DNA of 64,000 nt, taken from positions 64,289-128,288 of the forward strand of contig NZ_LMPT01000024.1 in NCBI RefSeq assembly GCF_001424425.1, in the 5' to 3' direction. The translations under genes were made by a program, and so were the position numbers. Positions 1-64,000 of this stretch are shown in pieces. Each line of letters opens with the position of its first letter. The first letter of the stretch is position 1. The stretch comes from Acidovorax sp. Leaf191. GTDB taxonomy: Bacteria > Pseudomonadota > Gammaproteobacteria > Burkholderiales > Burkholderiaceae_C. The notes below the pieces were generated by a model. The model was given only the letters and a program-made list of their open reading frames with translations, was not told where the DNA came from and did no database searches.

Positions 1-1240
1 CGGGCATGACCATGCTCTTGCGCTCGGGGCCCATGAGGATCTTGTCCTTGGCCTTCTCGAAGTCCTGCATTTCCACCGTGCGCGCATTGCGCCGGGCCGC
101 CATCAGGGCCGCCTCATTGCACAGGTTGGCCAGGTCGGCACCGCTCATGCCGGGCGTGCCACGGGCGATGATGCCGGGCGCCACGTCCTGCCCGATCGGG
201 ATCTTGCGCATGTGCACGTTCAGGATCTGCTCACGGCCCCGGATGTCGGGCAGCGTCACGTACACCTGGCGGTCGAAGCGGCCAGGGCGCAGCAGGGCGG
301 CGTCCAGGATGTCCGGGCGGTTGGTGGCAGCCACCACGATCACGCCCAGGTTGGTCTCGAAACCGTCCATCTCGACCAGCATCTGGTTCAGGGTCTGCTC
401 GCGCTCGTCGTTGCCGCCGCCCAGGCCCGCGCCACGCTGGCGGCCCACGGCGTCGATTTCATCGATGAAGATGATGCAGGGAGCGTTCTTCTTGGCGTTG
501 TCGAACATGTCGCGCACACGGGCCGCGCCCACGCCGACGAACATTTCCACGAAGTCCGAACCCGAGATGCTGAAGAACGGCACCTTGGCTTCGCCCGCGA
601 TGGACTTGGCCAGCAAGGTCTTGCCGGTACCGGGAGGGCCGACCAACAACAGGCCGCGCGGAATGCGCCCGCCGAGCTTCTGGAACTTCTGCGGGTCCTT
701 GAGGAAGTCCACGACTTCCTTGACTTCTTCCTTGGCCTCGTCGCAGCCAGCCACGTCCGCGAACGTGACCTGGTTGTTGTTCTCGTCGAGCATGCGCGCC
801 TTGCTTTTACCGAAGCTGAAGGCACCGCCCTTGCCGCCGCCCTGCATCTGGCGCATGAAGTACACCCACACACCGATCAGCAGCAGCATGGGGCCCCAGC
901 TGACCAGCAGGGTCATGAGCAGGGAGCCTTCTTCGCGGGGCTTGACGTCGAACTTGACGTTGTTGTTGATGAGGTCGCCCACGAGGCCGCGGTCGAGGTA
1001 GGTGGCGGTCGTGCGGATCTTGCGGTCGTCGTTGGTGACGGCCACGATCTCGGTGCCGCCCTGGCCTTCCTGGATGGTTGCACTCTTGATGCGGTTGCTG
1101 CGGACTTCCTCGAGGAACTCCGAGTAGCCGACGTGGCCTGCGCTGGCGCCTGCACGGGTGTCAAACTGTTTGAACACCGTGAAAAGCACCATGGCGATGA
1201 CCAGCCACACGGCAATTTTTGAAAACCACTGATTGTTCAA
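1..1240 (-). CDS. ftsH: ATP-dependent zinc metalloprotease FtsH (N-terminal part, cut by window edge)
   Basis: Membrane-anchored AAA+ protease that degrades misfolded and regulatory membrane and cytosolic proteins. About 413 residues are visible. They show a first membrane segment at about 8-24, a periplasmic domain, a second membrane segment at about 105-128, Walker A GPPGTGKT near 200, Walker [10 protein letters not shown] near 255, and the second region of homology with ATNRPD near 302. The window ends just before the expected zinc motif HExxH, so the protease domain lies outside. I chose a TTG start because it gives the usual N-terminus [13 protein letters not shown] and has GGAG upstream; no ATG in frame is suitable. 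It lies 179 bp downstream of rlmE on the same strand, the same pairing as ftsJ-ftsH in enterobacteria. Confidence 0.95.
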
Positions 1241-1299
1241 GCGGGGCTCCAGTTGCAGGAAACAGAAAACGGACACACTGCCGTCACGTCACGGCTTGC

Positions 1300-1327
1300 A
1301 TGTGTGGCCCATTTTAGGTCTTTCAAG
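1300..1327 (-). promoter_or_regulatory. Candidate sigma-32 (heat-shock) promoter upstream of ftsH
   Basis: On the minus strand CTTGAAA is followed after 13 bp by CCACACAT, about 60 bp upstream of the ftsH TTG. The RpoH consensus is CTTGAAA, 11-16 bp, then CCCCATNT. The -35 match is complete and the -10 match is partial. ftsH is a known heat-shock gene in other proteobacteria, which supports the reading. Confidence 0.45.
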
Positions 1328-1419
1328 CCACCCGGCCATAGCTATTCCCCCTATCGGCCATGGAAACAGCACGGACTTTGCGGCCATCCGTCACGCTTCT
1401 TGACCCCGGACAAGGCGAT

Positions 1420-2082
1420 TCAGGCGGTTTTCTTGAGCCCCATCCCGACCAGGAAGGTTTCCGACGACTTGTCGCGCGACGCCTTGGGCTTCAAGGGTTT
1501 CACCACCTTGAAGGTCTGCTTGAAAAGCGTCACCAGGTCGCTGTAGCCGCTGCCATGGAAGAGCTTGACCACCAGCGCGCCATCCGGTTTCAAATGGTTG
1601 CAAGCAAAATCCACCGCCAGCTCCACCAGATGGGCGATTCGCGCTGCGTCGGCCGACTCGATCCCCGACAGATTGGGCGCCATGTCGGACACCACCACAT
1701 CCACCACCTTGCCTGCCAGGGCTTCTTCCAGCCGTGCGAGGACATCGGCCTCGCGGAAATCGCCGTTCAGGTACGTGACGCCTTCGATGGGCTCCATGGG
1801 CAGGATGTCCAGCGCGATGATCGTCCCGTTGAGCTGCCCCGCTGCCGCCCCGGCGGGTGACATGCGGCGGCGCAGGTACTGGCTCCAGGCGCCGGGGGTC
1901 GAGCCCAGGTCCACCACGGTGTGGCCCGGCTTGACCAGCCCCAGTTGCTCGTCGATCTCCTTGAGCTTGTAGGCCGCCCGTGCGCGGTAGCCCTCCTTGT
2001 GGGCCAGCTTGACGTACGTGTCGTTCACGTGGTCGTTCAACCAGGCTTTGTTGACCTTCTTGCTCTGCGTTTTGACTTTCAT
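1420..2082 (-). CDS. rlmE: 23S rRNA (uridine-2'-O)-methyltransferase RlmE (FtsJ/RrmJ)
   Basis: Methylates the 2'-OH of a conserved uridine in the A-loop of 23S rRNA in the assembled 50S subunit, using S-adenosylmethionine. The protein is 220 residues against about 209 in E. coli. The SAM-binding motif [13 protein letters not shown] lies near residue 55. The K-D-K-E catalytic set is visible as AAYKL, SDMAP, VVKLFHG and SSETFLVG. The start [14 protein letters not shown] is the family start; longer readings run back through yhbY and are not credible. It is divergent from yhbY with 69 bp between them and precedes ftsH on the same strand, the conserved ftsJ-ftsH context. Confidence 0.95.
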
Positions 2083-2092
2083 ACGGCCGTAT
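2081..2092. promoter_or_regulatory. Perfect 12-bp palindrome in the rlmE/yhbY divergent region
   Basis: ATACGGCCGTAT is a perfect palindrome that begins at the rlmE start codon. A half-like copy, ATACGGCC, recurs at 2143-2150 just before the yhbY start. It could be an operator shared by the two divergent genes or part of a promoter. Only the symmetry is seen; the role is inference. Confidence 0.3.
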
Positions 2093-2151
2093 TGTCTCCC
2101 GACACGCAAGATGACCGGGCACCGGACGGCAGGCCGCGGATAATACGGCCC

Positions 2152-2625
2152 ATGCCCCAAATTCAACTGACCCCCGCCGAGCGCCGATTTCACCGCGCTG
2201 ATGCCCACCATCTGGACCCCGTGGTCCTGGTCGGCGGCGACGGCCTGACCCCTGCCGTCAAAAAAGAGATCGACGCTGCGCTCAATGCCCACGGCCTCAT
2301 CAAGGTCCGTGTGTTCGGCGATGACCGCGCAGCCCGCGAGCTGATGTACCAGGAGCTTGCTGCCGACCTCAACGCCGCCCCCGTGCAGCACATCGGCAAG
2401 CTGCTGGTGCTTTGGCGCCCCGTGCCCGCCAAGGAAAAGGCGGTGGACGAAGACCGCATGCCCGGCCCGCGCGACGTGAAGGTGCTCAAGTTCAGCAAGC
2501 GCGGCGGCCAGCGCCCGGAAATCAAGCAATTGCGCGTGCTGGGCAACCAGCGCCTGACCTCCGGCGGCCAGATCAAGCGCGCCAAGCCCAAGCAAAAGTC
2601 CATCAAGAAGCGCCAGGCCGACTGA
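2152..2625 (+). CDS. yhbY: YhbY-family ribosome assembly RNA-binding protein (CRM domain)
   Basis: Single CRM (CRS1-YhbY) domain protein that associates with pre-50S ribosomal particles. The conserved core covers about residues 5-95, including [15 protein letters not shown], the helix [17 protein letters not shown], and [11 protein letters not shown]. The protein is 157 residues, about 60 longer than the E. coli protein; the extra C-terminal part is rich in Lys and Arg ([16 protein letters not shown]) and probably adds RNA contact. The start is the ATG giving [12 protein letters not shown]. Its TGA stop shares a base with the start of the next gene (TGATG), so the two are probably co-translated. 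The divergent neighbour rlmE also acts on the 50S subunit. Confidence 0.9.
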
Positions 2626-3419
2626 TGGGCCTGCCCGCAGTCTCTGCAGAACCTGCAGCTTCTGCCGCCCCACCCGGCCCGGCCGGCCCGGCGCCCGTGC
2701 GCCACATCCTGTGCATGAAGTGGGGCACGAAATACGGCCCCGAGTATGTCAATCGGCTGTATGCGATGGTGCGAAGGCATCTGGCGGGGGACTTCCGCTT
2801 CGTCTGCCTGACGGACGACAGCGAGGGCATTCGCGCCGAGGTGCTGTGCCTGCCCATTCCGGCGCTCGACCTGCCGCCCGGCATTCCGGAGCGCGGCTGG
2901 ACCAAGCTGGCCACCTTCGCCGCCGATCTGCACGGGCTGCGGGGCACCGCCTTGTTCCTCGATGTGGACGTGGTCGTCACCGGTAGCCTGGAGGGGTTCT
3001 TCACCCAGCCTGGCCAGTTCCTGATCATTCACGACTACAAGCGCCCGTGGCGCATCACCGGCAATTCATCGGTCTACCGGTTCGAGCTGGGTGCGCACCC
3101 GGACGTGCTGGAGCATTTCCGCGCGCACTTTGCCGAGATCCGGCAGGAGTTTCGCAACGAGCAGGCGTACCTGTCGGACTTCCTGCACAAGCAGGGCAAG
3201 CTGCAGTACTGGCCCGCCGAGTGGTGCCCGAGCTTCAAGTACCACGGCATCCCGCCCTGGCCCACCAACTACTGGCGGCCTCCTTTTGTGCCGCCGGGGG
3301 CCCGCATCGTGATCTTTCACGGGGAATGCAATCCGCCCGATGCACTGGCAGGGCGGCGCAACCGGCGGTTTCGCTATATCCGCCCGGCCACGTGGGTCGC
3401 GGAACACTGGCGGGAATAA
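2625..3419 (+). CDS. Glycosyltransferase-like protein (DxD-type)
   Basis: 264-residue predicted cytosolic protein. After a Pro/Ala-rich start comes a segment typical of GT-A-type sugar transferases: [11 protein letters not shown], then FVCLTDD, then [13 protein letters not shown], where DVD fits a metal- and nucleotide-sugar-binding DxD motif, and a late [12 protein letters not shown]. Sugar donor and acceptor are unknown. The gene overlaps yhbY by one base (TGATG), so it is likely translated with it although no functional link is obvious. If the first methionine is not used, MKWGTKYG about 30 residues later is an alternative start. A homologue after yhbY is common in Comamonadaceae as I recall. 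Confidence 0.7.
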
Positions 3420-3574
3420 GACAGACGAGGCGCGGGTTGCAGGGCACTGCACCGCCCCCACGATGCCAGGCGTTGCGGTGACTGGCTGACGGCGGCACCG
3501 AAGCTTGGGCGCGCACGCCACACAGCACCGCCGCCCGCCCCGGGCAGCGCCCCTTCAAACGGTTCTACGCAGCG

Positions 3575-4060
3575 TCAGTGCCCGTCGACAGGCGCGCCGG
3601 CCGCATCGTCCGCTGGCGACCCGGGCGCATCGGTGGCCCCTGGGCGCAAGGTGCTCCAGAGCACCGCCAGGGCGCAGCCCCACTGCAGCACATACATGAC
3701 GGACCCCACGCTGTGCCACAGGCGCAGATCCTGGCGGGCCACGATGCGCGGCGCCACGCCGAACTGGGACAACAATGCCAGCAGCATGCCCCCCAGTATG
3801 AAAACCATAGCAGCCTGCGCCCACGGGTATTGCCGTACCGCGTGTTTGGGACGCGACATCAGCAGCAGCACCACGCAGCATGCGACCGCCACCCAGGTCT
3901 GCGCGGCGAACAGCCTGGCGGCCATGTTGCCGGCGATGGATGGGGACGGAAGGTGCGCAAAAAGCAGCGGCACCACCAGAAATCCGATGGTGGTGAGGCT
4001 GCCCCACCACAGGGCCGCCACGAGGGCGGGAAGACGCTGGCGCATGCCCGGGCCGGTCAC
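3575..4060 (-). CDS. DUF4149 family membrane protein
   Basis: 161-residue protein with four hydrophobic segments (about 10-33, 48-68, 81-101 and 118-137), which fits the DUF4149 family of four-helix inner-membrane proteins of unknown function. The GTG start overlaps the greA stop codon (GTGA), indicating translational coupling. An ATG five codons in ([12 protein letters not shown]) is an equally good start. The C-terminus is a hydrophilic Ala/Asp/Gly-rich tail. It sits convergent to the glycosyltransferase-like gene with about 155 bp between them and no clear terminator. Confidence 0.75.
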
Positions 4061-4533
4061 TGGTAGCTCACGCCCACCACTTCGTAGCGGCGGATGCCAC
4101 CGGGCGCCTGCACTTCGGCCGTGTCGCCCTCTTCCTTGCCGATCAGTGCACGGGCGATGGGGCTCGAAATATTGATCAGGCCCTGCTTCAGATCCGCTTC
4201 GTCCTCGCCCACGATCTGGTACTTGACGGCTTCGCCGGACTCTTCGTCCTCCAGCTCGACCGTGGCGCCGAACACCACCTTGCCGCCGCCGTCCACAGCG
4301 CTGGGGTCGATCACCTGCGCCACCGAGAGCTTGCCTTCGATTTCCTGGATGCGGCCTTCAATGAAGCCCTGGCGGTCCTTGGCAGCGTCGTAGTCGGCGT
4401 TTTCGCTCAGGTCGCCCTGTGCACGGGCTTCGGCGATGGCGGTGATCACTGCGGGGCGTTCCACGGTCTTGAGGCGGTGCAGCTCCTCCTTGAGCTTCTC
4501 CGAGCCGCGCTTGGTGATTGGAATGGTGGCCAT
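4057..4533 (-). CDS. greA: Transcription elongation factor GreA
   Basis: Rescues backtracked RNA polymerase by stimulating cleavage of the transcript 3' end. The protein is 158 residues, the usual length. The N-terminal coiled coil carries the acidic tip with [13 protein letters not shown] at about 37-49, whose Asp and Glu residues contact the polymerase active site. The C-terminal FKBP-like domain ends [16 protein letters not shown]...YEVVGVSY. I chose [14 protein letters not shown] as the start; five more in-frame codons upstream (METKN) are possible but not usual. It is followed with overlap by the DUF4149 gene and preceded by carB and a hairpin. Confidence 0.96.
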
Positions 4534-4634
4534 GTTTTTCGTCTCCATAGGTCAACAAGGCCGGCGCCTGCCACGGGGGCACGGCACCGGTCGGTCAGCC
4601 CGCAAGGCAAGCAATGCTGTGCGATTGGCGACCC

Positions 4635-4670
4635 TACAAAAGGAAACCGCCGCACGTTGCCGCGCGGCGG
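4635..4670 (-). terminator. Terminator-like hairpin between carB and greA
   Basis: Reading leftward after the carB stop, CCGCCGC and GCGGCGG form a stem around a 10-base loop, followed by TTTCCTTTT. The interrupted T-tract suggests partial termination, so greA could receive some read-through as well as its own promoter. Confidence 0.5.
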
Positions 4671-4708
4671 TGTTGTTCAGCGGCCAATTATGCCGCTTTT
4701 GGGGGCCT

Positions 4709-7975
<3,267 letters not shown>

Positions 7976-7985
7976 GGTGCGTCGA

Positions 7986-8408
7986 TCAGTCGATCGTGGG
8001 TTCGGCTGCCTGGGAGCCAGGGGTCTCTACAGAGGGTGCGGCGTCCGCCTGCGGGCGGCGGGCGGTCAGCTTGGCAAGCAGCGCCTCGGCCCGGGCGGGG
8101 GGAAGGTTCTTCTGCATCAGTTGCAGCAGGCCATCCCCCTGGATCAGCGGGCGCAGGACTTCCTCTTCAGCGTCATAAAAGGTCACTTCCCAGTCCTGGA
8201 GCAGCTCTGCAAACTCTGCGTCGTCCAGCGTCTTGCCCTTGGCCACGAGCGTGATCAGGGGCATGGCCTTGTTCTCGACAAAGGCCTTCTTGTAGGGCTT
8301 TTGCGCCCATCGCTCGGTGAACCATTCGCGGTGGGGCGACGGCAGCGTCAGGACGCGCTTGTGGATCGCCTTTTCCAGGGTTGCGAGGGGGAAGCTGAAA
8401 AATTTCAT
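7986..8408 (-). CDS. Conserved small protein between carA and carB, function unknown
   Basis: 140-residue protein without recognised catalytic motif. It begins [20 protein letters not shown], has a charged helical middle, and ends in an Ala/Pro-rich tail. There is no signal peptide or membrane segment. It is packed tightly between carA (17 bp upstream) and carB (10 bp downstream), so it must be co-transcribed with them. From memory, small genes at this position occur in other Comamonadaceae, where they are only called hypothetical. A role linked to carbamoyl-phosphate synthase is suggested by position only. Confidence 0.75.
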
Positions 8409-8425
8409 GGCGCTGTTCCTTGATT

Positions 8426-9598
8426 TCAGGCCGCCTTGGCCGCGCGCATGGCGTCGGTGAAGCGGTCGAACAGGTAGGCGATGTCGTGCGGGCCGGGCGA
8501 TGCTTCGGGGTGGCCCTGGAAGCAGAACGCCGGCTTGTCCTTGTGCGCCAGGCCCTGCAGCGTGCCGTCGAACAAACTGACGTGCGTGGCACGCAGGTGG
8601 GCCGGCAGCGACTGCATGTCCACCGCGAAACCGTGGTTCTGGCTGGTGATGCTCACGCGGCCGTTGTCCAGGTCCTTCACGGGGTGGTTGGCTCCGTGGT
8701 GGCTGTTCGTCATCTTGAAGGTCTTGGCGCCCGCGGCCAGGGCCATGATCTGGTGGCCCAGGCAGATGCCGAAGGTCGGCACGCCGCTGTCGACGATGGT
8801 GCGGGTGGCGGCGATGGCGTAGTCGCAGGGCTCCGGGTCGCCAGGGCCGTTGGACAGGAACACGCCATCAGGCTTCAGGGCCAGCACATCGGCCGCTGGC
8901 GTCTGCGCGGGCACCACGGTGACCTTGCAGCCGCGCTGGGCCAGCATGCGCAGGATGTTCAGCTTCACACCGTAGTCGTAGGCCACCACGTGGAACTCGG
9001 GAGACTCCAGCTTGCCGTAGCCCTTGCCCAGCACCCACTCGGTCTGGGTCCACTCGTAGGTGGCTTTGGTCGACACCACCTTGGCCAGGTCAAGCCCGGC
9101 CATGTTGGGAGCCGCCTTGGCAGCTGCCAGGGCCTCGTCGATCAGCGCCTGCGTCACCGCCTGGCCTTGCGCCAGGCCGACGATGGCGCCGTTTTGTGCA
9201 CCCTTGCTGCGCAGCAGGCGGGTGAGCTTGCGGGTGTCGATGTTGGCGATGGCGACCGTGTTCTCGCGCACGAGGTACTGGGACAGGGTTTCCGTCTGGC
9301 GGAAATTGCTGGCCAGCAGGGGCAGGTCCTTGATGATCAGGCCCGCGGCATAGACCTTGTCGGCCTCGATATCCTCGCTGTTGACGCCGTAGTTGCCGAT
9401 GTGCGGATACGTGAGCGTCACGATCTGCTGGCAATAGCTGGGGTCGGTGAGGATTTCCTGATAACCGGTGATGGCGGTGTTGAACACCACCTCACCGACG
9501 GTGGTGCCTGTAGCACCAATCGAGTTGCCGATAAAGACCGTGCCGTCTGCGAGCGCCATGATGGCGGGCGGGAAGTTTCCCTTGAGAGACAAAAGCAC
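8426..9598 (-). CDS. carA: Carbamoyl-phosphate synthase small subunit (glutamine amidotransferase)
   Basis: Hydrolyses glutamine and passes ammonia to CarB. The protein is 390 residues. The N-terminal CPSase small-subunit domain includes [20 protein letters not shown], and the C-terminal class I amidotransferase domain has the nucleophile elbow FGICLGHQ near residue 276 and the His-Glu pair in GHPEASPGP. The start is GTG with GGAGA 6-10 bases upstream. A sigma-70-like -10 box lies about 140 bp upstream. It heads the carA-small gene-carB operon. Confidence 0.97.
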
Positions 9599-9898
9599 TG
9601 GGTTCTCCGGATGGTTACGGTCGCCCGGCGCCTGCAGGCCACTCGTACACGCAAACGTACGCAGTGCTGGTGGCTGCTCTCAGAAAAGATTTTTGCTTTG
9701 GGTGCGATCGGGCGACGCTGTTGCGAGAAAAGCTCCCGATTATACCCTTCGGGCGTCTTCGCCCGGCAAATGCATGTCTTGCATAACCTTGTTACGTAAG
9801 GAAGTGTTCCAGGCATTTCAATGCATCACTGCGCGCCTAGACTCCGCCCGGCGCCCATTCAACCATCAACGTTTTCAACCTTCAGAGAGGCTGTTTTC
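9599..9898. promoter_or_regulatory. carA promoter and leader region, divergent from a secreted-protein gene
   Basis: 300-bp intergenic stretch. On the minus strand TATAAT lies at 9744-9739 and TTGCCG about 19 bp upstream of it serves as a weak -35. A perfect hairpin-forming inverted repeat CGGGCG-TCTT-CGCCCG at 9750-9765 sits inside the spacer between them, where a repressor could bind. The transcribed leader of carA would be about 130 nt. On the plus side AGAGAGG before 9899 is the ribosome-binding site of the divergent gene. Confidence 0.55.
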
Positions 9899-10717
9899 AT
9901 GTTTGCTTTCATTCGTCCCCTTGCTGTCGCAGCGGCAGGTCTCGGCATCGCCTTGGCCGCCCAGGCCATGGAGCTGGCCAAGTATCCGAAAGTCTTTGTG
10001 GGCCCGCAGGGAGTCGAAGTCGTTCTGGCCCCCAGCGTGGACGGCAAGCAGGCGCTGGTGCGCGTGAGCGGCATCAACGACCCGATCGACCAGGTGGTCT
10101 TTCTGAGCAACCTGGAGCGGCAAGGCGCAGCGCGCGACGTGTACTCCACCCGCATCGACGGCCGCAACTACGGCCTGCTGCACAAGCAGACCGACGCGTA
10201 CGTCGGTGGCGACAACTATGTGGTCTACCTGCCTGGCAAGCGCGACGGCGTGGTGCTGGCCTTCCATGAAGACAAGACCAAGGCGTTCAAGCTGGCAGAC
10301 CTGCAGGCGAGCTATGAGCGCCAGCAAAAGCAAGGCGTGCAGGAAAAGCTGGCCCGCTTTGACCGCAACAAGCGCCTGGCCAGCGCGCAGGCCGATCTGA
10401 CCAAGGCCGACCAGGATGCCAGCGCCGCGTGCGGCACACCTGTGAAGACCACGGTCGACTGGGCGTCCATCGATGACGAAAAGCTGCAGACCCTGAGCAT
10501 CGGCAGCTTCTGCGGCGTGGTCGCCTCGGAACTGGAGTCCCTCTGCCGCAACACCCCCGCGGCCAAGGCCAAGGCGGCCAGCCTGGGCCAGGTGCAGTGC
10601 AAGTTCGCATCCGCGCTGAAAATCCGCGTGGAAGGCCAGCAAGTGGTGTTCACGACCGAGAAGGACGCGCCCAACCAGGAAGACTTCGTGCGCCAGTTCC
10701 TGCGCAACCAGCAGTAA
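9899..10717 (+). CDS. Predicted periplasmic protein of unknown function
   Basis: 272-residue protein with a signal peptide: MFAFIRP, then a hydrophobic Ala/Val/Leu-rich core, then AAQAMELAKYP, with likely cleavage after AQA. The mature part has a beta-rich N-terminal half (VFVGPQGVEVVLAPSVDGKQ), a Lys/Gln-rich helical linker near 130-165, and four cysteines (ACGTP, SFCGV, SLCRN, VQCKF) that could form two disulfides in the periplasm. I do not recognise the family. The start is the ATG after AGAGAGG; a longer reading would begin before the signal peptide. It diverges from carA and ends convergent with the SPOUT methyltransferase. Confidence 0.75.
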   Translation: MFAFIRPLAVAAAGLGIALAAQAMELAKYPKVFVGPQGVEVVLAPSVDGKQALVRVSGINDPIDQVVFLSNLERQGAARDVYSTRIDGRNYGLLHKQTDAYVGGDNYVVYLPGKRDGVVLAFHEDKTKAFKLADLQASYERQQKQGVQEKLARFDRNKRLASAQADLTKADQDASAACGTPVKTTVDWASIDDEKLQTLSIGSFCGVVASELESLCRNTPAAKAKAASLGQVQCKFASALKIRVEGQQVVFTTEKDAPNQEDFVRQFLRNQQ

Positions 10718-10726
10718 TCAGCCTCC

Positions 10727-10748
10727 CGCGCCACCTCCGGGTGGCGCG
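10727..10748. terminator. Hairpin between two convergent genes
   Basis: CGCGCCACC and GGTGGCGCG form a 9-bp GC-rich stem with a 4-base loop just after the secreted-protein gene. There is no T-tract, so it is a weak intrinsic terminator at best; it may block 3' exonucleases or act in both directions. Confidence 0.4.
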
Positions 10749-10795
10749 AACCTGCCCGCACCCCCGGCAGGAATCCCCTGCCCGAGACCAGCCCT

Positions 10796-11569
10796 TCAGC
10801 GCGCAGCGCCGCTCGCGTGCAGGCAAATGGCGGCGGCGGCAGCCACGTTCAGCGACTCCTCGCCGCCGGGCTGCGCAATGCGGATGCGCAGGGCCGAGCG
10901 CTCTTCCAGCACCGGCGACACGCCCTGCCCTTCGTGCCCCATGACCCAGGCACAGGGCCAGGGCAATGCGGCGCGGTGCAGCCAGTCTCCGGCATGGGAG
11001 CTGGTGACGAGCAGGGGCACCTGCAGCGCCTGCAGCTCTGCGTGCTCCACACCTTCGATGAGATCCAGCGCGAAATGCGCGCCCATGCCGGCCCGCAGCA
11101 CCTTGGGTGACCAGAGGGCCGCGCTGCCCTTGACGGCCACCACCTGGCGGAATCCAAACGCCGAGGCACTGCGCAGGATGGAGCCCACGTTGCCCGCGTC
11201 CTGCACACGGTCGAGCACCACGGTGGCAACCCCCGGCTGCAGCGACGCCGGCACCGCCCAGTCGATGACGAAGCCCATGCGCGCCGGCGACTCCAGCCCG
11301 CTGATCTCGGCGAACAAGGCATCCGAGAGCACTATGATTTTAGGAGCTGCTTGCGCCCACTCCACCTGCGCCAGTGGCCAAAAAGACTCTGCAAACACCG
11401 CCACCGCCGGGCGCTGGTGCCGCTCCAGCGCGGCGCGGCACAGATGGTCGCCCTCCAGCCACACCCTGCCCTGCTTGCGATAGGCCGTGCTGTCCTGCGC
11501 CAGGCGGCGCAGGTCCTTGACGAAAGCGTTGTCGCGCGAATGGATGGGGGTGACGGAAGGTGATGTCAT
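10796..11569 (-). CDS. SPOUT (TrmH/SpoU) family RNA 2'-O-methyltransferase
   Basis: 257-residue methyltransferase of the SpoU class, which methylates ribose 2'-OH in rRNA or tRNA. The N-terminal region resembles the substrate-binding domain of RlmB-type enzymes (VWLEGDHLCRAALE). The trefoil-knot domain carries motif 1 LDRVQDAGNVGSILRSA, motif 2 MGHEGQGVSP, and motif 3 EESLNVAAAAAICLH with the Ser/Asn residues of the SAM site. The target nucleotide cannot be told. I chose MTSPSVTPIHSRDNAF as the start. It is the last gene of the long leftward cluster, 38 bp after rnhB. A segment at 11329-11385 resembles the dispersed palindromic element. Confidence 0.85.
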   Translation of the reverse strand: MTSPSVTPIHSRDNAFVKDLRRLAQDSTAYRKQGRVWLEGDHLCRAALERHQRPAVAVFAESFWPLAQVEWAQAAPKIIVLSDALFAEISGLESPARMGFVIDWAVPASLQPGVATVVLDRVQDAGNVGSILRSASAFGFRQVVAVKGSAALWSPKVLRAGMGAHFALDLIEGVEHAELQALQVPLLVTSSHAGDWLHRAALPWPCAWVMGHEGQGVSPVLEERSALRIRIAQPGGEESLNVAAAAAICLHASGAAR

Positions 11570-11606
11570 CGGCAATGGGGTCACCTGGGCGGTCACCCGC
11601 AACGGG

Positions 11607-12233
11607 TCACAGGAACAGGTTTTGGGCCACCGGTGCGAACGAGCGCCGGTGGTGGATGCAGGCGCCGTGCTCGCGCAGCGCGGCCATGTGGATCGCCGTG
11701 CCGTAGCCCTTGTGGCCGGCAAAGCCGTAATGGGGGAAGTCCTGGTCGATCTGCGCGCACCAGCGGTCGCGGTGCACCTTGGCCAGGATGGAGGCGGCCG
11801 AGATGGCCTGCACCAGCGCATCGCCCTTGACGATGGCCTCGGCCGGCACGTCCAGCAGCGGCAAGCGGTTGCCGTCCACCAGCACCCGCACGGGCTTGAG
11901 CCGCAGGCCGATCACCGCGCGGCGCATCGCCAGCAGGGTGGCCTGCAGGATGTTCAGGCTGTCGATCTCTTCGACGCTCGCCTCGGCGATGGAGCAGCAC
12001 AGCGCCTTGGCGCGGATCTCGTCGTAGAGCTTCTCGCGCCGGGCTGCGGTCAGGGTCTTGGAGTCCGCTAGGCCTGCGATGGGATGCAGGTCGTCCAGGA
12101 TGACGGCGGCAGCCACCACCGGGCCGGCCAGGGGCCCGCGGCCGGCCTCGTCCACCCCGGCAAGAAGTCCGGGGGGATGCCAGGGCAGGCTGGCTTGCTC
12201 AGGCTGTGGGAGCGAGGATTTTCTGGATCGCAT
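11607..12233 (-). CDS. rnhB: Ribonuclease HII
   Basis: Cleaves the RNA strand of RNA-DNA hybrids, including single misincorporated ribonucleotides. The active-site residues are visible in [14 protein letters not shown] (first Asp and Glu), VLVDGN and KVHRDR, with DSKTL downstream of the first motif. The start is uncertain: [13 protein letters not shown] gives 208 residues, and an upstream in-frame start at 12272 adds 13. Either way the gene overlaps the end of lpxB, as is usual in the lpxB-rnhB context. Neither start has a strong Shine-Dalgarno, so coupling to lpxB translation is likely. Confidence 0.93.
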
Positions 12234-13362
12234 CGGCTGCCAGTCGGGGAGTGTTGCGGAGAAGGCTTTCATGCAGCGCGGTGAAGCGCTGCTCCAGCGC
12301 GCTGATCCGGGACGGATTGTGCCTGCGTGCGTCCAGCCAATCCAGCGTGGCGGCGCACAGCGCTTGCGGCGTGGCGGCGTCCTGGATCAGTTCGGGCACC
12401 ACGAAGTCGCCGCACAGGATGTTGGGCAGCCCCACCCAGGGCTGCAACTGCTTGCGGCGCATGAGCCACCAGCTCACAGGCTGCATGTGGTAGGCGATCA
12501 CCATGGGCCGCTTGAAGAGCGCAGCCTCCAGCGTGGCCGTGCCGCTGGCGATCAAGGTGGCATCACAGGCCGCCAGCACGGTGTGCGACTGGCCCGCCAC
12601 GATCTGCACCGCGTCCTGCAGGCCGCATTCCTGTGCGACCTGCGCAATGCGGCTTTGCAAGGCGGGTACCGCGGGCACTACCAATTTGATAGCTGGGCGC
12701 GCTTGACGGATCAGCGCTGCAGCCTCGAGGAATGGCTTGGCGATGTACTGGATTTCAGACGACCGGCTGCCCGGCAGGATGGCCAGGACCTCATCCGCAT
12801 CCTGCAGACCCAGATGTGCCCTGGCGGCTGAGCGGTCGGGCACCATCGGGATCACACCAGCGAGCGGGTGACCGACGTAGGTCGCCTCGATGCCATGCTG
12901 GGCCAGCAGTGCGGGCTCGAAGGGAAAGATGCACAGCACGTGGTCGGCGCTGCGGCGGATCTTCTCGACCCGGTCCGCACGCCACGCCCAGATGGAGGGG
13001 CAGACGAAATGCACGGTCTTGATGCCGGCAGCGCGCAGGTCGGCTTCGAGCCCCAGGTTGAAATCCGGCGCGTCCACGCCGATGAACACATCGGGCCGGC
13101 TCTGGAGGAGGTCGTTGCGCAACGACTTGCGGATGGCGAGCAACTCGCGCAGGCGCCGCAGCACCTCCATGCTGTAGCCATGCACGGCCAGCTTGTCGCT
13201 GGGCCACCGGGCCTCGAAGCCGCGGCGTGCCATCTGGGGCCCACCGATGCCAAAGGAGTGCAGCGTGGGCCAGTGCGCCTGCATGCCGTCGAGCAGCAGC
13301 CCGGCGAGCAAGTCGCCCGAGGTTTCGCCCGCCACCATGGCGATGCGGGGAGATGTCTGCAT
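12199..13362 (-). CDS. lpxB: Lipid-A-disaccharide synthase
   Basis: Condenses UDP-2,3-diacylglucosamine with lipid X to make the lipid A disaccharide; a peripheral inner-membrane GT19 enzyme. The protein is 387 residues. MVAGETSGD near residue 9 is the conserved N-terminal motif; [22 protein letters not shown] and [11 protein letters not shown] follow in family order. It follows lpxA with 10 bp between them and overlaps rnhB. The stretch encoding [15 protein letters not shown] (12677-12730) resembles the dispersed palindromic element on the opposite strand, although the protein aligns with the family without an insertion there. Confidence 0.97.
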
Positions 13363-13372
13363 GCGCCGGACC

Positions 13373-14161
13373 TCAGCGGGCGATGCCGCGGCTGGAGCTG
13401 GCCAGGAAAGCCATCACCAGCGCCACGTCCGCCGTGGCCTCGGGGTGCGCCACCGGCAGGTCCGCGATGGCGGCGCGGGCCGCCTCGAGCGTGAGGCCCT
13501 GGCGGTACATCAGCCGGTGGATCTGCTTGATCACTGCCACACGCTCCGCAGAGAACCCGCGGCGGCGCAGGCCCTCGGCATTCAGCCCCCGCACGGACAG
13601 CGGATTGCCATCGACCGTCATGAAGGGCGGTACGTCCTGCGACACGGCGCTGGAAAATCCGATCATGGCGTGCGCCCCGATCTTCACGAACTGGTGGATG
13701 CCGGTCAGCCCGCCCACCGTCACCCAGTCGCCGATCAGCACATGCCCGGCCAGCGTGGTGTTGTTGGCCATGGTCGTGTGGTTGCCCACATGGCAGTCGT
13801 GCGCAATGTGGGTATAGGCCATGATCCAGTTGTCGTCGCCGATGCTGGTCTTGCCGCCCGCGCCCGGCACGCCGCGGTTGAAGGTGCAGAACTCGCGCAC
13901 CGTGTTGCGGTCACCGATGACCAGCTCGGTGTCCTCGCCCTTGTACTTCTTGTCCTGCGGATCGGCCCCCAGGGAGGCGAACTGGAAAATGCGGTTGTCC
14001 TTGCCGATGGTCGTGCGGCCTTCGATCACGCAGTGGGCCCCCACGGTGCAGCCCGGGCCGATCACGACCTGCGGGCCGATCACGGCATACGGTCCCACCG
14101 TGACGGAGGGGTCGATGCGTGCACCGTCCGCAATGATGGCGGTGGGATGGATATTGCTCAC
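13373..14161 (-). CDS. lpxA: Acyl-ACP--UDP-N-acetylglucosamine O-acyltransferase
   Basis: First committed acylation of lipid A synthesis: transfers a 3-hydroxyacyl chain from acyl-ACP to UDP-GlcNAc. 262 residues, the usual length. The N-terminal two-thirds is a left-handed beta-helix of hexapeptide repeats (for example [17 protein letters not shown]). The catalytic His is in [11 protein letters not shown]. The C-terminal helical part starts near [12 protein letters not shown]. It is co-directional with fabZ upstream and lpxB downstream. Confidence 0.97.
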
Positions 14162-14191
14162 GGTCCGGTCAGCCCAGGTCGTCGCTGCGGC

Positions 14192-14632
14192 TCAGCCCAC
14201 GCTGCGCATGGTGCACATGAGCTCGGCTTCGCAGGCCACATCGTCGCCCACGCTCGCCACGCCCTTGAACTTCCAGATGCCGCCGCGCACGCGGTCGATG
14301 GTGATGGTCAGGATCAGCTGGTCGCCCGGCTCCACAGGGCGCTTGAAACGCGCGCCGTCGATGCCGACGAAGTAATAGATGTTGTTCTCGTCCGGCACCT
14401 TGCCCATGGCATCGAAGGCCAGCAGCCCGGCCGCCTGGGCCAGGGCTTCGAGGATCAGCACGCCGGGCATCACGGGACGCCCTGGAAAATGCCCGCCGAA
14501 GTAAGGTTCGTTGAACGTGACGTTCTTGATGGCCTTGATACGGGTGTTGCTCTCAAGCTCGATCACCTTGTCCACCAGCAAGAAGGGGTAGCGGTGCGGC
14601 AGTTGCTTGAGAATTGCGTGGATATCCATCAT
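14192..14632 (-). CDS. fabZ: 3-hydroxyacyl-ACP dehydratase FabZ
   Basis: Dehydrates 3-hydroxyacyl-ACP in fatty acid elongation, competing with LpxA and LpxD for the same substrate, which explains its place in the lipid A cluster. 146 residues with a hot-dog fold. The catalytic His is in [13 protein letters not shown] and the Glu in [11 protein letters not shown]. It begins [21 protein letters not shown], typical for the family; the first or second Met may be used. Confidence 0.97.
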
Positions 14633-14648
14633 CGAGTTCTTCTTCCGT

Positions 14649-15632
14649 TCATGCTGCTTTCAGGGCCTGCTCCAGCGCTTTGATGCGCTCTCGCAAGCTG
14701 TGCAATTGTTTGAGTGTCGCAGCGTTCTTTTCCCAGCGCGCATTGTCGTCGATGGGAAACATGCCCGTGTACTGTCCTGGCCGTGTGATGGATCGCGTGA
14801 CGACCGTGGCCGCCGAAATGTGCACGTTGTCGGCCAGCTCCAGATGCCCCAGCACGATGGCGCCTCCGCCCACCGTGCAATGCGCGCCGATGGTGGCACT
14901 GCCGGCCACACCCACGCAGCCGGCCATGGCCGAGTGCTTGCCGATGCGCACGTTGTGGCCCACCTGGATCAGGTTGTCGAGCTTGACGCCGTCTTCGATC
15001 ACGGTGTCCTGCAGCGCACCCCGGTCGATGCAGGTGTTGGCCCCGATCTCGACATCGTCGCCGATGCGAACGGCGCCGAGCTGCTCGATCTTGACCCACT
15101 GCCCCTTCTCCGGCGCGAAGCCGAAGCCGTCGGCACCGATCACCACGCCCGCATGGACGATGCAGCGCTCGCCGATGTGGCAGTCTTCGCCGACCGTCAC
15201 GCGTGATTTGAGCACCGTGCCTGCACCAATGCGAGCGCCGCGCTCAACGACGCACAGCGGGCCGACAACAGCCGTGGGATGCACGTGGGCCGACGGGTCC
15301 ACCACGGCGCTGGCATGCACCGAGCCCTGCACCGCAGGCGATGTGTGCTGCCGCCAGAGCTGCGTGGCCCTTGCAAAATAGACGTAGGGGTTGTCCGCAA
15401 CGATGCAGGGGCCGCGCGCCAGCGCCACCTCGCGCATGGCGGGCGCCACAATGACACAGGCCGCCCGGGAGGCGGCCAGTTGCTGTTGGTAGCGGGGGTT
15501 GCTCAGAAAACTGAGGTCCCCCGGGCCCGCAACCTCCAGTGGCGCGATGCGGGAGATGGTGGTGTCAGCCACCGCCCCCCCCTCCAGCGAACCACCGAGC
15601 GCATCAACAATGTGCCCGAGAAGCAAGCTCAC
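14649..15632 (-). CDS. lpxD: UDP-3-O-(3-hydroxyacyl)glucosamine N-acyltransferase
   Basis: Third step of lipid A synthesis: N-acylation of UDP-3-O-acylglucosamine from acyl-ACP. 327 residues with GTG as start codon. An N-terminal uridine-binding domain (about 1-100) is followed by a hexapeptide-repeat beta-helix with [15 protein letters not shown], where the catalytic His is expected, and [15 protein letters not shown]. The C-terminal helix includes [13 protein letters not shown]. It lies between skp and fabZ. Confidence 0.97.
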
Positions 15633-15656
15633 GCGCCACCCGTCCTGCGCTGCGGC

Positions 15657-16181
15657 TTACTTGGTGGTGGCAGCGGCATTCAGCGCCTTGATCACCTTGT
15701 CGGTGATGTCGTGCTTGGGGTTGATGTAGACAGCCTCTTGCAGGATCACGTCGTACTTTTCAGCTTCTGCGACCTGCTTGACCACCTTGTTGGCGCGCTC
15801 AAGAACCTGGGAGAGTTCTTCGTTCTTGCGGGCGCTCAGGTCTTCCTGGAACTCACGGCGCTTGCGCTGGAAGTCACGGTCCTGGTCCACCAGCTGGCGC
15901 TGGCGCGTGGTGCGCTGGCTCTCGGCCATGGTGGGCGCTTCACGTTCGAACTTTTCGCTGGCGGTCTTCAGGGTGTTGCCCAGGTCCACCAACTCTTTTT
16001 CACGGCGAGCGAATTCCTGCTCCAGCTTGGCCTGGGCCGCCTTGGCCGTGTTGGCCTCACGGAAGATGCGGTCGGTGTTGACGAAACCGGCACGGAAGGA
16101 CTCTTGCGCTTGCACAGGCGCTGCAGCGGCGAATGCGCCGAGCAGCAGGGCCAAGGAGATATGGCGAGAAAAGGATTTCAT
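15657..16181 (-). CDS. skp: Periplasmic chaperone Skp/OmpH
   Basis: Holds unfolded outer-membrane proteins in the periplasm on their way to BamA. 174 residues. A signal peptide (MKSFSRHISLALLLGAFAAA, cleavage near VQA) is followed by a small beta core and long charged helices that form the jellyfish-like coiled-coil arms. Its ATG overlaps the bamA stop by one base (TAATG), so it is coupled to bamA. Confidence 0.93.
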   Translation of the reverse strand: MKSFSRHISLALLLGAFAAAAPVQAQESFRAGFVNTDRIFREANTAKAAQAKLEQEFARREKELVDLGNTLKTASEKFEREAPTMAESQRTTRQRQLVDQDRDFQRKRREFQEDLSARKNEELSQVLERANKVVKQVAEAEKYDVILQEAVYINPKHDITDKVIKALNAAATTK

Positions 16182-18478
16182 TAGAAAGACGTTCCAATCT
16201 GGAATTGCAGTTTCTGGATTCTATCGCCAGCGAACTTGCGCACCGGTTGCGCAAACGCCAGACGCAGCGGACCGAGCGGGGAAATCCAGCTCAGGCCCAG
16301 ACCCACGGAGGCACGCATGTCACTGAAGGTGACCTTGTCGTTCTCTCCGTACACGTTACCCACGTCGACGAAGGTAAACACGCGCAGGGTCCGGTCGTTC
16401 CCCGCGCCAGGGAACGGAGCGATCAGCTCCGCATTGAGGGTGACTTTCTTCGGACCGCCGAGAGACGCACCCGTCACGTCGCGCGGACCCAGCGTGCCCT
16501 GGTCGAAACCGCGCACCGAGCCCAGGCCGCCCGAGTAGAAGTTTTTGAACACGGGGAACGGCCGGCCGTTCATCCCCTTGCCGATACCCGCCTCGCCGTT
16601 GAACGCCAGCGTGAAGCGCTTGTTCAGCGGAACGTACTGCTGGTACTGGTAGTTGGCGCGCACGTAGCGGGCGTCGCCTGCCACGGACCATTCGGAATTG
16701 AGGCGCTGGTAGCGACCCGAATTGGGCGCCAGCGCACTGTCGCGGTCATCGCGCGACCAGCCGACGGTCAGCGGAATGGAGGTGCTGCTGTAGCCGAACC
16801 TGTCTGCATAGGCCAGGTAGGTGGCGGGGATGTTCGTGCCGGGCTTGATCTTGGTCTGCTCAAGGCCGCCACCGAAGAACACCGTGTCGGTCTCGCTGAA
16901 CGGCACGCCGAAGCGCAACGAACTGCCGGTGGTCACGAGCTGGTAGTTGCCGCCCTGGTCTTCGTAAGGCTTGTCCGTGCGGTAGTAGAGGTCCACCGTG
17001 CGCGAAATGCCTTCCTTGGTGAAATACGGGTCGGTGGTGCTGAACACCAGCGTGCGGCGGTACTTGCTGGTGTTCACATCGATGCCCAAGTAGTTGCCCG
17101 AGCCGAAGATGTTTTCCTGCTTGATGCCGAACGAGAGCGAGACCTTCTCCGCGCTCGAGAAGCCCACGCCCATCTGCAGCGAGCCCGTGGGCTTTTCGGC
17201 CACGTTGATCACCAGGTCCACCTGGTCGGGCGAGCCCGGCACTTCCTGCGTCTCGACGTTCACTTCGGTGAAGAAGCCCAGGCGGTCCACGCGGTCGCGC
17301 GACAGGCGGATCTTCTCGCCGTCGTACCACGAGGCTTCGTACTGGCGGAACTCGCGGCGGATCACTTCGTCGCGCGTGCGGTTGTTGCCGCTCACGTTGA
17401 TGCGGCGCACGTAGGCGCGGCGCGACGGTTCGGCCTGCAGCACGAAGGCGACGCGGTTGTTCTCGCGGTCGATCTCCGGCACGGCCTCGACGCGGGCAAA
17501 CGCGAAGCCGAAGCGCGCGAAATACTCCGAGAAAGCCTTGGTGGTCTCGGTGATCTGGTCGGCGTTGTAGGGCTCGCCTGCGCGGATCGTGACGAGCGAC
17601 TTGAATTCGTCATCGCGGTCCAGGTAGTTGCCCTCCAGCTTCACGCCGGACACGACATAGCGCTCGCCTTCGGTCACGTTGACGATGATGGAGATGTCCT
17701 GCTTGTCGGGCGAGATCGCGACCTGCGTGGAATCGACGCGGAACTCGAGGTAGCCGCGCTGCAGGTAGTACGAGCGAAGGGTTTCCAGGTCGGCGTTGAG
17801 CTTGGCGCGCGAATAGCGGTCGGACTTGGTGTACCAGCTGAGCCAGCCGCCCGTGTCCTGGTCGAACAGGCCCTTGAGCGTGGATTCGCTGAACGCCTTG
17901 TTGCCGACGATGCGCACTTCCTTGATCTTGGCGGGCTCGCCTTCGACCACCGTGAACGTCAGGTTCACCCGGTTGCGCTCGATGGGGGTCACCGTGGTCA
18001 CCACTTCGGCGCCGTAGAGGCTCTTGTTGATGTACTGGCGCTTGAGCTCCTGCTCGGCGCGGTCGGTCAGCGCCTTGTCATAGGGCCGCCCTTCGGTCAG
18101 CCCCACCTCGCGCATGGCTTTCTTGAGCGTGTCCTTGTCGAATTCGCGCGTGCCGGCGAAGTCGACATCCGCCACCGTGGGGCGCTCTTCCACCACCACC
18201 ACCAGCACGTTGCCAGTGGCCTCCAGGCGCACATCCTTGAAAAGCCCCAGGCCGAACAGCGCCCGGATGGCGGCCGCGCCCTTTTCGTCGTTGTAGTCGT
18301 CGCCCACGCGCAGCGGCATGGATGCGAACACCGTACCGGGCTCCACGCGCTGCAGGCCCTCGACGCGGATATCCTGCACCTTGAAGGGCTCCAGTGCCCA
18401 TGCCGCATTGGCAGCGAAAATCATGGCTGCAACGGCCGATGCGGTACGCACGCCCAGGCGATTGATGTGTTTTTTCAT
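16181..18478 (-). CDS. bamA: Outer membrane protein assembly factor BamA
   Basis: Core of the BAM complex, which folds and inserts beta-barrel proteins into the outer membrane. 765 residues. The signal peptide begins MKKHINRLGVRTASAVAAMI with cleavage near AWA. Five POTRA domains follow over about residues 25-420 (FKVQDIRVEGLQRVEPGTV opens the first), then the 16-strand barrel. The conserved lid-loop motif is recognisable in VRGFDQGTLGPRD. The last residue is Phe (QFQIGTSF), the usual barrel C-terminal signal. I chose the internal Met over an upstream in-frame start because it begins the signal peptide. Confidence 0.98.
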   Translation of the reverse strand: MKKHINRLGVRTASAVAAMIFAANAAWALEPFKVQDIRVEGLQRVEPGTVFASMPLRVGDDYNDEKGAAAIRALFGLGLFKDVRLEATGNVLVVVVEERPTVADVDFAGTREFDKDTLKKAMREVGLTEGRPYDKALTDRAEQELKRQYINKSLYGAEVVTTVTPIERNRVNLTFTVVEGEPAKIKEVRIVGNKAFSESTLKGLFDQDTGGWLSWYTKSDRYSRAKLNADLETLRSYYLQRGYLEFRVDSTQVAISPDKQDISIIVNVTEGERYVVSGVKLEGNYLDRDDEFKSLVTIRAGEPYNADQITETTKAFSEYFARFGFAFARVEAVPEIDRENNRVAFVLQAEPSRRAYVRRINVSGNNRTRDEVIRREFRQYEASWYDGEKIRLSRDRVDRLGFFTEVNVETQEVPGSPDQVDLVINVAEKPTGSLQMGVGFSSAEKVSLSFGIKQENIFGSGNYLGIDVNTSKYRRTLVFSTTDPYFTKEGISRTVDLYYRTDKPYEDQGGNYQLVTTGSSLRFGVPFSETDTVFFGGGLEQTKIKPGTNIPATYLAYADRFGYSSTSIPLTVGWSRDDRDSALAPNSGRYQRLNSEWSVAGDARYVRANYQYQQYVPLNKRFTLAFNGEAGIGKGMNGRPFPVFKNFYSGGLGSVRGFDQGTLGPRDVTGASLGGPKKVTLNAELIAPFPGAGNDRTLRVFTFVDVGNVYGENDKVTFSDMRASVGLGLSWISPLGPLRLAFAQPVRKFAGDRIQKLQFQIGTSF

Positions 18479-18521
18479 GAATGAAGCTGGAGCCGCAGTT
18501 GCGTTGCAAGCGCGGCAAAGG

Positions 18522-19886
18522 TTAGCCAAAAAGCCGGGTGACGTCGTTGAACAAGGCTATGGACATCATGACAAGCAACACTGCAACGCCTCCGCGCTGC
18601 AGGCGTTCCATCCATGCGTCCGACACTCCCTTGCCCGTGACACCCTCCCAAAGATAATACATCAGGTGCCCACCGTCCAAAACTGGCAGCGGCAGCAGGT
18701 TCAGCACCCCCAGGCTCACGCTGATGAGCGCAAGGAAAACCAGGTACTGCGTGAGGCCCAGGCTGGCCGAGCGGCCGGCATAGTCGGCAATCGTGAGCGG
18801 CCCGCTGAGGTTCTTGAGCGACGCCTCGCCGATCACCATGCGGCCCATCATGCGCAGCGTCAGGATCGAGACGTCCCACGTCTTCACCACACCGCCCCAG
18901 GCCCCTTCGAGCACACCGTACTCCACGGTCACGAACTCGGGCGCCGCACCCACATACGCACCGATACGGCCGACGGTCGTGCCAGCGTCCGTCTTGGCCT
19001 CGGGCACCACGTCCAGCGTCAGCACCTGGCCCGCGCGGTCGATGCGCCAGGGCTGGGCCACGGCTTGTGTGCCCTTCACGGACTGCCGGATCAATTCGCG
19101 CAGTTGCTGGCCGTCCACCACGTCGGTGGCGCCCACCTTCAGCACCACGTCGCCCTGGCGCAGCCCGGAGCGGGCGGCGGCGCCGTCGGCCATCACATCG
19201 CCCAGCACGGGCCGCGTCCACGGCCCCAGGATCCCGATCTTGCGAAACAGCTGTGCGTCGGCCTCGCGGGTGTCGATCTTGGACATGTCGAGCCGCACTT
19301 CGCGGTGCGCCGCGCCCGACTGGGGCTGCACGTCCAGGCGCACCGTCTCGCCCTCGAGCGCGCCGCGCGTGAGGAGCCAGCGCAGGTCTTCGAACGACCG
19401 CACGGGCTCCAAGTCGTCGGTGCCCAGCGCAGCCTGCGCGACGAGTTCGCCACCGCGCAGCCCTGCGGCCTGCGCGACCGAACCCGCCACCGGGCTGGCC
19501 AGCACGGCCTTGGGCTCCTGCACGCCGTTCCAGTTGACGATGGCGTACAGCAGCATCGCCAGCAGCAAGTTGGCCATGGGCCCTGCCGCCACGATGGCGG
19601 CACGCGAGCGCAGGGGCTGGGTGTTGAAAGCCAGATGCCGCTCTTCAGGCGCCACGGGCGCCTCCCGCTCGTCGAGCATCTTGACGTAGCCGCCCAGAGG
19701 AAATGCGCCCAGCACGAATTCCGTCGGCGACCCCTTGGGCTGCCAGCGCAGCAGCGGGTGGCCAAAGCCGACCGAGAACCGCAGCACCTTGACCCCGCAC
19801 GCCACCGCCACGCGGTAGTGCCCGTACTCGTGCACGGCAATCAGGATGCCCAGGGCAACGACGAAGGCAACAAGGGTGAGCAGCAT
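18522..19886 (-). CDS. rseP: RseP/YaeL family intramembrane zinc metalloprotease
   Basis: Site-2-type protease that cleaves anti-sigma factor RseA within the membrane and so activates sigma-E under envelope stress. 454 residues. The zinc motif HEYGH is in the first membrane helix near residue 18. Two PDZ domains follow (around GGELVAQAALG and ARSGLRQGDVVLKVG), and the second metal-ligand motif PLPVLDGGHLMYY lies near residue 400 in a late helix. Its neighbour bamA is a classic sigma-E-responsive gene. Confidence 0.96.
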   Translation of the reverse strand: MLLTLVAFVVALGILIAVHEYGHYRVAVACGVKVLRFSVGFGHPLLRWQPKGSPTEFVLGAFPLGGYVKMLDEREAPVAPEERHLAFNTQPLRSRAAIVAAGPMANLLLAMLLYAIVNWNGVQEPKAVLASPVAGSVAQAAGLRGGELVAQAALGTDDLEPVRSFEDLRWLLTRGALEGETVRLDVQPQSGAAHREVRLDMSKIDTREADAQLFRKIGILGPWTRPVLGDVMADGAAARSGLRQGDVVLKVGATDVVDGQQLRELIRQSVKGTQAVAQPWRIDRAGQVLTLDVVPEAKTDAGTTVGRIGAYVGAAPEFVTVEYGVLEGAWGGVVKTWDVSILTLRMMGRMVIGEASLKNLSGPLTIADYAGRSASLGLTQYLVFLALISVSLGVLNLLPLPVLDGGHLMYYLWEGVTGKGVSDAWMERLQRGGVAVLLVMMSIALFNDVTRLFG

Positions 19887-19918
19887 GGTGGGGTTTCCGT
19901 AGATCTCTGTGGAGGCGC

Positions 19919-21100
19919 TCAGGCCGCCATGCGGACTGCCGCATGTTCTGCCGCATGCCGGGCCTGGGCGTCCAGGTCCAGCAGCGCAGCCAGCGAGTCT
20001 GGCTTGGAGGGGGACACCGCATCCAAAGTTGCAAGATTTACCGCATGGATACGGTCAAAACGCAGCCGGCCCTGCAAAAACGCCCCGACAGCCACCTCGT
20101 TGGCGGCATTGAGCACCGCGGTCGTTCCCTCGGCTGCCTTGAGCGCCTGCCAGGACAGGTGCAGGCCGGGGAAGCGAATGGCATCGGCATCCTCGAAGGC
20201 CAGGGCGGACAGCGTGGAAAAATCGAGCCGGCTGGCGCCACTGGCGATGCGCTCGGGCCAGGCCAGGCCGCAGGCGATGGGCACCCGCATGTCGGGCGTG
20301 CCCAGTTGCGCCAGGATCGACGCATCCTTGAACTGCACCATCGAGTGGATGATCTGCTGCGGATGGATCACCACCTTGATCTGGTCCGGGTGCAGGTCGA
20401 ACAGCCAGCGCGCCTCGATCACTTCGAGCGCCTTGTTCATCATGGTGGCGGAGTCGACCGAAATCTTGCGCCCCATCGAGAAATTGGGGTGCGCGCAAGC
20501 CTGGGCCGGCGTGATCTCCGACAGCGTGGCCGGGTCGCGCTGGCGAAACGGCCCGCCCGAAGCGGTCAGCAGGATGCTGTCCACCCGGTCGGGCCAGGTG
20601 GCAGGGTCTTCCGGCAGGCACTGGAAAATGGCCGAATGCTCGCTGTCGATCGGCAGCAGCGTGGCCCCGCCCTGCTTGACCGTCTGCATGAACAGCCCGC
20701 CGCCAACCACCAGCGCCTCCTTGTTGGCCAGCAGCAGGCGCTTGCCGGCGCGGGCTGCCGCCAGGCACGGCGACAGGCCTGCCGCACCCACGATGGCTGC
20801 CATGACGGCGTCCACCTCCGGGTGAGACGCTATCGTTTCAAGAGCATCTGCCGCTTGCAGGACTTGCGTGGGAATGCCGTTAGCGGCCAGCTTTTCGGCC
20901 AGTTGGCGCGCGTGCGGTGCGCTGGCCATCACCGCAAAGCGCGGTGTGAACTGCGCGCACTGCGCAAGGATCAGGTCCACCTGCGTGGCCGCGCTCAGCG
21001 CGAACACTTCAAAGCGGTCCGGGTGGCGTGCCACCACATCCAGCGTGCTGGTACCGATGGAGCCCGTGGAGCCCAATACCGTGAGTCGTTGTTTCATCAT
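19919..21100 (-). CDS. dxr: 1-deoxy-D-xylulose 5-phosphate reductoisomerase
   Basis: Second step of the MEP isoprenoid pathway: NADPH-dependent conversion of DXP to MEP, supplying undecaprenyl precursors for UppS in the same cluster. 393 residues. The NADPH site is LGSTGSIGTSTLDVV near residue 9; LANKEALVVGG and PIDSEHSAIFQCL are the metal- and substrate-binding segments. The start is MMKQRLT, and the second Met is equally likely. A stretch at 20829-20870 loosely resembles the dispersed element. Confidence 0.97.
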   Translation of the reverse strand: MMKQRLTVLGSTGSIGTSTLDVVARHPDRFEVFALSAATQVDLILAQCAQFTPRFAVMASAPHARQLAEKLAANGIPTQVLQAADALETIASHPEVDAVMAAIVGAAGLSPCLAAARAGKRLLLANKEALVVGGGLFMQTVKQGGATLLPIDSEHSAIFQCLPEDPATWPDRVDSILLTASGGPFRQRDPATLSEITPAQACAHPNFSMGRKISVDSATMMNKALEVIEARWLFDLHPDQIKVVIHPQQIIHSMVQFKDASILAQLGTPDMRVPIACGLAWPERIASGASRLDFSTLSALAFEDADAIRFPGLHLSWQALKAAEGTTAVLNAANEVAVGAFLQGRLRFDRIHAVNLATLDAVSPSKPDSLAALLDLDAQARHAAEHAAVRMAA

Positions 21101-21106
21101 TGCGAG

Positions 21107-21973
21107 CTACCGTGCTGCTGCTGCTGTCGTCAGGCTGGTGAGCATCATGGCCAGTGGCAGGGTCGGCAGCAGCGCGTCCACCCGGTCGAGCACGCCGCCG
21201 TGGCCGGGCAGCAGGTTGCTGCTGTCCTTGACGCCAGCGCTGCGCTTGATGAGGGACTCCACCAGGTCGCCCGAGACGCTCATGGCCACCATGAACAGCG
21301 CCGCGATCACCAGCAGCCACCAGCCTTGCTGCGCCATGCGGCTGTAGAAACTGGGCACGGCAGCCTGCCAGTGCGCGTCAGCGGCCACCCAGACGAACGC
21401 CATGACCACCACGCCCGCCAGCCCACCCCACACGCCTTCCCAGCTCTTGCCGGGACTGATCGACGGGGCCAGCTTGCCCTTGGTGAAGCGCAGCCCGAAA
21501 GCGCGGCCGGCGAAATACGCGAAGATGTCGGCCACCCACACCAGCAGCAGCACCGACAGCAAGAAATTGATGCCCACATTGCGCGCCTGAACGACCGCAA
21601 GCCAGGCCAGCCACAGCGCCAGCACGCCCGCCACCAGCCGCACGGCGGAAGGAATGCGCGGCCAGCCCGGAACCCCGGCCTTGAGCAGCCAGGCGGTGGA
21701 CAGCACCCACAGCCCCCCGCCCACCACCCAGAGCGCCGTCAACGGCCGCTCCACCCAGCCCAGAGCCCAGGACCCCGCGCACAGCGCAACGCAGGCGGCG
21801 CCCACAGCCACCGAGCCTGCCTGTCCGAAACCGCTCAGGCGCCCCCACTCCCAGGCACCGGCAGCCATGAGCACCAGCACCACGACGGTGAACGGCACGG
21901 TGGACGAGTAAAAAAGCGCCGGCAGCAAGATGGCCAGCAGGACGAGGGCTGTGATGACACGCTGTTTGAGCAT
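21107..21973 (-). CDS. cdsA: Phosphatidate cytidylyltransferase
   Basis: Makes CDP-diacylglycerol from phosphatidic acid and CTP at the inner membrane. 288 residues with about eight membrane segments. The family signature is complete near the C-terminus: SLIKRSAGVKDSSNLLPGHG followed by GVLDRVD. It is 6 bp from dxr and 27 bp from uppS, so clearly in one operon. Confidence 0.96.
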   Translation of the reverse strand: MLKQRVITALVLLAILLPALFYSSTVPFTVVVLVLMAAGAWEWGRLSGFGQAGSVAVGAACVALCAGSWALGWVERPLTALWVVGGGLWVLSTAWLLKAGVPGWPRIPSAVRLVAGVLALWLAWLAVVQARNVGINFLLSVLLLVWVADIFAYFAGRAFGLRFTKGKLAPSISPGKSWEGVWGGLAGVVVMAFVWVAADAHWQAAVPSFYSRMAQQGWWLLVIAALFMVAMSVSGDLVESLIKRSAGVKDSSNLLPGHGGVLDRVDALLPTLPLAMMLTSLTTAAAAR

Positions 21974-22000
21974 GGGACCTTTCAGAACCCGTTCAGGTTC

Positions 22001-22732
22001 TCAACCGGGCATCGGCTGGGGATGCGCGGACAGGATCTGTTCGGAGGTTTTACCAAAACGGCGTTCGCGGCCACTGTAGGCTGCAATCGCCTCATCCAGC
22101 GCCGACTCATCGAAATCCGGCCACAGCCGGTCACTGAAAATGAACTCGGAGTATGCAGCCTGCCACAGCAGAAAATTGCTGATCCGCATTTCGCCCCCGG
22201 TGCGGATCACGAGATCGGGGTCGGGCACGTGGGCCAGGCCCATCGCGCCGTGCAGGCTCGCTTCGGTGATGGGCTCTCCGCGTGCGGCCAGCGATGCCGC
22301 CGCCTGGGCGATGTCCCAGCGGCCCCCATAGTTGAAGCAGACGTTCAGAATCAGGCGGTCGTTGCCCGCCGTGGCGGCCTCCGCCTGGGCCAGGCCGCCC
22401 TGCACCTTGGGCGAAAGACCTGCGCGGTCGCCCACGAAGTACAGGCGCACGCCGTCCTTCTTGAGCTCGGGCACCTCGCGCGCCAGCGCCAGGGCCAGCA
22501 GCTCCATGAGGCCGGAGACCTCTTCCACGGGGCGGTTCCAGTTTTCGGACGAAAAGGCAAAGACGGTCAGCACCGCCACGCCCCGCTGCGCGCAGGCACG
22601 GGCACAGCGGCGCAGCGAATCCACCCCTTGCTTGTGGCCTGCCAGGCGCGGCAGGAAGCGGCGCTTGGCCCAGCGGCCGTTGCCATCCATGACGATGGCG
22701 ATGTGGTGAGGCACCACCGGAGATTCAGACAT
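22001..22732 (-). CDS. uppS: Undecaprenyl diphosphate synthase (cis-prenyltransferase)
   Basis: Elongates farnesyl diphosphate to C55 undecaprenyl diphosphate, the lipid carrier for cell-wall and surface polysaccharide synthesis. 243 residues. IAIVMDGNGRWAKRRFLPR contains the catalytic Asp, FSSENWNRP follows, and RTGGEMRISNFLLWQ is the conserved C-terminal motif. It stands between frr and cdsA in canonical order. Confidence 0.97.
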   Translation of the reverse strand: MSESPVVPHHIAIVMDGNGRWAKRRFLPRLAGHKQGVDSLRRCARACAQRGVAVLTVFAFSSENWNRPVEEVSGLMELLALALAREVPELKKDGVRLYFVGDRAGLSPKVQGGLAQAEAATAGNDRLILNVCFNYGGRWDIAQAAASLAARGEPITEASLHGAMGLAHVPDPDLVIRTGGEMRISNFLLWQAAYSEFIFSDRLWPDFDESALDEAIAAYSGRERRFGKTSEQILSAHPQPMPG

Positions 22733-22765
22733 GCAGAACGTTCAGAGAACCCTGGTAACGGGAAC

Positions 22766-23326
22766 TCAGACCGCCATGATTTCCTGTTCCTTGGCCGCCA
22801 CCAGCGCATCGATCTCTGCGATGTGCCGGTCGGTGAACTTCTGCACGTCGGTTTCGGCGCGCTTTTGGTCGTCTTCGGACGCGAGCTTGTCCTTGACCAG
22901 CTTCTTGACCGATTCGTTGGCATCGCGGCGCAGGTTGCGCACGGCGATCTTGGCGCTCTCGCCTTCGTTGCGGGCCAGCTTGGTCATTTCTTTGCGGCGC
23001 TCTTCGCTCATGGGCGGCATCGGCACGCGGATGAGGTCGCCCAGGGAGGCTGGATTCAGGCCCAGGTCGCTTTCGCGGATGGCCTTCTCGATCTTGGCGC
23101 CCATGCCCTTTTCCCAGGGCTGGACGCTGATGGTGCGCGCATCGATCAGGGAGACGTTGGCCACCTGGCTCAGCGGCACGAACGAGCCGTAGTACTCCAC
23201 CTGGACCGAATCGAGCAATGCGGGATTGGCACGGCCGGTGCGGATCTTCTGCAGGTTATTCTTGAACGCCCCGATGGACTGGTCCATCTTGGTTTCTGCA
23301 TTTTTCTTGATATCGGCAATCGTCAT
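22766..23326 (-). CDS. frr: Ribosome recycling factor
   Basis: Splits post-termination 70S ribosomes together with EF-G. 186 residues, near the usual 185. The family pattern is visible in [37 protein letters not shown] and [15 protein letters not shown]. It follows pyrH by about 50 bp and precedes uppS by 33 bp. Confidence 0.98.
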
Positions 23327-23377
23327 ATTGTTCTCCTCTAGCCAGTCACCGGCAATGCGCAGCGCGGCGGCAAATCA

Positions 23378-24100
23378 TCAAGCGTAAACCAGCGTACCTT
23401 CGTCTTCTCCCATCACCACGCGCTTCAAGGCGCCGTGCTTGATGATGGAGAACACGCGCACCGGCAGCTTCTGGTCGCGGCACAGTGCGAATGCCGTGGC
23501 ATCCATGATGCCCAGGTTGCGGGACATAGCCTCGTCGAAGCTGAGCTTGGTGTAGCGTGTGGCGGTCGGGTCTTTCTGGGGGTCGGCAGTATAAACGCCG
23601 TCCACCTTGGTGGCCTTGAGCACCAGCTCGGCGCCGATCTCGGCACCACGCAGGGCCGCAGCCGTGTCGGTGGTGAAGAAGGGGTTGCCCGTGCCAGCCG
23701 CGAAGACCACGACCTTGCCCTCTTCGAGGTACTGCAGCGCCTTGGGGCGCACATAGGGCTCGACCACCTGTTCGATGGCAATGGCGGACATCACGCGGGC
23801 CACCAGGCCCTGCTTGTCCATCGCGTCGGCCAGGGCCAGCGCGTTCATCACGGTGGCCAGCATGCCCATGTAGTCGGCCGTGGCCCGGTCCATGCCGACC
23901 GAGCCGCCCGCCACACCGCGGAAAATGTTGCCCCCACCGATCACCACGGCCACCTGGACACCCAGGCGGGTCACTTCGGCGATCTCTTCCACCATGCGCA
24001 CGATGGTCGCGCGGTTGATGCCAAAGGCGTCGTCACCCATCAGCGCCTCACCAGACAGCTTGAGCAAGATGCGCTTGTGGGCTGGTGCGGCGTGGGACAT
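23378..24100 (-). CDS. pyrH: Uridylate kinase
   Basis: Phosphorylates UMP to UDP; the hexameric bacterial enzyme of the amino-acid-kinase fold. 240 residues starting [20 protein letters not shown]; seven more upstream codons are open but not typical. [11 protein letters not shown] and [17 protein letters not shown] are the nucleotide-binding segments. The position tsf-pyrH-frr is canonical. Confidence 0.97.
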
Positions 24101-24165
24101 GTGTGATTTCTCCAAAGGCAATACGTACGGCGGTGTGTGCGGGGGCAGGGCTTTTTTGCGGCCTG

Positions 24166-25095
24166 TCAGGCTGCAGCAGCCTTGGCGGCGGCGACTTGTG
24201 CGGCCACTTCGGCAGCGAAGTCGTCGGCCTTCTTCTCGATGCCTTCACCCACGACGTAGAGCGTGAAGCCCTTCACGTTGGTGTTGGCAGCCTTGAGCAT
24301 CTGGGCCACGGTCTGCTTGCCATCGGCGGCCTTCACGAAGACCTGGTCAGCCAGCGAGACTTCCTTGAGGTACTTCTGCACGGCGCCGTCGATGCGCTTG
24401 GCGGTGATTTCAGCGCTTTGCGCGGGCTTGCCGGCAGCCACCAGTTCCTTGTTGGCTTCGTCGGCCTTGCCTTCGGCGACCGAGCGCTCCTTGGCGATCA
24501 GTTCGGCAGGCACGTCGGCGCTGGTCAGGGACACGGGCTTCATGGCAGCCACGTGCATGGCCACGTCCTTGGCGGCCGCAGCGTCACCGTCGAATTCGAC
24601 GACCACGCCGATGCGCGAGCCGTGCAGGTAGGCCGCCAGGTTGGAGCCGCTGAAGTGCTTGAAGCGGCGGAACGACATGTTCTCGCCGATCTTGCCGATC
24701 AGGCCCTTGCGCACGTCTTCCAGGGTGGGGCCGAAGCTGTCTTGCTCGTAGGGCAGTGCACCCAGGGCTTCGATGTTGGCGGGGTTGTGCTCGGCCACCA
24801 GCTTGGCAGCGGCGTTGGCCATGGCCAGGAAGCTGTCGTTCTTGGACACGAAGTCGGTTTCGCTGTTGACTTCGATCAGCGCGCCCACGTTGCCGTTGAT
24901 GAAGCTGGCGACCACGCCTTCGGCGGTGACGCGCGAAGCAGCCTTGCCGGCCTTGGTGCCGAGCTTGACGCGCAGCAGCTCTTCAGCCTTGGCCAGATCG
25001 CCTTCGGCTTCCGTCAGGGCCTTCTTGCATTCCATCATGGGAGCGTCGGTCTTGGCGCGCAGTTCGGCGACCATGCTTGCGGTAATTGCAGCCAT
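24166..25095 (-). CDS. tsf: Translation elongation factor Ts
   Basis: Guanine-nucleotide exchange factor for EF-Tu. 309 residues. The N-terminal UBA-like domain contains [19 protein letters not shown], and the core includes [18 protein letters not shown], which binds EF-Tu. Separated from rpsB by a terminator-like hairpin that may lower its expression relative to S2. Confidence 0.98.
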
Positions 25096-25156
25096 CTTTG
25101 TTCCTTCAGTGTTCAGTTCAATCGATTGATCGGATCGGATCGGATTGGGTTCAGCC

Positions 25157-25185
25157 TAAAAAAAAGGGGGCTAACCAGGAGCCCC
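25157..25185 (-). terminator. Attenuator-like terminator between rpsB and tsf
   Basis: Reading leftward after rpsB, GGGGCT and AGCCCC pair around a 7-base loop and are followed directly by about nine T residues (A-tract at 25157-25165 on the plus strand). It is a well-formed intrinsic terminator inside an operon, expected to let only part of the transcripts through to tsf and beyond. Partial termination at this position is known in other bacteria. Confidence 0.75.
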
Positions 25186-25218
25186 GCTTTCATTCGCGAC
25201 GAGTCGCGCAGCCGGGTA

Positions 25219-25974
25219 TCAGGCGGCGGCTTCTTGCACTTCCACGAACTCGTCGGAGCTCTCGGTAGTGGTAGCGGCCTTGACCACTTCGTTCACGGCA
25301 TTGGCACGGCCTTCGATGATCGCGTCGGCGATACCGCGGGCGTACAGCGTCACGGCCTTGGCCGAGTCGTCGTTGCCGGGGATCACGTAGTCGATGCCTT
25401 CAGGCGAGTGGTTCGTGTCGACCACACCGATCAGCGGGATGCCCAGCTTCTTGGCTTCGGCCACGGCGATCTTGTGGAAGCCCACGTCGATGATGAAGAT
25501 GGCGTCGGGCAGAGCAGCCATGTCCTGGATGCCGCCGATGTCCTTTTCGAGCTTGGCGATTTCGCGGGAGAACGTCAGTTGCTCCTTCTTGCTCAGGCTG
25601 TCGAGGCCAGCTTCTTGCTGGGCCTTCATGTCCTTGAGGCGCTTGATCGAGGTCTTGACCGTCTTGAAGTTGGTCAGCATGCCGCCGAGCCAACGCTGGT
25701 CCACGAAGGGCACGCCAGCGCGCAGGGCTTCGGTGGACAGGATTTCACGGGCTTGGCGCTTCGTGCCGACCATCAGGATCGTGCCCCGATTGGCTGCCAG
25801 TTGCTTGGCGAACTTCTGGGCTTCCTGGAACAGTGGCAGCGACTTTTCCAGGTTGATGATGTGAATCTTGTTGCGATGGCCGAAGATGTAGGGGGCCATC
25901 TTGGGGTTCCAGAAGCGGGTTTGGTGACCGAAATGGACACCGGCTTCCAGCATTTCGCGCATGGTAACGGACAT
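25219..25974 (-). CDS. rpsB: 30S ribosomal protein S2
   Basis: Structural protein of the small subunit, needed for S1 binding. 251 residues starting [20 protein letters not shown], with TGGAGT as Shine-Dalgarno. [20 protein letters not shown] and [20 protein letters not shown] are family signatures. The C-terminal tail after [17 protein letters not shown] is acidic. It is the first gene of the long leftward cluster. Confidence 0.98.
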
Positions 25975-26016
25975 AAAAATACTCCAAAGGTTGGGTCTAA
26001 AATCCAGCCCCAATAC

Positions 26017-26049
26017 TTGCGCTACGGTGCTTTCGCACCCGCAGCGCAA
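26017..26049 (-). promoter_or_regulatory. Structured rpsB leader hairpin
   Basis: In the rpsB mRNA leader, TTGCGCT and AGCGCAA enclose an inner stem GGTGC/GCACC with a GAAA tetraloop, about 45 bases ahead of the start codon. A compact leader structure fits autoregulation of rpsB by S2, as known in E. coli; that this hairpin is the S2 target is inference. Confidence 0.55.
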
Positions 26050-26199
26050 CACCTTGACAGGGCTGGTTTGCGATTGGTCTTGCGAAAGCTGCCCCACGTG
26101 CCGACTGCGGTGCCCGTTGACGACGATCGACTTCAAGCCGATGACCCCCACACTGCACAGCCGCCTTGCACGCGCTACTGCTCCCAGCAAAACCCAAAG

Positions 26200-26210
26200 A
26201 TTCTAGCACA
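26200..26210 (-). promoter_or_regulatory. Extended -10 promoter for rpsB
   Basis: On the minus strand TGTGCTAGAAT is an extended -10 box about 225 bp upstream of the rpsB start, giving a leader long enough to hold the hairpin at 26017-26049. The box ends only 4 bp before the divergent amidase ATG, so the upstream promoter half lies inside that coding sequence. No good -35 is seen. Confidence 0.5.
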
Positions 26211-26213
26211 CCC

Positions 26214-27548
26214 ATGTTTGCCGACCTGATCGCCACCCGGGGCAGCCTGCACGCCGGCGCCACCACCTCGCCCGCCGAACTGGAACGCTGCATCGCTGCC
26301 GCCCAGGCGCCCGCCAACGCGCACAGCTTCGTCCGCGCCGACTTCGATTCGGCACGCACCACGGCGGTGCAGCCCGGCATCACCCAATTACCCTTGGCAG
26401 GTCTGGCCGTGTCGGTCAAGGACCTGTTCGATGTGGCGGGCCAGCCCACCGCAGCAGGCTCCACGGCCCTGGCAGGCGCCCCGCTGGCGGTTGCCGACAG
26501 CCCTGCCGTGGCGCGCCTGCGCGCTGCAGGGGCCAGCCTCATCGGGCGCACGAACATGGTGGAGTTCGCCTTTTCGGGCGTGGGTGTGAACCCGCACTTC
26601 GGCACACCGGCGGCGTTCGATGCGCTGCACGGCGCCCTGCCCGGCGCGCCGCGCGTGCCGGGCGGCTCCTCGTCGGGCGCCGGGGTCTCGGTGGCCACGG
26701 GCGCGGCGTTCATCGGCCTGGGGTCGGACACTGGCGGCTCCATCCGCATTCCGGCAGCGCTCAACGGCATCGTGGGGTTCAAGAACACGGCGCGGCTCGT
26801 GCCGACGTCGGGCGCCGTGCCGCTGTCCACCACGCTCGACACCGCCTGCGCACTGACCCGCACGGTGCGCGATGCCATCGTGGCGCACGAAATCCTGGCC
26901 GCCCGCCGCGTGACGCGCAGCCAGGCGCCGCTGTCCCTGTACCGCCTGGCCATGCCCCGCACGCTGTTCCTGGACGGCATGGACGCCACCGTGGCGCGCG
27001 CCTTCGAGCGCACCCTCTCCACGCTGCGCGCCGCCGGGGCGACCATCGACACCATCGACCTTCCAGCCGTGCAGGAGCAGCCCGCCTACGGTTTCGCTGC
27101 GCCGGAGGCCTATGCCTGGCACCGCGATCTGCTCCAGCAGGTGCCGGAGCGCTACGACCCCCGGGTGCGCCAGCGCATCGAAAAAGGCGCCACGCTGATG
27201 GCCTGGGAATACATCGACCTGCTCCAGGCGCGCCAGCAATGGATTGCGCGCATGCACGCGGCCATCGACGGGTACGACGCCCTGCTGTCGCCCACGGTGC
27301 CCATCGTGGCGCCCTTGCAGTCGGACGTGGCGCCCGGGGCCGAACGCGACACCGAGTTCTTTCGCGTCAACAATCTGCTGCTGCGCAATACCAGCGCCAT
27401 CAACCTGCTGGACGGCTGCGCGCTGTCGCTGCCCTGCCACGTGGCCGGGGAACTCCCGGTCGGCATCATGGTCTGGCACGGGGCGCTGCGGGATGATGCG
27501 GTGCTCAATGTCGGCCAGCAGATCGAGCAAATACTACAAAAACAATAG
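26214..27548 (+). CDS. Amidase (amidase signature family)
   Basis: 444-residue hydrolase of the Ser-cisSer-Lys type. Lys is in AVSVKDLFD near residue 68, the cis-Ser in PGGSSSGAGVSV near 150, and the nucleophile Ser in SDTGGSIRIPAA near 175. The triad is complete, so the enzyme should be active. Substrate unknown; it resembles GatA/AtzF-like amidases but no gatB or gatC is nearby, so a tRNA amidotransferase role is unlikely. The start MFADLIATRG is preferred over an earlier in-frame one that overlaps the rpsB promoter. The last codons and the TAG stop fall inside a copy of the dispersed palindromic element. Confidence 0.88.
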   Translation: MFADLIATRGSLHAGATTSPAELERCIAAAQAPANAHSFVRADFDSARTTAVQPGITQLPLAGLAVSVKDLFDVAGQPTAAGSTALAGAPLAVADSPAVARLRAAGASLIGRTNMVEFAFSGVGVNPHFGTPAAFDALHGALPGAPRVPGGSSSGAGVSVATGAAFIGLGSDTGGSIRIPAALNGIVGFKNTARLVPTSGAVPLSTTLDTACALTRTVRDAIVAHEILAARRVTRSQAPLSLYRLAMPRTLFLDGMDATVARAFERTLSTLRAAGATIDTIDLPAVQEQPAYGFAAPEAYAWHRDLLQQVPERYDPRVRQRIEKGATLMAWEYIDLLQARQQWIARMHAAIDGYDALLSPTVPIVAPLQSDVAPGAERDTEFFRVNNLLLRNTSAINLLDGCALSLPCHVAGELPVGIMVWHGALRDDAVLNVGQQIEQILQKQ

Positions 27549-27580
27549 CTGTCAGCGCTTTCCCATCAAGCGCCAACGCC
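27531..27580 (+). repeat. Dispersed palindromic element, copy 1
   Basis: Contains AATAGCTGTCAGCGCTT and ATCAAGCGCC with the family spacing. It overlaps the amidase 3' end: its TAG is the amidase stop codon. See the finding on the dispersed element for the family alignment. Confidence 0.6.
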
Positions 27581-27597
27581 TCACAACACGCATATTC

Positions 27598-28830
27598 ATG
27601 AAGATTGCCATCGTGGGCGCCGGCATTGTCGGCGTCACCACTGCCTACGAACTGGCCAGCGACGGCCACGAGGTCACCGTCTTTGAACAGCGCAGCGCCG
27701 CAGCCGAAGAGGCGAGCTTTGCCACGGCCGGCCTGCTGGCCCCCCATCTGCTGAACCCCTGGGCCGTACCCGGCTTTGGCCACGCGCTGCGGCTCACGGG
27801 CGCCCACGCCACGCTGCGGCTGGCCGGCGGCATGGGGCGCGCCAACCTCGCATGGCTGTGGCGCTGGCGCAGCGCCGCGCGCCAGCACAGCGCCCCGGCC
27901 GCAGCCCTCGAACGCCTGGCGCAGTACAGCCTGGCGCGGCTCAAGACCATCGCCATCCAGCACGAGCTCGACTTCGAAGCCTGCGACGGGCGGCTGGTGC
28001 TGCTGCGCAGCGAGGCCGAACGCCAGGCGCTGCAGCCTGCGCTGCAGGTGCTGCGCGATGCGGGCGTGGCCGTGCACGAGATCGACGCCGACGCAGCGCG
28101 CAAGATCGAGCCCGGCCTGTCGCCCGAAGCCCCCCTGGCAGGCGCCATCCACCTGCCGGACGCCTGGGCGGGCAACTGCCGCCTGTTTGCCCAGTTGCTG
28201 CGCCAGGGCACGCAGGGCGCGGGCGTGCAGTTCGCGTTCGGCACCCGCATCGACCGCGTCAGCAGCAGCCCCACCGGCGTGGCCGTGCAGGGCGAGGCCG
28301 AGCTGCGCCGCTTCGACGCGGTGGTGCTGTGCGCGGGCATGGCCTCTGCAGCCCTGCTGCCCGCGCTGGGCCTGGGCCTGCCGATGACCGCCGTGTATGG
28401 CTACTCGGTGAGCGCGCCGCTGCGGGAAGACACCCACGCTCCGCGCTCCAGCGTGGTGGACATGGCCCAGCAGATCAGCATCACCCGGCTGGGCCAGCGC
28501 GTGCGCATCGCCGGCGGCGCCGAGCTGGCGGGTGCCGGTGCCGAGCACCACACGCCCACGCTGCAGCGCCTGTACCGCACGCTCAACGACTGGTTTCCGG
28601 GCGGCGCGCAGCTGTCCTCCAGCCTGCAGATCTGGCGCGGCGCCCGCACCATGCTGCCCGACGGGGCGCCGGTGGTCGGCGCGAGCGGCCTGCCGGGCCT
28701 GTGGCTCAACACCGGCCACGGCGCCGGCGGCTGGGCCCTGGCCTGCGGCAGCGCGCGGGCCGTGGCCGATCTGGTGGCGCAACGCGAGCCCGAGATCAAC
28801 CTCGACGGCCTGGGCATCCGCAGGTTCTGA
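27598..28830 (+). CDS. FAD-dependent D-amino-acid dehydrogenase-like oxidoreductase (DAO family)
   Basis: 410-residue flavoprotein of the DAO/DadA family. The N-terminal dinucleotide fold is MKIAIVGAGIVGVTTAYELA, followed by VTVFEQ, where the Glu binds the ribose of FAD. The C-terminal FAD-binding segment is TMLPDGAPVVGASG then LWLNTGHGAGGWALACG. The family oxidises D-amino acids or other secondary amines and feeds electrons to the respiratory chain. The closest type is DadA, but no alanine racemase neighbour is present, so I give no gene symbol. It lies 50 bp after the amidase, separated by one dispersed element. Confidence 0.85.
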   Translation: MKIAIVGAGIVGVTTAYELASDGHEVTVFEQRSAAAEEASFATAGLLAPHLLNPWAVPGFGHALRLTGAHATLRLAGGMGRANLAWLWRWRSAARQHSAPAAALERLAQYSLARLKTIAIQHELDFEACDGRLVLLRSEAERQALQPALQVLRDAGVAVHEIDADAARKIEPGLSPEAPLAGAIHLPDAWAGNCRLFAQLLRQGTQGAGVQFAFGTRIDRVSSSPTGVAVQGEAELRRFDAVVLCAGMASAALLPALGLGLPMTAVYGYSVSAPLREDTHAPRSSVVDMAQQISITRLGQRVRIAGGAELAGAGAEHHTPTLQRLYRTLNDWFPGGAQLSSSLQIWRGARTMLPDGAPVVGASGLPGLWLNTGHGAGGWALACGSARAVADLVAQREPEINLDGLGIRRF

Positions 28831-29052
28831 CACGCCCCGGCACCCGCAGCACGCGCGGCAGGTACTTGCCCCCGGCACACCGGCAGGCTGGGCCAGGCCG
28901 CCGGCCGGGCATGCAGGCTGCCGGGGTTGGGATCTTTCGGTCCCCACCAACGCGATGAGCCCCCCGCAAGGCGCGAGGGGCACAATGACCGCCATCACAG
29001 CTTGCCGCATTGCAGCGCGCCGTAAGCGGTCCCGGACCGCACCTGGCGCGCG

Positions 29053-29063
29053 CCCCCCCCCCC
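29053..29063. repeat. C11 homopolymer just before the nnr start
   Basis: Eleven consecutive C residues end 7 bp before the ATG of the downstream gene. A tract of this length is prone to slippage in replication and sequencing. It lies where the ribosome-binding site spacing would be set. Confidence 0.9.
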
Positions 29064-29070
29064 ACACCCC

Positions 29071-30603
29071 ATGCACCGCATCGCTCCCCACCAGCCCCAC
29101 CCGCTGTTCAACACCGCGGCCACCCGGCGCATCGAGCACGCGGCTGCAGCCGCCCTGCCCCCGCACACGCTGATGCAGCGCGCGGGCAGTGCCGTGGCCC
29201 GGCTGGCCCTGGCCCTTGCCCCACATGCCCGCACGGTGTGGATCGCCTGCGGCCCGGGCAACAACGGCGGAGACGGCCTGGAAGCCGCCGCCCATCTGCA
29301 GCGCAGCGGCCGCCAGGTGGTGGTGACCTGGCTGGGCGAGCCCGACCGCGCGCCGGCCGACGCACTGGCGTCATGGCACCGGGCGCGCGATGCGGGCGTG
29401 CGCTGGGCCGAGGGCCCGCCCGGGCAGATGACGGCTGCAGACCTGTGCATCGATGCGCTGCTGGGCATCGGCGTGTCGTCGCAACCCACCGAACCCAGCC
29501 GCGTGCAGGACCCACGCCTGCTGGCCTGCCTGCACGCACTGCGCGCCAGCCCGGCGCCGGTGCTGTGCGTCGACCTGCCCAGCGGGCTGGATGCCGACAC
29601 CGGCCAGTTCGCCAGCGGACTCACTCCCGCGCCCGAGCACCACCTGCCTGCCGCCCGCCACACTGCACCCGCGCGCCACACGCTGAGCCTGCTCACCCTG
29701 AAGCCCGGGCTGTTCACCGCCGCCGGGCGCGATGCGGCGGGACAGGTGTGGCTGGACACCCTGGACATGGACATCGGCCAGGCGACCCCCTCTGCCTGGC
29801 TGTCGGGCCCCGCCCACGCCACGCCGCGTGCGCATGCCAGCCACAAGGGCAGCTACGGCGATGTGGCCGTGGTGGGTGGCGAGGGCCTGGCCGACCGCGG
29901 CATGGGCATGGGTGGCGCGGCGCTGCTGGCGGCGTCGGCAGCCCTGCACGCGGGGGCGGGCCGGGTGCTGGTCGCGCTGCTCGACCACGGGCACCTGCAG
30001 CTGGACCTGCAGCAGCCTGAACTCATGTTCCGCCGGTTCGAGGCGCTGGACCTGGAGCAGCTCACCGTCGTCTGCGGTTGCGGGGGCGGCCAGGCCGTGG
30101 AGCGCGTGCTGTCCGACGTCATCGAACGTGCGGCGCGCCTGGTGCTGGATGCCGATGCGCTCAACGCCATCGCACCCAACGCCGCGCTGCATGCGCTGGT
30201 GGTCGCACGCGGCCAGCGCGGCCAGCCGACGGTGCTGACGCCCCACCCGCTTGAAGCCGCACGGCTGCTGGGCCTGTCCACCGCGGAGGTGCAGGCCGAC
30301 CGCCTGGCCGCGGCGCACCAGCTGGCAGCCCAGTTCAACTGTGTGGCGGTGCTCAAGGGCTCAGGCACCGTGGTGGCGGCGGCCGACCGGGTGCCGGCCA
30401 TCAACCCCACCGGCAACGCCCGGCTGGCCACGGCAGGCACCGGTGATGTGCTGGCTGGCATGGTGGGGGCCCACCTGGCGGCAGGTGCCAGCACTTTGCG
30501 CGCCGCCAGCGAAGCGGTGTACCTGCACGGCCAGGCCGCGGACGACTGGCCTGCCGGGTACGCACTGACCGCCAGCGCGCTGGCGCGGCGATTGGGCAGT
30601 TGA
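29071..30603 (+). CDS. nnr: Bifunctional NAD(P)H-hydrate epimerase / ADP-dependent NAD(P)H-hydrate dehydratase
   Basis: Repairs damaged NADHX and NADPHX: the N-terminal YjeF domain interconverts R and S epimers, and the C-terminal ribokinase-like domain dehydrates the S form. 510 residues, near the E. coli 515. The epimerase domain (about 1-220) has CGPGNNGGDGLEAA and VDLPSGLDADTG. The dehydratase domain (about 230-510) has KGSYGDVAVVGGEG, VLTPHPLEAARLLG and ATAGTGDVLAGMVGAHLAAG with the catalytic Asp. The start MHRIAPHQPHPLF fits the family; an unusual C11 run precedes it and no strong Shine-Dalgarno is visible. Confidence 0.93.
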   Translation: MHRIAPHQPHPLFNTAATRRIEHAAAAALPPHTLMQRAGSAVARLALALAPHARTVWIACGPGNNGGDGLEAAAHLQRSGRQVVVTWLGEPDRAPADALASWHRARDAGVRWAEGPPGQMTAADLCIDALLGIGVSSQPTEPSRVQDPRLLACLHALRASPAPVLCVDLPSGLDADTGQFASGLTPAPEHHLPAARHTAPARHTLSLLTLKPGLFTAAGRDAAGQVWLDTLDMDIGQATPSAWLSGPAHATPRAHASHKGSYGDVAVVGGEGLADRGMGMGGAALLAASAALHAGAGRVLVALLDHGHLQLDLQQPELMFRRFEALDLEQLTVVCGCGGGQAVERVLSDVIERAARLVLDADALNAIAPNAALHALVVARGQRGQPTVLTPHPLEAARLLGLSTAEVQADRLAAAHQLAAQFNCVAVLKGSGTVVAAADRVPAINPTGNARLATAGTGDVLAGMVGAHLAAGASTLRAASEAVYLHGQAADDWPAGYALTASALARRLGS

Positions 30604-30795
30604 CGCAGCGCTTTGCGGGCAGAAAGACAAAGGCACATCGCACATCGCGCGTTGCCTTGGTTGAGCTGCGCCGCAAGGCCACCCAGGCCGCCGCCGTCCT
30701 GCGGTGACTTCGACCTCCACCTCGTCCTCGACCCCGGCAGCAGGGGCGCAGGACGCAATGCTGGGTGCAGCGCCTGCCTGACCCTCACCTGACCC

Positions 30796-31554
30796 TCACG
30801 CCAGCAGCGTGACTTGCCTCAAGGGCTTGAGCACGCTCGACGGTGTCATGCCGAAGGTCTGGCGGAACATGCGGCTGAAATGCGCCGAGTCGGCAAACTC
30901 GCCGTGCAGTGCCGCGTCGGTCAGGCGGGGGCTGACGGCCAGGCCCGCCATGGCCAGCCGCACCTGCGACCACACCCGGTAGCTGCGCAGGCTCACCCCC
31001 ATCTCGGCGCGAAACAGGTGGTTGAAACGCGAGGGGGACAGCTGCACGCCAGCTGCCAGCCCGGCGCGTGCAATGCGCTCCGAACGCTCCGGGCGCTCCT
31101 GCGGAGGGTGACGCAAAGCCTGCAAGCTGCGCGCCACCCGCGCATCCAGCGGCCGTCCCGGGTCACCGCCCAGGCACGGCAGCAATGCGGGCAGGTCGAA
31201 GTGCCGCAGATAGGCATCCATGGTGCTGCGCGCCGCCACAGGCACCGCCACATCCAGCACCACCCCGCCCAGTTGCTCGAACGGTCGGCGCAGGCTGCGT
31301 GCCTCGCGGGAGTCGGGCTCCAGGTACACCAACGCCACCGTCTCGCCGCACGGGTCGAACACATGCTCGACGCCTGCCGCCACGAGCGCGCTGCGGCAGG
31401 TCTCCGCCCGCCCCGCGCCCCAGTGCAACGCAAACCGGCCCGACAGCCCGATCAGCAGAACCGGAGCGGCATGGCAGTGCCAGCCCGTGGCCGGAATCTC
31501 GCCCACATAGAGCGCCTTGTCAGTGCACAGAGTCAGTGTGTTGGTCGCTGGCAT
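30796..31554 (-). CDS. AraC-family transcriptional regulator
   Basis: 252-residue regulator starting MPATNTLTLCTDKALYVG. The N-terminal half is cupin-like (WHCHAAPVLLIGLSGRFALH). The C-terminal half is the AraC double helix-turn-helix: LSPSRFNHLFRAEMGVSLRSY for the first, then DAALHGEFADSAHFSRMFRQ for the second, ending FGMTPSSVL. It diverges from an alpha/beta hydrolase gene with 116 bp between the starts, which is the usual arrangement for a regulator and its target. Ligand unknown. Confidence 0.88.
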   Translation of the reverse strand: MPATNTLTLCTDKALYVGEIPATGWHCHAAPVLLIGLSGRFALHWGAGRAETCRSALVAAGVEHVFDPCGETVALVYLEPDSREARSLRRPFEQLGGVVLDVAVPVAARSTMDAYLRHFDLPALLPCLGGDPGRPLDARVARSLQALRHPPQERPERSERIARAGLAAGVQLSPSRFNHLFRAEMGVSLRSYRVWSQVRLAMAGLAVSPRLTDAALHGEFADSAHFSRMFRQTFGMTPSSVLKPLRQVTLLA

Positions 31555-31670
31555 AGCCCAAACCTGCAAGTTTTATGAGCGTGTTCTCGGTAGCCTCGCC
31601 CGGCCGCCATGACGCGAGGACGCACCGGCACACCGCGTGGCACCACCCACGCAACCCGCTGCACCGCAGC

Positions 31671-32753
31671 ATGAACACACCACTTCTCGGAGACCCGCTC
31701 TTGAAACGCATTGCTTTCTTTTCTGCAGCTGCAGCAGCAGCCCTGGCCCTGGCCCTGGCCCTGATGATGAGCGCCACCGCGCTCTACTACGGCGCTCCGT
31801 CGCTGTTCAAGGAGCCGTTGCTGCACCTGAACCGCAGCCTGTCGGGCATGGAAGAAAAGACCATCGCCGCCGCGATGCACACCGTGCACTACCTGGACAG
31901 CGGCACGCCCAAAGCCCCCGCGCCGCAGGGCGCCCGCGACGGCGGCCCGCCCATCGTCTTGCTGCACGGCATTTTTGCGGAGAAGGACCATTGGGTGGAT
32001 TTTGCGCGACCCCTGACCGGCCAGTACCGCGTGATTGCCCCCGACATTCCCGGCTTTGGCGAGAGCACCCGGCGTGACGACCAGCCGTACGACTATGCCG
32101 CGCACACGCGGCGCCTGGCCGCGTGGCTCGATGCGGTGGGTCTGGAGCGCGTTCACCTGGCGGGCAACTCCATGGGCGGCACCATCGCTGCGCTTTTTGC
32201 CGTGCAGTACCCGGACCGCGTGGCCAGCGTGGCCTTCATCGGTGCGCCGCACGGCATCCGGTCCCCACAACTCAGCACGATGGACCGGCTGATCGACGCG
32301 GGGCAACGTCCCCTCGTGGCGCACGATGCGGCAGCCTTTGACGCCATGATGGCGCTGGTGTTTGAAAAGCGCCCCTTCCTCCCCTACCCCATCCTGCAGG
32401 CCTCCGAGCAGGATGCCTTGCGCAACGCGGCATCGAACACCCGGCTGTGGGACGCGCAGCTGAAGGACCGCTATCTGCTGGAGCAGCACCTGGGCCAATT
32501 GCGGAGCCACCCCACCCTTGCGCTGTGGGGCGGCAGCGACCGCGTGTTCGACCCGTCAGGGCTGCAGCGGCTGCAGACACTGTTACCGCAGGCCCGCGCC
32601 GAACCGCTGCCCGGCATCGGCCATCTGCCCATGATGGAAGCACCGGCAGACACAGCGCAGCGATACGCCCGTTTTCTGGAGTCGCTGGCCGAGGCTGCTC
32701 ATTCTGTCCAGCCTGCCCAATCTGCCCGGGCGGCTGCTGGCTTCATGAAATAA
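31671..32753 (+). CDS. Membrane-anchored alpha/beta hydrolase
   Basis: 360-residue hydrolase with an N-terminal signal anchor (LLKRIAFFSAAAAAALALAL) that places the domain in the periplasm. The oxyanion strand is IVLLHGIFAEKDHW, the nucleophile elbow is LAGNSMGGTIAALF, the acid is in LWGGSDRVFDP and the catalytic His in GIGHLPMMEAP, so the triad is complete. Substrate unknown. A TTG ten codons downstream of the chosen ATG (LKRIAFF) is an alternative start. Divergent from the AraC gene, which may control it. Its TAA stop sits at the edge of a dispersed palindromic element that could act as terminator. Confidence 0.85.
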   Translation: MNTPLLGDPLLKRIAFFSAAAAAALALALALMMSATALYYGAPSLFKEPLLHLNRSLSGMEEKTIAAAMHTVHYLDSGTPKAPAPQGARDGGPPIVLLHGIFAEKDHWVDFARPLTGQYRVIAPDIPGFGESTRRDDQPYDYAAHTRRLAAWLDAVGLERVHLAGNSMGGTIAALFAVQYPDRVASVAFIGAPHGIRSPQLSTMDRLIDAGQRPLVAHDAAAFDAMMALVFEKRPFLPYPILQASEQDALRNAASNTRLWDAQLKDRYLLEQHLGQLRSHPTLALWGGSDRVFDPSGLQRLQTLLPQARAEPLPGIGHLPMMEAPADTAQRYARFLESLAEAAHSVQPAQSARAAAGFMK

Positions 32754-32800
32754 AAATAGCCGCTACCGCTTGTCCATCAAGCGCTAGCAGCTATCAATAA
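32751..32800 (-). repeat. Dispersed palindromic element, copy 2 (best hairpin)
   Basis: The cleanest copy. A 16-base arm beginning TAGCCGCTACCG (32757-32772) pairs with 32778-32793 with two mismatches around a TCCAT loop, flanked by A-rich and T-rich ends. It lies between the convergent hydrolase and RNase R genes, in a place and shape suited to bidirectional termination. Confidence 0.75.
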
Positions 32801-32881
32801 GTGAGCATCAAGCTCAGGCAGACCGGCAGATGCCCGTCGCCCAGGCACGCAGCCGCGGGCACGGGCGAGCGCCGGCCTCGG

Positions 32882-35221
32882 TCAGCTGCGGCGCGGCTTG
32901 CGCGCCTTGGACTTGTTTTGCTTGCCGGCCACGGCGCTCTTGACCGACGCCTTCAACGACTGGATCGGCGAGCGTGCAGCACGCTCGCGCGACAGGCCCG
33001 CCTGCTCGGTGGCTGACGGGGCCGCGCCCTTGTCACCCTTGCGCCCGCCCGACCGGCCGCCCGACTTGCGCGCGCTGCCGCCACCGGGGCCTCCGCCACC
33101 ACCGCCGACACCCTTGTCCTTGAGCGCACGGCCCAGCAGCTCTTCGCCTTCGCGCACCAGGCGGAAGTCGATCTTGCGGCCGTCCAGGTCCACACGGCTC
33201 ACCTGCACCCGCACCCGCGCGCCGATGGCGTAGCGGATACCGGTGCGCTCGCCGCGCAGCTCCTGGCGCGCCTCGTCGAACTTGTAGTACTCGCCACCGA
33301 GTTCGGTGATGTGCACCAGGCCTTCGACGTACATGGCGTCCAGCGTGACGAAGATGCCGAAGCTGGTGGCCGCACTGACCACGCCGCTGAACTCCTCGCC
33401 CAGGTGCTCGCGCATGTACTTGCACTTGAGCCAGGCTTCCACATCGCGGCTGGCCTCGTCGGCGCGGCGCTCGTTGGCACTGCAGTGCAGGCCTGCGGCC
33501 TCCCAGGCCTGGACTTCGCGGCTCGGCGGCTTGACGTCCTTGCGCGGCTTCATGCCGGGCGCCGCGACGCGGGACGCCAGGCGCTTGGCCAGCTTGGCAT
33601 GCGCCTCGCCCGGCGTGGGCAGCGATGGCAGCTTGTACTGCGTCTTGGCCAGGATGGCCTTGATCACGCGGTGCACCAGCAGGTCCGGGTAGCGCCGGAT
33701 GGGGCTGGTGAAGTGGGTGTACGCGTCGAACGCCAGGCCGAAGTGGCCGCTGTTGATGGGCGTGTAGATGGCCTGCTGCATGGAGCGCAGCAGCATGGTG
33801 TGGATCTGCTGCGCGTCGGGCCGGTCCTTGGTCGCCGTGGCAATCGCCTGGAAGTCGCCCGGCTTGGGGTCGTCGCCGATGGTCATGCCCACGGCCATGG
33901 CCTTGAGGTAGTTGCGCAGGATCTCCTGCTTCTCGGGCGTGGGGCCTTCGTGCACGCGGAACAGGCCGGGCTGGCCGCCCTGCGCGATGAAGTCGGCGCT
34001 GCACACGTTCGCGGCCAGCATGGCCTCTTCGATGAGCTTGTGCGCATCGTTGCGGGTACGCGGCACGATCTTTTCGATGCGGCCGTTCTCGTCGCAGACG
34101 ATCTGCGTCTCGGTGGTTTCGAAGTCCACCGCGCCGCGCGCCTGGCGTGCAATGAGCAGCGCGCGGTACACGTCGTGCAGGTTGAGCAGGTCCTTGACCC
34201 GGTCCTTGCGCTTGCTCGCCTCGGGCCCGCGGGTGTTGGCCAAAATAGCCGCCACCTCGGTGTAGGTGAAGCGTGCGTGGCTGTGCATCACGGCCGGGTA
34301 AAACTGGTACGCATGCACCTCGCCCTTGGCCGTGACCAGCATGTCGCAGACCATGCACAGGCGCTCCACATCGGGGTTCAGCGAGCACAAGCCGTTAGAG
34401 AGCTTCTCGGGCAGCATGGGGATCACGCGGCGCGGAAAGTACACGCTGGTGGCGCGGTCGTACGCATCGATGTCGATGGGGCTGCCGGTCTCCACGTAGT
34501 TGCTCACGTCGGCAATGGCCACCAGCAGGCGCCAGCCCTTGCCGCGGCCGACCTTGGCAGGCTCGCAATACACCGCGTCGTCGAAGTCTCGCGCATCTTC
34601 GCCGTCGATGGTGACCAGGGGCACGTCGGTCAGGTCCACGCGGCGCTTCTTGTCCTGCGCACGCACCTTGTCGGGCAGCTCCTTGGCCTGGGCCAGGCAC
34701 TCGGCCGAGAACTCGTGCGGCACGCCGTACTTGCGCACCGCGATCTCGATCTCCATGCCGGGGTCGTCCACTTCACCGAGTACCTCAGTGATGCGACCCA
34801 CGGGCTGGCCGAACAGTGCGGGCGGTTCGGTCAATTCGACCACGACCACCTGGCCCGGCTTGGCGGCGCCGGTGGCGCCCTTGGGGATCAATACGTCCTG
34901 GCCGTAGCGCTTGTCTTCCGGTGCCACCAGCCACACGCCGCTTTCCTGCAGCAGGCGTCCAATGATGGGCTGCGGCGGGCGTTCGATGATCTCGACCACA
35001 CGGCCTTCGGGACGGCCGCGGCGGTCCTGGCGCACGATGCGCACGCGCACACGGTCCTTGTGCAGGACGGCGCGCATTTCGTTGGGGGGGATATAGATGT
35101 CGCCTTCGCCATCGTCGCGGATGACGAAACCGTGTCCATCACGGTGCCCCTGCACGCTGCCTTCAATTTCGTCCGACAAATGCGCGGACTGCGCGCCGGG
35201 GGTGGTTTTTTTGATATACAA
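32882..35221 (-). CDS. rnr: Ribonuclease R (RNB family 3'-5' exoribonuclease)
   Basis: Processive 3'-5' exoribonuclease that degrades structured RNA, defective rRNA and stalled mRNA. About 779 residues. Cold-shock-like OB domains open the protein (IEGSVQGHRDGHGFVIRDDG). The RNB catalytic Asp cluster is DGEDARDFDDAVY near residue 205; ARFTYTEVAAIL and HFTSPIRRYPDLLVHR follow. An S1 domain near 620-700 and a Gly/Lys/Arg-rich tail (SARKSGGRSGGRKGDKG) bind RNA. The start is inferred as TTG giving YIKKTTPGAQSAHLSDEIEG: no in-frame ATG fits, and the open frame continues implausibly through tRNA-Leu. Only 19 bp separate it from that divergent tRNA gene. Confidence 0.93.
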   Translation of the reverse strand: MYIKKTTPGAQSAHLSDEIEGSVQGHRDGHGFVIRDDGEGDIYIPPNEMRAVLHKDRVRVRIVRQDRRGRPEGRVVEIIERPPQPIIGRLLQESGVWLVAPEDKRYGQDVLIPKGATGAAKPGQVVVVELTEPPALFGQPVGRITEVLGEVDDPGMEIEIAVRKYGVPHEFSAECLAQAKELPDKVRAQDKKRRVDLTDVPLVTIDGEDARDFDDAVYCEPAKVGRGKGWRLLVAIADVSNYVETGSPIDIDAYDRATSVYFPRRVIPMLPEKLSNGLCSLNPDVERLCMVCDMLVTAKGEVHAYQFYPAVMHSHARFTYTEVAAILANTRGPEASKRKDRVKDLLNLHDVYRALLIARQARGAVDFETTETQIVCDENGRIEKIVPRTRNDAHKLIEEAMLAANVCSADFIAQGGQPGLFRVHEGPTPEKQEILRNYLKAMAVGMTIGDDPKPGDFQAIATATKDRPDAQQIHTMLLRSMQQAIYTPINSGHFGLAFDAYTHFTSPIRRYPDLLVHRVIKAILAKTQYKLPSLPTPGEAHAKLAKRLASRVAAPGMKPRKDVKPPSREVQAWEAAGLHCSANERRADEASRDVEAWLKCKYMREHLGEEFSGVVSAATSFGIFVTLDAMYVEGLVHITELGGEYYKFDEARQELRGERTGIRYAIGARVRVQVSRVDLDGRKIDFRLVREGEELLGRALKDKGVGGGGGGPGGGSARKSGGRSGGRKGDKGAAPSATEQAGLSRERAARSPIQSLKASVKSAVAGKQNKSKARKPRRS

Positions 35222-35240
35222 TCTTAGTCTTTCCTGAAAT

Positions 35241-35325
<85 letters not shown>

Positions 35326-35690
35326 AGTTTAACGAGAACCAGTGATGGTTTTCAAAATATCGAAGCCGCTGTAGCCACAGCGGCTTTTTTATTTTCCGAT
35401 CCTGCAGCAGCAGGCCGCATCCGCGGCGGTCGTCAGCGATGCCTGGGCAGACACTTCCGGACCGTGCAACTGCCGCGTGCAGCACACTGCGGTCCCACGC
35501 CCGAGGTTGTGATCCGCCCCACCCTCCGCTGCCGTGCCACACCACGCGGTGCGGCACGCGCGGACTGCACGCAGCGCATCGCACTGCAAGAACGCACCCC
35601 CTGCAGCCTGCCGAAGACATTTTTCAAAAATCTTCAACATTTGATCCGACACCCGAATTTGTTGTCCTATAATTCGAGGCTGATCTGAAA
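35326..35690 (+). promoter_or_regulatory. Spacer between the two tRNA-Leu genes with a promoter for copy 2
   Basis: 365 bp without a gene. It holds the terminator of copy 1 and then about 250 bp with no recognised feature. Near the end TATAAT at 35668-35673 is a perfect -10 box placed 18 bp before copy 2; TTGATC at 35641 is a possible but distant -35 (21 bp). A leftward rnr promoter could also be here, but I cannot point to one. Confidence 0.6.
35363..35391 (+). terminator. Intrinsic terminator after tRNA-Leu copy 1
   Basis: AAGCCGCTGT and ACAGCGGCTT form a perfect 10-bp stem with a 4-base loop, followed by TTTT. Because of the A-rich 5' side it could also act leftward, which matters for any rnr promoter placed upstream of it. 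Confidence 0.85.
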
Positions 35691-35775
<85 letters not shown>

Positions 35776-35782
35776 AACACAT

Positions 35783-35813
35783 AAAAAGCCGTTGCATCCG
35801 CAACGGCTTTTTT
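35783..35813 (+). terminator. Intrinsic terminator after tRNA-Leu copy 2
   Basis: AAAAAGCCGTTGC and GCAACGGCTTTTT form a perfect 13-bp stem with the 4-base loop ATCC, ending in a T-run. Strong and symmetrical, so usable in both directions. Confidence 0.9.
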
Positions 35814-35980
35814 GTTGGTGGCGGCTGTGTTCAACAGCACCGGCTGCCTGCGTTCATGGCGTCGCAAGGCCCCGGCACCCCACTGGCCTTGCACTGCGTG
35901 GACCAAACCCAGCGCGGCGGTGCCCCATGCCCCTGGCGCAACGCCATCTCCATCCTGACCGCGCTCGTGGCGATCGAGTC

Positions 35981-36454
35981 TCAGTCGTCCGGGATCAGAC
36001 GCTTGCCCAGGCTGAGCGACTCATGGCGTTCATAGCCCAGCCGGTCGTAGAAGCCCAGCACCTGAGCGTTGCCGGTGCGCACCAGCACGTGGATCTTGGG
36101 GCAGCCCATCGCCAGCAGGCGCTCTTGCACTTCGTCCATCAGGCGCCGGCCGAGCGCGGCACACTGGTGCGCAGGTGCCACCGCCAGGTAGTACACCGAG
36201 CCCCGGTGGCCGTCGTAGCCGGCCATGGCGGTGCCCACCAGTTGCCCCTCCTCGCCGCCCGGCGCGACCACCGTGGCCACCAGAAACAGCTCCGGCTGCA
36301 CCTGCAGCTTGCGGGCAATGTCTTTGTGGGGGTCGTTCCAGGGCCGCACCAGGCCGCAGTCACGCCATAGCGCGACGGCGGCGGCCTCGTCCGTGGCCGC
36401 CTGGAAGGCCCGGATGCGAACCTGCGGCAGCACCGCAGCGCCGGCCCTGCTCAT
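35981..36454 (-). CDS. GNAT acetyltransferase, YpeA type
   Basis: 157-residue GCN5-related N-acetyltransferase. It matches the YpeA pattern as I know it: ALWRDCGLVRPWNDPHKDI at the start, TAMAGYDGHRGSVYYLAV in the middle, and YDRLGYERHESLSLGKRLI at the end. The acetyl-CoA pyrophosphate loop is LGRRLMDEVQE. Substrate unknown. The gene precedes the large DUF349 gene in position, but the two are separated by a short gap and lie on the same strand. Confidence 0.85.
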   Translation of the reverse strand: MSRAGAAVLPQVRIRAFQAATDEAAAVALWRDCGLVRPWNDPHKDIARKLQVQPELFLVATVVAPGGEEGQLVGTAMAGYDGHRGSVYYLAVAPAHQCAALGRRLMDEVQERLLAMGCPKIHVLVRTGNAQVLGFYDRLGYERHESLSLGKRLIPDD

Positions 36455-36499
36455 GCCGTGCGTGGCGAAGGCCGAAGCGGGTGCAACGCCGGCCCTGCG

Positions 36500-39289
36500 T
36501 TACTTGCGCAGCAGCGTCTTGAGCACCGTCTGCAGGCGGCGCGCACTGCCAGCGTCGCTGGGGCTGGCCAGCACGCGGGCGGCGTCCTGCCCCCAGGTTT
36601 GTGCGGGTGCTGGGTCGTTGCGGCGGGTGAGCAATTGCAGCTGCAGCATGCGCCGCGCCGCGATGTGCTCGGCGGGCGTGGGTGCTTCGGCCGCCATCTC
36701 CAGGCGCAGCAGCGCCTCGCCCGCATCGCCTTGGGGTGCCGACGATACGGCCTGCGTCCAGGCGCTGCGCACGGATGCGGTCACGCCGGAGCCCAGCTCC
36801 TGGGTGCTGGGCACCAGGGCTGCGTCACGCTTTTCCCAAGCCGTCATCAACTGGGTCAGCGCCTCGCCATGGGCTTGTGCCGCCAGCTTCTTCAGGGCCT
36901 GCTGCGCATGCTCCACGGCATCACGCTGGGCGCGGAAGGCCGTATCACCCAGGCGGGGGCCACGGTCTTCGTACGCCGGGCGGTCGCCAAAGCGGCCACC
37001 ACGGTCGCCACGCTCTGCACCGCCGAAGCGGCCATCGCCGCGCGGGGCGCCACGGCCTGCATCGCGGTCACCCGGGCGGCCGTCGCGGCGGTCGCCAGGA
37101 CGTGCGCCGCGGCCGGGGGCTGCGGGCGCGTCCTTCTTCATGCCGGGGCGGTCGTCGCCGCGCACCGCCACCACGGGGCGTGCGGGCTTGGGCGGCGCTG
37201 CAGGGGCAGGGGCCGGCGCAGCAGCTTCTGCGGCTTCGCCTTCTGCCGACGCTTCGCCATCCGATCCAGATTCAGCAGCAGCAGCCGCCGCCGGCTCTGC
37301 AGATTCCGCCGGCGCGGCAGCGGCATTGCCTTCGGCCTTCGCAGCCGCAGTGGCCGCCTCGGCAGCCTGGGCCTGGCCGCGCAGGGCGGCTTCGAGGGCT
37401 TGCAACGCAGAGCGGATCTGCTGCGCATCACCTGTCGCGTTCGCGGCTTCCAGGGCCTTGGAGGCTTCCAGCACCACGCGGTCACGGGCGCTCAGCTCAG
37501 TCACCGAGCGTTCACGGTCCGCCGTCTTGCGGTTGAAGGCTTCATCGATGGGCTTGCGGAACGCATCCCACAGTTTTTGTTCGTGCTTGCGGTCCAGCGG
37601 CACGGTCTGCGCCTCGGCCTGCCAGCGTTGCTGCAGCGCCTTGACGGCGTCGATGCGCAGCGCGGGGGCAGCACCCAGGGCCGTGGCTTCGTCGATCATG
37701 GCGTGGCGGCGGGCCAGGCTGTCCTTTTGCGCAGCCTCGAGCGGAGCTGCAGCGGCAGAGATCGCCTGCTTCCACAGGGGCTGCAGTTCGGCAAACAGCT
37801 TCTCGCCCACATGGCCGCCTTCGCGCCAGCGGTCGCCGAACTGATGGAGGGCGCGGTTGATCGCCTTCCAGTCGCCGGAGGTGGCGTGCTCCGCCGCCCA
37901 GGCCTTGACCTCTTCGATCAATGCCAGGCGCTGGGCCTTGTGCTCTGCGGCTTCCGAGCGGATCTTGTCCAGCCAGGCCTCGACCACCTTGTGCGCGGCG
38001 TTGCAGGCTTCGTCGAACTTCTTCCACAGCGCGTGGTTGGGCGCACCACCCTGGTCGGCCTGCTTCCACTGCTCGCGCAGGGTGCGCAGGGTTTCCTGCA
38101 TCTTGCGGCCGCCCAGGGCCTGGCCCTCGGGGCGGTTGAGCAGCGCTTCGGCCTTGGCCACCAGGTCTTCACGGACCTGGTCGGCGCTCCATCGCTGCCA
38201 GCCTTCCAGCTCGCCCGCAGCCACCAGGGCCGTGTGGACCTGTTGTTCCAGCGCGTTGTCGATGTGCTTGCCATGCACCTTGAGCACAGCACGCAGTGCG
38301 GCGGCAGCACCGGCACTGGCCTTGCCATGGCCTTCGGCGGTTTCTTTCTCGAGGGTGGCCAGCGCGGTACGCACGGTGTCGGCGGCCTTCTCGACGACCT
38401 CGGGCGCGACCTTGGGCTTGGCGGCACGGGCGGGCTTGGCAGCGGCTGCTGCAGCAGCGGCGGCCGCAGCCGCCTCCGTGGGCAGGCCACGCGCAGCGCG
38501 CAGCTCATCAGCCCACACCGGCACGGGCGGCAGCGGGGCGTTGGTGTCATCCGATGCGGCAACGGCCTGGGCCAGGGCCGGCTGGAACGCCTCCCACACC
38601 ACCAGCAGCTGCGTGCGCGATGCATCGAGCAGCGGCGGGAAGCGCGCCTCCACGCTGGCCCAGCTCGCGTCGCCGGTCAGCTCCTGCGCCTGCTCCTGCC
38701 AGCGGGCCACATCGGCACGCAGCAGTTCCAGCGCCGCCTGCGCGTCGCGCCAGGGCTTGGTGGACAGCACTTCGATGCGCTGGGCCAGCAGCACGGCGGC
38801 CTCGCGCTGCACCTGCACGCGGTGCTGCAGGTCTTCGATCACCTTCACGCGGTCGGCCACCTGCACCTTGAGCAGCGACAGCGGCTCGCGCGACAGCGGC
38901 GCGCCCGCCTTGGCGGCATCGCGCTGCCATGCCAGCGCATCGGCGATGTTGAGCTTGGGTGCGGACAGCAGGGCCTGGGCCTTCTCGGCCCACTCGGCCG
39001 CGATGACCTCCTGGCCCTTGGCGCGGCGGATCTCGTCCAGGCGCTCGCGCACGGCACGTGCCGCACCCTTGTCGCGCCCGCTCAGCTCCTTGAAGACCTC
39101 CTGCAGCTGCTCGGGTGCGGGCTGCGTGGCCAGCCAGTCACGGATGCGGGAAGCGCGCTCGCCAGACGTGGCGGCCGAAAAAGCGCCGCCGGTCAGCGCA
39201 TCCAGCGGATGGGGCTCATGGGTTTTGGCCGGAGCCGGATTCACGTCAGGTGCGTCGGACATTTTGCTGCGAGAAAAAAATGGAAACAT
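36500..39289 (-). CDS. Large DUF349-repeat protein with an Arg-Gly-rich segment
   Basis: 929-residue predicted cytosolic protein. The first 630 residues are helical and contain several repeats of the DUF349 type (charged helical units with spaced Trp, such as RTLREQWKQADQGG and ALQQRWQAEAQTV). Residues about 640-720 are Ala/Glu-rich low complexity. About 725-790 is rich in Arg and Gly (GDRRDGRPGDRDAGRGAPRG), the kind of composition seen in RNA-binding tails. A helical C-terminal domain follows. Function unknown; the family is often associated with chromosome or ribosome factors only by guess. The start MFPFFSRSK is chosen; MSDAPDVNPAP nine codons later is possible. A leftward promoter is seen near 39523-39551. 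Confidence 0.8.
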   Translation of the reverse strand: MFPFFSRSKMSDAPDVNPAPAKTHEPHPLDALTGGAFSAATSGERASRIRDWLATQPAPEQLQEVFKELSGRDKGAARAVRERLDEIRRAKGQEVIAAEWAEKAQALLSAPKLNIADALAWQRDAAKAGAPLSREPLSLLKVQVADRVKVIEDLQHRVQVQREAAVLLAQRIEVLSTKPWRDAQAALELLRADVARWQEQAQELTGDASWASVEARFPPLLDASRTQLLVVWEAFQPALAQAVAASDDTNAPLPPVPVWADELRAARGLPTEAAAAAAAAAAAAKPARAAKPKVAPEVVEKAADTVRTALATLEKETAEGHGKASAGAAAALRAVLKVHGKHIDNALEQQVHTALVAAGELEGWQRWSADQVREDLVAKAEALLNRPEGQALGGRKMQETLRTLREQWKQADQGGAPNHALWKKFDEACNAAHKVVEAWLDKIRSEAAEHKAQRLALIEEVKAWAAEHATSGDWKAINRALHQFGDRWREGGHVGEKLFAELQPLWKQAISAAAAPLEAAQKDSLARRHAMIDEATALGAAPALRIDAVKALQQRWQAEAQTVPLDRKHEQKLWDAFRKPIDEAFNRKTADRERSVTELSARDRVVLEASKALEAANATGDAQQIRSALQALEAALRGQAQAAEAATAAAKAEGNAAAAPAESAEPAAAAAAESGSDGEASAEGEAAEAAAPAPAPAAPPKPARPVVAVRGDDRPGMKKDAPAAPGRGARPGDRRDGRPGDRDAGRGAPRGDGRFGGAERGDRGGRFGDRPAYEDRGPRLGDTAFRAQRDAVEHAQQALKKLAAQAHGEALTQLMTAWEKRDAALVPSTQELGSGVTASVRSAWTQAVSSAPQGDAGEALLRLEMAAEAPTPAEHIAARRMLQLQLLTRRNDPAPAQTWGQDAARVLASPSDAGSARRLQTVLKTLLRK

Positions 39290-39522
39290 GGATCCAATGG
39301 ATAACAAAGGCGTCTTCTGGCGCACTGCCAAAAGGACCTGCCACGGCCGCCGCACTGCAAGGCGAGCCAAGGCAACAAAGGGGCTATTTTCACCGGGTTC
39401 TGGGTTGGGGCCGTTGCGGGCACCGCGCCAAGCCCGGGGATGTGATCTGGCACAAGGCCTGGGCGTGCCGGACTCGCCGCGCGCCTTGTGGGAAGCCTGT
39501 GCGCCACAGAGAGACAAGCCCC

Positions 39523-39551
39523 ATTATCTATATATAGACGCCAATGCCCAA
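39523..39551 (-). promoter_or_regulatory. Candidate promoter for the DUF349 gene or a leftward RNA
   Basis: On the minus strand TTGGGC is followed after 17 bp by GATAAT, with an AT-rich spacer TATATATA. Transcription would begin near 39515 and give a leader of about 225 nt before the DUF349 start. The spacing is ideal and the -10 strong. Confidence 0.5.
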
Positions 39552-39929
39552 TTGCAAAGGGCACAGCACCAACAAGAAAGCCCGGCAGACAGTGCCTGAA
39601 GGCCTGCCTGCCGGGCTTGACGGCTGACACAACGGTCTTTGCCATCGGTCGCAATGCGGAGATGAAGGTCCGCAAGGCGCGGAGGCAAGGTATTGCCTCC
39701 AAGGGGTGCCGTGGAAGCTGGGTCTGCTGCACCGTGGCACTGAATGCCCTCGGCGGGAGACTTCGCTTCGTCTGGCGATGCCTGAAAACTACAGGCAACT
39801 GCACCTTACCAAAGTTGCACCGCGAACTCAAACACCATTCTCAATGATGCAATCGGGGCCGATTGAATTTGACATCGGCTTGTAACAAGGCATTGCTCCC
39901 GACCGACCACCGTCCTGCCAAAAAGCGCC

Positions 39930-39956
39930 AAAAACTGTGATTTCTTACAGTTTTTT
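39930..39956. terminator. A/T-rich hairpin with T-run
   Basis: AAAAACTGT and ACAGTTTTT pair around GATTTCTT and are followed by TTT on the plus strand. It could end a rightward RNA from the structured region; the mirror reading works leftward too. The stem is AT-rich and therefore weak. Confidence 0.5.
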
Positions 39957-39992
39957 CATGACTTATCAATCTAACAAAGCTTTTTCTTAGTA

Positions 39993-40022
39993 TTGACTAT
40001 GCATTTAGTGAACTTCTAGAAT
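39993..40022 (+). promoter_or_regulatory. Sigma-70 promoter for the lytic transglycosylase gene
   Basis: TTGACT and TAGAAT separated by 18 bp, both close to consensus, in an AT-rich stretch. The transcript would have a leader of about 200 nt before the start codon at 40229, which contains the GACT tandem repeat. Confidence 0.7.
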
Positions 40023-40228
40023 CCGCCAGCCCCAAAAACAGGGCTAGTAAAAACCCCAACCCGCTGCCGAACCCGGCTAAGTCGAACCAGGGCACAGGGC
40101 ACGTTCCCCACCGTGCTGCCCGAATCGATGGCGTACCAATCCAGGCGACTGCCGGGAAAGGCGCAGGGCTCAGTCACTGACTGACTGACTGTCCCGCCTG
40201 TCCTGCTGCGCTTCAGAAAGGAAGAGCT

Positions 40229-41071
40229 ATGACAGCGTCAGGAAAGTTAGTCTCCGGCGTAAGGACCTTCGTGTCCGACGTGACCGAAGGCTTCGTTGAA
40301 ATCACCCACAACAGCTTCGCCCTCATCGGCCTGGCTGTGGCCTTCGTGGTCATCACCCTCACGGCCCGGCCCGACCTGCGCCAGGCGGGCGAAGAGCAGC
40401 TCATGAACTGGCTGCAGGCGCGCCAGGTCGAAGTGGTCGGCATGCCCATCGAGCCCGAGGCGAGCGAGCGCGCCACCGCAAGCAACCCCAAGGACCTGCC
40501 CAAGGAGCAGGCCGCCGTCGCCTTCTGGCTGAGCAAGAAGTACCGCGTGGCGCCCGAACCGCTGGCCGTGCTGGTGGCCGAGGCCTACGACATCGGCCAC
40601 CGCGCCAAGATCGACCCCACGCTGATCCTGGCCATCATGGCCATCGAGTCGAGCTTCAATCCGTTTGCGCAAAGCGCAGTGGGTGCCCAGGGCCTGATGC
40701 AGGTGATGACCAACATCCACACCGACAAGTACCAGAACTTCGGCGGCCACTTTGCCGCGTTCGACCCGGTGAGCAATCTGCGGGTGGGCGTGAAGGTGCT
40801 GCAGGAATGCATCGCCCGCGCCGGCTCGGTGGAAGGCGGACTGCGTTTTTACGTAGGCGCCGCCAACCTGGCCGATGACGGCGGCTATGCCGCCAAGGTG
40901 ATGGCCGAGCACTTTCGCCTGCGCCAGGTCGCCGGTGGCCGCGCGGTGCCCACCACGCCGCCGATGCTCTCGACCCAGGCCCCCGTGCAGATGGTGCCCG
41001 CAGCCAACTCGCCTGCCACGCCCGCTCCCGCCCCCAGTGCCGACAAGGTGGCACTGCTCTCCGACCTCTGA
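40229..41071 (+). CDS. Membrane-anchored lytic transglycosylase (SLT domain)
   Basis: 280-residue peptidoglycan-cleaving enzyme. One membrane segment at about 30-50 (FALIGLAVAFVVITLTA) anchors it to the inner membrane. The SLT goose-lysozyme-like domain covers about 110-230, with the catalytic Glu in ILAIMAIESSFNPFAQSAVG and the motif GAQGLMQVM; the later AANLADDGGYAAKVM fits the C-terminal half. The tail is Pro/Ala-rich. AGGAAGAG is a good ribosome-binding site. It has its own promoter and long leader and stands alone before the glyA riboswitch. Confidence 0.9.
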   Translation: MTASGKLVSGVRTFVSDVTEGFVEITHNSFALIGLAVAFVVITLTARPDLRQAGEEQLMNWLQARQVEVVGMPIEPEASERATASNPKDLPKEQAAVAFWLSKKYRVAPEPLAVLVAEAYDIGHRAKIDPTLILAIMAIESSFNPFAQSAVGAQGLMQVMTNIHTDKYQNFGGHFAAFDPVSNLRVGVKVLQECIARAGSVEGGLRFYVGAANLADDGGYAAKVMAEHFRLRQVAGGRAVPTTPPMLSTQAPVQMVPAANSPATPAPAPSADKVALLSDL

Positions 41072-41173
41072 CCCCTGGTGCGGCCGCCCCTGCTGGCGGC
41101 CCATGCCGTGCCAGGCAACCCCACCCGCATCGGACACATCCTGCGCGCGCCGGCTCAGCTACACTAGCGGGGT

Positions 41174-41312
41174 ACGCAACTGGCGATAGGCGCAGCTCCT
41201 GCACAGGACTGCCGCTGACGTGGAAACCGACAAGGGCTGGCCTCTTGTGAACCACTGGGGAGCGTGCCGCACGGGTGTCATGCCCGCCGCGTTCAGCCGT
41301 TCGCCTGGGCAG
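41174..41312 (+). promoter_or_regulatory. ZTP riboswitch (pfl motif) upstream of glyA
   Basis: The conserved blocks of the pfl/ZTP aptamer appear in order: GCAACTGGCG, then GTGGAAACC, then ACCACTGGGGAGCG, and finally CCGTTCGCCTGGGCA, which forms the pseudoknot half. ZTP accumulates when 10-formyl-tetrahydrofolate is short; the riboswitch then turns on one-carbon genes such as glyA. A hairpin CCCTTG-TTT-CAAGGG at 41313-41327 with the alternative pair CTTGT/ACAAG just before the AGGA of glyA may be the expression platform, suggesting control of translation start. TACACT at 41160 is a possible -10. Confidence 0.85.
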
Positions 41313-41353
41313 CCCTTGTTTCAAGGGACACAAGTTCATAGGACTGCCAAAAA

Positions 41354-42598
<1,245 letters not shown>

Positions 42599-42625
42599 TC
42601 CACCGACTCCGGCCGATCAGCTCCC

Positions 42626-43075
42626 ATGAAGTGTCCCTTCTGCAGCCACCTCGAAACGCAAGTCGTCGAAACGCGGGTGTCTGAAGAAGGGGACTTCATC
42701 CGGCGCCGCCGCCAGTGCGGCGCCTGCGACAAGCGCTTTACCACCTACGAGAGGCCGGAAGTGAGCTTCCCGGCCATCGTGAAAAAGGACGGCCGTCGCA
42801 TCGAGTACGAGCGCGGCAAGCTGCAGGGCTCGTTCAACCTGGCGCTGCGCAAGCGCCCGGTGAGCACCACGCAGATCGACAGCGCCATCGAGCGCATCGA
42901 GGAAAAGCTGCTCAACCTGGGCCAGCGTGAAATCATGTCCGCGCGCATCGGCGAACTCGTGATGCGCGAGCTGAAAAAGCTCGACAAGGTGGCCTACATC
43001 CGCTTTGCCAGCGTGTACCGCAGCTTCGAGGACATCGACGACTTCCGCGCGATGGTGGACGAAGTCCGCAAGTGA
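42626..43075 (+). CDS. nrdR: Transcriptional repressor NrdR
   Basis: ATP/dATP-sensing repressor of ribonucleotide reductase genes. 149 residues. The N-terminal zinc ribbon has CPFC at 3-6 and CGAC at 31-34, followed by the ATP-cone domain starting [20 protein letters not shown]. It is 27 bp from glyA and probably co-transcribed. Confidence 0.97.
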
Positions 43076-43120
43076 GCTGCCACTGGCCCGCCCCAGGCTG
43101 TTTCGGCATTGCCACTTTTG

Positions 43121-43180
43121 GGTATAAATAGCCTCTACCGCTTGCTTGGTGTGCGCCAGAAGCTACTATTTTCATAGCAC
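43121..43180 (-). repeat. Dispersed palindromic element, copy 3
   Basis: On the minus strand TGCTATGAAAATAGTAGCTT opens the element and AAGCGGTAGAGGCTATTTAT closes it, matching the family consensus at both ends. It follows nrdR by about 45 bp. Confidence 0.7.
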
Positions 43181-43397
43181 CCGCTCGGCAATGCGCTCCT
43201 GCGCATGCCGCTCTTGGCACCCCTGGCAGACCCGCCCTGGAAGTGATGGGCACAGCGCTGACAAGCTGCGCCTGCGGACCTTGCACCCCATGACAGCGGC
43301 GCGCACCAAGGGTGAACCGACCGTCATCCGCTGAGCGCCACCTGTTGCACATTGCACGGTGCTCGGTGCACGCCCTACTCTGCGCACCGCAATTCGT

Positions 43398-43453
43398 TTG
43401 CTATATTTTCAATAGCTGCCAGCGCTTACTGGTCGAGCGGTAGAGGCATTTTT
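43398..43453 (+). repeat. Dispersed palindromic element, copy 4
   Basis: TTGCTATATTTTCAATAGC opens it, CTGCCAGCGCTT follows, and GAGCGGTAGAGGCATTTTT closes it. Same orientation as copies 1 and 6, opposite to copy 3. Confidence 0.7.
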
Positions 43454-43507
43454 CGCTCCCATCGACCGCTGCAGCCGTGCAGGCAACGCCCGGCGCGGTG
43501 CCCGACA

Positions 43508-44410
43508 ATGCGCCCGGTGAAATCACGCCACTTCCTGCAGCTCGTGCTGCTGTCTGCCCTGTGGGGCGCCTCGTTCCTCTTCATCCGCATTGCCAGCCCG
43601 GTGCTCGGGCCCAACGTGATGGCGGCGCTGCGCATCGGCCTGGCCACGCTCACGCTGATCGGCATCATGCGCGTGGCCGGCGAGCGCTGGCCGTGGCGCC
43701 ATTGGCGCGAGCTGCTGGGGCTGGGCACGCTCACGGTGGCTGCGCCCTTTCTGCTGTATTCCTGGGCGGCCCTGTACCTGCCTGCAGGTTACAGCTCGCT
43801 GCTCAACACCATGGCCGTCCCGTTCAGCGTGCTGGCCGCTGCGTGGATGAAGGAAGACACGCTGAGCCTGCGCAAATGGCTGGGGTGCCTGTGCGGCTTT
43901 GCGGGCGTGGCGCTGATCGTGCAGCTGGGCCCCGTGGAGCCCACGCCCACGCTGCTGATCGCCGCACTCGGCTGCATCGTCGCATCGGCCTGCTATGGCA
44001 TCTCCACCACCTGGATGAAGCGCGCCACCACGCGCATGTCGCCCCTGGCGATCGCGGCGGGCATCCACGCCGCCGCGCTGGTGTTGCTGCTGCCGGGCGC
44101 GGCCTGGAGCCTGCCCGAGGCACGCTTTACCACCGGCGCCGTCGCGGCGGTGGTGGTGATGGGCGTCTTCACCTCGGGCCTGGCCTACTGGCTCAACCTG
44201 CGCGTGCTGTCGCAGGTCTCGCCGGTGGCGGCCATGAGCTCGGCGTTCATGATCCCGCTGTTCGGCGTGGCCTGGGGCCATGTGTTCCTGGGCGAGGCGC
44301 TGGGCCCGGGCATGCTCTGGGGCGGCGCGCTGGTGCTGGTGGCCACCGGCCTGGTGACGGGCTTCAACCCGCTACGCTGGCTCGCCGCACTGCGCCCTGG
44401 CAAGGGGTAA
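43508..44410 (+). CDS. EamA/DMT-superfamily transporter
   Basis: 300-residue inner-membrane protein with about ten hydrophobic segments in two EamA repeats (about 1-140 and 150-290). SALWGASFLFIRIA and LAAAWMKEDTLSLRKWLG are typical of repeat one, and GVAWGHVFLGEALGPGMLWG of repeat two. The family exports metabolites or amino acids; the substrate is unknown. The start MRPVKSRHFLQL is preferred over earlier in-frame codons that lie in repeat-bearing intergenic DNA. Confidence 0.88.
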   Translation: MRPVKSRHFLQLVLLSALWGASFLFIRIASPVLGPNVMAALRIGLATLTLIGIMRVAGERWPWRHWRELLGLGTLTVAAPFLLYSWAALYLPAGYSSLLNTMAVPFSVLAAAWMKEDTLSLRKWLGCLCGFAGVALIVQLGPVEPTPTLLIAALGCIVASACYGISTTWMKRATTRMSPLAIAAGIHAAALVLLLPGAAWSLPEARFTTGAVAAVVVMGVFTSGLAYWLNLRVLSQVSPVAAMSSAFMIPLFGVAWGHVFLGEALGPGMLWGGALVLVATGLVTGFNPLRWLAALRPGKG

Positions 44411-44422
44411 CCGACGCCCGCC

Positions 44423-46276
44423 TCAGCGCGCCGGTGGTGCGGCAGGTGCCGTCGGTGCGGTGGCTGCAGCGGACCGGATGCGGTCCGTGGCGGGCACCGC
44501 CACCGGGCTTCGCGTGCGAAAGTAGGCTTCCAGCGCATCCAGGTCCAGCCCGCCCACCAGGCGGTCGCGGCCTTCGGTCAGCACGGTGAAGTTGTCGCCG
44601 CCGCTGTCCAGGTAGCTGCTCATCACCACCCGCACGGGGGTGTCGTCCTGCAGCGGCACGCCGTGCAGCACCACCTGGCTGATGCGCGCGCCGGGCGGCT
44701 GGGTCCGGTCGAACTGGTAGGCGAACCCTGCGGACACCGACAGCACGCGGGGCCGCTGGACGGTGTTGGTGCCGCTCGCAAACTGCTGCTCCAGCACCGC
44801 CTTGATCTGCGCGCCGGTGAAGGTTTTCACCACCAGCTGGTTGCCGAACGGCTGCACCGCATACAACTGCCCGTAGCGCACGAGGCCCTGTTCATCCGGC
44901 ACCAGGTCGGCCCGCAGGCCGCCCGGGTTCATGAACGACAGCTGCGCCCCGCCCTGCTCCGGGGCCTGCGTGGCCGCCAACTGTGCATCGGCCACCAGGT
45001 TGCCCAGCGTGCTCTCCAGCGATGGGGTCGGCACACGCCGCATGGGCGCCGCCGCCTGCCCCACCGGGCGCTGCGCCAGCGGCACGGCGGCTGCGCGGTA
45101 GGTGTCGACGATCTTCTGCACCACCGGGTCGGCCGTGAACGAGGGCACCGCGGCCGTCATCTCCACGCGCCCCTGGCTGCCGGTGAAGGCCTCGCCCTGC
45201 ACGATGACGTTGCGCGCTGATTTGCTCACCACGCGGCGTGTGCGCGTGTCCACCCGCAGCGCGATGTCGGTGAGCAGCGTGCCGTACTGGCCCGCGCTGG
45301 TCAACATAAAGGGCTTGGCCGGGTTCACCGTGCCGTAGTCGCACACGTAGGCCTGGTGCGTGTGGCCCGAGACCACCACGTCCACCGCAGGGTCCAGGCG
45401 TTCCAGGATGGGCACGATGTCGCCCGACAGGCCTGCGCAGCTCGTGGCCTGCACGCCCGCGGTGGTGTTGCCGCCTTCGTGGATGACCACCGCGATCACA
45501 TCGGCGCCCTGGGCCCTGAGCTGCGGGATCAGCGCATTGGCCGTGTCCGCTTCATCTTCAAAACGCAAGCCCGCCACGCCCGACGGGCTCACCATGGTGG
45601 GCGTGGCGCGCAGGGTCAGGCCGATCACGCCCAGCGTGACCGTGGCACCGCCTTGCGTGAAGCGCTTGATGCCGGTGGCGGGCAGCAGCGTGCGGCCGTC
45701 TTCCACCCGCACGGTATTGGCCGCCAGAAAGCCGAAGCGCGCGCCGGCAAAGGGCTGGCTGATCTGGCAGGGCTCGCGCGCGGTGAACTTCTCGCAGCCG
45801 CCTTGCTGCAAGCGGAGCAGCTCGCGCCAGCCGCGGTCGAACTCATGGTTGCCCACGGCGTTGAAGTCGATGTGCATCGCGTTGACGGCCTCGATGGTCG
45901 GCTCGTCCAGGAACAGCGACGACACCAGGGGCGATGCGCCCACCATGTCGCCCGCCGACACCACCGCGTGGTGCGGGTTGCGGGACTTCAGCGAGGCCAT
46001 GGCGCTCGCGAAATACGCCATGCCGCCCGCAGGCACCGCCACCGGCCCGGACGCCGTCTGCACCGTGTGCGCCATGCGGGGCGGCTCCATGTTGCCGTGC
46101 AGGTCGTTAAAGCCGATGAGCGTGATGTCGATGTGGTCGGGCACCGCCTGCCCCGGCGGGGGCGCCACCGTGCCGCAGCCCGCCAGCAAGGCGCCCGCAG
46201 CGCCTGCCGCCGCCCACGCCGCAGCGCTGCGCGCCCATCCCGCCCCCACGGATGCCTGTGCCTTCAATCTGCGCAT
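44423..46276 (-). CDS. 5'-nucleotidase/metallophosphoesterase lipoprotein (UshA-like)
   Basis: 617-residue enzyme with a lipoprotein signal: Ala-rich core and lipobox LLAGC near residue 30. The metallophosphoesterase domain shows LIGFNDLHGNMEPP, VVSAGDMVGASP, AVGNHEFDRGW, IHEGGNTT and VVSGHTHQAYVCD, the full set of metal ligands. The C-terminal 5'-nucleotidase domain has FMNPGGLRADLVPDEQG and SSYLDSGGDNFTVL. It probably releases phosphate and nucleosides from nucleotides in the periplasm. It follows aroC on the same strand after a terminator, so it is likely a separate unit. Confidence 0.92.
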   Translation of the reverse strand: MRRLKAQASVGAGWARSAAAWAAAGAAGALLAGCGTVAPPPGQAVPDHIDITLIGFNDLHGNMEPPRMAHTVQTASGPVAVPAGGMAYFASAMASLKSRNPHHAVVSAGDMVGASPLVSSLFLDEPTIEAVNAMHIDFNAVGNHEFDRGWRELLRLQQGGCEKFTAREPCQISQPFAGARFGFLAANTVRVEDGRTLLPATGIKRFTQGGATVTLGVIGLTLRATPTMVSPSGVAGLRFEDEADTANALIPQLRAQGADVIAVVIHEGGNTTAGVQATSCAGLSGDIVPILERLDPAVDVVVSGHTHQAYVCDYGTVNPAKPFMLTSAGQYGTLLTDIALRVDTRTRRVVSKSARNVIVQGEAFTGSQGRVEMTAAVPSFTADPVVQKIVDTYRAAAVPLAQRPVGQAAAPMRRVPTPSLESTLGNLVADAQLAATQAPEQGGAQLSFMNPGGLRADLVPDEQGLVRYGQLYAVQPFGNQLVVKTFTGAQIKAVLEQQFASGTNTVQRPRVLSVSAGFAYQFDRTQPPGARISQVVLHGVPLQDDTPVRVVMSSYLDSGGDNFTVLTEGRDRLVGGLDLDALEAYFRTRSPVAVPATDRIRSAAATAPTAPAAPPAR

Positions 46277-46302
46277 GGGTGTGCCTTTGTTGCTCAACCG
46301 AA

Positions 46303-46330
46303 TAAAAAAAGGCGCGCATTCCTGCACGCC
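46303..46330 (-). terminator. Intrinsic terminator after aroC
   Basis: Leftward, GGCGTGCA and TGCGCGCC pair around a short loop (one G-T or mismatch), followed by seven T residues. It ends the aroC transcript about 50 bp before the nucleotidase start. Confidence 0.75.
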
Positions 46331-46380
46331 CAGCCGCCATCGTCCGCCCGACGCCAAGGTGCGGCGACGCTGCGCCGCGG

Positions 46381-47478
46381 CTACAGGAACGACGCCTGGA
46401 TCGGCGGCACGGGCGGCGCCACGTCGGCGCACTGTGCGCGGTGGCGCAGTGCGTGGTCCATCACCACCAGCGCCAGCAGGGCCTCGGCGATGGGTGCTGC
46501 GCGGATGCCCACGCAGGGGTCGTGGCGGCCCTTGGTGATGACCTCGGTGCTCTGGCCGTGCACGTCGATGGACTCGCGCGGGCTGATGATGGAGCTGGTG
46601 GGCTTGATGGCAATGCTCACCTCCAGGTCCTGCCCGGTGCTGATGCCGCCCAGCACGCCGCCGGAGTTGTTGGTGCGAAAGCCGCCGGGCGTCATCGAGT
46701 CGCCGTGGGTGGTGCCGCGCTGCGCCACGCTGGCAAAGCCGGCGCCGATCTCCACGCCCTTGACGGCATTGAGGCCCATCATGGCGTAGGCGATGTCGGC
46801 GTCGAGCTTGTCGTACAGCGGCTCGCCCAGGCCCACGGGCACGCCGGTGGCCTGCACGCGGATGCGGGCCCCGCACGAATCGCCCGCCTTGCGCAGCGCG
46901 TCCATGTAGTCCTCGTACTGCGCCACGTCGGCCACGGGGGCAAAGAAGGGGTTGCTGCGCACGTGGTCCCAGCTCTCGAACGGAATGGCCAGCTCGCCCA
47001 GCTGCGTCATGCACGCCCGGAACTGCACGCCGTAGCGCTGCGCCAGCCACTTCTTGGCCACGGCGCCGGCGGCCACGGTGGGCGCTGTCAGGCGCGCCGA
47101 CGACCGGCCGCCGCCGCGCGGGTCGCGGATGCCGTACTTGTGCCAGTAGGTGTAGTCGGCATGGCCGGGGCGAAAGCTCTCGGCGATGTTGCTGTAGTCC
47201 TTGCTGCGCTGGTCGGTGTTGCGGATCAACAGCGCGATCGGCGTGCCGGTGGTCTTGCCCTCGTACACGCCCGAGAGGATCTCCACCGCGTCGGGCTCGT
47301 TGCGCTGGGTGACGTGGCGGCTGGTGCCGGGGCGGCGCCGGTCCAGGTCGGCCTGGATGTCGGCCTCGGTCAGCAGCATGCCGGGCGGACAGCCGTCGAT
47401 CACGCAGCCAATGGCCGGGCCGTGGGATTCACCAAAGTTGGTGACTGCGAATAGGGATCCGAAGGTATTGCCGCTCAT
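46381..47478 (-). CDS. aroC: Chorismate synthase
   Basis: Last step of the shikimate pathway: converts EPSP to chorismate with reduced FMN. 365 residues. The three family signatures are visible: [32 protein letters not shown] and [35 protein letters not shown] binds FMN and substrate. It diverges from the PAS-GAF-GGDEF-EAL gene. Confidence 0.98.
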
Positions 47479-47617
47479 GGCGCAGGATTATCCCAGAGCA
47501 GAGGCCGCCAAAGTCCGGGTGTGGCCTGGGCGCGCCGCGCCAACGCGCCGCCACGCAGGCGGCCTTGGCATTGTCCTGCGCGCTTGCTAGCATCGCAGCA
47601 CGATCACCGGGACCTCC

Positions 47618-49849
47618 ATGCCCACCTCCGCCCCGCCGAGCCCCGGCATCCCAAGCCCCTCCCCCACCGCCTGGCTGGCCGATGCGCCTTTGCGCAAGGC
47701 GCTCGACGACAGCGACAACGCCATCGTGATGAGCAACAGCGAGCGGCTGGTGGTGTATGTGAACGAGGGCTTCGCCCGCCTGTTCGGCTTTGAAGCCCAC
47801 GAGGTGCTGGGGCGCAACCTCAGCCACGTGCTCATCGGCCCGCGCTCCGACCCCGACCTGCTCGGGCAGATCCGCGGCAGCCTGGGCACGAGCGGCTCGT
47901 TCCATGTGGAGACGCTGCTGTATAGCAAGTCGGGCCAGCCGCGCTGGGTGTCGATGATGATCAATGCCTCCGACGAGGCCTCGGGCGGGCCCGGCGGCAG
48001 CATCACCATCCTCACCGACATCACGCTCACCAAGATGCACGAGATGCTGCAAAAGCGCGTGCTGGAAGGCCTGGTCAACGAGCTGCCCCTGTCCGGGCTC
48101 ATGGCCTTGCTGTGCGACGAGGTGGAACGCATCGCCCCCGAGGTCACGGCCTCGGTGCTGGCGGTGGATGACCAGGGCCGTCTGCGCCCGCTGGCCGCAC
48201 CGGGCCTGCCCGCCGCCATCAGCCGGGCCATCGACGGCCTGCCCATCGGCCCCAGTGCCGGCTCGTGCGGTACCGCCGCCTACCGGCGCGAGCCGGTGCT
48301 CACCACCGACATCGCGACCGACCCGCTGTGGACGGACCAGGACCGCGCGCTCTACCTCGCCAGCGGCTTCAAGGCGTGCTGGTCCAGCCCCATCTGCGAC
48401 CACCAGGGCAAGGTCGCCGGCACGCTCGCGTTCTACTTTCGCGAGCCCCGCCAGCCCGATGCCCTGCACGAGCGGCTGGTGGACATGTGCCTGCACCTGT
48501 GCGCACTGGCCATCGAGCGCAACGCCACCCGCCAGCGCCTGCACCAGCTGGCGTTCTTCGACGCCCTCACCGGCCTGCCCAACCGCGCACTGTTCCACGA
48601 CAGCGCAGAGCACCGGCTCGCCCAGCTGCAGGCTGCCCGGCACGGCGGCGCCGTGCTGTTCGTGGACCTGGACCGGTTCAAGCAGGTCAACGACACCCAA
48701 GGGCACGCTGCCGGAGACGCCGTGCTGTGCGAGGTCGCCCGGCGGCTGTCCCGTGCGCTGCGAGAGCACGACCTGATCGGCCGGTTGGCGGCCGACGAGT
48801 TCGTGCTGCTGCTGCCCGAATGCGACACCGACCGCGCCGTGCAGACGGCCCGCACCTTGCTGGAGGCCGTGGCAGCGCCCATGGACATCGAGGGCCAGGC
48901 GCACGTCTGCCACGCCAGCATCGGCATCGCCATGTTCCCCGGCGACGGCGAAAGCATCGACACCTTGCTGCGCCACGCCGACCAGGCGATGTACCAGGCC
49001 AAGAGCGACCACCGGCACAGCCTGCAGCTGTTCAGTGCCGAGATGAACCGGCACGCCCAGGAGCGCGTGGCCGTGGAGCGCGCGCTGCGCCAGGCGATGG
49101 CCGAGCGCAGCGGCATCACGCTGCACTACCAGCCGCAGGTGCTCAGCAGCTCACCCGGCACCCTGCATGGGGTGGAAGCGCTGGCGCGCTGGCACCATGC
49201 CGACTGGGGCATGGTGCCGCCCGGCCGGTTCATCGCGGTGGCCGAAGAGGCGGGGCTGATCCACGAGCTGACGCTGTGGCTGCTCGACCAGGCCTGCGCA
49301 CAGCTGGCCGCCTGGCGTGCCGCGGGGCATGACGTGCCCTGCGTCGCGGTCAACCTGTCGGGGCGCAGCTTTCACCAGCCCGAGTTCGCGCAGCAGGTCT
49401 GCGAGGCGCTCGCGCGCCACGGCCTGCGCACCGGCGACGTGCTGCTGGAGATCACCGAAAGCGTGATGATGGACGCGCGCCCCATGACGCGGACCAACAT
49501 CGACACCCTGCACAGCCGGGGGTTCAGGCTGTCGCTGGACGACTTCGGCACCGGCTACTCGTCGTTGAGCTACCTGCACCGCCTGCCGATTTCGGAGCTG
49601 AAGCTGGACATGGCCTTCGTGCGGGACCTCACCACCAGCCCCACGGCGCGCGCGCTCACGGTGTCGGTGCTGAGCATTGCCCACAGCCTGGGCATGGCGG
49701 TGGTGGCCGAAGGGGTGGAGACACCCGGCCAGCAGCAGTGGCTGCAGGCCCACGGGTGCCCGGTGATGCAGGGCTACCTGTTCGGCAAGCCGATGCCTCC
49801 CGACGAGATCGAGGCCTGGCTGTGCGCGCAGGCACCGCACAAGCGCTGA
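47618..49849 (+). CDS. PAS-GAF-GGDEF-EAL cyclic-di-GMP protein with a degenerate GGDEF motif
   Basis: 743-residue cytosolic signalling protein. A PAS domain covers about 25-145 (DSDNAIVMSNSERLVVYVNE), GAF about 150-300 (GPSAGSCGTAAYRREPVLTT), GGDEF about 305-470, and EAL about 480-735. In the GGDEF domain the signature reads AADEF instead of GGDEF, so cyclase activity is unlikely. The EAL domain keeps VEALARW, the Asn in VAVNLSG, ITESVMM, DDFGTGYSS and VVAEGVET, so it should hydrolyse c-di-GMP. The layout resembles E. coli DosP, but haem binding cannot be judged here. No operon partner. Confidence 0.92.
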   Translation: MPTSAPPSPGIPSPSPTAWLADAPLRKALDDSDNAIVMSNSERLVVYVNEGFARLFGFEAHEVLGRNLSHVLIGPRSDPDLLGQIRGSLGTSGSFHVETLLYSKSGQPRWVSMMINASDEASGGPGGSITILTDITLTKMHEMLQKRVLEGLVNELPLSGLMALLCDEVERIAPEVTASVLAVDDQGRLRPLAAPGLPAAISRAIDGLPIGPSAGSCGTAAYRREPVLTTDIATDPLWTDQDRALYLASGFKACWSSPICDHQGKVAGTLAFYFREPRQPDALHERLVDMCLHLCALAIERNATRQRLHQLAFFDALTGLPNRALFHDSAEHRLAQLQAARHGGAVLFVDLDRFKQVNDTQGHAAGDAVLCEVARRLSRALREHDLIGRLAADEFVLLLPECDTDRAVQTARTLLEAVAAPMDIEGQAHVCHASIGIAMFPGDGESIDTLLRHADQAMYQAKSDHRHSLQLFSAEMNRHAQERVAVERALRQAMAERSGITLHYQPQVLSSSPGTLHGVEALARWHHADWGMVPPGRFIAVAEEAGLIHELTLWLLDQACAQLAAWRAAGHDVPCVAVNLSGRSFHQPEFAQQVCEALARHGLRTGDVLLEITESVMMDARPMTRTNIDTLHSRGFRLSLDDFGTGYSSLSYLHRLPISELKLDMAFVRDLTTSPTARALTVSVLSIAHSLGMAVVAEGVETPGQQQWLQAHGCPVMQGYLFGKPMPPDEIEAWLCAQAPHKR

Positions 49850-49927
49850 CGAAGACGCCACCGCAGCCCGCGAACAACAAGGCCGGGGCCGCAGGGTGCA
49901 AGGGCAATGTCCTGCCCCCCCCCGGCA

Positions 49928-50377
49928 TCAGCCGCCGGATTCGTCCTCGGGCCAGTCGCGGATGTAGGCCTTGAGCATCTTGTTCTCGAAGTTCTGGCTG
50001 TCCACCACGGCCTTGGCCACGTCGTAAAAGCTGATCACGCCCATCAGCATGCGGCGGTCCATCACCGGCATGTAGCGCGCGTGGCGGTCCAGCATCATGC
50101 GGCGCACTTCGTCCATCTCGGTTTCCATCGTGCAGGTCAGGGGCGCATCGTCCATGGCCGAGCGGACCTGCATGGTGCCCACGCTGCCGCCGTTTTTCAC
50201 GATGGCCTGGATCACCTCGCGGAAGGTGAGCATGCCCACCAGGTCGCCCAGCTCCATGACCACCAGCGAGCCGATGTCGCGCTCGGCCATCAGGTTCACG
50301 GCGTCGGCCAGCGGCTCCTCGGGGGTGACGGTGTACAAGGTGTTGCCCTTGACGCGAAGGATGTCGCTGACTTTCAT
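49928..50377 (-). CDS. Two-CBS-domain protein
   Basis: 149-residue protein made of a pair of CBS domains (about 1-65 and 75-135): VTPEEPLADAVNLMAERDIG with LVGMLTFREVIQAI in the first, MDEVRRMMLDRHARYMPV with LMGVISFYDVAKAVV in the second. CBS pairs bind adenine nucleotides and act as energy sensors; the partner is unknown. The start MKVSDILRVKG has GGAGA upstream. It diverges from metY with 154 bp between. Confidence 0.9.
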   Translation of the reverse strand: MKVSDILRVKGNTLYTVTPEEPLADAVNLMAERDIGSLVVMELGDLVGMLTFREVIQAIVKNGGSVGTMQVRSAMDDAPLTCTMETEMDEVRRMMLDRHARYMPVMDRRMLMGVISFYDVAKAVVDSQNFENKMLKAYIRDWPEDESGG

Positions 50378-50531
50378 GGTGTTGGGTCTCCGGGAAGGCG
50401 AAAAGAGCGCGTCGCGCGCTGCACAGGTCTGCCACCAAATATAGCCCACAATGCCGCGTGCCCTGTCCCGCAAGCAACTGTGCAGGACATGGATTCAGAA
50501 CATCCGCCTGACCCTCTGGGAGACAAACCAC

Positions 50532-51842
50532 ATGCCCGGCTACTCCGACCCCGGCTTCGACACGCTTGCGCTGCACGCTGGCGCCACGCCCGACCCCGCC
50601 ACCGGCGCACGCGCCGTGCCCATCCACCTGACCACGTCGTTCGTGTTCGAGTCGAGCGACCACGCGGCCTCGCTCTTCAACCTGGAGCGGCCCGGCCACG
50701 TCTACAGCCGCATCAGCAACCCCACCAATGCGGTGCTCGAGCAGCGCGTCTCGGCCCTGGAAGGCGGCGTGGGGGCGATTGCCACCGCCAGCGGGCAGGC
50801 GGCGTTGCACCTGGCCATCTGCACGCTGATGGGTGCGGGCAGCCACATCGTGGCCAGCACGGCGCTGTACGGTGGGTCGCAGAACCTGCTGCACTACACG
50901 CTGTCGCGCTTCGGCATCGACACCACCTTCGTCAAGCCCGGCGACATCGACGGCTGGCGCGCCGCCGTGCGGCCCAACACCAAGCTCTTCTTCGGCGAGA
51001 CGGTGGGCAACCCGGGCCTCGATGTGCTGGACATCCCCACCATCAGCGCGATCGCGCACGAGGCGGGCGTGCCGCTGCTGGTGGACTCGACCCTCACCTC
51101 GCCCTGGCTCATGAAGCCGCTGGAGCTGGGCGCCGACCTGGTCTACCACTCGGCCACCAAATTCCTGTCGGGCCACGGCACGGTGGTGGGCGGCATCGTG
51201 GTCGATGGCGGCAGCTTCGACTGGGACGGCCCGCGCTCGGCGGGCAAGTTCGCCGAACTCACCGCGCCCTACGCGGGCTTTCACAACATGGTGTTCAGCG
51301 AGGAAAGCTCGGTGGGCGCGTTCCTGCTGCGCGCGCGGCGCGAGGGGCTGCGCGACTTCGGAGCGTGCATGAGCCCGCACACCGCCTGGCTCATCCTGCA
51401 GGGCATCGAGACCCTGCCGCTGCGCATGGAGCGGCACATGCGCAATACCGCGCGCGTGGTCGAGTTCCTGGCTGGCCAACCCTTCGTCTCGCGCGTGGGC
51501 CACCCCATGCTGGAGTCGCATGCAAGCCACGCCCTGGCGCAAAAGCTGCTGCCGCGAGGCGCGGGCTCGGTGTTCAGCTTCGACCTCAAGGGCAACCGCG
51601 AGCAGGGCAAGAAGTTCATCGAGACGCTCAAGGTCTTCAGCCATCTGGCCAACGTGGGCGACTGCCGCAGCCTGGTGATCCACCCGGCCAGCACCACGCA
51701 CTTCCGGATGAGCGACGAGGCGCTGGTGAACGCCGGCATCACGCAGGGCACGATCCGCCTGTCCATCGGCCTCGAAGATGCCGACGACCTGATCGACGAT
51801 TTGAAGCGCGCGCTCAAGGCCGCAGAAAAAGCGGGGGCCTGA
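50532..51842 (+). CDS. metY: O-acetylhomoserine aminocarboxypropyltransferase (sulfhydrylase)
   Basis: PLP enzyme that forms homocysteine directly from O-acetylhomoserine and sulfide. 436 residues, the MetY length rather than the shorter MetB/MetZ. DPGFDTLALHAGATPDPATG opens the protein, YSRISNPTNAVLEQRVSALE follows, and the PLP Lys is in YHSATKFLSGHGTVVGG near residue 209. O-succinylhomoserine cannot be excluded as substrate. It is followed after 5 bp by an alpha/beta hydrolase gene, so the two form an operon. I see no SAM riboswitch in the 154-bp upstream region. Confidence 0.9.
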   Translation: MPGYSDPGFDTLALHAGATPDPATGARAVPIHLTTSFVFESSDHAASLFNLERPGHVYSRISNPTNAVLEQRVSALEGGVGAIATASGQAALHLAICTLMGAGSHIVASTALYGGSQNLLHYTLSRFGIDTTFVKPGDIDGWRAAVRPNTKLFFGETVGNPGLDVLDIPTISAIAHEAGVPLLVDSTLTSPWLMKPLELGADLVYHSATKFLSGHGTVVGGIVVDGGSFDWDGPRSAGKFAELTAPYAGFHNMVFSEESSVGAFLLRARREGLRDFGACMSPHTAWLILQGIETLPLRMERHMRNTARVVEFLAGQPFVSRVGHPMLESHASHALAQKLLPRGAGSVFSFDLKGNREQGKKFIETLKVFSHLANVGDCRSLVIHPASTTHFRMSDEALVNAGITQGTIRLSIGLEDADDLIDDLKRALKAAEKAGA

Positions 51843-51847
51843 ACACC

Positions 51848-52657
51848 ATGCAGATCCAAGTCAACGGCAGCACCACCTACTGCTACACCGGCGGCAAACC
51901 CTTCGACGCCGCCAAGCCCACCGTGGTGTTCATCCACGGCGTGTTGAACGACCACAGCGTGTGGGCCCTGCAAAGCCGCTACATGGCCCACCATGGCTGG
52001 AACGTGCTGGCGGTGGACCTGCCCGGCCACTGCCGCAGCGCCGGCGAGGCGCCGGCCAGCGTGGAGGCCGGCGCGGACTTCATCGCCGCCCTGCTCGATG
52101 CGGCGGGCCTGCAGCGCGCGGCGCTGGTGGGCCACAGCTTCGGCTCGCTGATCGCGCTGGAGGCCGCAGCCCGCCTGGGCACGCGCGTGAGCCACCTGGT
52201 GCTGGTGGGCACGGCCTACCCGATGAAGGTGTCGCCCGCGCTGATCGACGCCGCGCTGAACGAACCCGAGAAGGCGCTGCGCATGGTCAACGTGTTCTCG
52301 CGCAGCACGCTGGCGCCGCCGTCGGGCGCGGGCTTCTGGGTCTACAACGCGGGCATGGCGCTGGGCCGCAAGGTGCTGCGCAGCAACACTGCCGTCAACG
52401 TGTTCCACCGCGGCTTCGTGGCGTGTGACAGCTATGCCAACGGCGAGCAGGCCATTGCGGCCGTGCAGTGCCCGGTGCTGTTCGCCCTGGGCGCGCAGGA
52501 CCAGATGACCGCGCCCAAGGCCGCCCAGGGCCTGGTGGCCGCCGCGCGCGCCGCCGGCAAGGCGGTGCAGACCACCAGCCTGCCCGTGGGCCACAACCAG
52601 ATGAGCGAGGCGCCCGACGAGACGCTGATGGCGATCCGCGACTTTCTCGTGAAGTAG
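51848..52657 (+). CDS. Alpha/beta hydrolase co-transcribed with metY
   Basis: 269-residue cytosolic hydrolase. The oxyanion segment is VVFIHGVLNDHSVW, the nucleophile is in LVGHSFGSLIALE near residue 96, the acid in FALGAQDQMTAP and the catalytic His in LPVGHNQMSEAP. It starts 5 bp after metY. It could act as an esterase or thioesterase; no acyltransferase motif for homoserine (as in MetX) is obvious, so I do not call it MetX. It ends 3 bp from the convergent DUF418 gene. Confidence 0.85.
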   Translation: MQIQVNGSTTYCYTGGKPFDAAKPTVVFIHGVLNDHSVWALQSRYMAHHGWNVLAVDLPGHCRSAGEAPASVEAGADFIAALLDAAGLQRAALVGHSFGSLIALEAAARLGTRVSHLVLVGTAYPMKVSPALIDAALNEPEKALRMVNVFSRSTLAPPSGAGFWVYNAGMALGRKVLRSNTAVNVFHRGFVACDSYANGEQAIAAVQCPVLFALGAQDQMTAPKAAQGLVAAARAAGKAVQTTSLPVGHNQMSEAPDETLMAIRDFLVK

Positions 52658-52660
52658 CCG

Positions 52661-53980
52661 TCACGGCCCCTGCGGGCCCTCACGCCGCCACGCGGGCCTG
52701 CGCAGCAGGGTGACTGCGCGCAGGCCCCACTCCACCGGCCCGTAGGCGTGCCCGGCCATCCAGCGGCGACTGATGGCCAGCTGCGCCGCGTACAGCGCCA
52801 CGCAGCCCAGCAGCACCACCAGCGGCGACACCCGCCCCACCAGCGCGAGGCCATAGGCTGTGAACACCACGGCGCCCACCACCGACTGCAGCAGGTAGTT
52901 CGACAGCGCCATGCGGCCGGCGGGCGCCAGGGCTGCGCCCAGCCGCCGGCCCAGAGGCCCGCGCTGCAGCGCCCACAGCAGCGCAGCCGCATAGCCCAGG
53001 CTGAGGAAAGGCGAGGTGGCCAGATCGACCGCGAGCGCAGCGGCCGACACATGGTCGCTCTGGCGGGTGCCGCTGCCTTGTCCCCAGGCATACACGAAAG
53101 CCCCCGCCAACCCGATGGGCAAACAGCACACCATCCAGCGCACAAGCCGCGCAGGCTGCTGCGCCACGGCGGCCAGATACCCCGAGCGCCGCGCCGCCAG
53201 CCCCAGCAAAAACATCGCCAGCGCGCACGGCCCCTGCACGAACACCAGCACGAACCACACGCCGTCGGCCATGTCGCGCCCCCGCTGAGCCATGGCGTCC
53301 AGCGCGCTGGCACGGTAGGCATCGGCCGCCAGTTGCGCCTTGGCCTGCAGCTCTGCCAGCGGCACCTCTGCCATGGGCGCCTGCGCAAAGCCCCAGGCGA
53401 TCAACCCCCAGCTCGCCGACACCAGCGCGAGCAGCGCCAAGGCGAGCGCCACCGCCGTGCCCGGCCGCAGCTTGTGCAGCGCCAGCAGCATCAAACCCAG
53501 CACGGCATACGTCACCAGGATGTCGCCCGCATAGAGCAGCCACGCATGCGCCACGCCCAGCAGCCCAAGGCCCAGCAGGCGGCGCAGCATGCGCGGCCCG
53601 AACGCGGCGCCGCTGCGCTCCGCCGACTCCATCTGCAGCGCAAAGCTGTAGCCGAACAGCAGCGAGAACAACAGGTAGAACTTGGTCTCGAAGAAGAAGC
53701 TCACCAGCCAGCGCGTGACGTGGTCCACAGGCCGGGAGAACGCGGGCTCGAACACGCCCAGGCCAAAGTAGGTGGACGCGAAGCTGCCCGAGTTGACGAT
53801 GAGGATGCCCAGGAGCGCAAAGCCGCGCAGCGCGTCGATGGCGTGCTCGCGGTGGGGGCCGTGGTCCACAGAGATGCGGGGGGCAGGGCTGGGTTGGACG
53901 GTGCTGCCAGCGTCTTGGGATGCGAAGGCACTGGCAGGCGGATGGGAAGGCACGGAGTCGGCGGGCAAGCTGTTGGTCAT
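52661..53980 (-). CDS. DUF418 (YeiB-family) membrane protein
   Basis: 439-residue inner-membrane protein with about ten hydrophobic segments. EHAIDALRGFALLGILIVN near residue 48 is the hallmark of the family, and the C-terminal DUF418 part contains PAGRMALSNYLLQSVV and YGPVEWGLRAVTLLR. The function of the family is not settled; transport or acyl transfer have been suggested. The first 40 residues are a Pro/Ser-rich tail. The start MTNSLPADSVP is the first credible one. Confidence 0.85.
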   Translation of the reverse strand: MTNSLPADSVPSHPPASAFASQDAGSTVQPSPAPRISVDHGPHREHAIDALRGFALLGILIVNSGSFASTYFGLGVFEPAFSRPVDHVTRWLVSFFFETKFYLLFSLLFGYSFALQMESAERSGAAFGPRMLRRLLGLGLLGVAHAWLLYAGDILVTYAVLGLMLLALHKLRPGTAVALALALLALVSASWGLIAWGFAQAPMAEVPLAELQAKAQLAADAYRASALDAMAQRGRDMADGVWFVLVFVQGPCALAMFLLGLAARRSGYLAAVAQQPARLVRWMVCCLPIGLAGAFVYAWGQGSGTRQSDHVSAAALAVDLATSPFLSLGYAAALLWALQRGPLGRRLGAALAPAGRMALSNYLLQSVVGAVVFTAYGLALVGRVSPLVVLLGCVALYAAQLAISRRWMAGHAYGPVEWGLRAVTLLRRPAWRREGPQGP

Positions 53981-54194
53981 CGGGCGGCATTCAAGACATT
54001 CGCTCCAAACCTGGAAGTGGTGTTGTTGTGGACGGACAGCGTGGGACCGGCCAGCCAGCGCTTGATCGCGGCCCTGCCCGCGTCTCCAAGGCGGCACCCG
54101 CCGGCGGGCGCGCAGGCGTATAAAGCGCACAGAGCCTGCAGCGATTGCGCAAGAGCGTCGGTGACAGGCCGTGGACCACCACCAGGAGACAACC

Positions 54195-54584
54195 ATGCAT
54201 GTCAGCGCCCCCACACCTACGCCTGAAGCTACGCCTGAAGCCACGCCGGCACCCACGCCCGCCCCCGCGGCCGGCACCGACCCGCGCAGCATCAAGAGCT
54301 TTGCGCAGTTCTACCCCTTCTACCTCAGCGAGCACAGCAACCGCACCTGCCGGCGCCTGCACTTCGTGGGCTCCACGCTCAGCCTGGCGTTTCTGGCCGC
54401 GCTGGTGGTCACAGGCCAGCCCCAGTACCTGCTGTACGGCCTGCTGTGCGGCTACGGGTTTGCGTGGATCGGGCATTTTGGTTTCGAGAAGAACAAGCCC
54501 GCCAGCTTCAAGCGGCCGCTCTACAGCTTCATGGGCGACTGGGTGATGTACAAGGACATCTGGACGGGCAAGGTGCCATTGTGA
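54195..54584 (+). CDS. DUF962 (Mpo1-like) small membrane protein
   Basis: 129-residue protein. The first 35 residues are a Pro/Ala/Thr repeat (TPEATPEATPAP), then the DUF962 domain: SFAQFYPFYLSEHSNRTCRR and two hydrophobic segments, ending FGFEKNKPASFKRPLYSFMG. The family includes yeast Mpo1, a dioxygenase of 2-hydroxy fatty acids; the His residues expected for iron are present (EHSN, RLHF, GHFG). AGGAGA is a strong ribosome-binding site. It ends convergent with the YihY gene across a dispersed element. Confidence 0.82.
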   Translation: MHVSAPTPTPEATPEATPAPTPAPAAGTDPRSIKSFAQFYPFYLSEHSNRTCRRLHFVGSTLSLAFLAALVVTGQPQYLLYGLLCGYGFAWIGHFGFEKNKPASFKRPLYSFMGDWVMYKDIWTGKVPL

Positions 54585-54587
54585 AGC

Positions 54588-54647
54588 ATCAAAACAGCCC
54601 CTGCCGCTCGTCCATAGAGCGTCACCAGCTATTTATTTGATAGCAAA
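54588..54647 (-). repeat. Dispersed palindromic element, copy 5
   Basis: On the minus strand TTTGCTATCAAATAAATAGC opens it and GAGCGGCAGGGGCTGTTTTG closes it. The last codons of the YihY gene (ending Ala-Ile-Lys) and its TAA stop are part of the element. It lies between convergent genes, in a position suited to termination. Confidence 0.7.
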
Positions 54648-55952
54648 CGACTGAAAAGGACGTGGCGCCGGCGCGGTCAGCGCTGCCACCACCGCATCGG
54701 CCGCTGCATCCCCCAGCACGTCTGCCATGCGCATCCGGTCCAGCCCCGAGCGCTCCCACAATGGCGCCAGACTCGGCGCGCGCTCGATCAGCAGCCTTTC
54801 GGCCAAGGGGGCCAGCAGGGTGTGGGCGGGGTCGGCCAGCAGCACCCAGCGCGGCTCGGGCACGTCCGACGCGCTCACGGCGGCCTCGGTCAGCTCGCCC
54901 ACCCAGTCCAGCGCGGTCAGCGCCTCCAGCACGGGCTCGAGCTGCAGCACGTCCACCCGCAGCAGCTGCGCCAGCTGGCTCGGCCGCAGGCCCTTGATCG
55001 GCTGGCTGCGCGCGCGGTGCAGCTCCTGCAGCACCTCGATGGCCAGCTGAAAATTCCACCCCGCCACCGTGGCCCGCCGCGCCACGCCGGCCAGAAGGCT
55101 GGGCAGGTAGGCCGTCACCACCGCCCCCAGCAGCACGATGACCCAGGCCACGTAGATCCACACCAGCAAGATGGGCAGCGTGGCAAATGCGCCGTACACC
55201 ACCGAGTACGTCGGTACGCTGCCCAGGTACAGCGCCAGCACCTTTTTGGCGAGCTCGATGCACACCGACACGAAGAAGCCGCCCGTCCACGCGTGCCGCC
55301 ACTTCACCGGCGTGTTGGGCACATAGTGGTACAGCGACGCCATGCCGCCTGCCAGCACCACGAACTGGATGGAGTCGAACAGCAGCTGCACCCCGTCCGG
55401 CAGGCGCCGCACCAGCCCGCCAGAGGCCGACATCACATACGACGTGACCGCCAGGCTCGCGCCCATCAGCAGCGGGCCCAGCGTGATGGCCGCCCAGTAG
55501 ATCAGCACCCGCTGGCCCAGCGGCCGCAGCCGCTGCACCCGCCAGATGTCGTTGAGCGTGCGGTCGATGGTGAGGATCAGCGCCAGCGCCGTGGCCAGCA
55601 GGATCGAGAAACCCGCCACCCCCAGCCCGCTGGCCTTGGCGGCGAACTGGTTCAGGTAGCCCAGCACTTGGCGCGAGATGCTGTCGGGCACCAGGCTCGT
55701 GACCAGCCAGCCCTGCAGCGCGTCCTGCAGCTTGCCGAAGATGGGGAACGCGGTGAACACCGCCAGCGCCACGGTGAAGAACGGCACCAGCGCCAAAATG
55801 GTGGTGAAGGTCAGGCTGCTGGCGGTCAGGCCCAGGTGGTCTTCGCGGAACCGCTCGCGCAGGGTCTGCGCGGTGGTCCGCCAGGGAAAGTGCGACAGCT
55901 CGGTCATCAGCGCTTCGGTGCGCGACGCTACTGCCTGTAAGGAAAAGGGCAT
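54633..55952 (-). CDS. YihY/BN-family inner-membrane protein
   Basis: 439-residue protein. Six membrane segments lie within about residues 40-290, with the family pattern DHLGLTASSLTFTTILALVP, then NDIWRV, GSVPTYSVVYGAFATLPILL and VIVLLGAVVTAYLP. The C-terminal 150 residues are a cytosolic winged-helix-like region. The family was once called ribonuclease BN, but that activity belongs to another protein, so no nuclease role is claimed. The start MPFSLQAVASR is chosen. Its end is built from the dispersed element. Confidence 0.87.
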   Translation of the reverse strand: MPFSLQAVASRTEALMTELSHFPWRTTAQTLRERFREDHLGLTASSLTFTTILALVPFFTVALAVFTAFPIFGKLQDALQGWLVTSLVPDSISRQVLGYLNQFAAKASGLGVAGFSILLATALALILTIDRTLNDIWRVQRLRPLGQRVLIYWAAITLGPLLMGASLAVTSYVMSASGGLVRRLPDGVQLLFDSIQFVVLAGGMASLYHYVPNTPVKWRHAWTGGFFVSVCIELAKKVLALYLGSVPTYSVVYGAFATLPILLVWIYVAWVIVLLGAVVTAYLPSLLAGVARRATVAGWNFQLAIEVLQELHRARSQPIKGLRPSQLAQLLRVDVLQLEPVLEALTALDWVGELTEAAVSASDVPEPRWVLLADPAHTLLAPLAERLLIERAPSLAPLWERSGLDRMRMADVLGDAAADAVVAALTAPAPRPFQSFAIK

Positions 55953-55973
55953 GGCCGATATGATGCCACCCCA

Positions 55974-56426
55974 ATGACCCCCTCCCCCGCTAACCCCTCT
56001 ACCCCCGCCGATCCCGCCGCTCCTGCCGCCGCTCCCGTGCCCGCGCCTCCCGCCGACAACGCCGTGGCCGCCACGCGCTGGGTGGCCACCGGCTGCCTGC
56101 TGGGGCTGATCGCGCTGTGCCTGGCCTGGGAGCTGGTGCTGGCACCGCTGCGCCCCGGCGGCTCGTGGCTGGCGCTCAAGGCGCTGCCGCTGTGCATCCC
56201 GCTCGCCGGCGTGCTCAAGAACCGCATGTACACCTACCGCTGGGTCAGCCTGGTGATCTGGCTGTACTTCACCGAAGGCGTGGTGCGCGGCTGGAGCGAC
56301 AAGCCACCGTCGCAGTGGCTCGCCTGGGCCGAGGTGGCGCTGTGCCTGGTGTTGTTCACCGCCTGCACACTGCACGTGCGGCTGCGTCAGCGCAATGCAA
56401 AGGCCGCTGCGGCAGCCGCCGCCTGA
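55974..56426 (+). CDS. DUF2069 small membrane protein
   Basis: 150-residue protein with a Pro/Ala-rich start (about 1-30) and four hydrophobic segments. LKALPLCIPLAGVLKNRMYT and YRWVSLVIWLYFTEGVVRGW fit the DUF2069 family as I know it. Function unknown. It diverges from the YihY gene by 21 bp and lies 46 bp before the FAD oxidoreductase gene. Confidence 0.8.
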   Translation: MTPSPANPSTPADPAAPAAAPVPAPPADNAVAATRWVATGCLLGLIALCLAWELVLAPLRPGGSWLALKALPLCIPLAGVLKNRMYTYRWVSLVIWLYFTEGVVRGWSDKPPSQWLAWAEVALCLVLFTACTLHVRLRQRNAKAAAAAAA

Positions 56427-56472
56427 CCCCGCGAGCGGCCCTCCTGTTCCTGATTCTTGAAGAAGCTCTGCC

Positions 56473-57891
56473 ATGACCACGTTACTTGACACCCTGCGCG
56501 CCATCGTCGGCCCCGCCCATGTGATCACCGAAGGCGACCTCACCGCCTGGGAGCAGGACTGGCGCCGCCGTGTGCGCGGCAAGGCCCTGGCCGTGGTGCG
56601 CCCCGCCAGCACGCCCGAAGTGGCCGCCGTGGTCCAGGCCTGCGCCGCCAGCGGCACGGCAATCGTCCCGCAGGGCGGCAACACCGGCCTGGCCGTGGGC
56701 TCCACGCCCGACGGTTCGGGCACGCAGATCGTGCTGAGCCTCACCCGCATGAACGCGGTGCGCAGCGTGGACACCGACAACCTCACCATGACGGTGGAGG
56801 CTGGCTGCATCCTGCAGAACCTGCAGGACGTGGCCGAGAAGGCGGGCGTGCTGTTCCCGCTGTCGCTCGCGGCCGAGGGCAGCTGCACCATCGGCGGCAA
56901 CCTGGGCACCAATGCCGGCGGCACGCAGGTGGTGCGCTACGGCAACGCCCGCGAGCTGTGCCTGGGCCTGGAAGTCGTCACCCCGCAGGGCGAGGTGTGG
57001 GACGGCCTCAAGGGCCTGCGCAAGGACAACACCGGCTACGACCTGCGCGACCTGTTCATCGGCAGCGAAGGCACGCTGGGCATCATCACCGCCGCCACGC
57101 TCAAGCTGTACCCCGCACCCGCCGCACGCCTTACCGCCTGGGCTGCCGTGCCGTCGATGGAGCACGCGGTCGAGCTGCTGGGCCTGGCACACAAGCAGCT
57201 GGGTGCGGGCCTGACCGGCTTCGAGGTGATGGGCCAGTTCGCGCTCAGCCTGGTGGGCAAGCACATGCCGCAGCTGCGCGTGCCCTTCCTCGGGGACGAG
57301 AACGCACCCTGGTGCGTGCTGCTCGAAAACTCCGACAGCGAATCCGAAGAACACGCGCGCGGCCGCTTCGAATCGCTGCTGGAAACCGCGTTCGAAGCAG
57401 GCTGCGTGGCAGACGCCGTGGTGGCCGAGAACCTCACGCAGGCGAACCAGCTCTGGCACATCCGCGAGAACATTCCGCTCGCCCAGGCCGAAGAGGGCCT
57501 GAACATCAAGCACGACATCTCGGTGCAGATCTCGCGCATCCCCGCGTTCGTGGCGCACACCGACGCGGTGCTGCAGCGCGAGATCCCGGGCGTGCGCCTG
57601 GTCAACTTCGGCCACCTGGGCGACGGCAACCTGCACTACAACGTGCAGGCCCCGGCCGAGGGCGACACCAAGGCCTTCCTGCGCGACCACGAGGCGCAGG
57701 TGAACCACCTGGTCTACGAAGCCGTGGCGGAGTTCGGCGGCTCGTTCTCGGCCGAGCACGGCATCGGCGAACTCAAGGCCGACAAGCTGGCCAAGTACCA
57801 GTCGCCGGTGGCGCTGGGCATGATGCGCGCCATCAAGACGGCGCTGGACCCGCAGGGGATCATGAACCCGGGGCGGGTGCTACAGGCATAG
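56473..57891 (+). CDS. FAD-linked D-2-hydroxyacid dehydrogenase (GlcD family)
   Basis: 472-residue flavoprotein. The FAD-binding domain (about 35-215) shows VPQGGNTGLAVGSTP and EGSCTIGGNLGTNAGGTQVV. The C-terminal domain holds VNFGHLGDGNLHYNVQ, with metal- and substrate-binding His residues, and SAEHGIGELKADKL. The family oxidises D-lactate, D-2-hydroxyglutarate or glycolate; the complete metal motif favours D-2-hydroxyglutarate or D-lactate, but the exact substrate cannot be read. It is probably cytosolic and linked to the electron-transfer chain. Confidence 0.9.
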   Translation: MTTLLDTLRAIVGPAHVITEGDLTAWEQDWRRRVRGKALAVVRPASTPEVAAVVQACAASGTAIVPQGGNTGLAVGSTPDGSGTQIVLSLTRMNAVRSVDTDNLTMTVEAGCILQNLQDVAEKAGVLFPLSLAAEGSCTIGGNLGTNAGGTQVVRYGNARELCLGLEVVTPQGEVWDGLKGLRKDNTGYDLRDLFIGSEGTLGIITAATLKLYPAPAARLTAWAAVPSMEHAVELLGLAHKQLGAGLTGFEVMGQFALSLVGKHMPQLRVPFLGDENAPWCVLLENSDSESEEHARGRFESLLETAFEAGCVADAVVAENLTQANQLWHIRENIPLAQAEEGLNIKHDISVQISRIPAFVAHTDAVLQREIPGVRLVNFGHLGDGNLHYNVQAPAEGDTKAFLRDHEAQVNHLVYEAVAEFGGSFSAEHGIGELKADKLAKYQSPVALGMMRAIKTALDPQGIMNPGRVLQA

Positions 57892-57985
57892 AAAGCGAAA
57901 CGAGGGCGCGCGTAGTGCGCTCCCACTGCGCAGGCGGAACCTCTCGCACCGCCTACTGGCTTGCAGTGCACGACACCTGTGGCAC

Positions 57986-58624
57986 TCAACCCCCTGCCTT
58001 GCTTGTGCAATCGGCTGGCGAAATCTGGATGCGTGCTATCTGTATACCATCAGAGCCGCTGTAGATGTGTTCCATTTTCACGTCATGTTCACGAAAGATG
58101 CGCATCTCCGGAGCACTGCAAAAATCTTCCAGATGGTGGGGACGGAGTAACTTCGCGACTCTGTCGGGGTCCAGCCCTGGCGATTTAATATTCATCAAAG
58201 TATAAAAATAGTAAACAAGCTTACCAGGTTTTGTGACATTTCTATCCAAACGGATTTCTGGATCAAGCATTCTTGGCAAGGTTTTGCTATTTTTCTCCGC
58301 GCTTTCCGCTAACTGCTTGTCGATTTCCGCCGTCGTCGCTATCTTCTCTCCAGAGGGCCGAACATCGCCCGCAGACGGCACCTTCAAGAGATTCGCAATG
58401 CTTTTGAAACCCAGCAGAATAATAAGCAACACCACGACAATACTGTAACCGAAAGCAATTTTCCAGCGAGCCACCTGCTTTCTTCCTCCACCTGTCAGCC
58501 AACCAATGCAAAACGCAGGAACAAAAAGAATGAAAATCAAAGTACCGACGATTTCTACTCGGATGGCATGAAATGAGCCAAGCCAAAGCAGGAAAATCGC
58601 AAAAAAACAAACCAGCACAAACAA
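57986..58624 (-). CDS. Orphan membrane-anchored protein in an AT-rich islet, possible frameshift
   Basis: 212-residue protein. Two or three hydrophobic segments lie in the first 80 residues (for example ILFVPAFCIGWLTG and YSIVVVLLIILLGF), then a soluble C-terminal domain with LPRMLDPEIRLDRNVTKPGK, YYFYTLMNIK, CSAPEMRIFREHDV and IARIQISPADC. This spacing recalls a widespread family of small anchored proteins of unknown function. The start is TTG with AGGGTGA upstream. An ATG at 58658 in another frame runs into the same hydrophobic sequence and would join it by a one-base slip in T7 (58601-58607). Codon use and base composition differ from all neighbours, suggesting transfer. Confidence 0.65.
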   Translation of the reverse strand: MFVLVCFFAIFLLWLGSFHAIRVEIVGTLIFILFVPAFCIGWLTGGGRKQVARWKIAFGYSIVVVLLIILLGFKSIANLLKVPSAGDVRPSGEKIATTAEIDKQLAESAEKNSKTLPRMLDPEIRLDRNVTKPGKLVYYFYTLMNIKSPGLDPDRVAKLLRPHHLEDFCSAPEMRIFREHDVKMEHIYSGSDGIQIARIQISPADCTSKAGG

Positions 58625-58966
58625 AAGTCACCCTATAGGAAACAGGAATTACAATCATATTCTTTATAATTTATATCAATACACAACCAACGAAATATTA
58701 TTGAAATAATTTCATCCCTCAGGCCGCTGAGCTATCTACATAGACGGCCTCGCGCATAATACACCACCCCAACAAATCAGTTGATTGCACTCCCTGCGGA
58801 GCGGCCTATAAAATTAGCTTATTGAAAACCAATCCAGAAGATGCTTAATCGCGGTAGCGCTGCTCCAAACTAGCCAGCCAGCGATTCCTGCTGATCAATT
58901 GCTCAAGCCTTGCTACCCCGCCCCCGAATCTCGAATACACAATTGCCGGACCTTACACAGACAGAC
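58625..58966. other. AT-rich intergenic region
   Basis: 342 bp, visibly AT-rich in its left half. TATAAT-like boxes lie near 58660-58675 and TAAAAT near 58810, which could be promoters for the orphan gene leftward or the GNAT gene rightward. Otherwise nothing recognised. Confidence 0.5.
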
Positions 58967-59443
58967 ATGCAGGCTATGACTTCCGCTGTTTCCGTGCGGC
59001 CCGTCCAGCCCACCGACTACGCCGCCTGGCGCCCGCTCTGGGACGGCTACAACGGGTTCTACGGCCGCTTTGGCGCCTCCGCGCTGCCTGAGCACATCAC
59101 CCAGACCACATGGCAGCGGTTTCATGACGAGTCGGAGCCGATGTGGTGCTTGGTGGCACAGGACGACGCCAGCGGCGAGCTGCTGGGCCTGGCGCACTGC
59201 GTGTTTCACCGCAGCATGACCCGCATCGAGCCCGTGTGCTACCTGAGCGACCTGTTCACCCGCGAGGCCGCGCGGGGCCGGGGCGTGGGGCGGGCGCTCA
59301 TCGACGCGGTGTACGCCGCAGCGCGGGCCGCCAGGTCGTCGCGCGTGTATTGGCAGACGCACGAGACCAATGCGGCCGGGCGCATGCTGTACGACAAGAT
59401 GGCCAAGCACCACGGCTTCATCGTGTATGCGCAGGAGCTGTGA
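58967..59443 (+). CDS. GNAT family N-acetyltransferase
   Basis: 158-residue acetyltransferase. VRPVQPTDYAAWRPLWDGYN opens the fold, YLSDLFTREAARGRGVGRAL carries the acetyl-CoA pyrophosphate loop RGRGVGRA, and VYWQTHETNAAGRMLYDKMA closes it. The substrate may be an amine or amino acid but is unknown. The start MQAMTSAVSVRPV is taken; the second Met three codons later is equally good. Confidence 0.85.
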   Translation: MQAMTSAVSVRPVQPTDYAAWRPLWDGYNGFYGRFGASALPEHITQTTWQRFHDESEPMWCLVAQDDASGELLGLAHCVFHRSMTRIEPVCYLSDLFTREAARGRGVGRALIDAVYAAARAARSSRVYWQTHETNAAGRMLYDKMAKHHGFIVYAQEL

Positions 59444-59477
59444 CCGGCAGACCGCAGCCGTTTCAAGCAGGCGGGAA

Positions 59478-59535
59478 TTGCTATTGAATTAATAGCTGCT
59501 AGCGCTTTCTCACCCAGCGGCAGGGCCACTTTTCT
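59478..59535 (+). repeat. Dispersed palindromic element, copy 6
   Basis: TTGCTATTGAATTAATAGCT opens it, GCTAGCGCTT follows, and CAGCGGCAGGGCCACTTTTC closes it. It lies between the convergent GNAT and PfkB-kinase genes. Confidence 0.7.
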
Positions 59536-59552
59536 TTAGAAATCGCCGCGCG

Positions 59553-60596
59553 CTACCGCACCAGCGCCGGGTGCTGCGCGGCCCGCGCCTGTGCCGCCTG
59601 CCAGCTGGGCGGCACGCAGCCGCGCTCCATCACGCACAGGCTGGCGCTGGCCAGGGCGTGCAGCAGTGCTGCCTGGCACGCATCTGCTGACAGGCCATTG
59701 AGCCACGCCGCAAAGCCCACGCCAGCCATCCCTTCCGCCCGGGACCGCTGCAGCAGGTGCGCGAGCAAGCCCGCCAGAAAGCTGTCGCCCGCGCCCACCG
59801 TGTCCACCACGGCCAGGGGCTGGGCCTCTTTGGCGAACCACTGGCCGCCGTTCTTGTGCAGCAGCCAGGCGCCCTCGCCGCCCAGGGTCAGCGCCATCAG
59901 CACGGCGCGGGGGTTGGCGGCCAGCAGGTGGCGTGCGCGGGCCAGTGCATCGGCGCCGGGCACGTGCAGGTGGTCCAGGTCTTCGTCGCTGGCCTTGATG
60001 ATGTCGGCCTCGGCCAGCGCCGTGTGCACCTGGGCGCGGTAGGCGGCCAGGTCGGGCATGACCGAGGGGCGCAGGTTGGCATCGACCACTACGCAGTGCC
60101 CCGCAGCGCGCTGCGCCTGCAGCCACGGCACGTAGACGGCGGCATCTCGCGCGTCCAGCGCCAGGGCGCCGGTGCACACCAGCTGCAGCGCGGGCAAGGC
60201 GCTGCATGCGGCTGACAGCCCATCGGCCGACACGGCGCGGTCGGCCACGCCGTCGCGGTAAAACGCGTAGTCGGGGTGGCCCTGTGCGTCGAGGTTGACC
60301 ACGGCCAAGGAGGTGACCTGCTGCACGGGGCCGGGCTGCGCCAGGTGCACGCCGTCGCCCTGCAGTTGCGCCGCCAGTTCGCGGCCGAACCGGTCACGCG
60401 ACAGCGGGTTGAGGTACTGCGTGCCCACGCCCTGGCGCGCCAGCGCGCGGCACAGGTTGTACAGCGCGCCGCCCAGGCACGGCAGGTAGGTGCCGTCGGG
60501 GTTGCGGATCAGGTCGATCAAGGCCTCGCCGGCCACGGCGACCTGGACGGCAGGCGCATCAACGGGCATGGAGGAGGAAGGAGCAGAAGATGACAT
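59553..60596 (-). CDS. PfkB-family sugar kinase, probable fructokinase
   Basis: 347-residue ribokinase-like enzyme. VAVAGEALIDLIRNPDGTYL near residue 20 and GGALYNLCRALARQG bind the sugar; VVDTVGAGDSFLAGLLAHLL near residue 265 holds the catalytic Asp and anion hole. In the polyol cluster it would phosphorylate fructose released by mannitol or sorbitol oxidation, like MtlZ of Pseudomonas. The start MSSSAPSSSMPVDAP is chosen; the next Met is also possible. It lies 33 bp after xylB. Confidence 0.87.
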   Translation of the reverse strand: MSSSAPSSSMPVDAPAVQVAVAGEALIDLIRNPDGTYLPCLGGALYNLCRALARQGVGTQYLNPLSRDRFGRELAAQLQGDGVHLAQPGPVQQVTSLAVVNLDAQGHPDYAFYRDGVADRAVSADGLSAACSALPALQLVCTGALALDARDAAVYVPWLQAQRAAGHCVVVDANLRPSVMPDLAAYRAQVHTALAEADIIKASDEDLDHLHVPGADALARARHLLAANPRAVLMALTLGGEGAWLLHKNGGQWFAKEAQPLAVVDTVGAGDSFLAGLLAHLLQRSRAEGMAGVGFAAWLNGLSADACQAALLHALASASLCVMERGCVPPSWQAAQARAAQHPALVR

Positions 60597-60629
60597 GGCA
60601 GGGCGAATGAAAGGCAAACAAGGACGCGA

Positions 60630-62126
<1,497 letters not shown>

Positions 62127-62188
62127 GGTGGGGTGCGGATGGGTGCGTGGTCTGGGAAGGGTTGGCGGCGGTGCGGGGTGCGCCCTGG

Positions 62189-62212
62189 CTTCGACAGGCT
62201 CAGCCCGAACGG
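62189..62212. repeat. Interspersed TTCGACAGGCTCAG-type repeat
   Basis: GCTTCGACAGGCTCAGCCCG followed by AACGG, between the AraC stop and the xylB start. I recall this motif as a short interspersed repeat found many times in Burkholderiales and other proteobacterial genomes. Only one copy is in this window. Confidence 0.6.
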
Positions 62213-62281
62213 TGGGTGTGGATCGAGGGCTTCCTGCACCACCTTCCGTGCCACGGACGGCACGACGAACGCCCCCCCATC

Positions 62282-63214
62282 TCACACCTTCCCGAACCGC
62301 CCTGCCCCTTGCTTGCGAAACTCGCTCGGGGTCATGCCCTTGACGTCCAGGAAGCGGCGGTTGAAGTTGGCCATGTTGTTGAAGCCCACGTCGTACGCGA
62401 TGTGGGTGATGTAGCGGTCGGACTCCATGAGCAGCTGGCAGGCACGGTTCACGCGCACCAGGTTCACGAAGTCGGTGAAGGTGTTGCCCGTGGCCCGACG
62501 GAAGAAGCGCGAGAAGCGGCTTTCCGTCATGCCCAGCTCCTGCGCCAGGTCGGCAGCTGCCAGCGGCTCGGCCAGGTGGTCGGTGATGCGGCTCACGATG
62601 GCGTTGATCTGGTCCAGCTGGGCATCGTTGTCCTCGCTTTGCAGCTGCGTGCTCGACAGCAGGCGAAAGTCGGTGCAGCGTGCCAGGTCGCTCAGGAACT
62701 CGCAGAACGCACCGAACCGGGCCAGCCCCTGGCGCGCCTTGATGCGGTGCCAGTGCTCTTGCGCCTGCGACTCCATACCGAAGAATTCGATGCCGTGGCG
62801 CGCGCGCTCCAGCAGGGGCAGCACCTCGCGCAGCTCGGGAATGCTCTCGCTGCTGGCCACCAGCGGCGCGTGCGAGAACTGGATCACCAGGTCGCGCAGC
62901 GGCACGCCGCCTTCGGGCAGGTCCATGCTGATCCAGTTGTGCGGCAGGCGCGGGCCGGTCAGCACCAGGTGGCCGGGCTGGAACTGCCCGATCCAGTCGC
63001 CCACGAACACCTTGCCCGACGTCGCGGTGATGAGGTGCAGCTCGTACTCGTCGTGGTAGTGCCAGCGCGCCAGCGGCGTGGGAAACCCGTGCGACAGGCA
63101 GCGGATGAAGCCCGCGGTGTCCGGCGGCTCGTAGCCCAGCTCGGTCGAGCGCACATAGTCGTGCTCCAGTTCGGGCTTGGTCTGGCGTGGCGAGACGGGC
63201 GTCTTCACGGTCAT
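62282..63214 (-). CDS. AraC-family regulator of the polyol cluster (MtlR-like)
   Basis: 310-residue regulator. The N-terminal cupin domain includes HYHDEYELHLITATSGKVFV, the usual ligand pocket. The C-terminal double helix-turn-helix includes LAQELGMTESRFSRFFRRAT and ITHIAYDVGFNNMANFNRRF, ending GMTPSEFRK. Its place between the polyol dehydrogenase and the two kinases, all leftward, fits MtlR, the activator of mannitol and arabinitol use in Pseudomonas. The ligand is therefore probably a polyol. Confidence 0.9.
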   Translation of the reverse strand: MTVKTPVSPRQTKPELEHDYVRSTELGYEPPDTAGFIRCLSHGFPTPLARWHYHDEYELHLITATSGKVFVGDWIGQFQPGHLVLTGPRLPHNWISMDLPEGGVPLRDLVIQFSHAPLVASSESIPELREVLPLLERARHGIEFFGMESQAQEHWHRIKARQGLARFGAFCEFLSDLARCTDFRLLSSTQLQSEDNDAQLDQINAIVSRITDHLAEPLAAADLAQELGMTESRFSRFFRRATGNTFTDFVNLVRVNRACQLLMESDRYITHIAYDVGFNNMANFNRRFLDVKGMTPSEFRKQGAGRFGKV

Positions 63215-63244
63215 GGCGTCGTTCCGGTGGGCGGGGCGTTCAAC

Positions 63245-64000
63245 TTACACCAAAGCCCCGGGCTCGGCACGCCCGGCCGCAAAGGCCTGCACGCGGGCAT
63301 AGGCGCTGCGCAGCGTCTCGACCAGGCGCGGGTGCGATGCCATCTCGCCCCACAGCACCGTGTCCGCGGCAAACGCGGCGACCGGGTCTGCGGCGTCGCA
63401 GATGGCGTGCGCCACGGCCGGGTCCATGGCCTGGTCCTGGTAGGTGTAGGGGATCTGCCCCGCGTGCCAGCGCTGCAGGTAGGCCAGGAACAGCGCGGGC
63501 AGCATGGCCACGCTGTCGAACGGTGCGTCGCGCGCCAGCTTGTCGCGGATGGTGGGCGCGATCATGCCGGGGATCTTGGAGAACGCGTCCATGGCCACGC
63601 GCTGGTTGGTGTCGGCGATGGCGGGGTTGCCGAAGCGGTCCAGCACCACATCGCGGTAGGCCTGCAGGTCGATGGGGCATGGCAGCAACACGGGGATCGC
63701 ATCGTCGGTGACGTAGTCGTAGGCCATCTTGCGGATGGCGGCATCGTGCGTGCCTTCGTGGATGTACTGGTAGCCCGCCAGCGTGCCGGCCCAGGCAATG
63801 CAGCTGTGGGTGGCGTTGAGGAGGCGGATCTTGGCCTCTTCATGCGCCTGCACAGACTGCACCATCTCCACGCCCACGGTCTCCCAGTCGGGCCGGCCGG
63901 CGATGAAGTCGTCTTCGATGACCCACTGGATGAAGCTCTCGCCCATCAGCGCCGCCTTGTCGTCCCAGCCGGTGGCTGCGCGCACGCGCTCGGCCACGTC
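63245..64000 (-). CDS. Mannitol/D-arabinitol dehydrogenase family protein (C-terminal part, cut by window edge)
   Basis: About 252 C-terminal residues of a long-chain polyol dehydrogenase (MtlK/DalD family). FIQWVIEDDFIAGRPDWETV, KIRLLNATHSCIAWAGTLAG and the Lys/Asn/His active-site set in that segment are typical. It oxidises D-mannitol to fructose or D-arabinitol to xylulose with NAD. Both products match the two kinases encoded downstream. The N-terminal NAD-binding half lies outside. It is 30 bp from the regulator gene. Confidence 0.9.
   Translation of the reverse strand, partial: DVAERVRAATGWDDKAALMGESFIQWVIEDDFIAGRPDWETVGVEMVQSVQAHEEAKIRLLNATHSCIAWAGTLAGYQYIHEGTHDAAIRKMAYDYVTDDAIPVLLPCPIDLQAYRDVVLDRFGNPAIADTNQRVAMDAFSKIPGMIAPTIRDKLARDAPFDSVAMLPALFLAYLQRWHAGQIPYTYQDQAMDPAVAHAICDAADPVAAFAADTVLWGEMASHPRLVETLRSAYARVQAFAAGRAEPGALV

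Follow-up and report, generated by a model that had tools for sequence, protein, structure and literature searches.

A predicted structured RNA gene beside a conserved lytic transglycosylase gene leader in Acidovorax and other Comamonadaceae

What does a long bacterial spacer hold when it carries no convincing gene? The question arises in a 64,000-nt stretch of the Acidovorax sp. Leaf191 genome (hereafter the window), where positions 39263-40228 separate a DUF349 gene on the minus strand (36500-39262; PF03993, E 1.7e-14) from an SLT-domain gene on the plus strand (40229-41071; PF01464, E 3e-16), whose product is called a lytic transglycosylase on the basis of that domain. The original prediction, made from the sequence of the window, held that the spacer contains no gene, that it is more structured than a spacer needs to be, and that it may encode one or more functional RNAs. 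The first point is borne out by inspection of the open reading frames between 39263 and 40228, all of which are mechanical, and comparison with relatives strongly supports the last, pointing to an RNA gene on the minus strand, which we call RNA-1, and a partly structured leader on the plus strand, RNA-2. Taken as a whole, the predicted elements were confirmed in part and their interpretation was supported in part. Elsewhere in the window, two copies of tRNA-Leu(CAG) lie 450 bp apart at 35241-35325 and 35691-35775.

A search of 60 genomes found the spacer in 36, namely in our own and in all 35 congeners, and in none of the 24 genomes of other families. Thirty-four of these 36 congeneric genomes, our own being counted among the 36, could be aligned; one was left out for want of a DUF349 anchor (G035) and one because its match spanned 48 bases (G012). 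The alignment shows a first block at about 39571-39850 that is rich in invariant positions and that a stretch of low conservation separates from a second one at about 39988-40148. For the minus strand of 39566-39800 the folding energy is -118.1 kcal/mol, with a z-score of -7.38, so that the structure noticed originally does exceed chance, and the RNAalifold consensus of the 34 congeners comprises 63 pairs. In this consensus 97.3% of the pair cells hold, compared with 32-41% when the partners are slid, a control that is biased in favour of the fold because the structure was derived from the same alignment. For that reason we regard the pairs in which both sides have changed as the stronger point: 15 were observed against 5.7 in shuffles, and none of 500 shuffles reached as many. 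Structural conservation in relatives, the lack of which had been named beforehand as the outcome that would speak against the prediction, was thus found.

Read along the minus strand, the first block starts at a promoter-like site and ends in the hairpin at 39578-39618, followed by CUUUCUUGUU. Within it we place RNA-1 at 39571-39797, a predicted non-coding RNA gene of about 227 nt that is delimited by the block kept in the 34 congeners, the fold z-score, the covariation and the covariance model described below; its 5' end is a predicted one, 6-7 nt past the -10 box, and its 3' end was set at the T-run after the terminator. From 5' to 3', the RNA would begin with a terminal hairpin, GCCUG...CAGGC (39780-39796), which is 100% paired in the 34 congeners with no both-sided changes, and continue with a branched domain (39708-39776) made of a GCC...GGC closing stem, an internal stem with six pairs changed on both sides in the congeners, and a GGCAUUCAGUGCC hairpin. 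Next comes the hairpin GGAGGCAA-UACC-UUGCCUCC (39681-39700), which had been pointed out originally as a perfect 8-bp hairpin and is present as such; it is 99.7% paired, with three pairs changed on both sides, in a family set of 37 sequences. The variable hairpin at 39655-39674 has three both-sided pairs in the congeners and, in the family set, both-sided change in four of five pairs with 72.4% of cells paired. The most conserved hairpin, GAYGGC...GCCGUC (39619-39646), has an outer helix that is paired in 37 of 37 sequences and in which five of six pairs are invariant, the inner pair being A-U in 24, G-C in seven and G-U in six. It is followed by the predicted intrinsic terminator (39578-39618), originally described as an inverted repeat and indeed present with 15-nt arms that are 93% complementary. 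Its helix is 98.5% paired in the 34 congeners, with four pairs changed on both sides. The tail at 39571-39579 is U-rich and interrupted by C and G, and a simple terminator scan did not call this hairpin. Across the region covered by the family set, both-sided change is seen in nine pairs, compared with 6.1 in shuffles, and in 59 cells, compared with 21.7.

The predicted RNA-1 promoter (39803-39832, minus strand) consists of a -35 box TTTGAG (39827-39832), an 18-nt spacer and an extended -10 box TGG-TAAGGT (39803-39811); TAAGGT is exact in 31 and TTTGA in 27 of the 34 congeners. Close to the -35 box on its upstream side, a position suited to an activator, lies CAAT-N16-ATTG (39842-39865), a candidate regulator site with one half-site exact in all 34 congeners and the other in 33. 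This arrangement occurs in 36 of 74 family upstream regions (74 loci entered the count, the other 40 of 114 being without an anchor), compared with a mean of 0.3 in simple shuffles, and 16 alternative spacings of CAAT and ATTG occur zero to eight times each in the same regions. A promoter matrix trained on its own matches is descriptive only. The picture drawn originally for this part of the spacer differed in several respects. An operator-like repeat had been proposed at 39850-39865, the left half of which is exact in one of 34 congeners, the conserved partner of its other half-site lying 16 bp away. The suggestion of a leftward transcript ending at the 39578 hairpin agrees with the predicted end of RNA-1; the promoter assigned to that transcript, TTGATA-16-TAAGAA, has hexamers that are exact in just three and two of 34 congeners. 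The attenuator leader MVFEFAVQLW that it would have carried does not hold up either: six of 34 congeners keep the frame intact, the promoter proposed for it is not conserved, and the ten codons overlap the conserved RNA-1 promoter, from which they would therefore not be transcribed. The terminator-like hairpin at 39930-39955 does exist, with 9 bp, but its arms are exact in only nine and two of 34 congeners. A scan of the spacer gave two promoter-like sites against 0.4 in shuffles.

How far does RNA-1 extend beyond the genus? A BLAST search with RNA-1 found it in 52 of 299 genomes of a Comamonadaceae sample. A covariance model of its 3' half, R1, which was built from the 37 sequences of the family set (12 genus members plus 25 of the 26 loci from other genera), matched 117 of the 299 genomes and 61 of 141 genera, at a single place per genome; in the 182 genomes without a match, the effect of strict filters is indistinguishable from true absence. 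Among 300 genomes of the order, R1 matched seven, of which six are family members (our own included) and one, at 25.9 bits, belongs to another family. The SLT gene, which played no part in finding the R1 loci, lies divergently beside RNA-1 at 105 of the 117 family loci (101 of the 114 first checked plus four fetched later). We set aside four of the five weakest matches as likely false (G425 from the order search, and G093, G108 and G263), which score 25.0-33.0 bits and have no SLT gene in the flank, and retained the remaining one (G083, 28.9 bits), which has the gene; 114 family loci are left, 105 of them with SLT, as against 105 of 117 without this removal. Of the 12 SLT-less loci among the 117, nine score better (L204, L208, L211, L216, L217, L219, L220, L223 and L238), with no SLT gene within about 1.5 kb. 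In five of these nine (G098, G120, G308, G231 and G343) the SLT gene and its leader are on a contig other than that of RNA-1, and in G068 an SLT gene is about 2.8 kb from RNA-1 on the same contig.

The 5' part of RNA-1 can be followed less far. A model of the 5' domain built from genus sequences alone, R3, was applied to 100 of the 110 non-genus loci and matched 15 of them at E<0.01, each time directly before the R1 match and in the same direction, and nowhere else at that threshold; it misses the other 85, the 5' part being too diverged for this model further out. A scan of named GTDB genomes for the pattern of the core gave 83 stretches. The 80 of these that were listed all score at least 75.8 bits with R1, as is to be expected of a pattern taken from the core, and they are assigned to Acidovorax, Paracidovorax, Paenacidovorax, Rhodoferax, Ramlibacter, Curvibacter, Hydrogenophaga, Comamonas, Polaromonas, Diaphorobacter, Simplicispira, Alicycliphilus, Xylophilus, Giesbergeria and Hylemonella, genera that we take to be Comamonadaceae, or are labelled Burkholderiales, Burkholderiaceae, Comamonadaceae, Proteobacteria/Pseudomonadota and once Gammaproteobacteria. 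Comparison between genomes supports the existence, fold and spread of the gene, its single place per genome, and its most probable strand and ends.

What might such an RNA do? The reading that we favour, with somewhat better than even confidence, is that a structured RNA gene stands by itself on the minus strand of 39571-39797 and that its product would most likely be a trans-acting regulatory RNA. RNA polymerase would start just past the extended -10 box (39803-39811), probably controlled by a regulator bound to the CAAT-N16-ATTG site (39842-39865), and would stop at the terminator at 39578-39618; the product would most likely act in trans, stabilised by its 5' hairpin and its terminator and assisted by Hfq or ProQ. 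Transcription, the regulator, action in trans and any partner protein are what we infer. The genome has an Hfq gene (PF17209, 101.4 bits) and a ProQ gene, so that an RNA pairing with the help of either protein is possible. The most invariant parts of RNA-1, however, are paired and not free, which is unusual for a pairing seed and counts against pairing in trans. The near-invariant helical core speaks instead for a protein-binding or scaffold RNA, in the manner of 6S RNA, that would be recognised through the GAYGGC/GCCGUC hairpin stacked on the terminator, and we consider this the main rival, possible although distinctly less probable. It would account for a most conserved stretch that is helical and near-invariant in both arms, for the dense structure and for the single, stable location in each genome. 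Against it, RNA-1 has no Rfam match and does not correspond to either of two known kinds of RNA. 6S RNA (RF00013) is a structured stand-alone RNA of about 200 nt; there is no RF00013 match at this locus, and a candidate 6S RNA is found elsewhere in the genome (C19:518198-518377), at 42.9 bits just under the Rfam cut-off of 46.4. Sponges of the CsrB/RsmY type are stand-alone RNAs with hairpins; RNA-1 contains only two GGA, and no PF02599 match to csrA was found in this one genome, whereas three of 14 control genomes were positive, which makes a CsrA sponge unlikely.

The remaining explanations of the first block fare much worse. One is that it is a short mRNA for a small protein, which might also act as an RNA. 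In 27 of the 34 congeners one sense frame does run the whole length of the aligned block without a stop, and the longest open stretches per species are 61-81 codons in sense and 41-80 in antisense. However, the blocks vary in length from 232 to 243 nt by differences that are not multiples of three, in the open frame it is the third codon position that varies least (0.118 against 0.142 and 0.150), the reverse of what coding produces, and the changes in the stems are compensatory; we regard a protein product as very improbable. Equally hard to sustain is a DNA-level element or a plus-strand RNA with no minus-strand transcript, although the plus strand also beats its shuffles (z -4.58) and both-sided change occurs in 12 pairs of its own consensus fold, a pattern that the stems of an RNA gene read backwards would produce. 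We had also considered the ratio of G-U to A-C cells as proof of the strand, and dropped it, since G-U is in excess whichever strand is folded (172 to 15 in the fold of the minus strand, 96 to 21 in that of the plus strand). With this ratio indecisive and both strands folding and covarying, our assignment relies on three features together: the hairpin with a T-run at the left edge and the promoter-like right edge, both on the minus strand only, and the consensus energy, which for the same alignment is lower for the minus strand (-71.2 kcal/mol) than for the plus strand (-50.4). Least likely of all is that RNA-1 is a leader or attenuator of the DUF349 gene: the RNA does point toward this downstream gene and ends about 300 bp short of it in Acidovorax, but past the terminator the gene has a -10-like box of its own (ATTATC, 39523-39528, exact in 33 of 34 congeners), it was found in the flank of RNA-1 at 27 of 114 loci, a lower bound with flanks of about 1.5 kb and four weak matches included, in G120, G308 and G231 it stays next to the SLT gene with RNA-1 on a different contig, and the ten-codon frame meant to serve as the attenuator peptide fails as described above.

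As those three genomes show, RNA-1 can part from both neighbours. DUF349 was dropped as a partner gene because it is the SLT gene that remains adjacent to RNA-1. The DUF349 -10 region had been noted originally as part of a leftward promoter; at 39550-39523, TGGGCA/GATAAT scores as promoter-like and its -10 box is the one just mentioned, while its -35 box is exact in six of 34 congeners. Two stretches here are strongly conserved in the aligned congeners, the -10 region CATTATCTATATATAGA at 39513-39536 and a patch TTTTCACCGGGTTC at 39380-39400 in the 250-nt DUF349 leader, and together they may form a third regulatory element.

The second conserved block belongs to the SLT gene. Its predicted promoter on the plus strand, TTGACT-18-TAGAAT (39993-40022), was recognised originally and scores as promoter-like, with TTGACT exact in 31 and TAGAAT in 34 of the 34 congeners, and similar boxes recur across the family sample (among the leaders listed, 29 of 101). 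The predicted leader, RNA-2 (40023-40148), was delimited by conservation, covariation and a covariance model, R2; it has a 5' hairpin followed by a proposed three-way junction (40062-40133) in which CGCUG (40062-40066) pairs with UGGCG (40129-40133), enclosing a CCG-AACC-CGG hairpin (40067-40076) and a variable stem. RNAalifold alone gave the first of these helices, the other two having been added by hand before counting, and the three are paired in 92.6%, 94.6% and 67.5% of cells. The CGCUG/UGGCG helix has U-A and G-C variants among 43 leaders, and the outer pair of the variable stem (columns 74-127) is A-U in 22, G-C in 13 and G-U in four. For the leader sets, 29 of the 105 loci failed the promoter pattern, and of the other 76, 31 are not in set A4 and two more (L233 and L255) are not in set A5.

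The controls for RNA-2 were mixed. Overall, pairing holds in 81.4% of its cells (74.3 in shuffles), and both-sided change affects 61 cells (29.3 in shuffles); the pairs with both-sided change number eight against 6.8, hardly above the shuffles, 76 of 500 of which were as high. A slide by one column even gives nine pairs and 52 cells with both-sided change, yet leaves only 36.1% paired. The leader of our own genome folds with a z-score of -2.09, and eight of 200 shuffles did as well. In view of these results we describe the leader as clearly conserved and its fold as moderately supported. R2 matched 103 of the 299 family genomes and 57 of 141 genera at a single place per genome, the weakest matches, at 25-31 bits, being provisional; in our own genome it matched in one place, with no second convincing copy. 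With three R1 matches set aside, 84 genomes have both R1 and R2, 30 have R1 only and 19 have R2 only. The leader would most likely control the SLT gene in cis, through a ligand, a protein or its folding, and separately from RNA-1. A conserved structured leader upstream of a gene is a hallmark of riboswitches that RNA-2 shares, with moderate covariation and one weak control. Duplexes between RNA-1 and the SLT leader were no better than with shuffled leaders (mean z -0.14, none of 40 below -2) in a crude test on 40 of the 76 genomes that used full-length energies and ignored accessibility.

We also entertain, as a speculative and rather doubtful idea, that the two elements form a back-to-back pair of unreported RNA families, in which a single-copy structured RNA of Comamonadaceae, served by a protein partner of its own or regulating globally, stands beside a new riboswitch-like SLT leader whose three-way junction senses a metabolite or stress. 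If this were true, such a leader would connect cell-wall turnover to a new RNA signal. On the far side of the SLT gene, before glyA and then nrdR, the window contains a ZMP/ZTP riboswitch (RF01750; 41166-41317, plus strand; 44.4 bits against a gathering score of 39); this element, upstream of glyA, is likewise cis-regulatory and is distinct from the SLT leader, from which it is separated by more than 1 kb.

Is either RNA already known? Rfam 15 was scanned, as the original prediction had proposed, with cmscan over 38000-42000 (to E 1) and over 39240-40260 (to E 10). Within the spacer no family attained its gathering score, neither for RNA-1 nor for the SLT leader, and the matches that appear at lax thresholds, for example to microRNA families, are all far under their gathering scores. 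Among described RNAs, S17 of Bordetella pertussis is, in the available excerpts of its report, an intergenic 190-nt primary transcript with an intrinsic terminator and an invariant core in many Burkholderiales (PMC11722255). According to such excerpts, both S17 and the bdhR1 "toxic sRNAs" of Burkholderia (RF02278) resemble RNA-1 in being intergenic with an intrinsic terminator, but S17 sits between a glycosyltransferase gene and coq7 whereas RNA-1 adjoins the SLT gene, and in this comparison of descriptions location together with the lack of an Rfam match sets RNA-1 apart. For RNA-2, the YjbJ motif (WRC-39-1) is a weak candidate riboswitch that precedes the same kind of gene, predicted to encode a lytic transglycosylase, although the excerpts report it from Streptococcus only and the comparison is one of descriptions (PMC11109978). 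That 50-genome survey otherwise makes no mention, in the excerpts, of the genera or genes of our locus, nor do the excerpts of a 26-genome RNA survey (PMC8632094) and of a Burkholderia sRNA paper (PMC3521395) mention the locus genera and genes sought there. The Bordetella sRNAs and repeat element in the excerpts of a further paper lie at loci other than that of RNA-1 (PMC3110155). Burkholderiales-1, a candidate motif from the same order, is given without an Rfam number in the part of its source available (Weinberg 2010, PMC2864571); compared here by name, it may be the same as RNA-1 or as the leader, or as neither. Searches of open-licence PMC articles turned up no description of either RNA and none of a family-wide Comamonadaceae RNA. 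As far as Rfam 15 and the literature searched go, RNA-1 is therefore very probably a real, unannotated RNA and a new RNA family.

As to its kind, RNA-1 belongs with the structured small RNAs of bacteria, and it has a second conserved element, the leader, beside it. Members of the Comamonadaceae commonly live in soil, sludge and fresh water and on plants, and an RNA so well kept in fold, place and promoter likely matters to the cell. With the alignments and covariance models, RNA-1 can be looked for in existing RNA-seq data, so that its expression, partner and targets become directly testable, and the leader of the transglycosylase gene is another candidate that could be screened for a ligand or a protein.
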